DNA of 64,000 nt from Lysobacter sp. yr284 (GTDB lineage: Bacteria > Pseudomonadota > Gammaproteobacteria > Xanthomonadales > Xanthomonadaceae): positions 124,001-188,000 of the forward strand of contig NZ_FNPT01000004.1 of the NCBI RefSeq assembly GCF_900107375.1, written 5' to 3'. How positions within the stretch are numbered: the first letter of the stretch is position 1; each line of letters opens with the position of its first letter. Made by a program: the position numbers and the translations under genes. The notes under the pieces were generated by a model. It worked only from the letters and a program-made list of their open reading frames with translations. It did no database searches and was not told the DNA's origin. This document shows positions 1 through 64,000 of this stretch, one piece after another.

Positions 1-71
1 CCCAGATCTACACCCTGGTCGCGCGCGAGCAGCTCAAGCGCCTGCACGCGAAGCACCATCCGCGCGGTTGA
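1..71 (+). CDS. xerD: Tyrosine recombinase XerD, C-terminal end (partial)
   Basis: The reading frame beginning at base 3 encodes 22 residues ending KRLHAKHHPRG before TGA at 69-71. This resembles the conserved XerD tail, in which the QIYTHVA segment carrying the nucleophilic Tyr is followed by RL(R/K)xLHxxHHPR. Here the segment reads QIYTLVA, so the catalytic Tyr is visible. XerD with XerC resolves chromosome dimers at dif. The xerD-dsbC order also occurs in Escherichia coli, which supports the call. Only the last residues are in the window, so the rest of the protein cannot be judged. Confidence 0.8.
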   Translation, partial: QIYTLVAREQLKRLHAKHHPRG

Positions 72-264
72 GGCCGGCGCATCGCCCGCGAGCCGGCGGC
101 GCGCGCGATCGCCTGCGCGGGGCAGGGCGGGGAACGGCCGCGCTTGTCCACCCGCTGTGATCGGCCTCACGGAACGCCGGGATGAACGCGCGGTCCGCGA
201 CGGACGGTTGAACTCCGATCCGCCGCCGGCGGTCGATTCGCCCACCCGCCAAGGAATCCAGGCC

Positions 265-1146
265 ATGAAGCGCATCCTTCTCGCCATGCTCGGCGCCGCC
301 AGCCTGTCCGCCTGCGCCCAGGCGCCGCAAGCCGCGGTCGCGGCCCCGGCCGCCGCCAAGCCGGCCGCCGCGGCCGCGCCGGCCACGCCCAAGGTCGCCG
401 CCGGCAGCGCCGACGCGCGCGCGATCGAAGCGGTGCGCTCGCTCAACGCCACGGTCGCGATCGACAAGGTCGGCGCGGCGGCGATGCCGGGCTTCCGCGA
501 AGTGGTGGCCGGCAGCCAGGTGGTCTATGTCAGCGACGACGGCGACTACCTGTTCCTGCCCGGCCCCGGCGGCGCGCTGTTCAACCTGCGGGCCAAGCGC
601 AACCTGACCCAGGACACCGTGGCCGGCCTGCGCCGCGACCTGCTCAAGGCGATTCCCGCCAGCGAGCGCATCGTGTTCGCCCCGGCCCGCCCCAAGTACA
701 CGGTCACCGTGTTCACCGACGCCGAATGCGGCTACTGCCGCAAGCTGCACAGCGAGATCGCCGAATACAACCGCCAGGGCATCGCGGTGGAGTACCTGGC
801 GTTCCCGCGCATGGGCCTGGGCACCGAGGACTACAAGAAGATGGTGTCGGTGTGGTGCGCGGCCGACCGCCGCAAGGCCCTGACCGAGGTCAAGGCCGGC
901 CGCGACCTGCCGGCGCGGCAGTGCCCGAACACGGTCGAGCAGCAATACCGGATCGGGCTGCAGGCCGGCGTCGGCGAGACCGGCACGCCGACGGTCCTGA
1001 CCGCCGACGGCGTCCAGCTCGGCGGCTATCTGCCGCCGGCGCGGCTGCGCGAGGCGCTCGACAGCCTCGCCGCTGAAGCCAAAGGGGCGGCGCAGCAAGC
1101 GCCCACGGGCGCGGCGCGACCGGTGCCGGCGGCCGGCGGCGCGTGA
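265..1146 (+). CDS. dsbC: DsbC-like thiol:disulfide interchange lipoprotein, copy 1
   Basis: A 293-residue periplasmic disulfide isomerase of the DsbC/DsbG family. The N-terminus has a short charged start, a hydrophobic run and the lipobox LSAC, so it is probably a lipoprotein, unlike soluble E. coli DsbC. An Ala/Pro linker follows, then the dimerisation region and a thioredoxin fold with the active site CGYC at residues 155-158. A second Cys pair (WCAAD and RQCPN) matches the structural disulfide of DsbC. The ATG at 265 is preferred over an upstream in-frame ATG at 157 because AAGGAA lies at 251-256 and the signal peptide starts there. It follows xerD and is followed by a close paralogue. 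By family it would shuffle wrong disulfides and be kept reduced by DsbD. Confidence 0.88.
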   Translation: MKRILLAMLGAASLSACAQAPQAAVAAPAAAKPAAAAAPATPKVAAGSADARAIEAVRSLNATVAIDKVGAAAMPGFREVVAGSQVVYVSDDGDYLFLPGPGGALFNLRAKRNLTQDTVAGLRRDLLKAIPASERIVFAPARPKYTVTVFTDAECGYCRKLHSEIAEYNRQGIAVEYLAFPRMGLGTEDYKKMVSVWCAADRRKALTEVKAGRDLPARQCPNTVEQQYRIGLQAGVGETGTPTVLTADGVQLGGYLPPARLREALDSLAAEAKGAAQQAPTGAARPVPAAGGA

Positions 1147-1529
1147 GCCGCGGGGCCTGAATCCCGCCGTCCTGGTCTCGCCGGGTAACGCTTGGCGGGT
1201 GAAATCGGCCGCAAGCGGCGGGCGGCGAGACTGCGGCCGAACCCAGCCCGGCCGGCGCCTGCGCGGCCACTGCGGGGCCGGCACAGACGGCGTGCCCGCA
1301 CGCCCCGCCCCGGCGTTCGGCCGGCCGTCGACGGCGCGCAGGGCCGGCCCCGGCGTGGCCGGATCGGCGCCGCAGCGACGATTCCAATCCGCGACCGATG
1401 CCCGTCCGGGCCCGCGTGACCCGGGTCGCGGAACACGAACTGCAAACCCCCTCCATGCCACAATCGGTCGAACCTAACGTCCCCCGGGCGGTCCAACGCC
1501 CACTCGCTCCCGCCAAGGATTCACAGCAA
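1147..1529 (+). other. Gap between the two dsbC copies
   Basis: This 383-base gap is very G+C-rich and shows no convincing gene or repeat. Just upstream of the second copy, CACAAT at 1459-1464 could be a -10 hexamer, but there is no good -35 at the proper distance. The last bases before both dsbC copies share a CCCGCCAAGGA element carrying the ribosome site. This suggests the duplication included the leader as well as the gene. Confidence 0.4.
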
Positions 1530-2414
1530 ATGAAGCGCATCCTCTTCGCCGTGCTCGGCGCCATCAGCCTGTCCGCCTGCGCCCAGGCGCCGCAGGGCGC
1601 CGCCGATGCGGCCAAGACCGATCCGGCCAAGGTCTACGCCGCCCAGCCGGCGGTGCCGACCGGCAATGCGCCCAAGGTCGCCGCTGGCAGCGCCGACGCG
1701 CGCGCCGTCGAGGCCGTGCGCACGCTCAATCCGAAGGTCGACATCGACAAGGTCGGCCCGGCGCCGATGCCGGGCTTCCGCGAGGCGGTGGTCGGCGGCC
1801 AGGTGGTCTATGTCAGCGACGACGGCCGCTACCTGTTCCTGCCCGGTTCCGGCGGCGCGCTGTTCGACACCAAGGCCAAGCGCAACGTGATGGAAGACAC
1901 CCTCGCCGGCATGCGCCGCGACCTGCTCAAGACCATCCCGGCCAGCGAGCGCATCGTGTTCGCCCCGCCGAACCCCAAGCACACCGTCACCATCTTCACC
2001 GACGTGGAATGCGGCTACTGCCGCAAGCTGCACAGCGAGATCGCCGAGTACAACCGCCAGGGCATCGCGGTGGAGTACCTGGCGTTCCCGCGCATGGGCA
2101 TCGGCAGCGAGGACTACAAGAAGATGGTCTCGGTGTGGTGCGCGGCCGACCGCCGCAAGGCCCTGACCGAGGCCAAGTCCGACCACGGCGCGGTGTCGTC
2201 GAAGCAGTGCAAGAACACGGTCGAGCAGCAGTACGAGGTCGGCCAGCGCGCCGGCCTGACCGGCACCCCGATGATCCTGAACGTCGACGGCGTCCAGCTC
2301 GGCGGCTACGTGCCGCCGGCGCAGCTGCGCGAGGCGCTGGACAAGCTGGCGGCCGAGTCCAAGACCGCGGCCAAGCCGGCTGCGGCGGTGGCGACCCCGG
2401 TCGGCGGCCTGTAA
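1530..2414 (+). CDS. dsbC: DsbC-like thiol:disulfide interchange lipoprotein, copy 2
   Basis: A 294-residue paralogue of the preceding gene, nearly identical over the thioredoxin domain and divergent in the Ala-rich linker after the lipidated Cys. It has the same MKRIL start, lipobox LSAC, active site CGYC (residues 161-164) and second Cys pair (WCAAD, KQCKN). The start at 1530 is chosen because it opens the signal peptide. AAGGA lies about 12 bases upstream. An upstream in-frame start at 1398 would add an unlikely leader. A hairpin terminator follows 26 bases after the stop, so the two copies end a unit that may begin with xerD. Differing linkers and a CPN/CKN change hint at divergence in substrate or partner. 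Confidence 0.88.
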   Translation: MKRILFAVLGAISLSACAQAPQGAADAAKTDPAKVYAAQPAVPTGNAPKVAAGSADARAVEAVRTLNPKVDIDKVGPAPMPGFREAVVGGQVVYVSDDGRYLFLPGSGGALFDTKAKRNVMEDTLAGMRRDLLKTIPASERIVFAPPNPKHTVTIFTDVECGYCRKLHSEIAEYNRQGIAVEYLAFPRMGIGSEDYKKMVSVWCAADRRKALTEAKSDHGAVSSKQCKNTVEQQYEVGQRAGLTGTPMILNVDGVQLGGYVPPAQLREALDKLAAESKTAAKPAAAVATPVGGL

Positions 2415-2440
2415 GCCCGGCCCGCCCCGGCGGTTGTGCC

Positions 2441-2468
2441 CGAAAGGCCCGCGCGAGCGGGCCTTTCG
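2441..2468 (+). terminator. Hairpin terminator after dsbC copy 2
   Basis: A 12-base perfect stem (CGAAAGGCCCGC at 2441-2452, its complement at 2457-2468) with loop GCGA is followed by CCGTTTTCGG. The T run is short, so this is a modest intrinsic terminator, but its place 26 bases after the stop fits. Confidence 0.75.
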
Positions 2469-2495
2469 CCGTTTTCGGCTTCCCGGCGACCTGCC

Positions 2496-2630
2496 TGTAG
2501 GGGCGGCGTAAGCCGCGACCACGCCCCCGCCCGCCGTCGGCGCATGCCGGGGGGGCGGGCAGGGTTTCTCCACACTTCGCCCTAGCGACGGCCGTCGCGG
2601 CGGCGCGGTCGCGGCTCGCGCCGCTCCCAC
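2496..2630. repeat. Inverted-repeat element (GTGGGAGCGGCGCGAGCCGCGACC type)
   Basis: Two arms face each other: 2496-2520 reads roughly GTAGGGGCGGCGTAAGCCGC and on to GACC, and 2607-2630 is its complement with about 20 of 24 positions matching. About 86 bases of unrelated G+C-rich sequence lie between them. Arms of this kind are common intergenic repeats in Xanthomonadaceae and pseudomonads. This family differs from the GTGGGAGGGCCTTCAGGCC family found elsewhere in the window. It fills the gap between dsbC and purL. No gene is seen here. Confidence 0.65.
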
Positions 2631-2733
2631 GGGGGCGGCGGCCGGACCTGGATTCCCGGGCGCGCGCCCGACCCCGAGCCCCGCCGGCCCTTCGGGTACA
2701 ATGACGGGCCCTGCGTTGCACGGTTCTTCGGAC

Positions 2734-6663
<3,930 letters not shown>

Positions 6664-6686
6664 GACGCCGCGCCGGCAACGAAACC

Positions 6687-6715
6687 ACGGGCGCCCGCGA
6701 GGGCGCCCGTTTTCT
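6687..6715 (+). terminator. Intrinsic terminator after purL
   Basis: A perfect 10-base stem (ACGGGCGCCC at 6687-6696, complement at 6701-6710) with loop GCGA is followed by TTTCTTT. This is a standard rho-independent terminator for the purL transcript. Confidence 0.9.
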
Positions 6716-6805
6716 TTCGGGTCGCCTTCTTTTGCGGTGCGCGCTTGGCCCGCGGCCGCGGCCATGCTGGAGTCGGCCGGCGCCGAAGTGGCGGGGGAGG
6801 CGGCC

Positions 6806-7266
6806 ATGATCGTGCTGGATTACTACGACGGCCCATTGCAAGGATTCGCCCGCGCGGCCTTCGGTGCGGACTGTTGTTGTTTCCAGATCGTGGCCTGGAG
6901 TCGGTGGAACGATTACCGCCTGTTTTGCGTGGCGGCGATCGAGCCGGGAACGTTTGAGCGCATCGTCGATGCCTTGGCGCGAGCCTCGTCCGGGAGCGCG
7001 GGCGCGCGGGCGCGACCGGGCCGTCGCGATGGGCGTTCGCCGACCGAGCGACGGCCGCGCAGATGGATGCGCTGTTGCATCGCTGCATCGAACAGGCGCG
7101 CCCGCCCGCTTTCCTGTGCCTGACAGCGGGGTCGGCGACCGAGCCACTGGCCTGCCTGCCCACCGACGAAGCCCTGCGCCGCCGCGTCGGCGCGGCGCTG
7201 TCCAGCGGCCGGGTGGCGGATTTGCGCGAATGGCGCGATGTGGTCCGGCCGCCGGTCGAGCGCTGA
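6806..7266 (+). pseudogene. Small unknown protein, interrupted by a frameshift
   Basis: The first part starts at ATG 6806 with GGGGGAGG just upstream. It reads MIVLDYYDGPLQGFARAAFG and continues as a credible globular sequence to about base 6990. After that the frame turns into low-complexity Arg/Ala/Gly. A different frame then takes over with a credible sequence (SRWAFADRATAAQMDALLHR, later LPTDEALRRRVG) and ends at 7264-7266. The switch lies in the repetitive GCGCGGGCGCGCGGGCGCG tract near 6996-7015, a likely place for an indel. If one base were restored, a protein of about 153 residues would result. I do not recognise the family. It may be a real frameshift mutation or a sequencing error. 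Confidence 0.6.
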
Positions 7267-7562
7267 CGGCCGGCGTGGGCGGGCCGCATCTGGATACGCC
7301 CGCCGGCCGCAGCCATAACGGCCCGCCTCCGGCAAGCCGGCGTCCGCGGCGACGGCCAAAAGAAATGTGACCACGGCTTTAAATCGGTTGGGGTAATTCC
7401 GGTTCTCGCATACTGAAACGTCCCCGTATTAATGTTCCCGATTCGCCCGCAGGCGCCCGCGCCGCGCGGTTTTCGCGGCTTTGCCGGAACTGGCAAAGAC
7501 CGCGATCGAAACTGCTAAAGTCAGGAGTCACCCGCAAGTGGGTGAATGCGCAGGAGCGTGAT
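7267..7562 (+). promoter_or_regulatory. Upstream region of the type II secretion operon
   Basis: No gene is seen in these 296 bases. TTGGGG at 7388-7393 and TACTGA at 7411-7416, spaced 17, form a possible sigma-70 promoter. CTTTGCC at 7479-7485 and GGCAAAG at 7492-7498 form a 7-base inverted repeat around GGAACT that could be an operator. TCACCCGC and GTGGGTGA at 7528-7545 form a further near-perfect hairpin beside the start of gspE. Base composition drops to more A+T around 7375-7435, as expected for a promoter. All of these are visual matches only. Confidence 0.35.
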
Positions 7563-9329
7563 GTGAATGCTGTAGCCCACACTACCGATGCGGAAGCCGG
7601 CGCCGACCCCGGCGCGGTCGTGGCCGCGGACGGCCAGGCCGCGGTCGACGCGCGCATCGTCGATGCGTTGCTGGCCAAGGGCCGGCTCAAGGACGCCGAC
7701 CTCGCCCGCGCGCGCCGCCTGCAGGAGGAAACCGGCGGCAGCCTGCTGGCGCTGCTGGCCCGGCTCGGGCTGGTGTCCGAGCGCGACCACGCGGAGACCG
7801 TCGCGGCGGTGCTGGGCCTGCCGCTGGTCAGCGTCAAGGACGCGCCGGAGCTGCCGCCCGAGGGCGTCAGCCTGACCCCGAAATTCATGAAGCAGTTCGC
7901 GCTGTGCCCGGTGGCCGAGAGCGAGACCCACGTCGATGTGCTGATGGCCGATCCGCAGGACGGCTACCAACTCGACGCGCTGCGCCTGGCCAGCGGCGGC
8001 CGCCAGGTCCGCCCGGCGGTGGCGCTGCGCGCCGAGGTCGGCGACCTGGTCGAGCGCTGGTTCGGCCAGGGCCGCAGCGCCATGGGCGCGATCGTGGAGA
8101 CCGCCGAAGGCGAGGGCAGCGGCGATCTCGACGACGTCGAGCACCTGCGCGATCTGGCCTCGGAAGCGCCGGTGATCCGGCTGGTGAACCTGGTGATCCA
8201 GCGCGCGGTCGAGCTGCGCGCGTCCGACATCCACATCGAGCCGTTCGAAAACCGGCTCAAGGTGCGCTACCGCATCGACGGCGTGCTGGCCGAGGGCGAG
8301 AGCCCGCCGGGCAACCTGACCGCGGCGGTGATCAGCCGCATCAAGATCATGGCCAAGCTCAACATCGCCGAGCGCCGGCTGCCGCAGGACGGCCGCATCA
8401 TGCTGCGGGTGCAGGGCAAGGAACTGGACCTGCGCGTGAGCACGGTGCCGACCGCGCACGGCGAGTCGGTGGTGATGCGCCTGCTCGACCGCGAAACGGT
8501 GGTGTTCGACTTCTACAAGCTCGGCTTCACCGACGAGTTCCTGCCGCAGTTCCAGAAGGTGCTCGACCAGCCGCACGGGATCATGCTGGTGACCGGCCCG
8601 ACCGGCTCGGGCAAGACCACCACGCTGTACACCGCGCTGAGCAAGCTCAACACCAGCGACGTCAAGATCATCACCGTCGAGGACCCGGTCGAGTACCAGA
8701 TCGAGGGCATCAACCAGATCCAGGCCAAACCGCAGATCGGCCTGGACTTCGCCCACGCCCTGCGCTCGATCGTGCGCCAGGACCCGGACATCATCATGAT
8801 CGGCGAAATGCGCGATCTGGAGACCTGCCGGATCGCGATCCAGTCGGCATTGACCGGCCACCTGGTGCTGTCGACGCTGCACACCAACAACGCCGCCGGC
8901 GGCATCACCCGCTTGCTCGACATGGGCGTGGAGGATTACCTGCTGACCTCCACCATCAACGGCATCCTCGCCCAGCGCCTGGTGCGCCGGCTGGAGCCGA
9001 CCCACGCCGAGAAATACCCGGCCTCGCCGGAGGAAATCGAAAAGTTCTCGCTGCGCCGCTACCAGCCCGAAGGCGAGATCTGCCTGTACCGCCCGCGCGG
9101 ATCGGCGATCGCGCCGAGCGGCTACCACGGCCGCACCACGATCATGGAATTCCTGGTCATGAACGACGAGCTGCGCCGCGCGGTGATGCGCCATGCCGGC
9201 ATGGGCGAGATCGAGCAGATCGCGCGCGAGACCGCGAGCATGCGCACCATGTACGAGGACGGCATCGCCAAGGCGCTGGCGGGATTGACCACCATCGAGG
9301 AAGTGCTGCGGGTGACCGAGGACGCATGA
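7563..9329 (+). CDS. gspE: Type II secretion ATPase GspE (XpsE)
   Basis: A 588-residue hexameric AAA-like ATPase that powers the type II secretion pseudopilus from the cytoplasmic face by docking on GspL. N-terminal XpsE-type domains (about residues 20-170) precede the ATPase domain. Walker A is GPTGSGKTT at residues 345-353, the Walker B region reads DPDIIMIGEMRD and the His box reads LVLSTLHTNN. The GTG at 7563 is chosen because AGGAG lies 6 bases upstream. An in-frame GTG at 7542 has poorer spacing. The region that carries the zinc-binding tetracysteine motif in Vibrio EpsE has only one Cys here (EICLYRP), so the metal site appears lost. Its stop overlaps the next start (ATGA). Confidence 0.96.
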   Translation: MNAVAHTTDAEAGADPGAVVAADGQAAVDARIVDALLAKGRLKDADLARARRLQEETGGSLLALLARLGLVSERDHAETVAAVLGLPLVSVKDAPELPPEGVSLTPKFMKQFALCPVAESETHVDVLMADPQDGYQLDALRLASGGRQVRPAVALRAEVGDLVERWFGQGRSAMGAIVETAEGEGSGDLDDVEHLRDLASEAPVIRLVNLVIQRAVELRASDIHIEPFENRLKVRYRIDGVLAEGESPPGNLTAAVISRIKIMAKLNIAERRLPQDGRIMLRVQGKELDLRVSTVPTAHGESVVMRLLDRETVVFDFYKLGFTDEFLPQFQKVLDQPHGIMLVTGPTGSGKTTTLYTALSKLNTSDVKIITVEDPVEYQIEGINQIQAKPQIGLDFAHALRSIVRQDPDIIMIGEMRDLETCRIAIQSALTGHLVLSTLHTNNAAGGITRLLDMGVEDYLLTSTINGILAQRLVRRLEPTHAEKYPASPEEIEKFSLRRYQPEGEICLYRPRGSAIAPSGYHGRTTIMEFLVMNDELRRAVMRHAGMGEIEQIARETASMRTMYEDGIAKALAGLTTIEEVLRVTEDA

Positions 9330-10579
9330 AACGGCTGCTTCATGGCTTCGTGCTGCTATGCGGCCTTTCTGCGGCCGATGCCGTGGCCGGATGCGCGGCC
9401 GCGGAAGACACGGTGGCGACCTGCCGCATCGAAGGGCAGCAAAAGCAGGTGTCGATCTGCCTGTACGAGGACGAATCCGAGCCGATGGACGTGGCTTACC
9501 GCTACGGCCCGGTGCAGGGCAAAGAGGAACTGGTTCTGCGCGTGCCGCTGATGGAACTGGGCTACCTGACCGCGAACGGCGCCGGCGTGACCATCGACGA
9601 GACCGCCATCTTCGCCAGCGGGAACCACTCCTACCGGGTGACGTTCGGGTTCCGCGACGGCCGCAAGCCCGATCCGTCCGTGCTGCACAAGTTCGGAACG
9701 GTGCAGGTGCTGCGCCAGGGCGCCACGCTCGCCGAACTGGCCTGCGCACCGGAAACCATCGTGCGCACGCCCGACCTGCTGCTGGAGCGCATGCGCGAGC
9801 GGGGCCGCACGCATGCCTCCGACGGCACCACGCTGAGCAACTACGGCATCGACCGTCCCGGGCCGATCTCCGAAGCGGCCCCGTGCGAGCGCAAGAACGA
9901 CGTGGACACTTGCTGGAGCATGGGCGTGTCCGCGGCGCGCGACGGCGACCTTGCGCTGGCGCTGGGGTATTACGACAAATCCTGCGACGCCGGTTTCGTC
10001 ACCTACGGCTGCTACGACGGCGGCAAGCTGTACCTGCACAACCGCCAATTGCGCGATTACGCCAAGGCCTACGAGCGCCTGGGCCGCTCCTGCAAGGGGG
10101 CCGATCCCGGTCAGGCCCCGTACGCGTGCAAGTACCTCGGCTGGATGCACCAGACCGGCATCGGCGCGCAAAAGGACAACCAAGAGGCCTGGCGCCTGCT
10201 GTCGGCCGCCTGCTTCGTCCGGGCGCAGGAGCCGTTGATCGACGGCGAAGGTTGCGACCTGCTCGCCAAGACGATTCTGATCGAGCATCCGCTGGGCGAT
10301 GCGCAGGCGCAGCGCAAGAGCGTCGGCAGCGGTTACCTGGTGTATCTCGCGCTGGCGATGGGTTGCACCGACGCGGCGGAAACCGTGTGCGCGAAGGCGA
10401 AGACCATGCTTGCCGACGCCAAGGCGGCGCGCGCCGCGTGGGTCGCGTATTGCGACGAAGACAGCGGCGATTGCGCCGGCATGCTCCAGCCGCAGGAGAA
10501 CTTCAGTGCTACCCTCTCGCAGCGCGAACGGCTGTTCGCGCACTACCAGGATGCGCTGAAAACAATCGGCGCGCCCTGA
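9326..10579 (+). CDS. Secreted Cys-rich Sel1/TPR-like repeat protein inside the gsp operon
   Basis: A 417-residue protein whose ATG overlaps the gspE stop (ATGA). gspF starts 16 bases after its end, so it is co-transcribed and probably translationally coupled with the secretion genes. It begins with a signal peptide (KRLLHGFVLLCGLSAADAVA) and contains many Cys, often paired. The second half carries helical repeat-like segments, for example ARDGDLALALGYYDKSCDAG and the GWMHQTGIGAQKDNQEAWRL stretch, which resembles a Sel1 unit. An N-terminal part (about residues 20-140) looks beta-rich and is unrecognised. The location suggests a periplasmic accessory or cargo-related factor of the system, but this is inference. 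It is not one of the standard Gsp components. Confidence 0.75.
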   Translation: MKRLLHGFVLLCGLSAADAVAGCAAAEDTVATCRIEGQQKQVSICLYEDESEPMDVAYRYGPVQGKEELVLRVPLMELGYLTANGAGVTIDETAIFASGNHSYRVTFGFRDGRKPDPSVLHKFGTVQVLRQGATLAELACAPETIVRTPDLLLERMRERGRTHASDGTTLSNYGIDRPGPISEAAPCERKNDVDTCWSMGVSAARDGDLALALGYYDKSCDAGFVTYGCYDGGKLYLHNRQLRDYAKAYERLGRSCKGADPGQAPYACKYLGWMHQTGIGAQKDNQEAWRLLSAACFVRAQEPLIDGEGCDLLAKTILIEHPLGDAQAQRKSVGSGYLVYLALAMGCTDAAETVCAKAKTMLADAKAARAAWVAYCDEDSGDCAGMLQPQENFSATLSQRERLFAHYQDALKTIGAP

Positions 10580-10594
10580 AGGATTCCGCCCTCC

Positions 10595-11812
10595 ATGCCC
10601 CTCTACCGTTACCAAGCGCTCAATGCTCGCGGCGAATTGCTGGATGGGCAGATGGAAGCCGGCGGCGTCGCCGAGGTGGTGGCCCGCCTGCAAGAACAGG
10701 GCCATCTGCCGGTGGACACCCGGCTGGCCAGCGAAGGCGGCGGCGGTTCGAGCTGGCGCGGGCTGTTCAAGCCCAAGCCGTTCACCGGCGCGCGCCTGGT
10801 CCAGTTCACCCAGCAGCTGTCGACCCTGCTCGGCGCCGGCCAGCCGCTGGATCGCGCGCTGACGATCCTGCTCGACCTGCCCGAGGACGAAGCGGCCAAG
10901 AGCACGGTCGCCGACATCCGCGACGCGGTGCGCGGCGGCACGTCGTTGTCGGTGGCGCTGGAGCGCCAGCACGGCACGTTCTCGCGCCTGTACATCAACA
11001 TGGTCCGCGCCGGCGAGGCCGGCGGCAACCTGCACGACACGCTGGCGCGGCTCGACGATTATCTCGAGCGCAGCCGGCAGATGCAGGGGCGGGTGATCAA
11101 CGCGCTGATCTATCCGGCGATCCTGCTGCTGATGGTCGGCGCCAGCCTGCTGTTCCTGCTCGGCTACGTGGTGCCGCAGTTCGGCGCGATGTACGAAAGC
11201 CTCGACGCCGAGTTGCCGATGTTCACCCAGGTGGTGCTGTGGGCCGGCACCTTCGTGCGCGACTGGTGGATCGTGCTGATCGCGGTGCCGGCGCTGGCGT
11301 TGCTGTGGTTCGACCGCAAGCGCCGCGATCCGGCGTTCCGCGAGGCGCTCGACGACTGGCTGCTCAAGCGCAAGTTCGTCGGCGCGCTGATCGGCAAGAT
11401 CGAGACCGCGCGGCTGGCGCGCACGCTCGGCACCCTGGTGCGCAACGGCGTGCCGCTGATGACCGCGATCGGCATCGGCCGCAACGTGCTCAACAACCGC
11501 GTGCTCGCCGCCGACGTCGATGCCGCCGCCGAGGAGGTCAAGAACGGCGTGGCGCTGTCGACCGCGCTGGCCAAGGGCAAGCGCTTCCCGCGCCTGGCCG
11601 TGCAGATGATCCAGGTCGGCGAGGAATCCGGCGCGCTCGACGCGATGCTGATGAAGACCGCCGAGACCTTCGAGCAGGACACCGGCATGGCCCTGGACCG
11701 CATGCTGGCCGCGCTGGTGCCGGTGGTGACGGTGGTCCTGGCCGGCATCGTCGGCACGGTGGTGATGGCGGTGCTGTTGCCGCTGTACGACCTCACCAAC
11801 GCGATCGGTTGA
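10595..11812 (+). CDS. gspF: Type II secretion inner-membrane platform protein GspF (XpsF)
   Basis: A 405-residue polytopic inner-membrane protein that forms the assembly platform with GspE, L and M. It opens MPLYRYQALNARGELLDG, typical of the family, and has two repeated cytoplasmic GspF domains (about residues 70-195 and 275-395). Hydrophobic segments lie near residues 165-190, 215-240 and 375-400. AAGGA lies 11 bases before the ATG. A 304-base gap separates it from gspG, the only real break in the operon. Confidence 0.96.
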   Translation: MPLYRYQALNARGELLDGQMEAGGVAEVVARLQEQGHLPVDTRLASEGGGGSSWRGLFKPKPFTGARLVQFTQQLSTLLGAGQPLDRALTILLDLPEDEAAKSTVADIRDAVRGGTSLSVALERQHGTFSRLYINMVRAGEAGGNLHDTLARLDDYLERSRQMQGRVINALIYPAILLLMVGASLLFLLGYVVPQFGAMYESLDAELPMFTQVVLWAGTFVRDWWIVLIAVPALALLWFDRKRRDPAFREALDDWLLKRKFVGALIGKIETARLARTLGTLVRNGVPLMTAIGIGRNVLNNRVLAADVDAAAEEVKNGVALSTALAKGKRFPRLAVQMIQVGEESGALDAMLMKTAETFEQDTGMALDRMLAALVPVVTVVLAGIVGTVVMAVLLPLYDLTNAIG

Positions 11813-12116
11813 GCATGCCCGCCGCTCCGGTCGCCGTGCCCGCGCCCGCCCGCCGCTGCGCCCCGCGCCGGTTTGCGGCGCTGCGTCACGCCGATGCGCC
11901 TGTTCATGCGCGCGGATTGAACGCAGCCTGTACCGCGGTGTCCAAACCGCGAACTTTGCAAATGCGCGCGGAACAGAATCCTTGCGACCCCGTCCGCACG
12001 CGCGAGACGTTCACAGGCGACGCTGGCCCCGCCAGCGCTGCCTGGCCGTACGACCCTTTGCACCACCACCCCATTCGACCGCAGCCCCGGCAGGACTCCT
12101 CTGCCGCCAACAACGG
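11813..12116 (+). other. Gap between gspF and gspG
   Basis: These 304 bases hold no credible gene. CGCGGT at 11934-11939 and ACCGCG at 11946-11951 form a short hairpin. I find no well-spaced promoter pair. The gap may carry a leader or processing site that allows the abundant major pseudopilin gspG to be expressed at a different level from gspE-F, but nothing in the bases proves it. Confidence 0.3.
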
Positions 12117-12563
12117 ATGACGACGACGATGCGCAACCTCCGCTCCATGACCCGCTCCCCGTCCCCGGCCCGCCAGCAGGGCATGAGCCTGATCGAGATC
12201 ATCATCGTGATCGTGCTGATCGGCGCGGTGCTCGCCTTCGTCGGCAACCGCGTGCTCGGCGGCAAGGACCGCGGCGACTACAACCTGGCCAAGGGCCAGA
12301 TCCAGACCCTGGCCGGCAAGGTCGATTCGTTCCAGATGGACACCGGCCGCCTGCCCGGCACGCTGGAGGAACTGGTCAAGCAGCCCGCCGACGCCAGCGG
12401 CTGGCTCGGCCCGTACGCCAAGGAGACCGAGCTGAAGGACCCGTGGGGCCATCCGATCGAGTACCGCCAGCCGGGCGAGAACGGCCCCTACGACCTGGTC
12501 AGCTACGGCAAGGACGGCAAGCCGGGCGGCAGCAGCGTCGACGGCGACATCAAGAACAACTGA
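12117..12563 (+). CDS. gspG: Major pseudopilin GspG (XpsG)
   Basis: A 148-residue major subunit of the type II secretion pseudopilus. The prepilin site is QQG^MSLIEIIIVIVLIGAV, with the conserved Glu at position +5 of the mature protein. The C-terminal half (DPWGHPIEYRQPGENGPYDL, then SYGKDGKPGG) is the typical calcium-binding GspG fold. The start is uncertain: ATG 12117, 12129 and 12150 are all in frame and differ only in the cleaved leader. ATG 12117 is given. The prepilin peptidase (PilD/GspO) is not in this window. Confidence 0.95.
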   Translation: MTTTMRNLRSMTRSPSPARQQGMSLIEIIIVIVLIGAVLAFVGNRVLGGKDRGDYNLAKGQIQTLAGKVDSFQMDTGRLPGTLEELVKQPADASGWLGPYAKETELKDPWGHPIEYRQPGENGPYDLVSYGKDGKPGGSSVDGDIKNN

Positions 12564-12574
12564 GCCGGCGATAG

Positions 12575-13159
12575 ATGCACGGCGCGCGGCACAGCCCCTC
12601 CGCCCGCGGAGGGCGTCGGGGACCGGCCGCGCGAGCGGCCGGCGCGGCCGTGTGCGGGGTCGCGCCGCTGTCGCCGCGCGCAGCGCAGCGCGGCGCGAGC
12701 CCGCCGCGCGCGCGTCAGCGCGGCATGTCCCTGCTCGAAATACTGCTGGTGATCGCCCTGATCGGCGCCATCGGCGTGCTGACCGTCGCCGCGCTCAACG
12801 GCGGCATCGCCGGCATGCAGCTGCGCTCGGCGTCCAAGCAGGTCGCCGCGCAGCTGCGCTATACCCGCAGCCAGGCCATCGCCAGCGGCCGTTCGCAGAA
12901 GTTCGTCATCGATCCGGCCGCGCATACCTGGAGCGCGCCGAACGGCCGCAGCGGCGAAATCCCCAAGAGCGTCGGCATCGTCTTCACCGGCGCGCGCGAC
13001 GTGCAGCCGCGCCGCGGCGAGGGCGCGATCCTGTTCTTCCCCGACGGCGCCTCCACCGGCGGCCGGGTCAAGCTGCACGCCAAGCAGGCGGCCTGGAACG
13101 TCGACGTCGCCTGGTTGACGGGCGAGGTCAAGCTCAAGCGCGGCGAGGCGCCGCGATGA
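12575..13159 (+). CDS. gspH: Minor pseudopilin GspH (XpsH)
   Basis: A 194-residue minor pseudopilin with prepilin site RQRG^MSLLEILLVIALIGA and a conserved Glu5. The GspH domain follows, containing FFPDGASTGG. With ATG 12575 the leader before the cleavage site is about 50 residues of Arg/Ala-rich sequence, long for this family. An in-frame GTG at 12650 would give a more usual leader. Its stop overlaps the gspI start (ATGA at 13156). Confidence 0.92.
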   Translation: MHGARHSPSARGGRRGPAARAAGAAVCGVAPLSPRAAQRGASPPRARQRGMSLLEILLVIALIGAIGVLTVAALNGGIAGMQLRSASKQVAAQLRYTRSQAIASGRSQKFVIDPAAHTWSAPNGRSGEIPKSVGIVFTGARDVQPRRGEGAILFFPDGASTGGRVKLHAKQAAWNVDVAWLTGEVKLKRGEAPR

Positions 13160-13632
13160 GCGCGCGCGCCTTCGTTGCGCGCCCGCCGCGCCGCGCGCGC
13201 GGGCCCGTCCGCGGCGCGCGCCAGCGCGGTTACACCCTGCTCGAAGTGATCGTCGCCTTCGCCCTGCTGGCGATGGCGCTGACCTTGCTGCTGGGCTCGC
13301 TGTCGGGCGCGGCCAAGCAGGTGCGCTGGTCGTCCGACGCCGGCCGCGCCGCGCTGTACGCGCAATCGTTGATGGACCAGGTCGGCGTCGGCCAGCCGGT
13401 GCGTCCGGGCCAGCGCAGCGGCGAATTCGAGAACGGCCGCTACCGCTGGACCCTGGGCATCTCGCCGTGGCGCGATGCGCAATTGCCGCCGTCGAACCAG
13501 CCGATCGATCCCAACGCCATGCGCCTGTTCGAAGTGCAGCTGGCGGTGGAGTGGGGCGAGGGCGGCGGCGGCCGCCGCTTGTTGCTGCGCACCCTGCGCA
13601 GCGGCAACGCCGGCAACGAGGCGCAGCTGTGA
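13156..13632 (+). CDS. gspI: Minor pseudopilin GspI (XpsI)
   Basis: A 158-residue minor pseudopilin of the tip complex with GspJ and GspK. The prepilin site is RQRG^YTLLEVIVAFALLAM, preceded by a basic leader of about 25 residues. It overlaps gspH upstream (ATGA) and gspJ downstream (GTGA), so the H-I-J-K pseudopilin genes are read as a coupled block. Confidence 0.93.
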   Translation: MSARAFVARPPRRARGPVRGARQRGYTLLEVIVAFALLAMALTLLLGSLSGAAKQVRWSSDAGRAALYAQSLMDQVGVGQPVRPGQRSGEFENGRYRWTLGISPWRDAQLPPSNQPIDPNAMRLFEVQLAVEWGEGGGGRRLLLRTLRSGNAGNEAQL

Positions 13633-14330
13633 GCGGCGTCGGCGCGGGCCGCGTCGTCGCGCTTCGCCGGCGCGCGCCGGCGCGCGCCGGCGACGCGGGC
13701 GGCTTCACCCTGATCGAAGTGCTGCTGGCGATGGTGCTGCTGGTGGCCGGACTGGCGCTGGCGTTCGCGACCTTGACGGCGGCGACCAAGACCGCCTCGC
13801 GCGGCGAGGCCCTGGCCCAGCGCAGCGAGCGCGAGCGCGCGGTCGAGAACTTCCTGCGCCGGCGCATCGCCGCGACCCGGCCGATCCCGTTCGCGTTCGA
13901 CCAGAGCACCGCGGTGCCGCAGCGCTTCGTCGGCGAACCCGACCGCCTGCGCTTCGTCGCCGACCTGCCCGACTACCTCGGCCAGGGCGGGCCGTACCTG
14001 CACGACTTCGCGATCGAAAGCGACGGCGGCCAGGCCCGGATCGTGCTGAACCTGTCGATGGTGCTGGCCGGCGAGACCATCAAGGACGAGCGCCCGCGGC
14101 CGCCGGAAGTGCTGGTGGAGGGGCTGAAGTCGGCGCGTTTCCGCTACCGCACCCTGGACCCGCAGCGCGGCGAGCTGGGCGAGTGGCAGGACCAATGGCA
14201 GCAGCCGGAGCAATTGCCGCTGCTGGTGGAAGTCACCCTCACCGACCGCGACGGCCGCGCCTGGCCGCCGCTGGTGGTGTCGCTGCCCCTGGCTTCGGCC
14301 GCGGGCGGCGGTTTCGTGCCGGAGCTGTGA
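13629..14330 (+). CDS. gspJ: Minor pseudopilin GspJ (XpsJ)
   Basis: A 233-residue minor pseudopilin. The prepilin site is GG^FTLIEVLLAMVLLVAGLA. GTG 13629 is chosen because it overlaps the gspI stop (GTGA) and gives a leader of about 26 residues. Upstream in-frame sequence is the shadow of gspI. The body has the GspJ pattern (VENFLRRRIAATRPI; LPLLVEVTLTDRDG). Its stop overlaps the gspK start. Confidence 0.93.
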   Translation: MSGVGAGRVVALRRRAPARAGDAGGFTLIEVLLAMVLLVAGLALAFATLTAATKTASRGEALAQRSERERAVENFLRRRIAATRPIPFAFDQSTAVPQRFVGEPDRLRFVADLPDYLGQGGPYLHDFAIESDGGQARIVLNLSMVLAGETIKDERPRPPEVLVEGLKSARFRYRTLDPQRGELGEWQDQWQQPEQLPLLVEVTLTDRDGRAWPPLVVSLPLASAAGGGFVPEL

Positions 14331-15394
14331 TGGAGACCGGCATGGGGGATGCGAAGTTGCGGCGCGGCGCGGGGAGCGCGGGACGTGGCGCGGCTGCGGC
14401 CGTGCGGCGGCGCGCAGGGCGTGAGGCCGCTCGTGTCGGTTGTTCGCAGGTCCGCGGCGCAAATGCGGTTTCGCGGCGGCATGCCGATCGCGATGTCGCT
14501 TTTGTCGGGCCTTCAAGAACCCGCGGTGCGGCGCTCCTGTTGGTGATGTGGCTGGTCGCGCTGCTCACCGCGCTGATCGGCGCGTTCGCGCTGACCGCGC
14601 GCACCGAGAACCTGCAGGGCCGGGTGCAGGTGCGCGGGCTGGTCGCGCACAACGCCGCCCGCGCCGGGGTCGAGTACGCGCTGACCCGGGTGGCGATGAA
14701 CGACCAGAAACTGCAGTGGCTGCCCGACGGGCGCCCGAACCGCTGGCGCTACGGCGATGCGCAGCTGGAGATCAAGATCGTCGACGAGAACGGCAAGGTC
14801 GATCTCAACCAGGCCGACGCGCAACTGCTGACCGCCCTGCTGCAGGCGGCGGGAAAGCTGGAGCAGTCCGAAGCCGCGCGACTGGCCGGCGCGATCATCG
14901 ACTGGCGCGACGCCGACACCCTCACGCAACCCGCCGGCGGCGCCGAAGATGCCGATTACACGTCCGCCGGGCGCCCCTATGGCGCCAAGGATGCGGAATT
15001 CGAGAGCGTGGCCGAACTCGAGCAGGTGCTGGGGATCACGCCGCAGCTGTATGCGCGGATCGAGCCGCTGGTCACGGTTTACAGCGGCCGCACGCGCCCC
15101 GAGCAAGCCTTCGCGGCCAAGGAAGTGCTCGATGCTATGGGGTTGAACGGCGCCGACCTGGTACGTCAACGAGAAAGAAACCAGCCGGGGTCACAATTGC
15201 AGGGTGCCGGGCCCGGCGGCGTTGGCGGCGGTCTCGTCGGCGAACGCAGCGGCACCTATAGTATCGAGAGCCGTGCACGGCTGACGGATGGCCGCGAATC
15301 GGTGTTGCGGGTGGTCGTGCGAGCGGGAGGGGGAGCGGTGCCGGGAATGCCTTATACCCCGCTGCGTTGGGAGGAGGGAGCTTCAACACGATGA
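14330..15394 (+). CDS. gspK: Minor pseudopilin GspK (XpsK)
   Basis: A 354-residue tip pseudopilin with the large inserted alpha domain of GspK. The hydrophobic segment RGAALLLVMWLVALLTAL is followed by GspK signatures (VDENGKVDLNQAD; AIIDWRDAD; FESVAELEQVLGI). ATG 14330 overlaps the gspJ stop (TGATG). It gives an unusually long, basic leader of about 62 residues, so an internal GTG start nearer the hydrophobic segment is possible. Its stop overlaps the gspL ATG. Confidence 0.92.
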   Translation: METGMGDAKLRRGAGSAGRGAAAAVRRRAGREAARVGCSQVRGANAVSRRHADRDVAFVGPSRTRGAALLLVMWLVALLTALIGAFALTARTENLQGRVQVRGLVAHNAARAGVEYALTRVAMNDQKLQWLPDGRPNRWRYGDAQLEIKIVDENGKVDLNQADAQLLTALLQAAGKLEQSEAARLAGAIIDWRDADTLTQPAGGAEDADYTSAGRPYGAKDAEFESVAELEQVLGITPQLYARIEPLVTVYSGRTRPEQAFAAKEVLDAMGLNGADLVRQRERNQPGSQLQGAGPGGVGGGLVGERSGTYSIESRARLTDGRESVLRVVVRAGGGAVPGMPYTPLRWEEGASTR

Positions 15395-16578
15395 ACTCGC
15401 AAGTAGCCGAAGGCCGGTTGGCCGCCAACCGGTTGCGAAGTCTGAGCGCGCGCCTCGCGCCCGGTGCGGGCGGCTTTTTCTCTTGGTGGGGCCGGACCCT
15501 GGCCTCGTGGCTGCCGTTGCGCACGCGCCAGGCGCTGGGCGTGGACCGCGGCCGGTTGCTGCTGCAGGTCGACGGCGGCGCCCAGGGCGGCTCGATCCGC
15601 CTGCGCCTGCAACAGGCCGACCAGGTCCAGGACCTGGCCACGCTGCCGGATCTGTCCGCCTGGAATTCCGGCGTGCCGGCCGATGCCGCCGCCGATCCGC
15701 TGGCGCCGCTGCTGCCGCCGCGCATCGGCGAACTGCCGCGCTGGCTGCTGCTGCCGCCGGCGACCAGCCTGCGCCGGCGCCTGAACCTGCCCGCCGCCGC
15801 CGCCGACCGGCTGCGCGACGTGGTCGGTTTCGAGATCGACCGGCAGACCCCGTTCACCGCCGAGGCGGTCGCCTTCGACGCGCGCGTGCTGGCGCGGCGC
15901 GACAGCGACGGCCAGATCGAGGCCGAACTGGTCGCGGTGCCGCGCCAGTCGCTGGACCCGCAGTTGCTGGCGATCGGCCCGCTGGCGGCGACCCTGGCCG
16001 GCATCGACGTGGCCGGCGCCGACGGCGTCCCGCTCGGCGTCAACCTGCTGCCGCCGGCGCAGCGCCGCGCCCGCCGCGACCCGTTCCGCTACTGGAACCT
16101 GGCCCTGGCCGCGGTCGCGCTGTTGGCCCTGGCCGCGGGCATGTGGCAGGTGCTCGACAACCGCCGCGCCGCGATCAAGGACCTGCAGCAGACCATCGCG
16201 CGCAACGCCAACGCCGCGCGCCAGGCCGCCAGCCAGCGCCAGGAGGTGGTCGACCTGATCGAAGGCCAGGCCTTCCTCGACCGCACCCGCGCCGCGCGCC
16301 CGAGCACGGTGCAGATCATCGACGAACTGAGCCGGCGCATGCCCGACACCACCTACCTGGAAAAACTCGCGATCGAGGACGAGAGCCTGCTGATGATCGG
16401 CCTCAGCCGCGAGGCCTCGTCGCTGATCGGCAAGCTGCAGGGCACCGCGCTGTGGCGCTCGCCGGCGCTGACCGGCGCGGTCCAGCCCGATCCGGCCACC
16501 GGCCGCGACCGCTTCACCCTGACCGCCGAGATCGGCCCGCCCAAGGCGCAGAACGCGGAGGGCGCGCGTGGCCCTTAA
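15391..16578 (+). CDS. gspL: Type II secretion protein GspL (XpsL)
   Basis: A 395-residue bitopic inner-membrane protein that recruits GspE and pairs with GspM. A cytoplasmic actin-like half is followed by one transmembrane segment near residues 238-257 (LALAAVALLALAAGMWQVL) and a periplasmic PilN-like ferredoxin-fold domain. ATG 15391 is chosen: it overlaps the gspK stop and has GAGGAGGGA 11 bases upstream. It overlaps gspM by 11 bases. Confidence 0.92.
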   Translation: MNSQVAEGRLAANRLRSLSARLAPGAGGFFSWWGRTLASWLPLRTRQALGVDRGRLLLQVDGGAQGGSIRLRLQQADQVQDLATLPDLSAWNSGVPADAAADPLAPLLPPRIGELPRWLLLPPATSLRRRLNLPAAAADRLRDVVGFEIDRQTPFTAEAVAFDARVLARRDSDGQIEAELVAVPRQSLDPQLLAIGPLAATLAGIDVAGADGVPLGVNLLPPAQRRARRDPFRYWNLALAAVALLALAAGMWQVLDNRRAAIKDLQQTIARNANAARQAASQRQEVVDLIEGQAFLDRTRAARPSTVQIIDELSRRMPDTTYLEKLAIEDESLLMIGLSREASSLIGKLQGTALWRSPALTGAVQPDPATGRDRFTLTAEIGPPKAQNAEGARGP

Positions 16579-17263
16579 CGCAACCGGTTCCCGCCTGCGC
16601 CAACTCACCGCCGACCGCGAACGCTGGCTCGCCCTGGGCCTGCTGCTCGCCGCGCTCGCCATCGCCTATGCGGTGCTGATCCACCCGTGGTGGACGGTGC
16701 CGATGATGGAGGCCGACGAGACCCTGCACGGCCTGCAGGAGCGCGAACTGCGCCAGCGCATGGAGCTGCAGCAGGCGCCGCAGGTCAGCCAGTTGCTGCA
16801 GCGCGTGCGCCAGCAGCAGTCCAGCCGCCCCGGCTTCCTGCCCGAGGCCACCGCCGAACTTGCCACCGCCGGCCTGGTCCAGCGCCTGGAAACCGTGGTC
16901 CAGCAGGCCAGCCCGGGCAACCGCAGCTGCGGCATCGTCAACCGCTCGCCGCTGGCCGAACCGCGCCGCGACCGCTACGCGCGGGTGGTGGTGCAGGTGC
17001 GCCTGCGCTGCGGCGCGCCGGAGACCGCGGCGGTGCTGCATTCGCTGGAAAGCGGTTCGCCGCGGCTGTTCGTCGGCAACCTCAACCTGCTGTCCACGCG
17101 CGGCTACTTCGTGCCCGGCAGCGCCGGCCCGGCCAACGACGGCGGCCTGGACGTGAGCTTCGACCTGTACGGCTACCTGCGCCCGAACCCCAGCGCCGCG
17201 CCGGCCAACGCGCGCGGCGGCAACAACGCCAACGCCCCCGCCGGAGCCGCCGATGCGCCTTGA
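16568..17263 (+). CDS. gspM: Type II secretion protein GspM (XpsM)
   Basis: A 231-residue bitopic protein of the inner-membrane platform that stabilises GspL. GTG start with GGAGG 6 bases upstream. One transmembrane helix (about residues 22-42), then a coiled-coil region (LHGLQERELRQRMELQQ) and a ferredoxin-like domain. The C-terminus is Ala/Asn-rich. It overlaps gspL upstream and the gspN-type gene downstream by 11 bases each. Confidence 0.9.
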   Translation: MALNATGSRLRQLTADRERWLALGLLLAALAIAYAVLIHPWWTVPMMEADETLHGLQERELRQRMELQQAPQVSQLLQRVRQQQSSRPGFLPEATAELATAGLVQRLETVVQQASPGNRSCGIVNRSPLAEPRRDRYARVVVQVRLRCGAPETAAVLHSLESGSPRLFVGNLNLLSTRGYFVPGSAGPANDGGLDVSFDLYGYLRPNPSAAPANARGGNNANAPAGAADAP

Positions 17264-18032
17264 CGACGCCAGCCCGCGTACCTGGCTGCTGGCCACCGCG
17301 GCCGGCTGGGCGCTGCTGACCTGGGTGCTGGCGCTGGCCGGCATGGGCCGCCATGTCGACCCGTTGCCGCCCGACCCGTCGCTGGTCAAGCCGCTGCCGC
17401 AGGCGCGCAAGAGCCCGCCGGACACGCTCGGCCCGCTGACCCAGTACGGCGAGATCGCCGCGCGCCCGCTGTTCGTCGACGACCGCCGGCCCAAGCCGTT
17501 CTTCATGCAGGGCAAGGGCGAGGGCGAGAACCAGCAGGCCGCGTTCGACTACCTGCTGACCAGCGTGCTGATCACCCCGCAATTGTCGATGGCGATCCTG
17601 CAGCCGGCCGACGGCAGCGAGTCGGTGCCGGTCAAGCTCGGCGAAGTGCCCGAGTCGCATCCGTCCTGGCGCCTGACCTCGCTGGAGCCGCGCCGGGCGG
17701 TGTTCGAAGGGCCGGAAGGGCGGCGCGAACTCGACCTGCGCGTGTACAACGGCCAGGGCGGGCAGCCGCCGACGGCGATCGCCGCGCCGCCGACCGCGGG
17801 CCGTCCGGTGCCGCAGCCGCAGCCCGCGCCGCCGAACCGGCCGCCGCCGCCGGCCAACGCCGCGCCCGTGCAACAACCGCAACCCCAGCCTCAACCGCAA
17901 CCGGCCGAAGCCTCGGCGCCGCTGACCGAGCAGGCGCAAATGGAAGCCATCCGCAAGCGCATCGAAGCGCGACGTCAGCAACTGCGGCAGCAGCAACAGC
18001 AAGCCGCACAACCCCCGGCCAATTCGCCTTAA
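17253..18032 (+). CDS. gspN: XpsN-type GspC analogue of the type II secretion system
   Basis: A 259-residue protein at the place where Xanthomonas carries xpsN. It has one N-terminal transmembrane segment (WLLATAAGWALLTWVLALAG), then a homology-region-like beta domain (about residues 60-165, with FDYLLTSVLITPQLSMAILQ). A long Pro-rich stretch and a Gln/Arg-rich coiled coil at the end follow. In Xanthomonas XpsN links the inner-membrane XpsL/M pair to the secretin XpsD and replaces GspC, which is absent here. The Pro/Gln-rich tail probably spans the periplasm (inference). Confidence 0.85.
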   Translation: MRLDDASPRTWLLATAAGWALLTWVLALAGMGRHVDPLPPDPSLVKPLPQARKSPPDTLGPLTQYGEIAARPLFVDDRRPKPFFMQGKGEGENQQAAFDYLLTSVLITPQLSMAILQPADGSESVPVKLGEVPESHPSWRLTSLEPRRAVFEGPEGRRELDLRVYNGQGGQPPTAIAAPPTAGRPVPQPQPAPPNRPPPPANAAPVQQPQPQPQPQPAEASAPLTEQAQMEAIRKRIEARRQQLRQQQQQAAQPPANSP

Positions 18033-18055
18033 GACTGGCACGCAGAGTGGAACGC

Positions 18056-20317
18056 ATGAAGCAACGAACCCAGCAATTCGCCACCCACGCCCTGGCCGCA
18101 GCGATCATCGCCACGCAACTGGCGTCGTGCGCCAGCGTGGTGTCCCCGCGTCTGCAACGCGACGGCGACCCGCAGGCCATGAAAAAGGCGAGCGAGGAAC
18201 AGCAGGCCGGCGTGCGCATGGTCCGCAACGGCGTCGAGCAGGAGCCGCTGCCGGCCAAGGCCGACGACGACGCCGGTCCGCAGGCGCAGATCCGCCGCGG
18301 CACCGGCAAGGTCATCAACAACTCCGCCGCGTCCAAGCCGCCGCCGGGCCTGCCCGGCACCACCGGCACCGCCTCGTTCAACTTCGAGGGCGAATCGCTG
18401 CACGCGGTGGTCAAGGCCATCCTCGGCGAGATGCTCGGCCAGAACTACGTGATCGCGCCGGGCGTGCAGGGCACGGTGACCCTGGCCACGCCCAAGCAGG
18501 TCAACGCCGCCGAGGCGATGAACCTGCTGGAGATGGTGCTGAGCTGGAACAACGCGCGCCTGATCTACAGCGGCGGCCGCTACAACATCGTGCCGGCCGA
18601 CCAGGCCCTGCCGGGCAACGTTTCCCCGCGCACCGGCGGCGCCGAGAACGCGCGCGGCTTCGAGGTGCGCACGGTGCCGCTGAAGTACGTCTCGGCGACC
18701 GAGATGGAAAAGATCCTCAAGCCGTACGCGCGCCCCAACGCCATCGTCAACGTCGACAACGCGCGCAACGTCATCACCGTCGGCGGCACCCGCCAGGAAC
18801 TGGAACACTACCTGCGCACGGTCGAGGTGTTCGACGTCGACTGGCTGTCGGGCATGTCGGTGGGCGTGTTCCCGCTGCAGTCGGGCAAGGCCAGCAAGGT
18901 CGTGGCCGACCTGGAGAAGGTGTTCGGCGAACAGGGCAAGTCGCCGGTGTCGGGCATGTTCCGCTTCATGCCGATCGAGGGCGCCAACGCGGTGATGGTG
19001 ATCACCCCGCAGGCCGAGTACCTGGACGACATCAAGGACTGGCTCGACCGCATCGACAGCGCCGGCGACGGCGTCCAGCTGTACACGCAGGAACTCAAGT
19101 ACATCAAGGCCAAGGACCTGGCCGACCGGCTGGCCGAAGTGTTCGGCGCCGGCCGCAGCGGCGGGGGCGGCGGCGAAGGCGCGCCGTCGCTGATGCCGGG
19201 CCTGGAATCGACCGAGCTGCGCGACAGCGGCAACGGCACCTCCAGCGCCGACATCGGCAAGAGCGACGACAGCAGCGGCGGCGGCCTGGGTTCCAGCGGC
19301 GGCAGCAGCGGCGGCCTCGGCAGCGGCGCCTCGCTCGGCCAGCGTCGCGCCGGCAACGGCGCGGTGACGCTGGAGGTCGACGGCGCCAAGGTCGGCGTGG
19401 CCGCGGTCGAGGAAACCAATTCGATCCTGGTGCGCGCCACGCCGCAGGCCTGGCGCTCGATCCGCAACGTGGTCGACAAGCTCGACGTCATGCCGATGCA
19501 GGTGCACATCGAAGCGCAGGTGGTCGAGGTCAACCTGACCGGCGCGCTGAAGTACGGCGTGAACTGGTTCCTCGAGCAGGCCGCCACCGACAACGGCTAT
19601 CCCAACCTCGACCGCAACACCAATCCGAACGTGCCGCTGAAGTGGAGCACCATCTCCGCCAGCATCGGCGGCGTCAAAGGCGAGGGCGTGTCCTGGTCGT
19701 TGATCAAGAACGGCGCCGCCGCGGTGATCACCGCGCTCGACAAGGTCACCGACCTGCACGTGCTGCAGACCCCGTCGGTGTTCGTGCGCAACAACGCCGA
19801 GGCGTCGTTCAACGTCGGCACGCGCATTCCGATCGAGTCGGTCTCGGTCAACACCGGCGCCGGCAACAACAACACCTACAGCCAGGTGCAGTACCTCGAT
19901 ACCGGCGTGATCCTCAAGGTGCGTCCGCGGGTGAGCCGCGACGGCATGGTGTTCATGGACATCGTCCAGGAGATCAGTTCGGCCGGCGCGCGCGTGGGCA
20001 ACAGCAACAACGTCACCATCGACACCAAGAAGCTCAAGACCGAGGCCGCGGTGCAGAGCGGCGAGACCGTGCTGCTGGCCGGCCTGATCCGCGACGAGAG
20101 CAACCGCGGCGGCGCCGGCCTGCCGGGCTTGAGCCGGATTCCGGTGCTGGGGGCCCTGTTCGGCAACCAGAGTTCGTCGACCAGCCGCACCGAGACCGTG
20201 ATCCTGCTGACCCCGACCCTGGTGCGCAACCCGCAGGAATCGCGCGGCCTGACCGACGAATACACCCGCCGCTTCCGCGCGATGGAACCGCTCAATCCCA
20301 AGCCGAAGAAGAAGTAA
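18056..20317 (+). CDS. gspD: Type II secretion outer-membrane secretin GspD (XpsD), lipoprotein
   Basis: A 753-residue secretin forming the outer-membrane exit channel. The signal peptide ends in lipobox LASC with Cys25, so it is lipidated, as known for XpsD, and may not need a separate pilotin. N0-N3 domains precede the secretin core (SVFVRNNAEASFNVGTRIPI; LAGLIRDESNRGG). A long Ser/Gly-rich insertion (about residues 365-435, SSGGGLGSSGGSSGGLGSG) interrupts the N3 region. ATG 18056 is preferred to the in-frame GTG at 18047. It is the last gene of the operon and a strong terminator follows. Confidence 0.95.
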   Translation: MKQRTQQFATHALAAAIIATQLASCASVVSPRLQRDGDPQAMKKASEEQQAGVRMVRNGVEQEPLPAKADDDAGPQAQIRRGTGKVINNSAASKPPPGLPGTTGTASFNFEGESLHAVVKAILGEMLGQNYVIAPGVQGTVTLATPKQVNAAEAMNLLEMVLSWNNARLIYSGGRYNIVPADQALPGNVSPRTGGAENARGFEVRTVPLKYVSATEMEKILKPYARPNAIVNVDNARNVITVGGTRQELEHYLRTVEVFDVDWLSGMSVGVFPLQSGKASKVVADLEKVFGEQGKSPVSGMFRFMPIEGANAVMVITPQAEYLDDIKDWLDRIDSAGDGVQLYTQELKYIKAKDLADRLAEVFGAGRSGGGGGEGAPSLMPGLESTELRDSGNGTSSADIGKSDDSSGGGLGSSGGSSGGLGSGASLGQRRAGNGAVTLEVDGAKVGVAAVEETNSILVRATPQAWRSIRNVVDKLDVMPMQVHIEAQVVEVNLTGALKYGVNWFLEQAATDNGYPNLDRNTNPNVPLKWSTISASIGGVKGEGVSWSLIKNGAAAVITALDKVTDLHVLQTPSVFVRNNAEASFNVGTRIPIESVSVNTGAGNNNTYSQVQYLDTGVILKVRPRVSRDGMVFMDIVQEISSAGARVGNSNNVTIDTKKLKTEAAVQSGETVLLAGLIRDESNRGGAGLPGLSRIPVLGALFGNQSSSTSRTETVILLTPTLVRNPQESRGLTDEYTRRFRAMEPLNPKPKKK

Positions 20318-20343
20318 GCGCCGCGCACGCGCGGACGCCGCGA

Positions 20344-20375
20344 ACGGGGCCGGCATCGCCGGCCCCGTTTTTTTT
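20344..20375 (+). terminator. Intrinsic terminator of the type II secretion operon
   Basis: A perfect 11-base stem (ACGGGGCCGGC at 20344-20354, complement at 20358-20368) with a 3-base loop runs straight into eight T. It lies 27 bases after the gspD stop. Confidence 0.93.
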
Positions 20376-20709
20376 GCGCGGCGGCACGGCGATGGCGGGT
20401 CGCCTGGGCGGCCGCCGCACGGCGATGGCGGATCGCCCCGTTCGCCCGCCGGCGCGCGCTGCGGGCCGCGTTGCGCCGCGCCCGCGCTCTGACGCCGCCA
20501 TCACCCGCAAGCCGCTGCGATCGCGCACACTATGGGCCGCCCCATACCGACGCCCCGATGGCCGATCGCCGCACGCTCCCGCCGACGCCCCGCCGCGCCG
20601 CCGCTTCCGCGGCCAGCGCCGGCCGCGTCCCGGTGGCGCCGCGCAGCGGCTTGGCGCAGGCCGCGACGACGCCCGTCGCCGCCGGGCGCAGACGCGCGGA
20701 GCCGCGGCG
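20376..20709 (+). other. Gap between secretion operon and glycosyltransferase genes
   Basis: A 21-base direct repeat (GCACGGCGATGGCGG then G/A then TCGCC) occurs at 20384-20404 and 20417-20437, offset by 33 bases. TATGGG-CCGC-CCCATA at 20531-20546 is a perfect small palindrome just before the next genes and could be an operator. An ATG at 20558 opens 51 codons that end by overlapping the next gene (ATGA), but the predicted peptide is Arg/Ala/Pro-rich and looks non-coding. Confidence 0.4.
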
Positions 20710-21549
20710 ATGAGCGAACTGCCGATCGTCGTGGTCCCGCTCGGCGTCGACGACGACGCCCTCGACGCCTGCCTGGCCGCGCTCGACGCCTGCACCCCGC
20801 CCGGCGCGCGGGTGTGGCTGGCCGACGACGCCCAATCCGGGCCGCGCGGCTACGCCATCGTCGAGCGCTGGCTGCGCAGCACGCGCCTGCGCGCCGACTA
20901 CAGCCGGCGCCAGCGCAGCATCGGCGAAGTCGCGCACCTGGACGAAATCCTCAAGGCCTGCGGCGACAGCGACGTGGCCGTACTCGCGGCCGACGCGGTG
21001 CCCGCGCCGGGCTGGCTCAGCCGGCTGCAGGCCAGCTTCGCCGCCGACGGCGCGATCGCTTCGGCCACGCCGTGGTGCAACGCCGGCGAAGCCGCGGCGT
21101 GGCCGCGCATCGGCGAAATCGAACCGATGCCCGACGCCGGCGACGCCGAGCGGCTGGCGCGCGCGCTGGCGCAGATGCCGGCCGCGCATCCGGAACTGCC
21201 GGCCGCGATCGGCCACGCCGTGCTGCTGCGCGGCGCCGCGCGCCGCCGCGCCGGCGGCCTCGACGCGGACAGCTACGGCTCCTGGTACGCGGCGCTGACC
21301 GACCTGTCGTTGCGCCTGTCCGGCCTGGGCTGGCGCAACGTGCTGTGCGATACCGCCTTCGTCGCGCGCGCCGGCGAGGGCCGGCCGCAGGACGGCGACA
21401 TGGACGCGCTGGCCGCGCGCTGGCCCGACTGGCATTCGCGCCTGGCCCATTTCCTCATGCAGGACCCGCTGCGCGACCTGCGCCAACGACTCGCCGACCG
21501 GCTCAGCCAGGTCGGCCCACCGGACATGCAACGTGATCTCTTCCTCTGA
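20710..21549 (+). CDS. Glycosyltransferase-like protein (GT2-type fold), unassigned
   Basis: A 279-residue protein that begins IVVVPLGVDDDALDACLAAL, with WLADDAQSGPRG, the usual layout of a family-2 nucleotide-sugar-binding half. A DAVPAPGWLSRLQ segment sits where a GT2 DXD motif and following helix would be. It lacks an obvious second catalytic motif, so activity is uncertain. It overlaps the following glycosyltransferase by 17 bases, so the two are one unit. They may act on a cell-surface glycan, lipopolysaccharide or exopolysaccharide, but neighbours give no firm pathway. Confidence 0.65.
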   Translation: MSELPIVVVPLGVDDDALDACLAALDACTPPGARVWLADDAQSGPRGYAIVERWLRSTRLRADYSRRQRSIGEVAHLDEILKACGDSDVAVLAADAVPAPGWLSRLQASFAADGAIASATPWCNAGEAAAWPRIGEIEPMPDAGDAERLARALAQMPAAHPELPAAIGHAVLLRGAARRRAGGLDADSYGSWYAALTDLSLRLSGLGWRNVLCDTAFVARAGEGRPQDGDMDALAARWPDWHSRLAHFLMQDPLRDLRQRLADRLSQVGPPDMQRDLFL

Positions 21550-22447
21550 CCCGGCCGCGTCCGTGCCGGCCGCACCCGCGCGCGCCGGCGCCGCCGCGCC
21601 GTTCAAGGCCGTGGTGGTCAGCTACCGCAGCGCCGCCACCATCGAGGACTGCCTGGAGCGCCTGCGCGGCTGCGACGGGGTCGGCGCGATCCGCGTGGTC
21701 GACAACCAGTCCGACGACGGCACCCTCGACATCGTCCAGCGCCAGGCCTCGCTGGACCCGCGCCTGCGCTTCATCGCCAATCCCGACAACCCCGGCTTCT
21801 CGGTCGGCTGCAACCAGGGCGCGGCCGACCTGGAACCGGCGGCGGACGGCGACGACTGGCTCGCCTTCGTCAATCCCGACTGCATGGTCGAAGCCGACAC
21901 CCTGCGCCGCCTGCACGCGCTGGCGCAGGGGCTCGGCGACTGCCTGCTGAGCGCCGACCTGGTCAACGAGCAGGGCGAGCGCGACGCCGCCGTGCGCCGG
22001 CGCGATCCGGACTTCGCCGCGATGCTGGCCGGCATCGCCCGGCCGTGGGCGGCGCCGAAGATGGCGGTCGCGCCCGACGACGCGCTGGCCCTGCAACCGG
22101 TGCAGGCCACCTCGGGCGCGCTGATGCTGATGCCGCGCAGCCTGTTCGCGCGCATCGGCGGCTTCGACGAGGGCTATCGCCTGCACGCCGAGGACCTCGA
22201 CCTGTGCCGGCGCGTGCGCGAGGCCGGCGGCACGGTCGCGGTCGCCAACGGCGTGCGCGTGGTCCACGTGCGCGGCGTGTCGAGCCGCTCGCGGCCGTTC
22301 TTCGTGGAATGGAACAAGCACCGCGGGCTGTGGCGCTACTTCCGCAAGTTCGAAGCGCCGCGGCGCAGCGCGCCGGTGCGCGCGGGCGTGTTCGCGGCGA
22401 TCTGGCTGCGCTTTCCGATCGCGGCGCTGCGCGCGGCGCTGCGCTGA
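21533..22447 (+). CDS. Family 2 glycosyltransferase (rhamnosyltransferase-like)
   Basis: A 304-residue GT2 enzyme of the WbbL/rhamnosyltransferase type. Motifs in order: VVVSYRSAATIEDCLERL, VVDNQSDDGTLDI, NPDNPGFSVGCNQG, the metal site FVNPDC and the acceptor-side motif GGFDEGYRLHAEDLDLCRR, where ED(L)DLC is typical. GTG 21533 lies inside the end of the preceding gene. The C-terminus carries a basic amphipathic tail. The acceptor is unknown. A long hairpin repeat lies 24 bases after the stop, between this gene and the convergent hydrolase gene. Confidence 0.85.
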   Translation: MISSSDPAASVPAAPARAGAAAPFKAVVVSYRSAATIEDCLERLRGCDGVGAIRVVDNQSDDGTLDIVQRQASLDPRLRFIANPDNPGFSVGCNQGAADLEPAADGDDWLAFVNPDCMVEADTLRRLHALAQGLGDCLLSADLVNEQGERDAAVRRRDPDFAAMLAGIARPWAAPKMAVAPDDALALQPVQATSGALMLMPRSLFARIGGFDEGYRLHAEDLDLCRRVREAGGTVAVANGVRVVHVRGVSSRSRPFFVEWNKHRGLWRYFRKFEAPRRSAPVRAGVFAAIWLRFPIAALRAALR

Positions 22448-22470
22448 AGAGGATGGCGTAGCAGGACTGT

Positions 22471-22557
22471 TTGTGGGAGCGGCTTCAGTCCCGACGCTCT
22501 TCGCTCAGGGCGTTGCGGTCGGGCACGCAAGCGTCGGGACTGAAGTCCCTCCCACAA
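22471..22557. repeat. Long palindromic repeat (GTGGGAG..CTTCAG..CCCGACGCT family), copy 1
   Basis: The left arm at 22471-22498 (TTGTGGGAGCGGCTTCAGTC then CCGACGCT) pairs with the right arm at 22529-22557, with about two mismatches over 28 bases. It lies between two convergent genes and could end transcription from both sides. Three other copies are at 29653, 35702 and 40761. This copy differs most in the centre. Confidence 0.85.
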
Positions 22558-22594
22558 GAGCATCGGAACTGGAGTCCTCCCAAGGCTTTCGCGC

Positions 22595-23578
22595 CTACAG
22601 CTCCAGCAAATCCCGCCCGATCACCAACTCGCCCTGGAAATGCGGCGCCACCGCCGCGCGCCACACCTCGTCGGTCAGCGCCGGATCGCCGCCGGGCACG
22701 AAGTGGTTGAGCACCAGCGTCTTCACTCCGGCCTGCGTCGCCACCTGCCCGACCTGTTCGGCGGTGGTGTGGCTGTCGAGCAGGTGCTGGCGCAGCCGCG
22801 CGGCCTGCGCTTCGCTGGCGATCAATTTTTCCAGCGCCGGCAGGTACATGACTTCGTGCACCAGCACGTCGGCGCCGCGCGCCAGCTCGACCAGCGCCGC
22901 GCTCGGGCGGGTGTCGCCGGAGAACACGATCGAACGGTCGGCGGTGTCGAAGCGGTACGCGAACGCGGGCTGCAGCGGCGGATGCTCGACCACCGCCGCG
23001 CGCACCCGCACGCGTTCGTCGCGCATCACCTCGCCGCCGGAGCGCAGTTCGTGCGCGCGGATCAACGTGGCCGGATCGACCCGGCCCTCGTCGGCGATGC
23101 GGGTGCGGATGTCGGTGGCGTTGAGGCGCAGGAACTGCCGGGTCATGCGCTTGAGCGGCGGCGGGCCCCATGCGTCCACCGGCGTGCGCAGGTCCGCAGC
23201 CCAGGCGAGCAACAGCAGGTTGCCGTAGTCGGCGTTGTGGTCGGAATGGTGGTGGGTGACGAACACGCCGCGCAGCGCGCCCAGGCGCAGCCCGGCCAGG
23301 GCCAGTTGGCGCGCCACGCCGTTGCCGCAATCGACCACGTAGACCGCGCCGTCCACCACCACCGCGCTGGCCGGCGCCGCGCGCAGCGCCTTGGGCGTGG
23401 GGCCGCCGGCGGTGCCGAGCAGGATCAGGCGGGTGCCGGTGCGCGCATCGGCGTCGCCGCCCGGCGGCGGCGTCACGGCGAGCGGCGCGGCGGCCAGGGC
23501 GGGCAGGGCGGCGGCGCCGAGCGCGGCCAGCGAGGCGGCGAGGACGCGGCGGCGGACGGGATCGTCGGGCGTGGTCAT
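22595..23578 (-). CDS. Secreted metallo-beta-lactamase-fold hydrolase
   Basis: A 327-residue protein with an N-terminal export signal. Its RRRVLAASLAALGAAALPAL start is twin-arginine-like. The metal-binding motif THHHSDHN is intact and further ligand positions are visible (FSGDTRPS, LVHEVMY, LNHFVPGG), the pattern of the RNase Z/arylsulfatase-like MBL branch. The substrate is unknown. Exported family members of this type are usually annotated only as MBL-fold hydrolases. It is transcribed alone towards the glycosyltransferase pair. Confidence 0.85.
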   Translation of the reverse strand: MTTPDDPVRRRVLAASLAALGAAALPALAAAPLAVTPPPGGDADARTGTRLILLGTAGGPTPKALRAAPASAVVVDGAVYVVDCGNGVARQLALAGLRLGALRGVFVTHHHSDHNADYGNLLLLAWAADLRTPVDAWGPPPLKRMTRQFLRLNATDIRTRIADEGRVDPATLIRAHELRSGGEVMRDERVRVRAAVVEHPPLQPAFAYRFDTADRSIVFSGDTRPSAALVELARGADVLVHEVMYLPALEKLIASEAQAARLRQHLLDSHTTAEQVGQVATQAGVKTLVLNHFVPGGDPALTDEVWRAAVAPHFQGELVIGRDLLEL

Positions 23579-23731
23579 GCGGCCCAGCTTAACCGTGCGG
23601 CCGTCGCGGCGGCCCGTCGCGAAGGCGACGCGCTTCGCGTTCGCCGCGTGCCGGCGGCGTGAGGCGGGCCATCACGAACGCGTTCGTATAGTCGGCCGCG
23701 ACGGGCCCGGCGCCCGGAGCAGGGAGGCGGG

Positions 23732-24622
23732 ATGCCGATGTCGTTGCTCAGCAAGCTGTTGCGTGGCCGCCGCCTGGCGCGCGCCGACGCCGGGGTCTGC
23801 CCGGCGCCGCTCGACCTGCACGCCTTCACCGAACGCTATGCGCAGGCGCTGCGCGCGGTCTGGCCGCAGGCCCGCCTGCGCGTCGGCCACGGCGCGCGCC
23901 TGGCCGACACGCGCATCGATTGGAGCCTGCCGGACGGTTTCGCCGCGACCCAGTTCGTCGCCGCCGGCTACCAGCGCTATCTCAACGCGCCCGATGCGCT
24001 GGAGCGGGTGTTCGCCGAACAGATCGACGCCGCGCGCGAGTTGCAGCGGCGCCACGCGCTCGGCGCGCAGGCCGGCGACGACGACGCGATCCTGCCGGTG
24101 CTCAAGACCCGCGGCTGGCACGACGTGGCGGTGCAGCAGGGGCGCGCGATCGGCGGCGGCGCCGGCATCGCGTTCGTGGTCGAACCGCTGGCCGGCGACC
24201 TGGTGCTGAGCTTCGTCGAAGACCGGCCCGATTCGATGGACTACCTGTCGCCCGCCGAGGCCGAACGCCGCGGCCTGGCGGCGGACGGCTTGCGCGCGCG
24301 CGCCTTGCGCAACCTGCAGCGGTTCCTGCCCGAGCTGGAGATCGAAGGCGGCGACGGCCGCTATGTGCTGCGGCTGGACCGCAACTACGACGCGAGCATG
24401 GCGCTGCTGTTCGAACACTGGCGCGCGCGCGCGCCGGTGCGCGGCGAGCCGGTGTTCGCGATCGCCGCGCGCGACGAACTGTGGCTGTGCGGCCGCGACG
24501 ACGGCGAGGGCGTGCAGCGCCTGGGCGAGGCCGCCGCGGAGATCTCGCGCACCTCGGCCTACGGCCTGTCGTCGCGGCTGTTCGTGTGGCGCGACGGCGG
24601 GTTGCGCGCGCTCGACGACTGA
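23732..24622 (+). CDS. DUF1444 (YtpQ/UPF0354-like) protein, copy 1
   Basis: A 296-residue cytoplasmic protein with no signal peptide or membrane segment. It follows the DUF1444 pattern: LPVLKTRGWHD, FVVEPLAGDLVLSFVEDRPD and a conserved end RLDRNYDASMALLFEHWRAR. AGGGAGG lies 5 bases before the ATG. Family function is unknown. The next gene is a clear paralogue in the same orientation 104 bases away. Confidence 0.8.
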   Translation: MPMSLLSKLLRGRRLARADAGVCPAPLDLHAFTERYAQALRAVWPQARLRVGHGARLADTRIDWSLPDGFAATQFVAAGYQRYLNAPDALERVFAEQIDAARELQRRHALGAQAGDDDAILPVLKTRGWHDVAVQQGRAIGGGAGIAFVVEPLAGDLVLSFVEDRPDSMDYLSPAEAERRGLAADGLRARALRNLQRFLPELEIEGGDGRYVLRLDRNYDASMALLFEHWRARAPVRGEPVFAIAARDELWLCGRDDGEGVQRLGEAAAEISRTSAYGLSSRLFVWRDGGLRALDD

Positions 24623-24726
24623 ACGGGGCGAGCCCCGTTCGCGCGCGGACGACCGGCGCGGCCGCCGCGTTGCCGCATTGCGATGCGGCGTTATAGTCGG
24701 GCCACCCTGACCACAAGGAACCGGTC

Positions 24727-25596
24727 GTGTCTTTCTTCAGCAAGCTGTTCGGCCGCAAGCCGGCCGCGCCCGCGGCGGCGCAGGTCCTGGACCTGCAGGC
24801 CTTTTCCCAGCGCTTCGCCGGCGCCCTGCGCGACGCGTTTCCCGACGCCCACATCCGCATCCATCCCGGCGCGCAGCACGAAGCGCGGATCGAACTGGCG
24901 CTGGCCGACGGCATCCGCGCCGACCTGCAGGTCGGCAACGCCTACCAGTGTTATCTGAATGCGCCCGAGGACCTGGAGGCGACGCTCGCCGACCAGATCG
25001 CCTCGGCGCGCGAAGTGCAGCGCCAGCTGTCGGCCGAGGACGCGCAGGCCGGCGAGGGCATGGTGCTGCCGGCGATCAAGACCCGCGCCTGGCACGAGGT
25101 GGCGATGCGCCAGCTCGGCGCGTCGCAGCCGCAGGCGGCGTCGCCGTTCGTGATCGAGCCGCTGGCCGGCGACCTGATCGTGACCTACGTGCTCGACACG
25201 CCGGCGTCGATGAGCTTCCTCTCGCCCGAGCAGGCCGCGCAGCGCGAACTGCACGGGCCGGCGCTGCGCGCGCACGCCCTGGACAACCTGGCCCGGCGGC
25301 TGCCGGAGCTGGAGATCAAGGGCGGCGACGGCCGCTACGCCGCGCGCCTGGACCGCAACTACGACGCCGGCATGGCGCTGCTGTTCGAGCGCTGGCAGGA
25401 GCGGGTGGCGTTGCGCGGCGAGCCGGTGTTCGCGATCGCCGCGCGCGACGAACTGTTGCTGTGCGGCAGCGACGACCGCGAGAACCTGGCCTCGCTGCGC
25501 GAGATCGCGCGGGAGATCGCCGGCACCTCGGCCTACGGTTTGTCGGCCGGGCTGTTCGTGTGGCGCGACGGCGGCCTGCACGCGTTCGAGGATTGA
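24727..25596 (+). CDS. DUF1444 (YtpQ/UPF0354-like) protein, copy 2
   Basis: A 289-residue paralogue of the preceding gene. Shared blocks include AIKTRAWHEVAM, VIEPLAGDLIVTYVLDTPAS, GGDGRYAARLDRNYDAGMAL and the end GLFVWRDGGLHAFED. GTG start with AAGGAA upstream. The start differs (SFFSKLFGRKP) but is equally basic. The pair looks like an old tandem duplication. Function is unknown. Confidence 0.8.
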   Translation: MSFFSKLFGRKPAAPAAAQVLDLQAFSQRFAGALRDAFPDAHIRIHPGAQHEARIELALADGIRADLQVGNAYQCYLNAPEDLEATLADQIASAREVQRQLSAEDAQAGEGMVLPAIKTRAWHEVAMRQLGASQPQAASPFVIEPLAGDLIVTYVLDTPASMSFLSPEQAAQRELHGPALRAHALDNLARRLPELEIKGGDGRYAARLDRNYDAGMALLFERWQERVALRGEPVFAIAARDELLLCGSDDRENLASLREIAREIAGTSAYGLSAGLFVWRDGGLHAFED

Positions 25597-25620
25597 CGCC
25601 GGCTGATCGAGAGCGCTCTC

Positions 25621-25650
25621 GCGGGACGGCCTTCAGACCCGCCGCTTTTT
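25621..25650 (+). terminator. Possible terminator between convergent DUF1444 copy 2 and pyrF
   Basis: GCGGG at 25621-25625 and CCCGC at 25638-25642 form a 5-base stem followed by CGCTTTTT. Next to it, CGAGAGCGCTCTCG at 25608-25621 is a perfect 14-base palindrome. The stem is short, so confidence is moderate. Confidence 0.5.
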
Positions 25651-25695
25651 CGCCGGGCCGCGATTCAGCTGCGCCGCTGGCTCCCGGCGGCCCGC

Positions 25696-26508
25696 TCAGC
25701 GGTGGCGGTTGATCTCGTCGCGCAAGTCGCGCGCCGCGTTCGCGGCGGCTTCGGCGTAGTCGCCGCCGTTGGACGCGTAGAGGATCGCGCGCGAGCTGCT
25801 GATCATCAGCCCGGTGCCGTCGGCGGTCTTGGCGTGGCCGACCACTGCGGCGGCGTCGCCGCCCTGGGCGCCGACGCCGGGCACCAGGAACGGCACGTCG
25901 CCGACGATCGCGCGCACTTCGCGCAGTTGCTCCGGCCAGGTCGCGCCGACCACCAGCGCGCAGTTGCCGTGGCCGTTCCAGTCGCGCGCGACTTTCTCGG
26001 CGACGTGCTGGTACAGCGGCCGCCCGCCGACGTCGAGATCCTGCAGGTCGCCGGCGCCCGGATTGGAGGTGCGGCACAGGATCACCACGCCGCGCTCGGC
26101 GCGGTCGAGGAAGGGCTGGACCGAATCGCGGCCCAGATACGGATTCACCGTCACCGCATCGGCGCGATAGCGCTCGAAGGCTTCGCCGACGTAGTGCTGG
26201 GCGGTGCTGCCGATGTCGCCGCGCTTGCTGTCCAGGATCACCGGCACGTCGGGATGGCTGGCGTGGATGTGGGCGATCAGGCGGGTCAGCGCGTCTTCGG
26301 CGCCCAGCGCGGCGAAGTGGGCGATCTGCGGCTTGAACGCGCAGGCGTATTGCGCGGTGGCGTCGACGATGTCGCGGTTGAAGGCGAACACGGCATCGGC
26401 GTCGGCGGCGAATTTCGCCGGGAACCTGGCCGGCTCCGGGTCCAGGCCCACGCAGACCAGGGTGTCGGCCTGTTGCCAGCGGCGGCGCAATGCCTGCATG
26501 AAGCTCAT
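25696..26508 (-). CDS. pyrF: Orotidine 5'-phosphate decarboxylase, type 2
   Basis: A 270-residue enzyme making UMP from OMP in the last step of pyrimidine synthesis. It has the longer type 2 architecture, with the catalytic signature DSKRGDIGSTAQHY and phosphate-binding VPGVGAQGGD and SSSRAILYAS. It opens MSFMQALRRRW. It is transcribed in the same direction as the upstream map gene, with a 124-base gap that holds a repeat hairpin. Confidence 0.95.
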   Translation of the reverse strand: MSFMQALRRRWQQADTLVCVGLDPEPARFPAKFAADADAVFAFNRDIVDATAQYACAFKPQIAHFAALGAEDALTRLIAHIHASHPDVPVILDSKRGDIGSTAQHYVGEAFERYRADAVTVNPYLGRDSVQPFLDRAERGVVILCRTSNPGAGDLQDLDVGGRPLYQHVAEKVARDWNGHGNCALVVGATWPEQLREVRAIVGDVPFLVPGVGAQGGDAAAVVGHAKTADGTGLMISSSRAILYASNGGDYAEAAANAARDLRDEINRHR

Positions 26509-26551
26509 GGGGGAGGTCCTCGATGGCGCTATGGGGGGAAGGGGGGGGCGA

Positions 26552-26585
26552 CGCCGTCATTCCGGCTTTCGCCGGAATGACGGCG
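26552..26585. repeat. Perfect hairpin repeat (CGCCGTCATTCCGGC family)
   Basis: A 15-base stem (26552-26566 and 26571-26585) with loop TTTC is perfect. The sequence belongs with the GGATTCCCGCTTTCGCGGGAATGACGG repeats at 29777 and 38209-38430. It lies between map and pyrF, both on the minus strand. It could reduce read-through or stabilise an upstream message. Confidence 0.75.
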
Positions 26586-26632
26586 CGGGGGTGTTGCGTT
26601 TCATGGTGGCTGCGGCGGAGGAGATCGCGTCG

Positions 26633-27370
26633 TCACGTCACCACGATCGGCTCGCCCGAAGTCACCACCACCGTGTGTTCGAACTGCGCCGCGAACCCGC
26701 GCCGGCAGATCATCGCCCAGCCGTCGTCGCCTTCCTCGGTCTGGGTGCAATGGGTGGCCAGGAACGGTTCGACCGTGATCACCATGCCCTCGTGCAGGCG
26801 GCGGGTGTCGCGCGCGTCGTAGTAGCCGGGAATGTTGCCGGGCGCCTCGTGCAGGGCGCGGCCGACGCCGTGGCTGCCGAGGTTGCGGATCACCCGCAGC
26901 CCGTGCCGCGCGGCCACGGTTTCGACGGTGCGGCCGATGCTGTTGATCAGGTTGCCGGCGCGCAGCTGGGCGATGGCGGCGTCGCGCGCTTCCAGGGTCG
27001 CGTCGAGCAGCTTGCGCTGCGCGGCTGTCGGCTCGCCGACCACGAAACTGCCGCCGGTGTCGGCGAAGTAGCCGTCGAGTTCGGCCGACACGTCGATGTT
27101 GACCAGGTCGCCCGCGCGCAGCACGGTGCCGTCGGGAATGCCGTGGGCGGCGACCTGGTTGATGCTGATGCAGGTGGCGCCGGGGAAGTCGTAGGTCAGC
27201 TGCGGCGCCGAGCGAGCGCCGGCTTCGCGCAGCATCGCCGCGCCGATCGCGTCGAGATCGCGCGAGACCGCGCCGGCCACCGCGGCCTCGCGCATCGTGG
27301 TCAGGATCGACGACACCAGCGCGCCGGCGCGGCGCAGTCCTTCGAGTTCGAAAGCGTGCATCAGGGTCAT
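26633..27370 (-). CDS. map: Methionine aminopeptidase, type I-like
   Basis: A 245-residue pita-bread-fold metalloprotease that removes the initiator Met. The five metal ligands are visible: Asp in VNIDVSAELDGYFADTGGSF (two Asp), His in SHGVGRALHE, Glu in TVEPFL and Glu in QFEHTVVV. The conserved His of INQVAAHGIPD is present. It is not beside rpsB/tsf, the usual place of the essential map copy. A second copy elsewhere is therefore likely and this may be the accessory form. ATG at 27370, with an alternative at 27361. Confidence 0.9.
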   Translation of the reverse strand: MTLMHAFELEGLRRAGALVSSILTTMREAAVAGAVSRDLDAIGAAMLREAGARSAPQLTYDFPGATCISINQVAAHGIPDGTVLRAGDLVNIDVSAELDGYFADTGGSFVVGEPTAAQRKLLDATLEARDAAIAQLRAGNLINSIGRTVETVAARHGLRVIRNLGSHGVGRALHEAPGNIPGYYDARDTRRLHEGMVITVEPFLATHCTQTEEGDDGWAMICRRGFAAQFEHTVVVTSGEPIVVT

Positions 27371-27490
27371 GGCGACACCTCGGGCTGCGGTGCGGACACG
27401 CAGGCGTTCAGGGGGACTTCGGGGTCTGCATCCGCAGCGGCGCGCGCGAGCGCGAACGGGGCGACGACGGCAACCATCGCCCCGCCGCGG

Positions 27491-27691
27491 TCAGGCCTGG
27501 CCGCGCTCGCCGAGCGCCTTGCGGATCTTCACGTCGGTCTTGTACTGGCTCAGGGCGTACACCGCCCAGATCGCCGCCGGCAGCCAGCCGATCAGGGTGA
27601 TCTGCAGGATCAGGCAGACGATTCCGGCCAACGGCCGGCCGATGGTGAAGAACGCCAGGAACGGCAGGAAGATGGCAATGATCAGTCGCAT
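27491..27691 (-). CDS. YqaE/Pmp3-family membrane peptide
   Basis: A 66-residue membrane protein with two hydrophobic helices (about residues 2-22 and 25-48) and the family signature PLAGIVCLILQITLIGWLPA then AIWAVYAL. A short basic tail follows. Pmp3/YqaE proteins influence membrane potential and stress tolerance in other organisms. The role here is inferred only from family. It stands alone on the minus strand. Confidence 0.88.
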   Translation of the reverse strand: MRLIIAIFLPFLAFFTIGRPLAGIVCLILQITLIGWLPAAIWAVYALSQYKTDVKIRKALGERGQA

Positions 27692-27743
27692 GCGTCGAGT
27701 CCTTTTGTCGGGCGGCGGCGCTGGTGCAGGCTGCGCCCGCTAC

Positions 27744-27785
27744 AAAAAAGCCGGCCGCGCCCGTCGTGATGGGAGCGCGGCCGGC
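27744..27785 (-). terminator. Intrinsic terminator of ettA
   Basis: Read on the minus strand, an 11-base stem (arms at 27775-27785 and 27750-27760, GCCGGCCGCGC) is followed by six T (27749-27744). It lies about 40 bases after the ettA stop. Confidence 0.9.
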
Positions 27786-27826
27786 CGTTCCACTTTACCG
27801 CAACCCGGGCAAGCCGCCGCAGCGGC

Positions 27827-29488
<1,662 letters not shown>

Positions 29489-29652
29489 GCGGACTCCGAA
29501 GCAGAGGCGCGCCTGGCCGGGCCCGGAAGGGGCCGCGGGGCGGGGCGGGGGGCGTTGCGAACAGCCGATTATCCCGCAGCCGGGTGACGGGTTCCAGCGC
29601 GGGAGGCCGGAGGGAGGGTGAATCCGGGGATGGCGGCCCCCAGGGGCTGCTC

Positions 29653-29739
29653 TTGTGGGAGGGCCTTCAGGCCCGATGCTCTTGTCTCAGGTCGCGGCGA
29701 TCTGAGCGGAAGGCATCGGGCCTGAAGGCCCTCCCACAA
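29653..29739. repeat. Long palindromic repeat (GTGGGAGGGCCTTCAGGCCCGATGC family), copy 2
   Basis: Arms of 27 bases (29653-29679 and 29713-29739) are perfect complements. The centre holds CTCAG and CTGAG, which would form an inner stem. The gap between lpxO and ettA (29489-29891) contains this element, a second repeat family and no gene. Confidence 0.9.
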
Positions 29740-29776
29740 AGGCGGCGATTTGCCAGGCCGTCGTCTCCGCCCAAGC

Positions 29777-29860
29777 CGTCATCCCCGCGAAAGCGCGGAT
29801 CCAGAGACTTCGGCGCCATGCCGCGGCGAAGCCGTGGGTTCCCGCTTTCGCGGGAACGAC
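29777..29860. repeat. Repeat pair of the GTCATCCCCGCGAAAGC / GCTTTCGCGGGAACGAC family
   Basis: CCGTCATCCCCGCGAAAGCG at 29777-29796 faces GGTTCCCGCTTTCGCGGGAA and CGAC at 29838-29860. The right part is also a self-contained hairpin. This is a widespread proteobacterial intergenic repeat and occurs again at 26552 and 38209-38430. Confidence 0.8.
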
Positions 29861-29891
29861 GGGGTGGTGAGGATTGCGCGGTTCGCCGGCC

Positions 29892-30794
29892 TTACAGCCA
29901 GACGATCAGCGCGATCACCGCCGCCACCGCGGCGTACTTGAAGAAGTAGTACGTCCCCTTGCTGCGCTCCTTCAGCGCCTTGGACTTGAGCCGCAGGGCG
30001 TAGAAGTACTTGAAGATCTTGTTGATCGCGCCGGTCTTGTCGCCCTCGTTGTTGGGCGAGGCGCCGGCGGCGATCAGGCGCTTGGCGATGAAGCGGTTGA
30101 GCCCGCGCGCCCAGCCGAAGCGCATCGGCCGCTCGATGTCGCAGAACAGGATGATGCGGTTGTGCTGCGAGCCGTTCTGCGCCCAGTGGATGTAGGTCTC
30201 GTCGAACATGGTCCATTCGCCGTCGCGCCAGCTGTAGCGCTGGCCGTCGACGTCGATGAAGCAGGCGTCGTCGTTCGGCGTTTCCAGGCCCAGGTGCAGG
30301 CGCAGGGAGCCGGCGTAGGGGTCGCGGTGCGGGCGCAGCTCGCTGCCCGGCGGCAGTTCGGTGAACATCGCCGCCTTGACGCTGGGCACCTCGCGCAGCA
30401 GTTGGGTGGTGACCGGGCACAGCTCGGCGGCCGAAGGGTGGGCCTCGTCGTACCACTTCAGGTAGAAGCGCTTCCAGCCGCGGCGGAAGAAGGAATTGAA
30501 GCCGACGTCGTTGTACTGGTCGGCGGCCTTGATCTGCTGCATCTCGCGCAGGTGCAGGGCCTCGGCGCGGACCTCGCGCCAGCGCGCGCGCAGCGGCTCC
30601 AGCTCGGGGAAGTGCTCGTCGGGCTTGAGGAACGGGGTGGTCGGCACCTTCGAGCAGGCGTACATCAGCACGTTGATGGGGGCCATGAACGTGGAATGGT
30701 CCAGCAGCTGCCGGCCGAGGCGGTGGCGGACCCGGCCGCGGAAATGCACGTAGACCGCGGCGGCCAGGAACAGGAAGACGAAGACCCATTTCAC
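29892..30794 (-). CDS. lpxO: LpxO-like lipid A / aspartyl-asparaginyl beta-hydroxylase
   Basis: A 300-residue Fe(II)/2-oxoglutarate dioxygenase family protein with a transmembrane anchor at the start (WVFVFLFLAAAVYVHF) and a hydrophobic helix at the end. The core carries ELPPGSELRPHRDPYAGSLR with the first metal His and a second His in QHNRIILFCDIERPM. LpxO adds a 2-hydroxyl to a secondary acyl chain of lipid A at the inner membrane. Length and both anchors fit LpxO. The actual substrate is inferred. It diverges from glyA. Confidence 0.85.
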   Translation of the reverse strand: MKWVFVFLFLAAAVYVHFRGRVRHRLGRQLLDHSTFMAPINVLMYACSKVPTTPFLKPDEHFPELEPLRARWREVRAEALHLREMQQIKAADQYNDVGFNSFFRRGWKRFYLKWYDEAHPSAAELCPVTTQLLREVPSVKAAMFTELPPGSELRPHRDPYAGSLRLHLGLETPNDDACFIDVDGQRYSWRDGEWTMFDETYIHWAQNGSQHNRIILFCDIERPMRFGWARGLNRFIAKRLIAAGASPNNEGDKTGAINKIFKYFYALRLKSKALKERSKGTYYFFKYAAVAAVIALIVWL

Positions 30795-31110
30795 GGTCGG
30801 GACATCCAGGGATCGGGCGGGCCGGCCGGGCGGCGGCGGGCCGTGGGTGGGGAGGGCGGGGCCATTGTCCGCCCCGGACGGGGCCGGCGGGAGCCGCGCT
30901 TTGGCGGTTGGCCGCCATACGCCCCTAGGCTAACATTTCAAGTCTTACGTCAAGCCGCCCGGGCGTGTTTCCTCGGGCCGCGTCGCACAGATGGGCCGCC
31001 CGGCCCGAGTTTTCAAGCCCGGGCGGGCCACCGCCGGCGCTGTCCGGGCCCGTGGGCGCCCTGGCGCGAGTCCTCCCCCCTCCCGTCCGCTCATCTCCCG
31101 AGGCCCGCGA
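30795..31110. promoter_or_regulatory. Divergent intergenic region lpxO / glyA
   Basis: This 316-base gap has no gene. For glyA, TTGGCC at 30908-30913 and TAACAT at 30931-30936, spaced 17, form a possible sigma-70 promoter in the only A+T-richer spot. The leader downstream of about 30945 is very G+C-rich with self-complementary GGGCCGCCCGG segments. I do not see the conserved core of a glycine riboswitch. Confidence 0.4.
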
Positions 31111-32400
31111 ATGTTCCCCAGCACCACCCGTATTGCCGGATTCGACGACGAACTCGCCCAGGCCATCGCCGACGAGGCCCGCCGCCAGGAAGACCACGTC
31201 GAACTGATCGCCTCGGAGAACTACGCCAGCCCGCGCGTGCTGGAAGCCCAGGGCAGCGTGCTCACCAACAAGTACGCCGAGGGCTACCCGGGCAAGCGCT
31301 ACTACGGCGGCTGCGAATACGTCGACATCGCCGAGCAGCTGGCGATCGAGCGGGTCAAGCAGCTCTACGGCGCCGACTACGCCAACGTGCAGCCGCATTC
31401 GGGCTCGCAGGCCAACCAGGCGGTGTACTTCGCCCTGCTCAACCCGGGCGACACCATCCTCGGCATGAGCCTGGCCCACGGCGGCCACCTCACCCACGGC
31501 GCCAAGGTCAACGCCAGCGGCAAGCTGTTCAACGCCGTGCAGTACGGCGTCGACGACCAGGGCCTGATCGACTACGACGAAGTCGAGCGCCTGGCGGTGG
31601 AACACAAGCCGAAGATGATCGTCGGCGGCTTCAGCGCCTACTCGCAGGTGGTCGACTGGGCGCGCTTGCGCGCCATCGCCGACAAGGTCGGCGCTTTCCT
31701 GTTCGTCGACATGGCCCACGTCGCCGGCCTGATCGCCGCCGGCGTCTACCCCAGCCCGCTGCCGCACGCGCACGTGGTCACTTCGACCACCCACAAGACC
31801 CTGCGCGGCCCGCGCGGCGGCATCGTCGTGGCCCAGCGCTGGGACGGCGCAGTGGGCGAAGGCGAGGGCGCGGTGGGCTTCGACGACATGCAGAAGAAGC
31901 TGCAGAGCATCGTCTTCCCCGGCATCCAGGGCGGCCCGCTGATGCACGTGATCGCGGCCAAGGCGGTGGCGTTCAAGGAAGCGCTGGAGCCGGAGTTCAA
32001 GGACTACCAGGCGCAGGTGGTCAAGAACGCCCAGGCGATGGCCAAGACCATCATCGCGCGCGGCTACAAGATCGTGTCCGGCGGCACCCAGAACCACCTG
32101 ATGCTGGTCGACATGATCGGCAAGGGCATCACCGGCAAGGACGCGGAAGCCGCGCTCGGCCGCGCCCACATCACCGTCAACAAGAACGCCGTGCCCAACG
32201 ACCCGCAGAAGCCGTTCGTCACCTCGGGCCTGCGCATCGGCACCCCAGCCGTGACCACCCGCGGCTACAAGGAAGCCGACTGCGTGGCCCTGGCCGAGTG
32301 GATCTGCGACGTGCTCGACAACCCCAAGGACGAGAAGGTCATCGCCGGGGTGCGCGAGAACGTCACCAAGCAGTGCGCGCAGTTCCCGGTGTATGGCTAA
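31111..32400 (+). CDS. glyA: Serine hydroxymethyltransferase
   Basis: A 429-residue PLP enzyme interconverting serine and glycine with tetrahydrofolate, the main source of one-carbon units. The PLP lysine is Lys229 in [14 protein letters not shown]. Other signatures are [20 protein letters not shown] and [14 protein letters not shown]. The family start MF(P/S)xxxxIAGFD supports ATG 31111, with GAGG 7 bases upstream. Its stop overlaps the start of the next gene by 8 bases. Confidence 0.97.
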
Positions 32401-33049
32401 AGCCCGGCTCCGGTCGGCGGCGCTGGGTTGGCTTGCATGCCTGAGCGTGCAGGCCGCCGAAGCTCCGCCGGGCGGAGACTCCGCCGCGCCCGCCATCGTC
32501 TACGAGACGCTGGCGCCGGCGGAGGCGAAGGGCGCGATCGTGGTCGCTGCGCCGTCGCCGCCGTCGAACAGGCCGGACTTCAGCCAGGACATCGGCATGA
32601 CCGAGACCTACTACATCCCGGCCTGCCAGATGGGCATGCCGGGCGGTAAGTACCGGGCCAGCTGGCGCGAGATCGCGGATTTCCACGACAGGAATCGTGT
32701 GGCGTGGTTGTCCGACCTCGATCGCCACGGGGCGCCGGACTGGTACGCGCAACCCGGCAGCCGCGCGCCGGAGCCCGACAATCGTCCCGACGCGGCGTAT
32801 CCCGCCGCGGCCGGTGAAAAGGTCGGCGAGGTCGTGGTGAAGGTCGTCATCGACGCCAAGGGGCGTACCCGCGACGCCCTGGTGATCTGCAGCAACGACA
32901 CCGTGTTCGACGCGCCCGCGCTCGCATTCGCCAGGAAAGTCGCGTTCAAGCCCGCGCTGCGCGATGGCCGGCCGGTCGCCGACTATGGCAATGTGTCCCT
33001 GCGTTTTTATCCGGACGGGCCGAAATACGGGTTCCGGCGGCACAAATGA
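32393..33049 (+). CDS. Exported protein with TonB C-terminal-like domain
   Basis: A 218-residue protein with a signal peptide ([18 protein letters not shown]). The C-terminal third matches the TonB C-terminal fold pattern: [20 protein letters not shown], then [20 protein letters not shown]. It lacks the N-terminal transmembrane anchor and Pro-rich spacer of a true TonB, so it is not an ordinary energy transducer. The start lies inside the glyA end, so it is translationally coupled to glyA. Role unknown. Confidence 0.7.
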
Positions 33050-33113
33050 CCGGTTTCGGACGCTCCTGTTCCCGACGCCCGTCCCGACTCTCGTCCCGAC
33101 TCACGGTGTCTTG

Positions 33114-33632
33114 ATGCATTGCCCCTTCTGCCAGCACCACGACACCCGCGTGATCGACTCGCGCGTGTCCGACGACGGCGCCACCATCCGCCGCCGCCGC
33201 GTCTGCGAGGCCTGCGGCGAGCGCTTCAGCACGATCGAGACGATCGAGCTGAAGCTGCCGGTCATCATCAAGGGCGACGGCCGCCGCGAGGCGTTCGACG
33301 CGCGCAAGCTGCGCGCCGGGTTCGACCGCGCGCTGCAGAAGCGGCCGGTCGCGGAGGAACAGATCGAGGCGGCGGTGCGCGCGGTGGTGCACCAGCTGCG
33401 CATGACCGCCGAGCGCGAGCTGGCCTCGCGCCGGGTCGGCGAGTTCGTCATGGCCGAGCTGCGCAAGCTCGACCACGTCGGCTACGTGCGCTTCGCCTCG
33501 GTGTACCGCTCGTTCGAGGACGTCGCCGATTTCCGCGAGGAACTCGACCGGCTGGAGCGCGATGCGCCAGGCGACGGGCAGCTGCCGCTGCTGGGCGGGG
33601 ACGATCAGCGCGTGGACAAGAAGAAGCGCTGA
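33114..33632 (+). CDS. nrdR: Transcriptional repressor NrdR
   Basis: A 172-residue regulator of ribonucleotide reductase genes. A zinc ribbon with Cys3, Cys6, Cys31 and Cys34 is followed by an ATP-cone domain (about residues 46-136). It binds NrdR boxes when loaded with dATP/ATP. MHCPFC is the standard start. The glyA-nrdR-ribD order is common in Gammaproteobacteria. Confidence 0.97.
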
Positions 33633-33716
33633 GCGCGACGGCGCGCGGACCATCGGTTTCCCGGCCGCGCCGACGCGCGCGGCCGATCCGGCAAGGCTCA
33701 TCGAGACTCCAGGCCC

Positions 33717-34808
33717 ATGAACGCATTCACCGCCACCGACCACGCCCACATGGCCCGCGCTTTGCGCCTGGCCGAGAAGGGCGCCTACACCACCAAGCCC
33801 AACCCGCTGGTCGGCTGCGTGATCGCCCATGGCGAGGACGTCGTCGGCGAAGGCTGGCATGAGCGCGCCGGCGAGCCGCATGCGGAAGTCCATGCGCTGC
33901 GCGGCGCCGGCGAACGCGCGCGCGGCGCCACCGCCTACGTGACCCTGGAACCGTGCGCGCACACCGGCCGCACCGGGCCGTGCAGCGAGGCCCTGATCGA
34001 GGCCGGCGTGGCGCGCGTGGTCGCGGCGATGCGCGACCCGTTCCCGCAGGTCGACGGCGCCGGCTTCGCCAGGCTGCAGGCCGCCGGCATCGCGGTGGGC
34101 AGCGGATTGATGGAAACCCAGGCGCGCGCGCTCAACCGCGGCTTCCTGTCGCGGGTCGAGCGCGGCCGGCCGTGGCTGCGGGTCAAGCTGGCGGCGAGCC
34201 TGGACGGGCGCAGCGCATTGGCCAGCGGCGAATCCAAATGGATCAGCGGCGAGGCCTCGCGCCAGGACGTGCAGCATTGGCGCGCGCGCGCCGGCGCCAT
34301 CGTCACCGGCGCCGGCACGGTGCTGGCCGACGACCCGTCGCTGACCGTGCGCCTGGGCGACGCCACGCCGTTCGTGGCGCCGCTGCGGGTGGTGCTCGAT
34401 CCGGGCCTGGCGACGGTCGCGCGCGGCCGCGTGCGCGAGGGCGACGCGCCCACGCTGTACCTGCACGCGCCCGACGCCAAGCCGCCGCGCGGGCTCGACG
34501 CGCAGGTCGCGGCGGTGCCGGTGCGCGAGGGCCGGATCGACCTGGACGCGGTGCTGCGGCTGCTGGCGCAGCGCGGCGTCAACGAGATCCAGCTCGAAGC
34601 CGGCGCCACCCTGGCCGGCGCGTTCCTGGCCCAGGGCCTGGTCGACGAAGTGTTGTTGTACGTCGCGCCGGTGCTGCTCGGCGAAACCGCGCGGCCGCTG
34701 TTCGACGGCCTCGGCATCGAGGCGATGAGCCGCAAGTTCCAGCTCGACGTGATCGACGTGCGGCGTTTGGGCGAGGACACCCGCGTCCTGCTTAGCCCCA
34801 GGAATTGA
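33717..34808 (+). CDS. ribD: Bifunctional riboflavin deaminase/reductase RibD
   Basis: A 363-residue enzyme for the second and third steps of riboflavin synthesis. The N-terminal deaminase has zinc ligands His55 (HAE, with catalytic Glu57), Cys80 and Cys89 (PCAHTGRTGPC). The C-terminal reductase begins near residue 155 (LRVKLAASLDGRSAL) with the NADPH region TGAGTVLADDP. It lies apart from ribE, about 1.5 kb upstream, and in front of the FMN riboswitch, so this gene is not controlled by that switch. Confidence 0.97.
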   Translation: MNAFTATDHAHMARALRLAEKGAYTTKPNPLVGCVIAHGEDVVGEGWHERAGEPHAEVHALRGAGERARGATAYVTLEPCAHTGRTGPCSEALIEAGVARVVAAMRDPFPQVDGAGFARLQAAGIAVGSGLMETQARALNRGFLSRVERGRPWLRVKLAASLDGRSALASGESKWISGEASRQDVQHWRARAGAIVTGAGTVLADDPSLTVRLGDATPFVAPLRVVLDPGLATVARGRVREGDAPTLYLHAPDAKPPRGLDAQVAAVPVREGRIDLDAVLRLLAQRGVNEIQLEAGATLAGAFLAQGLVDEVLLYVAPVLLGETARPLFDGLGIEAMSRKFQLDVIDVRRLGEDTRVLLSPRN

Positions 34809-34907
34809 CCCGGTAGATAGCCCGGGCGGGGCCGCGGCGCTGCCGGCGGCGGCCTCGCGCTTGCAGGCCCTCGTCTCCCGTTCGCCCGCTCCTGGAGCCT
34901 TTGCCCG

Positions 34908-35684
34908 ATGAGCCGAAACGACTTCAAGGATCACTTCTCCGCGATCGCCGACGCCTACGCGGTGGCGCGGCCGGAGTATCCGGACGCCTTGTTCGATGCG
35001 ATCGCCGCGCACGTGCCGGCGCAGGCGCAGGTCTGGGAGCCCGGCTGCGGCAGCGGCCAGGCCACGCGCGGGCTGGCCGCGCGCTGGGCGCGGGTGCATG
35101 CCAGCGACCCGAGCGCGCAGCAGGTCGAGCGGCACTGGGCGCACGCGGCGTCGCTGCGCGGCGAGGGCAACGTGCAATTGCGCGTGGCGCCGGGCGAGCG
35201 CTGCGACCTCGACGACGGCAGCGTCGGCCTGGTCGCGGTGGCGCAGGCGCTGCACTGGTTCGAGCGCGAGCGCTTCTTCGCCCAGTGCGCGCGGGCGCTC
35301 GCCCCTGGCGGCGTGCTGGCGGCCTGGTGCTACGGCGATTTCCTGGTTCCCGAAGGCATGGACGCGGCGCTGTCGGCGTTTCGCGCCGACATCGAGGGCT
35401 ACTGGCAGCGCGAGAATGGCGAGGTGCGCGAGGGCTACGCCGGCTACGACTGGCCGTTCGAGCCGATCCCGACCGCGCCACTGTGGCTGAGCGCGCGCTG
35501 GGGGCTGGCGCGGTGGCTGGGCTATCTCAATTCGCTCTCGGCCAGCGAGCGCTGCAAGAACGCGACCGGCGAGGACCCGGTCTACGCCCACCGCACCGCG
35601 CTGAGCCGCGCCTGGGGGCCGCCGGACGCCGAGCGCGAGCTGCGCTGGCCGCTGGTGCTGCATCTGCGCCGCAAGCCGGCCTGA
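34908..35684 (+). CDS. Class I SAM-dependent methyltransferase
   Basis: A 258-residue Rossmann-fold methyltransferase. Motif I is VWEPGCGSGQATRGLA. The following AQALHWFERERFFAQC and ALAPGGVLAAWCYGD segments are typical of the broad UbiE/type-11 group. The substrate cannot be told. It opens with MSRNDFKDHFS, as in relatives that act on small molecules. It lies between ribD and a hairpin repeat. Confidence 0.85.
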   Translation: MSRNDFKDHFSAIADAYAVARPEYPDALFDAIAAHVPAQAQVWEPGCGSGQATRGLAARWARVHASDPSAQQVERHWAHAASLRGEGNVQLRVAPGERCDLDDGSVGLVAVAQALHWFERERFFAQCARALAPGGVLAAWCYGDFLVPEGMDAALSAFRADIEGYWQRENGEVREGYAGYDWPFEPIPTAPLWLSARWGLARWLGYLNSLSASERCKNATGEDPVYAHRTALSRAWGPPDAERELRWPLVLHLRRKPA

Positions 35685-35701
35685 CCGGCCTGTGCGGGGT
35701 T

Positions 35702-35790
35702 GTTGTGGGAGGGCCTTCAGGCCCGATGCTTTTGTCTCAGTTCGCGGCGATCTGAGAGGAAAGCATCGGGCCTGAAGGCCCTCCTACAAC
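35702..35790. repeat. Long palindromic repeat, copy 3
   Basis: Arms 35702-35730 and 35762-35790 match at 28 of 29 positions (GTTGTGGGAGGGCCTTCAGG and on to CCGATGCT). The centre is almost identical to copy 2, including CTCAG/CTGAG. It lies between the methyltransferase and the FMN riboswitch, so it may insulate ribE from upstream transcription. Confidence 0.9.
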
Positions 35791-35927
35791 AGCCGCCCAC
35801 GTCCCTGCAGGCCCTCCAGCAACAGCCTGTGCGCCCGCGGAACACAGCATCCGACCGCCGCGGACAACCGGCCCGCCGCGGCCCGGGTGCTAAACTGCGC
35901 CCCGCCGGCCCCGGCCGGCACCACCAG

Positions 35928-36097
35928 TAACGTCTTCAGGGCGGGGCGAAATTCCCCACCGGCGGTAGGCGCCTTGCGCGCGAGCCCGCGAGCGCCCGGA
36001 CGGCCCGGTTTCCAGCGATGGGGCCGCGCCGCACGGGGTCAGCAGATCCGGTCCGATGCCGGAGCCGACGGTCACAGTCCGGATGAAAGAAGACGGC
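35928..36097 (+). promoter_or_regulatory. FMN riboswitch (RFN element) of ribE
   Basis: The conserved RFN core is clear. CGTCTTCAGGGCGGGGCGAA and ATTCCCCACCGGCGGTAGGC open it. AGATCCGGT and GCCGGAGCCGACGGTCACAG follow, and TCCGGATGAAAGAAGACG closes it. The P1 helix pairs GTCTTC near 35932 with GAAGAC near 36088-36094. It precedes ribE by about 170 bases. FMN binding lowers expression of riboflavin genes. The downstream platform is unclear: a weak stem before GGCGTTTTTCG near 36180-36195 may be part of a terminator, or the switch may act on translation. Confidence 0.96.
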
Positions 36098-36270
36098 TGC
36101 GCGCGACCCCGTCCGCCAGGACGGGCGAGAACTCTACCCGCGGCCGCGTGCCGCGCGTCGTGCGTTGTCCTCGAAGCCTTGAGGCGTTTTTCGCTCACCA
36201 CTTGCGGGAAACGTTTCATGATCATTCTTCACAGCACTGCCGCATCGGCGCTCCGCCCGGAGGTCCGCTG

Positions 36271-36894
36271 ATGTTCACCGGCATCATCGAAGGCGTCGGC
36301 CGCCTCGTCTCCACCCAGCCCATCGGCGGCGACGTGCGCCTGCGCATCGCCACCGGCAGCCTGGATTTCTGCGAACCCAAGCTCGGCGAGAGCATCGCGG
36401 TCAACGGCGTGTGCCTGACCGTGATCGAATTCGGCGCGGACTGGTACGACGCCGACGCGTCGACCGAAACCCTCGCGCTGACCACGCTCGGCGCGCTGCA
36501 GGCCGGCGCCAAGGTCAACCTGGAACGCGCGATGCGGCCCAGCGACCGGCTCGGCGGGCATCTGGTCAGCGGCCACGTCGACGGCGTCGGCGCGGTCGAG
36601 TCGGTGCGCGAGGACGCGCGCGCGCAGCGCTGGCGCTTCCGCGCGCCGGCGCCGTTGCTGCGCTACATCGCCAAGAAGGGCTCGATCTGCGTCGACGGCG
36701 TCAGCCTGACCGTCAACGAAGTCGACAGCGAAGGCTTCGAAGTCGCGCTGATCCCGCACACGGTGGCCAACACCGCGTTTTCCGACAGCGCCGTCGGCGC
36801 GCCGGTGAACCTGGAAATCGACCTGGTCGCGCGTTACGTCGAGCGCCTGCTCGGCGAGCGTCCCGGCGCCGTCGGCGCGCAGGTGTCGGCATGA
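36271..36894 (+). CDS. ribE: Riboflavin synthase, alpha subunit
   Basis: A 207-residue enzyme that dismutates two 6,7-dimethyl-8-ribityllumazine molecules to riboflavin. It has two similar beta-barrel halves: MFTGIIEGVG with VNGVCLTV, then LVSGHVDGVG with VDGVSLTVNEV. CGGAGG lies 8 bases before the ATG. First gene after the FMN riboswitch. Its stop overlaps the ribB start (ATGA). Confidence 0.97.
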   Translation: MFTGIIEGVGRLVSTQPIGGDVRLRIATGSLDFCEPKLGESIAVNGVCLTVIEFGADWYDADASTETLALTTLGALQAGAKVNLERAMRPSDRLGGHLVSGHVDGVGAVESVREDARAQRWRFRAPAPLLRYIAKKGSICVDGVSLTVNEVDSEGFEVALIPHTVANTAFSDSAVGAPVNLEIDLVARYVERLLGERPGAVGAQVSA

Positions 36895-38057
36895 GCTTCG
36901 CCACCGTCCCCGAGCTGCTGGAAGAAATCCGCGCCGGCCGCATGGTCGTGATCGTCGACGACGAAGACCGCGAGAACGAAGGCGACCTGATCATGGCCGC
37001 CGAACTGGTGCGCCCGGCCGACATCAACTTCATGGTCACCCACGCCCGCGGGCTGGTGTGCCTGTCGCTGATGCGCGAGCGCTGCCTGCAGCTCGGCCTC
37101 GGCCCGATGGTGCGCGACAACACCTCGTCGCACCACACCAACTTCACCGTCAGCATCGAGGCGGCCGAGGGCGTCACCACCGGCATCTCCGCCTACGACC
37201 GCGCCCACACCGTGCGCACCGCGGTGCGGCCCGACGCCAGGCCGTCCGACCTGGCCCAGCCCGGCCACATCTTCCCGCTGATGTCGCAGCCCGGCGGCGT
37301 GCTCAGCCGCGCCGGCCACACCGAGGCGGCGAGCGATCTGGCGATGCTGGCGGGCCTGGAGCCGGCCGGCGTGCTGGTCGAGGTGCTCAACCCCGACGGC
37401 AGCATGGCGCGGCGTCCGGAGCTGGAGAAGTTCGCCGCCGAGCACGGCCTGAAGATCGGTTCGATCGAGGAGCTGATCCGCTACCGCCTGGCCACCGAGC
37501 ACACGGTCGAACGCGTGGATGCGCGCGAGATCGAGACCGAGCACGGCCCGTTCCAGCTGTTGAGCTACCGCGACCGGCTGACCCGCGCGGTGCATTTCGC
37601 CCTGCGCCGCGGCCAGCCCGACGCGGATGCGCCGACCCTGGTGCGCGTGCACGTGCAGAACCCGCTGGCCGACGCGCTGCACTGGCGCCGTCCCGACTTC
37701 GGCCCGGCGGTGGGCGACGTGCTTGCCGCGATCGCGCGCGAGGGCCGCGGCGCGCTGGTGCTGCTGTCCGACCACGCCGACCCCGACGCGCTGCTGGCGC
37801 GGGTGCGCGAGCAGCCCGGCGCGCACGAGCCGCACGCCGAGGCCAGCGACGAAGGCCACGACGAAGCCGCCGCCGCGCTGCCGCCGACCCGCGGCCACGC
37901 CCTGGCCGAATGGCGGCGCAACGGCGCCGGCGGCCAGATCCTGGCCGACCTGGGCCTGGGCAAGCTGCGCGTGCTCGGCACCCCGCGCAAACAGATCGGC
38001 CTGGCCGGGTTCGGGCTGGAGGTGGTGGAGTACGTGGACATCGCCCGGCTCGGATGA
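36891..38057 (+). CDS. ribB: 3,4-dihydroxy-2-butanone 4-phosphate synthase fused to degenerate GTP cyclohydrolase II-like domain
   Basis: A 388-residue fusion. Residues 1-205 are an intact RibB domain that makes the four-carbon unit of riboflavin: VDDEDRENEGDLIMAAE, THARGLVCLSL, SISAYDRAHT-type region and GHTEAASDLA. From about residue 210 the sequence aligns with RibA but the three zinc Cys of GTP cyclohydrolase II are missing. The region reads VRVHVQNPLADALHWRRPDF instead of the Cys-rich loop. An acidic, His-rich insert (HEPHAEASDEGHDEAAA) is also present. The RibA half is therefore probably inactive, as in RibBX-type fusions, and a separate ribA should exist elsewhere. Confidence 0.92.
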   Translation: MSFATVPELLEEIRAGRMVVIVDDEDRENEGDLIMAAELVRPADINFMVTHARGLVCLSLMRERCLQLGLGPMVRDNTSSHHTNFTVSIEAAEGVTTGISAYDRAHTVRTAVRPDARPSDLAQPGHIFPLMSQPGGVLSRAGHTEAASDLAMLAGLEPAGVLVEVLNPDGSMARRPELEKFAAEHGLKIGSIEELIRYRLATEHTVERVDAREIETEHGPFQLLSYRDRLTRAVHFALRRGQPDADAPTLVRVHVQNPLADALHWRRPDFGPAVGDVLAAIAREGRGALVLLSDHADPDALLARVREQPGAHEPHAEASDEGHDEAAAALPPTRGHALAEWRRNGAGGQILADLGLGKLRVLGTPRKQIGLAGFGLEVVEYVDIARLG

Positions 38058-38208
38058 GGAGCGGGTGCTGAGCGGCGAGGGCCGACGGCTTTTCGTGGCG
38101 GCCGGGCGCTGGCGGCCGACGGCTATGTGCCGGAGCTGCCAGGAACGGGCGAAGGCCCGCGTCGGTCGAGCATCCGCGCCGCCTCCCGCCGTCTGCCGCC
38201 GCCTCCCG

Positions 38209-38521
38209 CCGTCATCCCCGCGAAGGCGGGGATCCAAAGCCTTCAGCGCCATCGTTCAGCCCGCCGCGCGGAGGCCGCGCCGACAGCGGCGGCCTGCGGG
38301 TCGCATCGTCCCCGCTCTGGATTCCCGCTTTCGCGGGAATGACGGGCAGGAAGCGGCGAGCTTGCCCGCACGGCGGCCTACGGGCCGCGCCGTCTCCTCT
38401 CTGAATTCCCGCTTTCGCGGGAATGACGGGGGTGAGGTGGCCCGGTCGCCCGCACGCCGGCCTCCACGCCGCGTCGTTCCGCCCGTGGATTCCCGCCGTC
38501 GCCGCAGCGACGGCGGGACGG
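38209..38521. repeat. Repeat cluster: 84-bp tandem units carrying GGATTCCCGCTTTCGCGGGAATGACGGG hairpins
   Basis: The gap between ribB and ribH (38058-38624) holds no gene. CGTCATCCCCGCGAAGGCGG starts near 38209. GGATTCCCGCTTTCGCGGGA and ATGACGGG start at 38319 and again (GAATT) at 38403. A third, altered hairpin (GGATTCCCGCCGTCGCCGCA and GCGACGGCGG) starts at 38487. The spacing is exactly 84 bases each time, and the sequence between hairpins is also similar (GCCCGCACGGCGGCC versus GCCCGCACGCCGGCC). A partial unit precedes at 38235-38318. This looks like a minisatellite built on a hairpin repeat. Confidence 0.8.
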
Positions 38522-38624
38522 CGCGAGGCGGTTGCGGTGGCCGCGACCGCCGCCGGCCCGCCGTCGCCCCCCAACCGGTAGACTAGCCCCCCTTACGTCC
38601 GCCCCCAGCACAGCGAATCCCGCC

Positions 38625-39092
38625 ATGCCCCATTACGAAGGCGACCTGCGCAGCCCGCCGGGCGCGCGCTACGCCATCATCGCCAGCCGCTGGAACCCGC
38701 GCATCACCGACACCCTGGTGGCCGGCGCGCGCAAGACCTTCGCCGACCACGGCATCGCCGAGGACGCCATCGACGTGGTGCGCGTGCCCGGCGCCTGGGA
38801 ACTGCCGGTGCTCGCGCGCCGCCTCGCCGCCGCCGGCCAGCACGCCGCGGTGGTCGCGCTGGGCTGCGTGGTGCGCGGCGACACCCGCCACTACGAGCAG
38901 GTCGCCGACGGCTGTTCCGACGGCCTGATGCGGGTTTCGCTCGACTACGGCCTGCCGATCGCCAACGGCGTGCTCGCGGTGGAACGCCACGAGGACGCGG
39001 AGAACCGCGCCGGCGGCAACCACGGCAACAAGGGCGAGGAAGCGGCGCTGGCCGCGTTGGAAATGAGTCATCTGCTGGAGCAACTGCCATGA
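38625..39092 (+). CDS. ribH: 6,7-dimethyl-8-ribityllumazine synthase
   Basis: A 155-residue lumazine synthase that condenses the RibB and RibD products. Signatures: [43 protein letters not shown] with the catalytic His, and NGVLAVE. It is separated from ribB by 567 bases of repeats and then overlaps nusB (ATGA). Confidence 0.96.
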
Positions 39093-39556
39093 ATCGCCGC
39101 CGTCCGGATGGCATCGACCCCGTCGCGCGCTCGCGCGCCCGCCGCCGCGCCCTGCAGGCGATCTACGCCTGGCAGATGACCGGCACCCGCGCCGACGAGG
39201 TGATCGCCCAGTTCGCCCACGAGCAGGCCCACGAAGTCGCCGACCTGGCCTACTTCGAAGACCTCGTGCGCGGCGTCGCCCGCCACCAGGAAGACGACCT
39301 CGACCCGGCGCTGGCGCCGTTCCTCGACCGCGAGATCGAACAGGTCGACGCGATCGAGCGCGCCGCGCTGCGCATCGCCGCCTACGAGCTGCGCCACCGC
39401 CTCGACGTGCCCTACCGCGTGGTCATCAACGAGGCCATCGAGTCGGTCAAGCGTTTCGGCGCCGAGCACGGCCACACCTATGTCAACGGCGTGCTGGATC
39501 GCGCCGCGGCGCAGTGGCGCGCGGCCGAGGCTGCGGCCGGGGCCAAGAAGCGTTGA
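39089..39556 (+). CDS. nusB: Transcription antitermination factor NusB
   Basis: A 155-residue all-helical factor that binds rRNA boxA with NusE. Opens with [19 protein letters not shown], and the family end [20 protein letters not shown] is clear. Its ATG overlaps the ribH stop. The ribH-nusB-thiL order is conserved in Proteobacteria. Confidence 0.96.
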
Positions 39557-39667
39557 TGCCGGGCGCGAGCGCGCGGGCGTGAGCGAAACGCGCAGCGTCG
39601 CCTGCGCCGCTGCGCACGCTCCCGGTTTGCGCCCGCGCTTCGCCCTCCTGCGCCCGCTGCTGGTTGC

Positions 39668-40711
39668 ATGACCGCCGAATTCGACCTGATCGCCGCGATC
39701 CGCGCGCGCGCCGCCGCGCTGGCGGATGTGCGCGGCGATATCGCCCTGGGCATCGGCGACGATGCCGCGCTGTTGTCGCCGCCGGCGGGACGGCAGTTGG
39801 TCGTCGCCACCGATACGCTCAATCGCGGCGTGCATTTCGCCGAGGACGCGGCGGCCGCCGACATCGGCTGGAAGTCGCTGGCGGTCAATCTCTCCGACCT
39901 CGCCGCGATGGGTGCGGAACCGGCGTGGTGCACCTTGTCGCTGTCGCTGCCCGACGGCGATGCGCGCGCCCGCGCCGCCTTCGTCGAGGCCTTCGCCGAC
40001 GGCTTTCTGGAACTGGCCGCGCGCCATCGCGTGGCCCTGGTCGGCGGCGACACCACGCGCGGGCCGCTGTCGGTGTGCGTGACCGCGATGGGGTTCGTCG
40101 AGCCGGGCTGGGCGCTGCGCCGCGATGCGGCCGGCGTCGGCGACGAGATCTGGGTCACCGGCACGCTCGGCGACGCCGGCGCCGCATTGGCGCTGGACGG
40201 GATCGAGGGCTATCGCGATTTTGCCGTGCGCCGCATCGGCGGCACCGATGCGATCACTGACACGGATAACGATGGCGACGCCACCAGCGCGTGGCTGTAC
40301 CGACGCTTGCGCCGGCCGCAGCCGCGCGTCGCCGCCGGTCGCGCGCTGCGCGGCCTGGTGCGTGCGGGCATCGACGTGTCCGACGGCCTGCTCGCCGACC
40401 TGGGCCATGTCTGCGCCGCATCCGGCGTCGGCGCCAATCTCGATGCGGCGGCGTTGCCGGCGTCGCCGGCCTTGCTCGCCGCCTGCGCCGAGGACGCGCG
40501 CCGCGCGTTGCAACTCGGCGGTGGCGACGACTACGAACTGTGCTTCACCGCGCCGGCGCGCCAGCGCGACCCGATCGCGCGCGCGCTGGCCGCCGCGGGC
40601 ACCCCGGCCACGGTGATCGGCCGGATCGAAGCCGAGCCCGGCGTGCGCGTGCGCCTGCCCGACGGCTCGGCATGGACGCCGCCGCGGCGCGGCTACCAGC
40701 ACTTCGACTGA
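39668..40711 (+). CDS. thiL: Thiamine-monophosphate kinase
   Basis: A 347-residue AIRS-fold kinase making thiamine diphosphate. GIGDDAAL, ATDTLNRGVHF, LVGGDTTRGPL, GIDVSDGLLADLGH and LGGGDDYELCFT are all present. An acidic insertion (about residues 189-207, IGGTDAITDTDNDGDATS) is not usual in the family. Starts 111 bases after nusB. Confidence 0.94.
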   Translation: MTAEFDLIAAIRARAAALADVRGDIALGIGDDAALLSPPAGRQLVVATDTLNRGVHFAEDAAAADIGWKSLAVNLSDLAAMGAEPAWCTLSLSLPDGDARARAAFVEAFADGFLELAARHRVALVGGDTTRGPLSVCVTAMGFVEPGWALRRDAAGVGDEIWVTGTLGDAGAALALDGIEGYRDFAVRRIGGTDAITDTDNDGDATSAWLYRRLRRPQPRVAAGRALRGLVRAGIDVSDGLLADLGHVCAASGVGANLDAAALPASPALLAACAEDARRALQLGGGDDYELCFTAPARQRDPIARALAAAGTPATVIGRIEAEPGVRVRLPDGSAWTPPRRGYQHFD

Positions 40712-41053
40712 AGCGGCTGCCCGGTCGAGGCCCCGAGCCGGACTCTTGTGGGAGAGGGCTCTTGTGGGAGGGGCTTGAGCCCCGACGCTCTTGTTCCAGT
40801 TCGTGGCGACCTGAGCGGAAAGCCTCGGGACTGAAGTCCCTCCCACAAAACCCTCGGCAGGAAGTCCATCCTCGAATGTTGGAATCGCGGCCGCGGCCGC
40901 GGCGCACGCCTCCGCGCGCTGCCTTGCCTACTTTGCCGAAACCGATTTCCCGTCGCCGACCCTGCCATCAGTTGGGTCGGCGCGGCGAAAAAGTTCAGAC
41001 CGTTTTCATCGCGCCGATGCAAGCCTGAACGCCTCTCTCCATGGATCGCCCGC
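40712..41053. repeat. Gap with long palindromic repeat copy 4
   Basis: The gap contains copy 4 of the palindromic family. Arms at 40761-40789 (CTTGTGGGAGGGGCTTGAGC and on to CCCGACGCT) and 40820-40849 pair with several mismatches. The centre keeps CCTGAGCGGAAA. Directly before it, CTTGTGGGAGAGGG at 40744-40757 is a partial second left arm, so the element was duplicated or reinserted. The remaining 200 bases before the next gene show nothing firm. Confidence 0.8.
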
Positions 41054-42277
41054 ATGCGCCGGATCGCGCCGACTTCTTCTCGTTCGCGTCGGCGCTCGAT
41101 CGCGCGGGCCTGCATCTGCGCGGCGCTCGCGCTGGCCCTGGGCGGCTGCGGCGCGGTGCGCACCATCGCCGGCATCAACACCGTGCATCTGGAACAGGCG
41201 CGGGTCGATTCGATGCAGATCGACCTCGCCTCCGGCGCCGTCGCGATCTGCCCGCGCGAACGCGTGCAGATGCACGTCGTGGTCGGCGCGCAACTGCCGT
41301 CGCAGGCCGCGCCGCTGCTCTACGAGACCTGGCGCGGCAGCAACGGCACCCGCCGCAACGGCATGCTCGATTTCCGCAATTTCGCGTTCAACAGCGAGCA
41401 GGGCCGGTTCGACGAACTGGGCTGGTTCGCGCCCAATCCGGACGTGCTGGCGACCGTCGACAGCGGCTTCGCGATCGGCGCGAACCTGATCCACCCGAGC
41501 GCGCAGCTCGCCAGGACCGCGCACTATCCGCCCAGCTACGACTGCATCGTCGAGGTCGGCGCGCCCGGCGGCGGCGGCGCCTCGGGCCACGACGGCAGCT
41601 ATGGCGAAGGCGGCGGCGACGGCCACGACGGCGGCCACGGCGGTCGCGGCGGCTATGGCCGCAACGGCGGCGACGGCGAGCCCGGCGGCGGCGGTTACGA
41701 CGGCCCGCACCTGCGCGCTTACGCGACCTACGTCGCCACCGGCCGCTATCCGAAGCTGCTCGCGGTGCGGGTGGAGGGCGACCTGCAGGACCTGGTGCTG
41801 GCGCCGGCCGGGCGCGGGTTCACCGTGGTCGCGCGCGGCGGGCGCGGCGGCGACGGCGGCGATGGCGGCAGCGGCGGCAGCGGCGGCGACGGCGGTCGCG
41901 GCAGCGACGACAAGGACCGCCCGGGCTACGGCGGCGATGGCGGCGACGGCGGCAGCGGCGGTTACGGCGCGCCGGGCGGCCACGGCGGCGACGGCGGCGA
42001 GATCGAGCTGATCTACGACCGGCGTTTTCCGGAACTCGCCCAACTGCTGCGCTTCGATGTCGCCGGCGGGATCGGCGGCGATGGCGGCAGCGCCGGTTCC
42101 AGCGGCAGCGGCGGCGACGGCGGCCGCGGCGGCCTGGGCAAGGGCCGCGACGGCCGCTCGGGCGACTACGGCAGCAGCGGCCCGTCCGGCCCCGGCGGGC
42201 GTGCGGGCATCGCGCAGATGCGGGCGGGCGAGGTCTCGGCGCAGTTCCGCGGCCTGCCGGGAGTGAAGCCGCTGTAG
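41054..42277 (+). CDS. Glycine-triplet (collagen-like) lipoprotein, copy 1
   Basis: A 407-residue lipoprotein: basic start, hydrophobic run, lipobox LGGC with Cys32, then GAVRTIAGINTVHLEQARVD. A beta-rich domain covers about residues 35-165. Three glycine-rich blocks (about 167-215, 259-315 and 339-385) are built from GGD, GGS and GGX triplets, for example RGGDGGDGGSGGSGGDGG, separated by conserved beta-like segments. The triplets resemble collagen or polyglycine-II helices, but Pro is rare, so a collagen triple helix is not certain. The start is the ATG at 41054. A paralogue follows 247 bases later. I do not recognise the family. A surface or outer-membrane role is inferred from the lipobox. 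Confidence 0.85.
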   Translation: MRRIAPTSSRSRRRSIARACICAALALALGGCGAVRTIAGINTVHLEQARVDSMQIDLASGAVAICPRERVQMHVVVGAQLPSQAAPLLYETWRGSNGTRRNGMLDFRNFAFNSEQGRFDELGWFAPNPDVLATVDSGFAIGANLIHPSAQLARTAHYPPSYDCIVEVGAPGGGGASGHDGSYGEGGGDGHDGGHGGRGGYGRNGGDGEPGGGGYDGPHLRAYATYVATGRYPKLLAVRVEGDLQDLVLAPAGRGFTVVARGGRGGDGGDGGSGGSGGDGGRGSDDKDRPGYGGDGGDGGSGGYGAPGGHGGDGGEIELIYDRRFPELAQLLRFDVAGGIGGDGGSAGSSGSGGDGGRGGLGKGRDGRSGDYGSSGPSGPGGRAGIAQMRAGEVSAQFRGLPGVKPL

Positions 42278-42524
42278 CGCCATGGCGGCGCGCGTTGCCG
42301 GCGTGGACGCATCGTCTACGCAGGCTGCCGGCGCGGGTCGGGGCGGCGCGGCCGGTGCGTTCGTCGCGGACACGGCGGCGTTGCGCGCGCATGCGCCGCC
42401 GCTGCACGCACTCGACGCGACGCGCCGTGGTCGCGACATCGAGCGCGGGCTTAAGAGGGTTTTAACCGCGACAATGCGAATCTGCTCGGCGACTGTCGCT
42501 ACCGCGCCCGCCGAGATGGACATC

Positions 42525-43775
42525 ATGCGCAGTGCCGTTCGTTGCTGTTTCGCCGCGTGGTTCGCCGCACCGCGCGCAACCACGCTTTCGCTGGCGCTGG
42601 CCGCGACGCTCGCGCTGAGCGGTTGCGGTGCGGTGCGCACCATCGCCGGGGTCAACACATTGCGCCTGCACGATGCGCGGGTCGATGCGATGGAGGTGGA
42701 GATCGGCAGCGGCGCGCGAGTGATCTGCCCGCGCCAGCCGCTGCAGATGCATGTGGCGGTGTCGGCGCAATGGCCGGGCCAGGCGGCGCCGGCGACGTAC
42801 GACACCTGGCGCGGCGCGCCGGGCATGCGCCGCAACGGCAAGCTGGATTTCGCCGATTTCGCGTTCGCCAGCGAGCAGGGGCGGTTCGACGAGTGGGGCT
42901 GGTTCGAGCCCAACCCCGACATCCTCGCCACGGTGGACAGCGGCTTCACCATCGCCACGCAGTTGCTGCATCCGGTCGCGCAGTTGAGCCAGCGCCAGCA
43001 CTACGACGCGGACTACAGCTGCATCGTCAGCGTCGGTGCGCCGGGCGCGCCCGGCCGCGCCGGCAGCGACGGTTCCGACGGCGCGTCCGGCAGCAGCGGC
43101 GGCAGCGGCCAGCGCGGCAGCGAGGGCGGCTGGGGCGAGAGCGGCGGGCCGGGCGGCAACGGCTACGACGGGCCGCGCCTGCAGGTCTATGCGACCTATG
43201 TGCGCACCCAGCGCCATCCGAAGCTGCTCGCGGTGCGGGTGCGCGGCGACATGAACGATTTCGTGCTGGCACCGGCCGATCGCCCGCTGGCGCTGGTCGC
43301 GCGCGGCGGGCAGGGCGGCCGTGGCGGCGCGGGCGGGGCCGGCGGCGAAGGCGGCAGCGGCGGTAGCGGCGGCAGCGCCAGCGACGACCGCAACGGCGGC
43401 CAGGGCGGCAGCGGCGGCGACGGCGGCGACGGCGGCCAGGGCGGTTCCGGCGGCGACGGCGGCGTCGGCGGCAACGGCGGCGCGATCGAGTTGATCTACG
43501 ACGCGCGCTATCCGGAGCTGGCCGCGCAGTTGTTGCTGGATGTCGACGGCGGCCTGCCGGGCGAGGGCGGCACGGCCGGCTCGTCGGGGCGCGGCGGCTT
43601 CGGCGGTTCCGGCAACGGCGGCTCGGGCGGCAGCGGAAACTCGGGCAATTCCGGCAACTACGGGCGCTACGGTTCGGCCGGGCAGGCCGGCCGCGCGGAC
43701 GCCAGCGCCGGCGAGGTCGCGCGCTACTTCCGCTCCGTTCCCGGAATCGAACTGTTGCCCGGCCGGCAGCGCTGA
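42525..43775 (+). CDS. Glycine-triplet (collagen-like) lipoprotein, copy 2
   Basis: A 416-residue paralogue of the previous gene with the same plan: lipobox LSGC (Cys34), GAVRTIAGVNTLRLHDARVD, then the WGWFEPNPDILATVDSGF block and three glycine-triplet blocks. The blocks differ in composition: the first uses Ser triplets, the second GGDGGDGGQGGSGGDGG, the last GNGGSGGSGNSGNSGNYG. ATG 42525 matches the start of copy 1. ATG 42516 is an alternative. An upstream in-frame stretch from 42282 looks non-coding. TTAAGAGGGTTTTAACCG at 42452-42469, an A+T-rich palindrome-like patch, may hold a separate promoter. Convergent with the next gene, 26 bases apart. Confidence 0.85.
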   Translation: MRSAVRCCFAAWFAAPRATTLSLALAATLALSGCGAVRTIAGVNTLRLHDARVDAMEVEIGSGARVICPRQPLQMHVAVSAQWPGQAAPATYDTWRGAPGMRRNGKLDFADFAFASEQGRFDEWGWFEPNPDILATVDSGFTIATQLLHPVAQLSQRQHYDADYSCIVSVGAPGAPGRAGSDGSDGASGSSGGSGQRGSEGGWGESGGPGGNGYDGPRLQVYATYVRTQRHPKLLAVRVRGDMNDFVLAPADRPLALVARGGQGGRGGAGGAGGEGGSGGSGGSASDDRNGGQGGSGGDGGDGGQGGSGGDGGVGGNGGAIELIYDARYPELAAQLLLDVDGGLPGEGGTAGSSGRGGFGGSGNGGSGGSGNSGNSGNYGRYGSAGQAGRADASAGEVARYFRSVPGIELLPGRQR

Positions 43776-43801
43776 GGCGCGCGTCGGCGGCGGCGCGCGG
43801 C

Positions 43802-45196
43802 TCAGGCGTCGGGCAGCAGCTTGCCCGGATTGAGGATCGCGTCGGGATCGAACACGGTCTTGAGCTGGCGCATCAACGCCAGCGTCTGCGCGCCCACCGC
43901 CTGCGGCATGAAATCGCGCTTGGCCAGGCCGATGCCGTGCTCGCCCGACAAGGTGCCGCCCAGCGCCAGCGCCAGTTCGAACACCCGGCCCATCGCGACG
44001 TGCGCGCGCGCGTTGCGCGCCGCGTCGGCGGGATCGTAGAGCAGGTTGACGTGCAGGTTGCCGTTGCCGGCGTGGCCGAAGCACACGATCGGCAGGTCGA
44101 ACTCGCGCGCCAGCGCCTGCACGCCGTCGACGAGTTCGGGAATGCGCGAGACCGGCACCACCACGTCTTCGTTGATCTTGCCCGGCGCCAGCGTGCGCAG
44201 CGACGGCGACAGCGCCTTGCGCGCGGCCCACAGGGTCTCGCGCGCGGCTTCGTCGACGGCATCGTCGAGCGCCAGCAGGCCCTCGCCGGCGGCGGCGCGC
44301 TTGAGCGCGTCGATGGCGGGGGCCAGGGTGTGGGCGTCGCCGTCGGCTTCGATCATCAGCAGCGCGCCGGCGTCCAGCGGCAGGTCGGCGCCGCCGACGT
44401 CGCGGGCCAGGCGCACGCACTGGCCGTCCATGAATTCCAGCATCGACGGCGTCACCGGCTGCGCCATCAGCCGCGCCACCGCCTGCGCCGCCGAGGAGAC
44501 GTCGCGGTACACCGCGCGCAGCGCCGCGCGCGCCGGCGCCGACGGGGTCAGGCGCAGGCTGGCTTCGACGATCAGCGCCAGCGTGCCTTCGCTGCCGACC
44601 AGCAAACGATGCAGGTCGTAGCCGGTCGAGCCCTTGGTGGTCGCGGTGCCGCAGACGATGAGCTCGCCCGCGCCGGTGACCGCGGTCAGCGCCAGCACGT
44701 TGTCGCGGCTGGCGCCGTACTTCACCGCGCGCGGGCCGCCGGCGTTGCAGGCGAGGTTGCCGCCGACGCTGCTGTAGGCGGCGCTGGTCGGATCGGGCGG
44801 CCAGAACAGGCCGTGCGGCTTGAGCGCGGCCTGCAGGTCGCCGTTGAGCACGCCCGGCTCGACCACCGCGCAGCGGTCGCCGGGGCGGATGTCGACGATC
44901 CGGTTCATGCGTTCGAACGAGACCACCACGCCGCCGGCCACCGGCACCGAGGCGCCGGTGGTGTTGGTGCCGCGGCCGCGCGCGACCAGCGGCACGCGCT
45001 CGCGCCGGCACGCGCGCACCAGCGCCTGCACCTGCTCGCGTGTGCGCGGCAGCGCGACCGCGTCGGGCAGGGCGAGCCGGCGCGAGTTGTCGTAGGCGTA
45101 GGCCAAACGTTCGCCCGGATCGGTCAGCCAGGCGTCGCCGAGCAGTTGCGACAGCTCTGCTTGCAGCGCGGGCGGCAGCGGCGCGCCGGCGTTCAC
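43802..45196 (-). CDS. FAD-binding oxidase (GlcD/D-lactate dehydrogenase type)
   Basis: A 464-residue flavoprotein of the 2-hydroxyacid dehydrogenase group. The PCMH FAD domain shows ARGRGTNTTGASVPVAGGVV, VEPGVLNGDLQAALKPHGLF and SVGGNLACNAGGPRAVKYG. The C-terminal domain shows CFGHAGNGNLHVNLLYD and GTLSGEHGIGLAKRDFM, whose His residues contribute to substrate oxidation. Substrate may be D-lactate, glycolate or D-2-hydroxyglutarate; this cannot be decided. GTG 45196 overlaps the stop of the upstream gene (GTGA). Confidence 0.9.
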   Translation of the reverse strand: MNAGAPLPPALQAELSQLLGDAWLTDPGERLAYAYDNSRRLALPDAVALPRTREQVQALVRACRRERVPLVARGRGTNTTGASVPVAGGVVVSFERMNRIVDIRPGDRCAVVEPGVLNGDLQAALKPHGLFWPPDPTSAAYSSVGGNLACNAGGPRAVKYGASRDNVLALTAVTGAGELIVCGTATTKGSTGYDLHRLLVGSEGTLALIVEASLRLTPSAPARAALRAVYRDVSSAAQAVARLMAQPVTPSMLEFMDGQCVRLARDVGGADLPLDAGALLMIEADGDAHTLAPAIDALKRAAAGEGLLALDDAVDEAARETLWAARKALSPSLRTLAPGKINEDVVVPVSRIPELVDGVQALAREFDLPIVCFGHAGNGNLHVNLLYDPADAARNARAHVAMGRVFELALALGGTLSGEHGIGLAKRDFMPQAVGAQTLALMRQLKTVFDPDAILNPGKLLPDA

Positions 45197-45756
45197 GGCG
45201 CCGGTTCCCGCCGCGGCGCGGCCGCGGCCGGCGCGCGCAGCGACTTGCGCAGCAGCGCGCCGAGGCCGCCGAGCGCGAGCGCCGGCAACACCACCCAGCG
45301 CGCTTCCGACCACAGCACCTCCAGGCCGCGCGCGCTGAAGAAACGCGCGCCGATCGGCGAGACTTCGATCGGCCGCCACGGCGCGAAGATGCGCGCGTCC
45401 GACCACGGCCAGTACAGGGCCACGCCGAGGCCGCCGTCGGTGAGCGCGTCCAGCAACGGATGCGAGGCCGCGCACAGGAACAGCCACCACGCCGCGCGCC
45501 AGCGCGGCGCGCGCAGCCACGGTGCGGCCAGCGCGCCGAGCGCGGCCAGGGCCGCGGCGAAGGCGAAGGAATGGCTGGCGCCGCGATGGCCGAAATCGTC
45601 GGCGTAGGCGATGCCGAGCTTGAACGCGACCACGTCGGCGTCCGGCAGCATCGCCGCGAGCGCGCCGGCGGCGAGCAGGCGCGGGGAAATGCGCTGGCGC
45701 CCGAGCGCCAGCGCCAGGGCCAGCGGGACTACGGCGTGGGTCATCACGGTCGGCAT
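45193..45756 (-). CDS. Membrane-bound metal-dependent hydrolase (YdjM/DUF457 family)
   Basis: A 187-residue inner-membrane protein with about four hydrophobic segments. Family marks: MTHAVVPLALALALG, MLPDADVVAFKLG, HRGASHSFAFAAALA and SHPLLDALTDGGLGVALYWP. The Asp and His residues form the metal site. Function of the family is poorly defined. Start ATG 45756, alternative at 45741. Coupled to the FAD oxidase downstream. Confidence 0.85.
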   Translation of the reverse strand: MPTVMTHAVVPLALALALGRQRISPRLLAAGALAAMLPDADVVAFKLGIAYADDFGHRGASHSFAFAAALAALGALAAPWLRAPRWRAAWWLFLCAASHPLLDALTDGGLGVALYWPWSDARIFAPWRPIEVSPIGARFFSARGLEVLWSEARWVVLPALALGGLGALLRKSLRAPAAAAPRREPAP

Positions 45757-45861
45757 GCGGGCGGGTCCGGGAGCGAGTGTGGGTGCGGCGGGAGAGCGGG
45801 GAATCGCAGGCGGAAGCGGAGCGCGGCGGCGAGCTCGGGCGTCGGCTTCGATCGATGGGCT

Positions 45862-46245
45862 TCAATCGTCGGCGCGGAACGCATCGCGCAGCCAATGCAG
45901 CCGCGGCTGCGCCGGGTCGCCGCCGGCTTCGACCACGTCGAAACGGCAGGCGCGGTCGGCATGGGCGCGATGCCGCTGCAAAAACGCCTGCGCCGCCAGC
46001 ACCAGTTTGCGCCGCTTGCGCGCGTCCACCGAGACCGCGCCGCCGCCGTAGCGGTCGTCGCGGCGGTAGCGCACTTCGACGAAGACCAGGGTGTCGCCGT
46101 CGAGCATCACCAGGTCGAGTTCTCCGACGCGGAAGCCGGCGTTGCTGGCCAGCGCGCGCAGGCCGTGGCCGAGCAGGTGGTCGCGCGCCGCGGCTTCCAC
46201 CGCGGCGCCGCGTTCGCGCGCACCGGGGTCAGCGGCGCGAGGCAT
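45862..46245 (-). CDS. yraN: YraN (UPF0102) endonuclease-like protein
   Basis: A 127-residue protein of the restriction-endonuclease-like fold: [40 protein letters not shown] with the conserved D/E-x-V-E pattern, and [20 protein letters not shown]. It overlaps the end of lpoA by 17 bases. The lpoA-yraN pairing next to divergent rsmI is conserved in many Proteobacteria. Confidence 0.92.
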
Positions 46246-47617
46246 CCGCCAGCGGCACCGCGACGCCGCTGCTGAAGGTCGACCACGCCGGGGTGCGCAG
46301 CACGTTGCCGAAACCGTCGATGCGCAGCACGCCGGTGGCGCCGGCGACGTAGGCGTCGGAGCGGCCGGCCAGGCGTTCCAGATACGCGCTGAGCTGCCAG
46401 GCGTCGTAGCCGAACGCGAACAGGCGCGCGGCCGGGCCGCGCGCGGTCGGCAGCTGCTGGGCGGTGCCCACCGCCGGCGGCAGGCCGCGGATGCCGCCGC
46501 TGATCCAGGATTCGGACGGGAAGGCGATGCCGTCGAGGACGCGGTCCTGCTCCGGCTTGCCGGTGCCCAGCAGCAGCTGCGAAGTCGCCGCGCGCGGCTT
46601 GTCGGCCAGCCCGGACAGGGCCAGCTTCGGCACCAGGGTGCGGCCGACGCTGCCCTTGACCGCCATGAACACGGCATCGACGCCGCCTTCCTTGGTCACG
46701 AACGGGGTGAGGTCGGCGGTGCCTTCGCCGATGGTGTCGGTGACCGCCGCGCCGCGGCCGGCCAGGCGTTCCTTGAACGCGGCCACCGCGCGGCGCTGGC
46801 TGTCGTCGTCGCCGGCGACGACCAGCACGCGCTTGGCCTTGCGCTCGACCAGATAGTCGGCGGCGGCGGTGCCCTCGTCTTCCGGGGTCAGCGAGAAGCT
46901 GACGTTGCCGCTGGGCGGCGGCGTGTTGCCGCGGTTGAGCGCCAGCACCGGCACCGGCAGCGCGTTCTTGCCGAACAGCGCGCTGACCTCGTCGCGGCCG
47001 AGCGGGCCGATCACGAAGTCGTTGCCCTCGGCGGCGGCCTTGTCGTAGGCCGACAGCGCACCGGCCGGGGTGCCGGCGGTGTCGTAGAACTGGATCTCCG
47101 GGCGGCGCCGGCTCTCGCCGTAGTAGGCGGCGAGCAGGCCGTCGCGCACCGCGGCGGCGGCGGCCGCGGCCGGGCCGGTGCTCGGCAGCAGCACCGCCAG
47201 CTTGAGCGGCGGGCGATAGCCGTCGGCTTCGGCCGGCGGGCGCTGGGCGGCGTGGAAGCTCCAGTCGGAGGTGCGGTCGAACGGGCGCGGCAGCGGCAGG
47301 CCGCGCTTCATCAGTGCGCGGCCGACGAAGTTGTACAGCGGGTCGCCCCCGATCAGCGCGTTGGCCTCGCGGCTGAGGGTGGCGTCGTCGAGCTGGCCGA
47401 GCAGGCGCTCGATCTGGCGCTCGTTCTCGGTGCGCTCGGCGCCGCTGAGCGATGCGTGGTTGCGCGCCAGGTGCTGGGCCTGGGCGACGATGGGATTGGA
47501 GGCTGCGACGGTCGCGACCGGGCGGGTCTCGACGCTGGCGCAGCCGCCGAGCACGGCGGTGGCGGCCAGGGCGCAGAACATCCATGTAAGAGCGGGCCGG
47601 TTCTTGCTTCGATTCAT
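46229..47617 (-). CDS. lpoA: LppC-family lipoprotein, penicillin-binding protein activator
   Basis: A 462-residue outer-membrane lipoprotein (lipobox LGGC) with an LppC periplasmic-binding-protein-like domain (about residues 125-445: [54 protein letters not shown]). In E. coli, LpoA activates the PBP1A peptidoglycan synthase. This protein is much shorter than E. coli LpoA: the N-terminal TPR region is reduced to about 90 residues. Divergent from rsmI. Confidence 0.9.
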
Positions 47618-47752
47618 CGGCTTGCGTGCGCCGCGGGCGGCGTTCCTGTGGGACCGGGTAGGATTCTACCCGGCCCGGGCGACGCGGACGCGCGCCGGGG
47701 CCGCTGCGTTCAGTCAGATTCCCGCCCGTTTCCGAGTCGGTCCCGCCCTAAG

Positions 47753-48583
47753 ATGCAAACTCCCGGCACCCTGCACATCGTCGCCACCCCGATCGGCAAC
47801 CTCGGCGACCTCTCGCCGCGCGCGCTGGAGACCCTGCGCACGGTCGCGGCGATCTGCGCCGAGGACACCCGGCACACCCGCCAGCTGCTGTCCCACTTCG
47901 GCCTGGAACGGCCGCTGCTGGCGCTGCACCAGCACAACGAGGAGCAGCAGGCGGCGCAGCTGGTGGCGCGGCTACAGGCCGGCGATTCGCTGGCGCTGGT
48001 GTCGGATGCGGGCACGCCGCTGGTCAGCGACCCGGGCTACCGGCTGGTGCGCGCCGCGCGCGCGGCCGCGATCAAGGTCTCGCCGGTGCCCGGCGCCTGC
48101 GCCGCGATCGCCGCGCTGAGCGTGGCCGGCGTCGCCTCCGACCGCTTCGCCTTCGAAGGCTTCCTGCCGGCCAAGGCCAGCGCCCGCCGCGAGCGCCTGG
48201 CCCGGCTCGCGGCCGAGCCGCGCACCTTGCTGTTCTACGAATCGGCGCACCGGATCGAGGAGGCCCTCGACGACATGGCCGCCGCGTTCGGCGGCGCGCG
48301 CGGCGCGGTGCTGGCGCGCGAGCTGACCAAGCTGTTCGAGACCGTGCTCGACGGGCCGCTGGAAGCGCTGGCGGCGCAGGTCAAGGCCGATCCGAACCAG
48401 CGCAAGGGCGAGTTCGTGGTGATCGTCGAAGGCGCCGGCGACGATGCCGACGCCAAGGTGATCGAGGGCAAGCGCCTGTACGCCAAGCTCAGCGAGCACC
48501 TGCCGCCGTCGACCGCGGCCAAGCTCGCCGCCGAACTCAGCGGCGCGCCGCGCAAGGCTTTGTACGGCAGCGGCGGCGACTGA
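47753..48583 (+). CDS. rsmI: 16S rRNA (cytidine(1402)-2'-O)-methyltransferase
   Basis: A 276-residue tetrapyrrole-methylase-fold enzyme. Signatures: LHIVATPIGNLGDLSPRALE, CAEDTRHTRQLLSHFG, LVSDAGTPLVSDPGYRLVRA and FYESAHRIEEAL. It modifies the same base as RsmH, whose gene lies 2.6 kb downstream. Its stop and the stop of the convergent next gene are joined by the palindrome TGAGCCGGCTCA. Confidence 0.96.
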   Translation: MQTPGTLHIVATPIGNLGDLSPRALETLRTVAAICAEDTRHTRQLLSHFGLERPLLALHQHNEEQQAAQLVARLQAGDSLALVSDAGTPLVSDPGYRLVRAARAAAIKVSPVPGACAAIAALSVAGVASDRFAFEGFLPAKASARRERLARLAAEPRTLLFYESAHRIEEALDDMAAAFGGARGAVLARELTKLFETVLDGPLEALAAQVKADPNQRKGEFVVIVEGAGDDADAKVIEGKRLYAKLSEHLPPSTAAKLAAELSGAPRKALYGSGGD

Positions 48584-48589
48584 GCCGGC

Positions 48590-48934
48590 TCAGGGGCGGC
48601 GGTTTCGCAGCGCGCGCATCGCTTCGGCCAGCGGCCGCAGCAGCTCCGGCGGGGCCAGTACCTGGAAGTTCCAGATGTCGTCCGACAGCAGCAGCGGCAG
48701 GCCGTGCACGCGCAGCACGGTCTCGCCGCCGTCCAGGCCCAGGTTTTGTTCCAGGACAAACTCGCCGGAGCCGCCGATCGCGTCCAGGCCGGGCCAGAAC
48801 CCCTCGCGCAGCTGCGTTTCGCTCCAGTCGGGCAGGTAGTCGGCGAGGTCGTGCGCCTCCAGCAGGCCGTGCCGGCGCAGCATGCCGCGCGGATACAGCG
48901 GGTACTGGTCTTCGGGATCGGCGGGTTCGTTCAT
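48590..48934 (-). CDS. Small acidic hypothetical protein
   Basis: A 114-residue soluble protein with no signal or membrane segment. It reads MNEPADPEDQYPLYPRGMLR and contains LADYLPDWSETQLREGFWPG and a FVLEQNLGLDGGETVLRVHG stretch with a beta-strand character. I do not recognise it. Codon use matches the neighbours, so it is probably real. Convergent with rsmI, 6 bases apart, and divergent from the RNase P RNA. Confidence 0.65.
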   Translation of the reverse strand: MNEPADPEDQYPLYPRGMLRRHGLLEAHDLADYLPDWSETQLREGFWPGLDAIGGSGEFVLEQNLGLDGGETVLRVHGLPLLLSDDIWNFQVLAPPELLRPLAEAMRALRNRRP

Positions 48935-49012
48935 CGCGGTTGCGCGGCCGGTGCGGGCGTGGCGTTCACTTTAGCGCTGCGGGGCCGCCGCGCTCGTGCG
49001 ACAATGCGCGCC

Positions 49013-49375
<363 letters not shown>

Positions 49376-49376
49376 C

Positions 49377-49563
49377 TTTTCTTGCTTCGCAAGAAAAACC
49401 CCAAAGTTTGCTTTGCAAACTTCGGGCCCCGGCTATGTGTTTCCAAATCCCCGCCCCTTCGGGGCACCCCCTTTACTAAAGGGGGCTCTCCTCCAGCAGG
49501 GGTGTGGGGCTAGGGATAGATGCAGGATCAAAATGGGTTCCCGCGAACGCCGGAATCCATTTT
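49377..49563 (+). terminator. Run of hairpins after RNase P RNA
   Basis: Five hairpins follow in a row. TTTTCTTG/CAAGAAAA at 49377-49397, AAGTTTGC/GCAAACTT at 49404-49422, GCCCC/GGGGC at 49453-49465, CCCCCTTT/AAAGGGGG at 49467-49485, and AAAATGGGTTC/GAATCCATTTT at 49530-49563. The last runs into TTTTTGTTTTGG, giving a bidirectional terminator between rnpB and the convergent lipoprotein gene. Earlier ones may be 3' processing or extra termination sites. Confidence 0.7.
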
Positions 49564-49627
49564 TGTTTTGGCTTCGCGCTGTGTAATCCGCTCGGCGAAC
49601 CGATAAATCTGTCGGCGCGCCGCGCGC

Positions 49628-50227
49628 TCACTGCGCCGCGCCGATCTGCTGCAGGAAGGCCTGGTTGTCCCAGAACAGCCACTCCTCGACCATCACCCCG
49701 TTTTCCCAGCGGCCGAAGGTGGCCATGTCCAGCTTGAACGGCTTGTTGGTCGGCGCCAGGGTCTTGCCGTCGGCCAGCGTCATGGGGCGGGTGAAGGTGC
49801 CTTCCATCACCCCGGTCACCGCGGTCAGGTTGCCCTGGGCGACCTTGATCGGGTGGACCTTGATGCGGGTGTCGGGGGCGAATTCGAACTGCGGCTTGAG
49901 CGCGGCCAGGTGCGCGTCCAGGCCGGTGGTGGTGCGGCCGTCGGGGTAGTGGACGAGGATGTTCTGGGCGTGGCTGCGGTGGAAATGGTCCCACTGCTGG
50001 CCGCTGTAGTGGACGAAGTCGAGCTCGTCGAAGGTCTGCAGGTTGCGGTCTTGCTGGGCCTGCTCGGCCTGCAGGCGCTTGAGCACGGCGGCGTCGGCGC
50101 GGGCCGCGGTCAGCGGCGCCGGGGCCGGCGGCTGGCGCGCGCACCCCGCGGCGGCTGCCGCGAGCAGCAGGGCCAGGGGCAGGGCGGCGCCCCTCGGGAC
50201 GGGTCGAACGGGGCCGATCGCGCGCAT
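49628..50227 (-). CDS. NTF2/SnoaL-like lipoprotein
   Basis: A 199-residue lipoprotein: signal peptide ending AAAAAGCARQ with a lipobox-like AAGC, then a linker and a SnoaL/ester-cyclase-like cone fold (about residues 60-195). It shows FVHYSGQQWDHFHRSHAQNI, VHYPDGRTTTGLDAHLAALK and GTFTRPMTLADGKTL, and ends MVEEWLFWDNQAFLQQIGAA. Catalytic function is unknown; many such proteins are annotated only by fold. ATG 50227 is preferred because it opens the signal peptide; an upstream ATG at 50278 adds an unlikely leader. Confidence 0.8.
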   Translation of the reverse strand: MRAIGPVRPVPRGAALPLALLLAAAAAGCARQPPAPAPLTAARADAAVLKRLQAEQAQQDRNLQTFDELDFVHYSGQQWDHFHRSHAQNILVHYPDGRTTTGLDAHLAALKPQFEFAPDTRIKVHPIKVAQGNLTAVTGVMEGTFTRPMTLADGKTLAPTNKPFKLDMATFGRWENGVMVEEWLFWDNQAFLQQIGAAQ

Positions 50228-50565
50228 TGTGGATAACTCCGGGAAAAGTCGTCGCCACGCTAGAGCGGGGCACGTCAAGTGAATGTCGAGTCCTCCCTAC
50301 GCCGGCGAATTGGACGCTGCGCGTCCAGCCCCATAGTCGCGGCCGATCATCCTTTGCATTCCGATGCTTAGCGCCGATTCGCGCAAATCACCGCAATTTC
50401 AGCGGGGTGAAGAAAATGTGACGGCGCTCGCGCCAGGGTCACTTTGTGACGCTATTAGTCTCAAAACCTGAGACGAAACAACGCTTAGTGGATAAGTCTT
50501 GAATAAGACTCTCAAGTTCTTCGCAAGCCATTGATGCGCCTAGCGAAATTCAGCCAGGAAAGTTG
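50228..50565 (+). other. A+T-richer intergenic region upstream of the dcw promoter
   Basis: No gene is seen. Two small inverted repeats stand out: GTCTCAAAACCTGAGAC at 50458-50474 and AAGTCTTGAATAAGACT at 50494-50510. This is the least G+C-rich stretch in the window, as expected for a control region serving two divergent units. Confidence 0.5.
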
Positions 50566-50593
50566 TTGACAACCCGTTGCGCCCTGCTAATGT
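50566..50593 (+). promoter_or_regulatory. Promoter of the mraZ/dcw cluster (extended -10)
   Basis: TTGACA at 50566-50571 is a perfect -35. TAATGT at 50588-50593 lies 16 bases downstream, preceded by TGC, an extended -10. The start of transcription would be near 50600, about 110 bases before mraZ. It is the best sigma-70 promoter in the window. Confidence 0.85.
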
Positions 50594-50627
50594 GGGCATC
50601 CGAGGGAAAACCGGGGTTTTTGTGGTT
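50593..50627 (+). promoter_or_regulatory. Putative MraZ operator (10-bp-phased GGG boxes)
   Basis: Boxes TGGGC (50593), AGGGA (50603), GGGGT (50613) and TGGTT (50623) repeat every 10 bases, directly after the -10. MraZ in E. coli binds TGGGN repeats spaced 5 bases apart at the same position of its own promoter and represses it. The phasing and place fit; the fourth box is weak. Confidence 0.7.
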
Positions 50628-50710
50628 TTCGGAGGCCAGTCGTCCCGGTCGGTAGGGGCGAATGAACGAGGCGACCCGTCCGGTAGAGACGGGAGCCCAC
50701 AAGGTGCGCA

Positions 50711-51157
50711 ATGTTCCAGGGCGAGACCGCCATCACGATCGACGACAAGGGCCGGCTGGCGGTGCCCACCGCCTACCGCGAGCTCGTCGCGCGCGAATGC
50801 GACAACCGCCTGGTCATCACCTACAACCCGTTCGAGTCCGGTTCTCTCTATCTCTATCCGCTGACGATCTGGGAGCGCGTGCGCGATCAGGTCAACAAGC
50901 TGCCCAAGGCCAAGGCGGTCAACCGCACGATGCAGCTCAAGCTGGTCGGCGCCGCCGCGTTCGTCGAACTCGACGGCAACGGCCGCATCACCGTACCCCC
51001 CAGTCACCGCGCCGCGGTCGGCATCGAGAAGAAGGCGGTGCTGCTGGGCATGGGCGACAAGTTCGAACTTTGGAGCGAGCAGGCGCATCACGCGCAGATC
51101 CGTCAGACCATCAGCGACGACGATCTGAGCGACGAGCTGCTCGACCTGCAGCTATGA
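50711..51157 (+). CDS. mraZ: Transcriptional regulator MraZ
   Basis: A 148-residue AbrB-type DNA-binding protein, repressor of the dcw cluster. Opens [20 protein letters not shown], and the second repeat ([20 protein letters not shown]) is clear. AAGGTG lies 5 bases upstream of the ATG. Its stop overlaps the rsmH start (ATGA). Confidence 0.96.
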
Positions 51158-52110
51158 CGGGCGGTGGCATGGAACGCACTCACGCGCGATCCGGCCACCT
51201 TCCCGTGATGTATCGGCAGGTGCTGGAAGGCCTGCGGGTGCACGGGAACGGAGCCTATCTGGACGGCACGTTCGGACGCGGCGGGCATGCCCGCGGCGTG
51301 CTCTCCCAATTGCAGGCCGGAGGACGGTTGCTGGTGATGGACAAGGACCCCGAGGCGATCGCCGTGGCCGAACGCGAGTTCGGCGCCGATCCGCGCGTGT
51401 CCATCCATCGCGGCAGCTTCGCCGAACTGGCCGACTGGAGCGCCACCGCCGACGGTCTCGACGGCGTGCTGCTGGACCTGGGCGTGTCCTCGCCGCAGCT
51501 CGACGTGGCCGAACGCGGCTTCAGCTTCGGCAAGGACGGCCCGCTCGACATGCGCATGGACCCCGACAGCGGCCTCAGCGCGGCGCAGTGGCTCAACAGC
51601 GCCGCCGAGAAGGACATCGCCGACGTGCTGTGGACCTACGGCGAAGAGCGCCAGAGCCGCCGCATCGCCCGCGCCATCCTCGCCCGCCGCACCGCCCAGC
51701 CGCTGGCGCGCACCGCCGAGCTGGCCGAACTGATCGCCCAGGCGATGCCGCGCGGCGACCAGAAGATCCATCCGGCCACGCGCAGCTTCCAGGCGATCCG
51801 CATCTTCATCAACCGCGAGCTGGCCGACCTGGAAGCCGGGCTCGACGCCGCGCTGGCGCGGCTGAAGCCGGGCGGGCGGCTGGCGGTGATCAGCTTCCAT
51901 TCGCTGGAAGACCGCATCGTCAAGCAGTTCATCGTCCGCCACTCCAAGGCCCCGCCGAGCAACCGCCGGATGCCGATCGAGATCGCGTTCACCCCGACCC
52001 TGCTGGCCCTGGGCGGCGCGCAGAAGGCCGACGACCAAGAGCTGGCCGGCAATCCGCGCGCGCGCAGCGCGGTGCTGCGCGTAGCCGAAAAGCTGGAGGC
52101 GGCGGCATGA
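51154..52110 (+). CDS. rsmH: 16S rRNA (cytosine(1402)-N4)-methyltransferase
   Basis: A 318-residue enzyme. Signatures: [29 protein letters not shown] for [23 protein letters not shown] and [16 protein letters not shown]. It acts on the same rRNA base as RsmI. ATG 51154 overlaps mraZ; ATG 51169 is an alternative start. Overlaps ftsL (ATGA). Confidence 0.96.
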
Positions 52111-52370
52111 TGCGCCTGCTGCTGATCCTGCTGATCGTCGCCAACGTCGCCTCGGCGCTGCTGGTGGTGTTCGCGCGGCACGAGCACCGCCAGCTGTTCG
52201 TGCAGCTCAACAAGCTGCAGCGCGAGCGCGACGAGCTCAACATCGAATTCGGCCGGCTGCAGCTGGAACAGGCGACCTGGGCGGAGAGCAACCGCATCGA
52301 CCAGGTCGCGCGCGAGCGCATCGGGATGAAGTTCCCCGAGGGCGCCGAAACCGTGGTGATCAGACCATGA
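52107..52370 (+). CDS. ftsL: Cell division protein FtsL
   Basis: An 87-residue bitopic septal protein. One transmembrane helix ([20 protein letters not shown]) is followed by a leucine-zipper-like coiled coil ([20 protein letters not shown]). It forms the FtsQ-FtsL-FtsB complex that activates FtsW-FtsI. Two ATGs are in tandem at 52107 and 52110. Confidence 0.93.
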
Positions 52371-52380
52371 GGGCCTGGCC

Positions 52381-54402
52381 ATGAGCGGCGCGCGCAAGAA
52401 TCGCGGCAACGGCCGCAGCGGCCCGCTCGACCGCGTGCTCGGCGAGCGCGCCGGCCGCGGCGGCCTCGACCGCCTGGTCGAGAACCTCGGCGACGGCTTC
52501 GCCCGCATGCGCGAAGAGCGCGGCCGCGGCAACAAGCCGCGCGGTCGCAACCTGCAGTTCAACCTGCGCAACCGGCTGATGCTGGTCGGCGGCGCGCTCG
52601 GCCTGTGCGCGGTGGCGCTGGTCGCCCGCGCGCTGGACCTGCAGGTCATCAGCAACGATTTCTATCGCCAGCAGGGCGATGCGCGCTCGCTGCGCGAGAT
52701 CCCGATCCCGACCTCGCGCGGCATGATCACCGACCGCAACGGCGAGCCGCTGGCGGTGTCCACGCCGGTGGAATCGGTGTGGGCGAACCCGAAGGAGCTG
52801 GCCAAGAACACCGAGCGTCTGCCGGAACTGGCCAAGGCGCTGGACGTGGCCCCGGACGAGCTGGCGCGCAAGCTGGCGCAGCGTTCGGGCAAGGAGTTCA
52901 TGTACCTCAAGCGCCGCATCAACCCCGACGAGGCGCGGCAGATCCTGGCGCTGAAGGTGCCGGGGGTGTTCTCGCAGCGCGAGTTCCGCCGCTTCTACCC
53001 GCAGGGCGAGGCGATGGCGCACGTGCTGGGCTACACCAACATCGACGACCGCGGCCAGGAAGGCCTGGAGCTGGCGTTCGACCACGAGCTGCGCGGCAAG
53101 CCCGGGACCAAGCGGGTGATCCGCGACGGCGCCGGCCGCATCGTCGAGAACGTCGACCTGGTGCGCAGCGCCGAGCCGGGCAAGGACCTGACCCTGACCC
53201 TGGACCGCCGCATCCAGTACCTGACCTACCGCGAGCTGCGCCGCGCGCTCAACGACACCGGCGCGTCCAGCGCCTCGGCGGTGGTGCTCGACATCGAGAC
53301 CGGCGAAGTGCTGGCGATGGCCAACCTGCCGACCTACAACCCGAACATGCCCGGCGCGGGCAACCGCGACACCCACCGCAACCGCGCCGTCACCGACGTG
53401 GTCGAGCCGGGTTCGACGATGAAGCCGGTCACCGTCGCCGCCGCGCTGAGCAAGGGCTCGGTCACGCCGCAGACCCTGGTCAACACCACGCCGGGCTGGA
53501 TGCCCAACGGCCGCTACCGCATCACCGACACCCACAACAACGGCGTGCTGACCGTCACCGGCGTCATCACCAAGAGCTCCAACGTCGGCGCGGCCAAGCT
53601 CGCGCTGCCGCTGCCGAACGACTACTACTACAACTTCATCCACAACTTCGGCTACGGCAGCAAGCCGGGCAGCGGCTTCCCGGGCGAGTCCTCGGGCCTG
53701 CTCGCGCCGCCGCAGCGCTGGAGCGGCACGACCAAGGCGACCATGTCCTACGGCTACGGCCTGTCGGCCACGCCGCTGCAGATCGCGATGGTGTACGCGG
53801 CGATGGCCAACGGCGGCAAGCTGATCGCGCCGACCTTCGTCAAGGGCCAGCGCAACGAGGGCAAGCAGGTGCTCGAGCCGGTCGTGGCCGGCGAGATCAT
53901 GCGCATGATGCAGACCGTGACCGAGCCGGGCGGCACCGCCAAGCAGGCGGCGATCCTGGGCTATCACGTCGCCGGCAAGACCGGCACCACGCGCAAGTTC
54001 AGCGCCACCGGCGGTTACTCGAAGAAGTATGTGTCGCTGTTCGCCGGCGTGGTGCCGGTGGAGAAGCCGCGCTTCTCGATGGTGGTGGTGGTCAGCGAAC
54101 CCGATCCGACCAAGAAGGGTTACTACGGCGGTTCGGTGTCCGGCCCGGTGTTCCGCAACGTCATGGACGGCGCGCTGCGCCTGATGGACGTGGCGCCGGA
54201 CGACATCGAGACCTGGCTGGCGGTGCAGGCCGCGGCCGAAGCCAAGCGGCAGAAGCAAAACGGCGGCAAGCCGGCGGGGCCGGTGGTGCCGGCGTCCACG
54301 CGCTCGGCCGCCAAGCCGCCGCTCAAGCCCAACAACGCGCCCATCGCCGCGGGGCTGCCGGCGACGGTGGCCCAGGCCTCCACGCATGGAGGCGCGCAAT
54401 GA
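52381..54402 (+). CDS. ftsI: Septal peptidoglycan transpeptidase FtsI (PBP3)
   Basis: A 673-residue class B penicillin-binding protein. The cytoplasmic tail is unusually long: about 60 Arg/Gly-rich residues before the transmembrane helix ([20 protein letters not shown]). Active-site motifs are Ser345-x-x-Lys348 (STMK), SSN at 399-401 and KTGT at 533-536. The C-terminal tail after the transpeptidase domain is about 60 residues, Ala/Pro/Lys-rich. It cross-links septal peptidoglycan together with FtsW. Confidence 0.96.
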
Positions 54403-55871
54403 GCCGCTCGATGCTCCTGGCCGAGCTGCTGCCCGACGTCGCCGGTATCCCCGGCGATCTGCGCATCGGTGGCCTGGTGATGGACAGCCGCGCGGTGCGC
54501 GCGGGCGACGCCTTCGTCGCCATCGCCGGTTTCGGCGCGCACGGGCTCAAGTTCGTCGAGCAGGCGCGCGCGTCCGGCGCGGCGGCGATCCTGTTCGAGC
54601 CGCCGGCGCCGGACGACCTGCCGGCGCCGGCCGACGCCATCGCCGTGCCTGGGCTGCGTTCGCGCCTGGGCGAGATGGGCGATGCCTTTCACGGCCGTCC
54701 CAGCGCTGCGATGCGCGTGGTCGGGGTGACCGGCACCAACGGCAAGACCTCGACCGTGCAGCTGATCGCGCAGGCCTGGCACCTGCTCGGCGTGTCCTGC
54801 GGGACCATCGGCACGCTCGGCGCCGGCTTGTACGGGCAGGTCGTGCCGAACGGCTTCACCACCCCGCTGGTGCTGCCGCTGCACGAACTGCTGGCCGGCA
54901 TGCGCGACGCCGGCGCACAGGCGGTGGCGATGGAAGTGTCCTCGCACGCGCTCGACCAGGGCCGCGTGGCCGGCGTGCACTTCGACGTCGGCGTGTTCAC
55001 CAACCTCACCCGCGACCATCTGGACTACCACGGCGACATGGCCCGCTACGGCGCGGCCAAGGCACGGTTGTTCGGCTGGGACGGGCTCAAGGCGGCGGCG
55101 ATCAACCTCGACGACGAGTTCGGCCGCGAACTGCTCGCGCAGCTGCCCAAGCGCGTGCGCGGCATCGGCCTGAGCTCGCGCGGCCAGGCCGGCGCGAGCG
55201 TGCGCGCGGACAAGCTGGGCTTCGACAGCCGCGGCATCGGTTTCGATTTGGTCGTCGCCGGCAAGGCCCACCCGGTGGCCTCGCGCCTGCTCGGCCGCTT
55301 CAACGTCGACAACCTGCTGGCGGTGGCCGGCGCGCTGTACGCGCTGGAGCAGGAACCGGCGACGATCGCGCGCGTGCTGTCGCAGCTCGAACCGATCCAC
55401 GGCCGCATGAACCGGCTCGGCGGCGACGGCCGCCTGCCGCTGGTGGTGATCGACTACGCCCACACCCCCGATGCGCTGGAGCAGGCGCTGGCCTCGTTGC
55501 GCGCGCACGCGCAGGCGCGGCTGATCTGCGTATTCGGCTGCGGCGGCGAGCGCGACCGCGGCAAGCGCCCGCAGATGGCGGCGATCGCCGAGCACGGTGC
55601 CGACCTGGCCATCGTCACCGACGACAACCCGCGCGGCGAGGACGGCGACGTCATCGTCGCCGACATCCTGCAGGGCTTCCGCGATCCGCAGCGCGCGCTG
55701 GTGCTGCGCGACCGCCGCGCCGCGATCGAGCGCGCGATCGCCGAAGCCGGCCCCGACGACATCGTGCTGGTGGCCGGCAAGGGCCACGAGCCTTACCAGG
55801 AAATCCACGGCGTGCGGCATCCCTTCGACGACACCCTGGTCGCGCGCGCCGCGCTGGAGGCTCGGGCATGA
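54399..55871 (+). CDS. murE: UDP-MurNAc-tripeptide synthetase (meso-diaminopimelate-adding)
   Basis: A 490-residue Mur ligase adding the third stem residue. ATP site [11 protein letters not shown], metal/substrate region [12 protein letters not shown], and the meso-diaminopimelate recognition motif DNPR (in TDDNPRGED), so the third residue is meso-DAP. Starts with GGAGG 7 bases upstream; overlaps ftsI and murF. Confidence 0.96.
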
Positions 55872-57271
55872 AGCGCTTGAGCCTGCGCGAAATCGCGCGC
55901 CTGACCGGCGGCCGCCTGCACGGCGCCGACGGCGCAGGCGGTCGAGAGAGCACGATCGACGTCGTCTGCACCGATACCCGCGCGCTGCCGGCCGCAGGCG
56001 CGGCGCTGTTCGTCGCGCTCAAGGGCGAGCGCTTCGACGGCCACGACCATGTCGCCGGACTGGCCCACACCGCGATTGCCGCGGCGCTGGTGTCGCGCGA
56101 AATCGACGCGCCCGTCGCCCAGGTGATCGTCGCCGACACCGAGCGGGCGCTGGCCGACCTCGCCGCCGGCGTGCAGGCGCAGCGCGCCGGCAACACGGTG
56201 GTGGCGATCACCGGCAGCAACGGCAAGACCAGCGTCAAGGCGCTGACCGCGGCGATCCTGGAGCGCGCCGGCGCGACCTACGCGACCCCGGGCAACCGCA
56301 ACAACGAGATCGGCCTGCCGCTGGCGGTGCTGGACGCGCCGGAAGACGCGCGCTATTCGATCTACGAGATGGGCGCCGGCAAGCCCGGCGACATCGCCTA
56401 CCTGGTGCGGGTGGCGCGGCCCGACGTGTCGCTGGTCAACAACATCGCCCCGGCGCACCTGGAGCGCATGGGCAGCCTGCTCGGCATCGCCGACACCAAG
56501 GCGGCGATCTACGACGCGCTGCCGGCCGATGGCGTGGCCGCGATCAACGCCGACGACGCGTTCGCGCCTTACTTCGAGCAGCGCGCGGCCGGCCGCCGCG
56601 TGATCCGCTTCGGCCTGGACGCCAGCGCCGAGGTCACCGCTTCGGACGTTCGCGTCGGGCCGGAAGGTTCCACGTTCGCGCTCGTCACCGCGCTGGGCCG
56701 CGTGGAGATCGCGCTGAAGCTGGTCGGACGCCACAACGTGCGCAACGCCCTGGCCGCCGCGGCGCTGGCGCTGGGCGCGGGCGTGTCGCTGCAGCACATC
56801 GCCGACGGCCTGAACGCCGCGCAGCCGGTCGATGGCCGCCTGATCGTCCACCGCCTGGCCAACGGCGCGGTGCTGATCGACGACAGCTACAACGCCAACC
56901 CGGGTTCCACCGGCGCGGCGATCGACACCCTGGCCGAGATGGGCGGCGAGAACTGGCTAGTGCTCGGCGCGATGCGCGAGATCGGCAATGAAGAAGTCGC
57001 CATGCATGCCGAGATCGGCCGCCGCGCCAAGGCCGCCGGCCTGCGCCGGCTGTACGCGCTGGGCGAGCTGCCGGCCGCGGCCGCCGCCGCGTTCGGCGAC
57101 GGCGCGCGCACGTTCGCCGGCCACGACGAGCTGGCGGCCGCGCTGGGCGCGGAACTCGCCGCCGGCGTGCGGGTGTTGGTGAAAGGTTCGCACAGCAGTG
57201 CGATGGACAAGATCGTGACGGCGTTGTTGTCGGCACACCGGCCGGGGGAGGGCACGACGCATGTTGCTTGA
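55868..57271 (+). CDS. murF: UDP-MurNAc-tripeptide D-alanyl-D-alanine ligase
   Basis: A 467-residue Mur ligase that adds D-Ala-D-Ala. P-loop GSNGKTSVK, then [16 protein letters not shown] and [12 protein letters not shown]. It overlaps murE upstream (ATGA) and mraY downstream by 11 bases. Confidence 0.96.
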
Positions 57272-58346
57272 ATTGACTCGATGGCTCGAACAGCTGCAAA
57301 GCCTGTTCAACATCTTCGGGTATCTGACGTTCCGCGGCATCCTCAGCGCGCTGACCTCGCTGGCGCTGTCGCTGTGGTGGGGCCCGGCGGTGATCCGCAA
57401 GCTCGGCCAGCTCAAGGGCGGTCAGCCGATCCGCAAGGACGGCCCGCAGTCGCACTTCTCCAAAGCCGGCACCCCGACCATGGGCGGCGCGCTGATCCTG
57501 TTCACGGTGATGGCCTCGGTGCTGCTGTGGGGCGACCTGCGCAACAAGTACGTGTGGATCGTGTTGCTGGTGATGCTGGCGTTCGGCGCGATCGGCTGGT
57601 ACGACGACTGGATCAAGATCGTCAAGCGCGATCCCAACGGCCTGAAGTCGCGCTGGAAGTACCTGTTGCAGTCGATCTTCGGCCTTGCCGCCGGCCTGTA
57701 CCTGTGGCTGTACGCCGACGTGCCGGCGGCGACGACCTTCTACGTGCCGCTGTTCAAGTCGGTGGCGCTGCCGCTGGCCGGGGTGAGCTTCGTCGCCCTG
57801 GCCTACCTGTGGATCGTCGGCTTCTCCAACGCGGTCAACCTCACCGACGGCCTCGACGGCCTGGCGATCATGCCGACCGTGCTGGTGGCCTGCGCGCTGG
57901 GCATCTTCGCCTACGCCTCCGGCCATGCCGAGTTCTCCAAGTACCTGCAGATCCCGGCGGTGCCGGGCGCGGGCGAGCTGGTGATCATCTGCGCGGCCAT
58001 CGCCGGCGCCGGCCTGGGCTTTTTGTGGTTCAACACCTATCCGGCGATGGTGTTCATGGGCGACATCGGCGCGCTGGCGCTGGGCGCGGTGCTCGGCACC
58101 ATCGCCATCATCGTGCGCCAGGAACTGGTGCTGGTGATCATGGGCGGCATCTTCGTCATCGAGACGCTGTCGGTGATGATCCAGGTCGCCTCGTTCAAGC
58201 TGACCGGCAAGCGCGTGTTCCGCATGGCGCCGATCCACCACCACTTCGAGCTCAAGGGCTGGCCGGAGCCGCGCGTGATCGTGCGCTTCTGGATCATCTC
58301 GGTGGTGTTGGTGCTGGTCGGCCTGGCCACCCTCAAGGTCCGCTGA
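57261..58346 (+). CDS. mraY: Phospho-MurNAc-pentapeptide translocase MraY
   Basis: A 361-residue, ten-helix enzyme making lipid I. Catalytic Asp pair in [36 protein letters not shown], and the [20 protein letters not shown] block. Its stop directly overlaps the ftsW start (TGATG). murD, which lies here in E. coli, is absent. Confidence 0.97.
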
Positions 58347-59635
58347 TGGAAAACACCGCGCGCCAGGCGACGAGACTCGAAGCGATCCACGGTCGTTACG
58401 ACCCGTGGCTGCTCGCCGCGTCCGCGGCGCTGGCGTGCGTGGGCGTGATCATGGTCGGCTCGGCCTCGCTGGGCGTGGCCAACACCCACGACGTCGATCC
58501 GTTCTACTTCCTGACCCGCCACTTGATGTTCCTGGCCATCGGCCTGGGCCTGGGGTTCTGGTTGATGCGCACCGAGCTCAAGACCATCGAGCAGCACAAC
58601 CAGTGGCTGCTGCTGGTGTGCGTGGTGCTGCTGGTGGCGGTGTTCATTCCAGGCATCGGCCGCCAGGTCAACGGCGCCAAGCGTTGGATCAACCTGGCGG
58701 TGATCGGCTTCCAGGCGGTGGAAGCGGTGAAGCTGCTCTACATCGTCTGGCTGGCCAGCTACCTCAAGCGCTTCAGCGAGGACATCTCGGCCACCTGGGG
58801 CGCGATGCTCAAGCCCATCGGCGTGGCCGTGGTGCTGGTCGGCCTGCTGCTGATGCAGCCGGACTTCGGCTCGTCCTCGCTGCTGCTGGCGATCACCGCC
58901 GGCATGCTGGTGCTCGGCGGCGTCAACATGCCGCGCATGTTCGGCCCGGTGTTGATCGGCCTGCCGGTGCTGGCGGTGATCGCCATCGCCGAGCCGTACC
59001 GGGTGATCCGCCTAACCTCGTTCATGAACCCCTGGAGCGACCCGTTCGGCACCGGCTACCAGCTGACCAACGCCTTGATGGCGGTCGGCCGCGGCGAGTG
59101 GACCGGCGTCGGCCTGGGCGCCTCGGTGCAGAAGCTGCAATACCTGCCCGAAGCGCATACCGACTTCATCATGGCGGTGATCGCCGAGGAATTCGGCTTC
59201 GCCGGCGTGTGCGCCGTGGTCGGCCTGTACGCGCTGCTGGCCGGGCGCGCGCTGTGGACCGGGCTGAAGTGCGTGGAGATGCGCCGCCACTTCTCCGGCT
59301 ATGTCGCCTTCGGCATCGCGCTGTGGATGAGCTTGCAGAGCTTCGTCTCCATCGGCGTGAACCTGGGCCTGCTGCCGACCAAGGGCCTGACCCTGCCGAT
59401 GATTTCCTACGGCGGCTCCAGCATCCTGATGAGCTGCGCCGCGCTTGGCGTGCTGCTGCGCGTGTCCTACGAACTCGACCGCGCCCAGCGCCAGGTCGCG
59501 CGCCTGCGCGGCGAAGCCGCCGGCGCCGCGCCGGCGACGGCGAGCCCGGCGCCGGCTGCGGCCGCCGCGGGCGCCGCGCGCGGCACCAGCCGCCTGCGCG
59601 ACCGGGTCGAGCCCTCGCTCGGGAGGACCGCATGA
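58346..59635 (+). CDS. ftsW: Septal peptidoglycan glycosyltransferase FtsW
   Basis: A 429-residue SEDS-family polymerase with about ten transmembrane helices. Family marks: [26 protein letters not shown], the [15 protein letters not shown] loop with the conserved catalytic Asp, and [15 protein letters not shown]. The C-terminal tail is Ala/Pro-rich. Overlaps mraY and murG. Confidence 0.96.
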
Positions 59636-60705
59636 GCGAGCGTCCGGTGTTGATCCTGGCCGGCGGCACCGGCGGGCATATTTTCCCGGGCCTGGCGGTG
59701 GCCAAGGCGCTGCGGGCGCGGGGCGTCCCGGTCTCGTGGCTCGGCGCCGACGGCGGCATGGAAACCCGGCTGGTGCCGCAGCACGGCATCGAGATCGACA
59801 CGCTCGCGATCGGCGGCGTGCGCGGCAAGGGCCTGGGCACGTTGCTGCGCGCGCCGCTGCGCATCGCCGCCTCGGTGCGCGCCGCCGGCCGCGTGCTGCG
59901 CCAGCGCCAGCCGCGCGCGGTGGTCAGCTTCGGCGGTTACGCCGCCGGCCCCGGCGGCCTGGCCGCGCGCCTGGCCGGGCTGCCGCTGCTGGTGCACGAA
60001 CAAAACCGCGCGCCGGGCCTGACCAACCGGGTGCTGTCGCGCTTCGCCCGCCGCGTGCTGACCGGCTTCCCGGACACGTTCGGCGATCACGACGAGGTGG
60101 TCGGCAATCCGGTGCGCGCCGAGATCGCCGCGATCGCGCCGCCGGCGCAACGCTTCGCCGAGCGCAGCGGCCCGCTCAAGCTGCTGGTGCTCGGCGGCAG
60201 CCAGGGCGCGCGCGCCTTGAACCGCGCGGTGCCCGAAGCGATCGCCGGCCTGCGCGGGCGGGTGCCGTGCGAAGTGCGCCACCAGTGCGGCGAGAAGATG
60301 CTGGCCGACGCGCAGCAGGCGTATGCCAAGGCCGGCGTCGCCGCGTCGTTGGAGCCTTTCATCGCCGACATGGCGGCCGCTTATGCGTGGGCCGACCTGG
60401 TGGTCTGCCGCGCCGGCGCGCTGACCCTGGCCGAACTGTGCGCGACCGGCGTCGGCAGCGTGCTGGTGCCGTTCCCGCAGGCGGTCGACGACCACCAGAC
60501 CAAGAACGCGCGCTACCTGGTCGACCGCGGCGCGGCGCAGTTGCTGCCGCAAGCCGGCGAGGATCTCGGCGCGCGCCTGTCGGCGACCATCGAGATCCTG
60601 GCCGAGCGCGGCGTGCTGCTGCAGATGGCCGAGGCGGCGCGCGCGATCGCCAAGCCCGATGCGGCCGAGCGCGTGGCGGACGCGGTGCTGGAGGTGGCGC
60701 GATGA
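59632..60705 (+). CDS. murG: Lipid II synthase MurG
   Basis: A 357-residue GT28 glycosyltransferase adding GlcNAc to lipid [46 protein letters not shown] and [15 protein letters not shown] are all present. GGGAGGA is the ribosome site. Its stop overlaps the next small ORF (ATGA). Confidence 0.96.
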
Positions 60706-60872
60706 AGCGTCTTCAGCGCGAGAACGCGGCGAGGATCCGCGCGATCGAAGGCCGCGTCTTCTTCGCGGCTTCACGCGAACTGCGTGCTCTGCGCGCCCCT
60801 TCAGGCGCGCGCGACATGTCCCGTTCTTCGATCCGCAACTTTCAATCCCTTACTTCGGACACCACGCCATGA
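60702..60872 (+). CDS. Possible 56-residue protein coupled between murG and murC
   Basis: ATG 60702 overlaps the murG stop (ATGA) and its own stop (TGA 60870-60872) overlaps the murC start ATG 60869, again ATGA. The peptide begins [20 protein letters not shown] and is basic, with no membrane segment and no family I recognise. Exact coupling at both ends suggests it is translated, so that ribosomes pass from murG to murC without a gap. It may be a coupling leader rather than a functional protein. Confidence 0.5.
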
Positions 60873-62314
60873 GCACCGCCCTGCGCCGCCGTCTGCAACA
60901 CACAGGCGACCTGGCCAAGGCGTTCCCGCGCGTGCACTTCGTCGGCATCGGCGGCACCGGCATGAGCGGCATCGCCGAAGTCATGTGCACGCTGGGCTAC
61001 CAGGTGTCGGGTTCCGACATGGCCGACAACGCGGTGACCCGGCGGCTGGCGTCGATGGGCGCGACCGTGCACCGCGGCCACGCCGCCGCGAACGTGCTCG
61101 GCGCCGATTGCGTGGTGGTGTCCAGCGCGATCAAGCGCGACAACCCGGAACTGATGGAAGCGCGCGCCCAGCGCATCCCGGTGGTGCCGCGCGCGGAGAT
61201 GCTGGCCGAGCTGATGCGCTTCCGCCGCGGCATCGCCGTCGCCGGCACCCACGGCAAGACCACCACCACCTCGCTGGCCGCGAGCGTGCTGGCCGAGGGT
61301 GGCATCGACCCGACCTTCGTGATCGGCGGCAAGCTGCTCGCCGCCGGCGCCAACGCCGGCCTCGGCGGCGGCCAGTGGCTGGTGGCCGAAGCCGATGAGA
61401 GCGACGGCAGCTTCCTGCGCCTGAACCCGCAGATCGCCATCGTCACCAACATCGACGCCGACCACCTGGAGAACTACGGCGGCGACTTCGCCAAGGTCCA
61501 GGCCGCGTTCGAGGAATTCCTGCACCGGCTGCCGTTCTACGGCCTGGCGGTGCTGTGCATCGACGACGCCAACGTCGCCCGGCTGGCCGCGGAGACCCCG
61601 CGCCACGTGATGACCTACGGCTTCAGCCCCGAGGCCGACGTGCGCGCCGAGGACGTCAGCCAGGACGGCGGCGCGATGCGCTTCACCCTGTGCCTGCCCG
61701 ACGCTACCCGCACCGCGGTGACCCTGGCGCTGCCGGGCCGGCACAACGTGCTCAACGCGCTGGCCGCGGCCTCGGTGGCGTGGCAGCTGGGCGTGCAGCC
61801 CGAGGCGATCGCGCGCGCGCTGGAGAAGTTCGCCGGCATCGGCCGCCGCTTCAACCTGCTGGCGCAGATCAAGACCGACAAGGGCGCGACCGTGCAGCTG
61901 GTCGACGACTACGGCCACCACCCCAAGGAGCTGGAAGCCGTGTTCGCCGCCGCCCGCGGCGGCTGGCCGGACAAGCGCCTGGTGGTGGCGTTCCAGCCGC
62001 ACCGCTACAGCCGCACCCGCGATCTGTTCGACGACTTCGCCGCGGTGCTGTCGTCGGTGGACGCGCTGGTGCTGACCGAGGTCTATCCGGCCGGCGAGGC
62101 GCCGATCGCCGGCGCCGACGCCAAGTCGCTGGCGCGCGCGATCCGCGCGCGCGGCCGCATCGACCCGGTCGTGGTCGGCGCCGCCGGCGACCTCGCCGGC
62201 GTGCTGCCGGACGTATTGAACGACGGCGACCTGCTGTTGCTGATGGGCGCCGGCGACATCGGCGCCGCGGCCCAGCAGCTGGCCACCACCGGTTTCCAAG
62301 GAGAGTCGAAGTGA
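60869..62314 (+). CDS. murC: UDP-N-acetylmuramate-L-alanine ligase
   Basis: A 481-residue Mur ligase adding L-Ala. [17 protein letters not shown]-loop [25 protein letters not shown], and [14 protein letters not shown] are visible. GTGA overlap with ddl. Confidence 0.97.
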
Positions 62315-63288
62315 GTGTGAAGTTCGCCGCGTTGCGCGTCACCGATCCGGCCGCGTTCGGCCGCGTCGCCGTGCTCATGGGCGGCACCAGCGCCGAGCGC
62401 GAGGTGTCGCTGGATTCCGGCCGCGGCGTGCTCGACGCGCTGCGCTCGCGCGGCGTGGACGCGTTCGCGGTCGACGGCATCCCCGCGCTGGTCGAAAGCA
62501 TCCGCGCCGGCGCGGTCGACCGGGTGTTCAACATCCTGCACGGCAACAAGGGCGGCGGCGAAGACGGCGTGCTGCAGGGCGTGCTGGAAGCGCTCGGCGT
62601 GCCCTACACCGGTTCGGACGTGCTCGGCTCGGCCCTGGCGATGGACAAGATCCGGACCAAGCAGGTGTGGATCGGCTCCGGCCTGCCGACCCCGCGCTTC
62701 AAGCGCATCGCCAAGGGCGACGACGTCCACGCGGCGGCGCGCGAGATCGGCCTGCCGGTCATCATCAAGCCGTCGTGCGAAGGCTCCAGCGTCGGCGTCT
62801 CGCGCGTGCTGGCCGATGCCGACATCGACCAGGCCGTCGACTTGGCCGCGCGCTATCCCGGCGAGATGCTGATGGAGCAGATGATCGTCGGCGACGAACT
62901 CACCGTGGCGGTGCTGATCGACGGCGACGGCTACACCGCGCTGCCGTCGATCCGGATCGTGCCCAAGGGCGAGTGGTACGACTATCACGCCAAGTACATC
63001 GCCGAGGACACCCAGTACCTGTGTCCGGGCCTGGACGGCGCCGCCGAAGACGAGATCCGCCGCCTGGCGATGCAGGCCTTCGTCGCCGCCGGCTGCAAGG
63101 GCTGGGGCCGCGTCGATTTCATGCGCGACCGCGACGGCAAGTTCTACCTGATCGAAGTCAACACCGCGCCGGGCATGACCAGCCACTCGCTGGTGCCCAA
63201 GGCCGCGCGCCAGGTCGGCATCGAATACGACGAACTGTGCTGGCGCGTGCTCGAAGCCACCGTGACCGCGGGAGGTGGCGCGGCGTGA
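62311..63288 (+). CDS. ddl: D-alanine-D-alanine ligase
   Basis: A 325-residue ATP-grasp enzyme. [35 protein letters not shown], and the C-terminal [20 protein letters not shown] block are present. GTG 62311 follows AAGGAGAG by 5 bases and overlaps murC. The dcw location marks it as the DdlB type. Confidence 0.96.
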
Positions 63289-64000
63289 ACGCCCTGCTGC
63301 GACTCGTCGGATGGGCATTGGCGCTGGTCCTGGTGGCGCTGCCGGTCGTGGCCGTGTTGAACGGCTGGATCGGCGCGAACCAGTGGCCGCTCAAGCGCCT
63401 GCGCGTGACCGGCGAGTTCGAGCGGGTGGACGCGGCGGCGCTGCGCAAGACCCTGTTGCCCTACGCCCAGCGCGGCTTCTTCGCGGTCGACCTGCCCAAG
63501 GCGCAGGACGCGGTGTCGAAGCTGCCGTGGGTCGAGCGCGCCGAAGTGCGCAAGCGCTGGCCGGACGTGCTGGAAGTGACCGTGGTCGAGCACAAGCCGT
63601 TCGCGCGCTGGGGCCAGGACCGTTTGCTGTCGGAACAGGGCCGCCTGTTCCCGATCGGCAAGGACCTGCAGGTGCCGGACAAGCTGCCGCAGTTCGGCGG
63701 GCCCGAGAGCCGGGTCGCCGACGTGGTGGCGCTGTACAACGAGTCGCGCGAGCTGTTCGCGCCGGTGGGGCTGGAAGTGCGCGACGTCGAGGTCGACCAG
63801 CGCGGCAGCTGGACCATGGGCCTGAGCAACGGCGCGCAGATCGTGATCGGCCGCACCGAGCAGCGTTCGCGCCTGAGCCGCTTCGTGCACATGCTGCCGC
63901 AGCTCACCGCGCAGAAGGCGCAGGTGATCGAGCGCGCCGATCTTCGCTACACCAATGGTTTTTCGCTGACGTGGGCGCCCGCGCAACAGGCGCCGGCGGC
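63285..64000 (+). CDS. ftsQ: Cell division protein FtsQ (partial, runs off the window)
   Basis: At least 238 residues are present with no stop before the window ends. GTG 63285 overlaps the ddl stop and has GGGAGG upstream. A transmembrane helix ([20 protein letters not shown]) is followed by a POTRA domain ([20 protein letters not shown] to [12 protein letters not shown]) and the beta domain. It forms the FtsQ-L-B complex; ftsA and ftsZ should follow. Confidence 0.93.

Follow-up and report, generated by a model that had tools for sequence, protein, structure and literature searches.

What kind of protein is encoded by two adjacent glycine-rich lipoprotein genes that belong to no annotated family? 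The question is raised by a locus in the window, the whole stretch of 64,000 nucleotides of Lysobacter sp. yr284 DNA that was analysed. Copy A (41054..42277, forward strand; open reading frame and alignments) encodes 407 amino acids and its mature protein begins with the cysteine at 41147. Copy B (42525..43775, forward strand) encodes 416 amino acids, mature from the cysteine at 42624, when counted from the start that is kept in orthologs. Its open reading frame is listed from 42282; the orthologs seen keep the ATG at 42525, and the methionine at 42516 is a lysine in the ortholog of genome G008. Both reading frames are present and open. The original prediction spoke of two adjacent lipoproteins with a common GCGAVRTIAG start, and this stands: each frame has a lipobox (LGGC in A, LSGC in B) followed by CGAVRTIAG, a signal read from the sequence alone. 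By the lipobox and its cysteine both products are predicted lipoproteins. Lipoproteins are sorted according to the residue at +2, and the glycine found there, with no aspartate, would place them in the outer membrane. The mature proteins are 61% identical.

The genes lie on the same strand between an upstream gene that we take to be thiL-like (39668..40711, forward strand), which forms the left edge of a site that is empty in non-carriers, and an open reading frame on the opposite strand (43802..45895, reverse strand; its true start is not fixed) with what is presumably a glcD-like gene for an FAD oxidase. The 20-mer GGGACTGAAGTCCCTCCCAC at 40827-40846 has the look of part of a REP-type repeat; it is found at 66 places in its own genome with at most one mismatch (reversed control, 0), and several of these places are inverted pairs about 60 bases apart.

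Glycine blocks in a predicted beta frame

In copy A the mature protein opens with an N-terminal beta domain (41147..41560, residues 1-138), in which Cys35 and Cys133 are conserved. It is followed by glycine block 1 (41561..41704, residues 139-186), beta linker 1 (41705..41830, residues 187-228), block 2 (41831..41998, residues 229-284) with a mid-block loop of variable length (250-262), beta linker 2 (41999..42061, residues 285-305), block 3 (42062..42208, residues 306-354) and a less conserved C-terminal strand and helix (42209..42274, residues 355-376), all on the forward strand. Three blocks of GGD, GGS and GGX triplets had been claimed. The glycine phase is real; true GGX is confined to block 2, and blocks 1 and 3 are mainly of the GXX type. 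When the block region of each copy was shuffled 2000 times, the longest in-phase glycine runs (16 in A and 15 in B) exceeded those of all shuffles (means 5.4 and 4.8, maximum 14 for each). The same phase is visible as alignment columns with at least 90% glycine among 24 proteins. In-phase GGX and GXX repeats are thus far above what composition gives, which is a mark of proteins with a glycine-rich polyproline-II or polyglycine-II bundle.

Between the copies, identity is 65% in the N-terminal domain, 64% and 67% in the two inner linkers, and 28%, 17% and 18% at those positions of the three blocks that are not glycine in both. The statement that the blocks diverge while the segments between them are conserved therefore applies to the inner linkers; the C-terminal segment is just 45% identical. 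In 17 Lysobacter and seven Myxococcota rows the glycine positions are nearly invariant and the intervening positions vary. The middle of block 2 is among the most variable places in the Lysobacter rows, where its loop changes in kind and length; in the Myxococcota rows this loop is very short.

AlphaFold2 gives the monomer as a high-confidence bundle, with strands flanking the glycine blocks by DSSP. Polyglycine-II-type packing, suggested at the outset, is what this model and its comparison with solved structures yield: the modelled structure contains packed left-handed helices, as expected of the bundle class. Its bundle superposes closely on the solved springtail antifreeze proteins, and the snow-flea protein is the best fold match by far. 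Such glycine-rich helix bundles are described in the literature as rare, with few solved structures (PMC13243192, PMC6851490, PMC8409303, PMC9608196). In the model the N-terminal domain resembles an Ig-like beta stem (the class compared being Ig-like, LigA/LigB, BIG-type), which is probably tied by a disulfide between Cys35 and Cys133. The linkers resemble a structural frame for the bundle and need not be the functional core that had been proposed. Chains of ALK, gp38 and gp24 are absent among the matches listed in the solved-structure comparison; this says little, because the N-terminal domain fills most of the matches listed. Among predicted structures the best match is a DUF7932 protein of a giant virus (A0A3G4ZNF8; E 2.3e-11, probability 1.00), albeit with a TM-score of 0.33 by query and 22% identity. 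DUF7932 has no match on the window proteins in the Pfam copy scanned, and no literature on it was found in open-licence PMC.

Neither copy has a family above cutoff in Pfam or NCBIfam, and PADLOC returned nothing firm. In the libraries searched, then, the proteins match no characterised family, the linkers included. Against PDB the sequences give weak matches only. A tblastn search with copy A at 1e-5 matches nothing in plasmids or phages, and none of 91 viral-contig candidates for the N-terminal domain was confirmed. A resemblance of residues 41-78 of copy A to DNA polymerase III theta (NCBIfam 0.0065, 16.3 of 97 bits; Pfam 0.049) is far under cutoff and was taken as chance. In the open-licence PMC literature we found no description of a polyglycine II lipoprotein, of a Lysobacter glycine-rich or collagen-like protein like these, or of a myxobacterial collagen-like glycine lipoprotein.

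Occurrence in Lysobacter and in Myxococcota

In a sample of 60 genomes of relatives, own genome included, 14 have matches, 13 of them among the 20 of the window's own genus. The match outside the genus (G053) is weak and covers the glycine part only; this locus (L022), from another family of the same order, combines a long N-terminal part with glycine blocks and beta linkers in the style of the window proteins. By eye, the proteins from G002 and G017 are no different from those of the L. enzymogenes (L028) and L. antibioticus (L029) loci. As a general arrangement the tandem pair could not be upheld, for it occurs in only four of the 13 carriers (G000, G002, G008 and G014). A decayed pair confined to one strain, which would have spoken against the whole idea, is not what is seen either: the frames are open in 13 of the 20 genomes of the genus and evolve under constraint. 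By a simple counting method dN/dS is below 1 in all regions of all 10 ortholog pairs; in eight pairs constraint is weakest in the glycine blocks, in one it is strongest there, and one pair gives a tie. Copy B groups outside A and the single copies (87/91); a tree that joins A and B of the five-species clade, as a duplication private to this clade would give, nevertheless passes the AU test (p 0.12).

The family gene has the glcD-like gene as its downstream neighbour in all 13 carriers, and thiL adjoins it by coordinates in 12. On contig C40 of G005 (L014, L030) thiL lies about 6.7 kb from the lipoprotein gene, the sole such case among the 13; a second match in this genome is a glycine fragment on another contig. 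In the seven non-carriers the aligned ends of thiL and glcD are 99, 99, 144, 235, 274, 363 and 526 bases apart. A gap of about 100 to 530 bases is too small for the gene, hence we regard this as the empty site. On the ThiL tree a single change accounts for the carriers (support 77/81; 81% of bootstrap trees): one gain is enough, or one loss when viewed from the opposite side.

A scan for the N-terminal domain through contigs of 84,980 species, resting on two short peptide patterns, confirmed 12 loci: four in Lysobacter and eight in Myxococcota (Labilithrix, Polyangia and other MAGs), the latter at 38-43% identity. Profile searches in which the best 14 candidates at most were scored per genome covered samples of 274 Gammaproteobacteria, where the one match is the own genome, and of 282 Myxococcota, where 12 genomes match: seven strongly (E at or below 1.4e-47) and five only weakly. 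Five diverged forms were read (L063, L068, L069, L070 and L073; L071 and L072 were left out), and they keep a lipobox-like cysteine, a CP motif, a second cysteine and GG repeats. With the full-length profile and the best four candidates at most per genome, 39 of 398 Pseudomonadota match, own included; all 38 others start at profile position 115 or later, in or close to the glycine-rich part. Lysobacter and Myxococcota sets are separated in the tree at 100/100. Since the family is found in one gammaproteobacterial genus, a transfer is suggested, presumably from Myxococcota to Lysobacter. In one MAG locus (L037:6001-7155) the second linker is unlike that of all aligned relatives, as if locally out of frame, which could be a sequencing error.

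Exported glycine-rich proteins of other bacteria (L041-L049), whose hosts we take from the look of the proteins to be Pseudomonas-like and other proteobacteria, have the same beta-GGX-beta-GXX module with other N-terminal parts. A comparison of profiles between A3 and four of them gives a probability of 95% and E 3.7e-8, to which glycine contributes in part. The five that were read in frame (L041, L042, L043, L048, L049) have signal-peptide-like starts, with a cysteine near the cleavage site only in L042; for the three scanned (L041, L042, L048) neither Pfam nor NCBIfam gives a family above cutoff.

In all eight named Myxococcota loci (L032-L039) the lipoprotein gene is followed by a partner gene with a 4-base ATGA or GTGA overlap. 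Its product has 438-475 amino acids with an invariant Arg-Arg near the start and an invariant cysteine; an example is the Tat-like lipoprotein gene at L034:7152-8576. An hmmsearch with the partner alignment recovers the held-out loci L064, L065 and L066, making 11 of 12 Myxococcota loci in all; there is none in 10 kb around the L067 gene (L096). Nothing meaningful matches the partner in Pfam or NCBIfam (three of eight scanned), PADLOC (one scanned) or PDB (profile of eight). It was found in none of the 20 genus genomes, a search whose profile a very diverged Lysobacter form could escape. We see the partner as a new lead and not as an explanation of what the lipoprotein does.

What the proteins might do

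We suggest that the product of each gene is an envelope protein with a lipid anchor, made up of an Ig-like stem and a glycine part. The latter would be a beta frame with three long loops that lie against one another as one glycine-rich polyproline-II/polyglycine-II bundle, with block 2 (GGX) as the likely core and blocks 1 and 3 (GXX) as outer helices. If so, the near-invariant glycine lattice would serve as a rigid support, while the residues and loops between glycines, which change fast, would form a contact surface; the two copies, differing in their side residues, would then contact different partners. In the tips of phage fibres, S16 gp38 and Pam3 gp24, and in the extracellular domain of ALK compared in the gp24 paper, glycine-rich helices are likewise loops from a beta framework; these are phage or animal proteins and their frame is TNF-like or a beta-helix. 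In the present model strands flank the blocks. We lean towards a binding or display role at the envelope because the variable loops at the ends of the gp38 and gp24 glycine-helix domains are proposed to bind the receptor (PMC13243192, PMC6851490, PMC8409303, PMC9608196). This analogy makes such a role somewhat more probable than all its rivals together. In the same sources, mycobacterial PE_PGRS proteins are predicted to form glycine-rich polyproline-II bundles from GGX repeats, on a helical PE N-domain unlike the stem seen here.

A possible alternative, to which we give a clearly smaller chance, is that the bundle is purely structural: a stiff spacer or filler without specific ligand that anchors, stabilises the envelope or serves the Myxococcota partner. 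A lattice that hardly changes among freely varying residues would fit this, as would the overlap with a second lipoprotein gene, and acetophenone carboxylase is described as having such a bundle buried within the enzyme (PMC13243192, PMC6851490, PMC8409303, PMC9608196). A filler, however, needs neither the high variability nor the changing length of the middle of block 2 in Lysobacter, and both copies are maintained in four species.

An ice-binding or desiccation protein of the springtail type (2pne, 3bog, 7jjv) seems improbable in spite of the fold match. A common fold proves no function, and the 44% identity is presumably largely glycine. To our knowledge the springtail proteins lack a lipid anchor and have neither the Ig-like stem nor the beta linkers. 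Among the 28 residues after GG, copy B is Ser-rich and fairly charge-poor (S 9, Q 3, A 3, D 3, R 1, E 1), as an ice binder might be; copy A has D, R or E at 16, and neither copy is rich in alanine (one in A, three in B), whereas the springtail ice face is described as Ala-rich and poor in charge (PMC13243192, PMC6851490, PMC8409303, PMC9608196).

No better placed is a collagen-like trimeric fibre protein. Pfam collagen (PF01391) reaches copy B at 18.9 bits (E 0.0013), under the gathering cutoff of 27.2, and copy A not at all; seven PHROGs families, mostly tail-fibre or collagen-like and for the most part in block 1, match copy B weakly (best E 3.2e-4) and none match A. The 14-row profile finds the fibril protein 8zxl (E 3.1e-20) and collagen chains (E from 1.6e-13) through the glycine blocks, mostly without any single stretch passing alone. 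Glycine periodicity alone yields such matches. From residue 139 onward proline is at 5.0% (A) and 4.5% (B), the glycine part has 2-3 GP steps, and the monomer is modelled confidently as a bundle.

A calcium-binding Asp-Gly fold, also raised originally, is very improbable in its RTX form despite GGD at 10 of 28 triplets in copy A: the RTX nonapeptide GGXGXDXUX occurs 0 times in A and in B, Pfam gives no RTX family, GGD falls to 3 of 28 in B, and the Asp residues are not kept in Myxococcota.

A possible new lipoprotein family

The initial interpretation is supported in part: the polyglycine-II packing and the lack of a known family remain, the RTX form of the calcium fold and a general tandem arrangement find no support, and the linkers are not necessarily the core. 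The genes are intact and constrained, their architecture is conserved in two distant lineages, and the model is confident. They would be an undescribed lipoprotein family of Lysobacter and Myxococcota with a glycine-helix plate on an Ig-like stem.

Both groups have predatory members. One speculative suggestion, which we regard as doubtful, is that these are surface receptors or adhesins of an undescribed class, probably moved between the two groups, whose polyglycine-II plate on a lipid-anchored stem would recognise prey or kin through its loops, much as hosts are recognised by the tips of phage fibres, with the Tat-type partner lipoprotein from the overlapping gene in Myxococcota.

Here a glycine bundle is carried by a bacterial lipoprotein and conserved across two phyla. 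As its lattice is nearly invariant and its side positions are variable, the family is a natural experiment on which residues a glycine lattice tolerates, and through the Myxococcota gene pair a family that lacks annotation gains a specific partner that can be put to the test.
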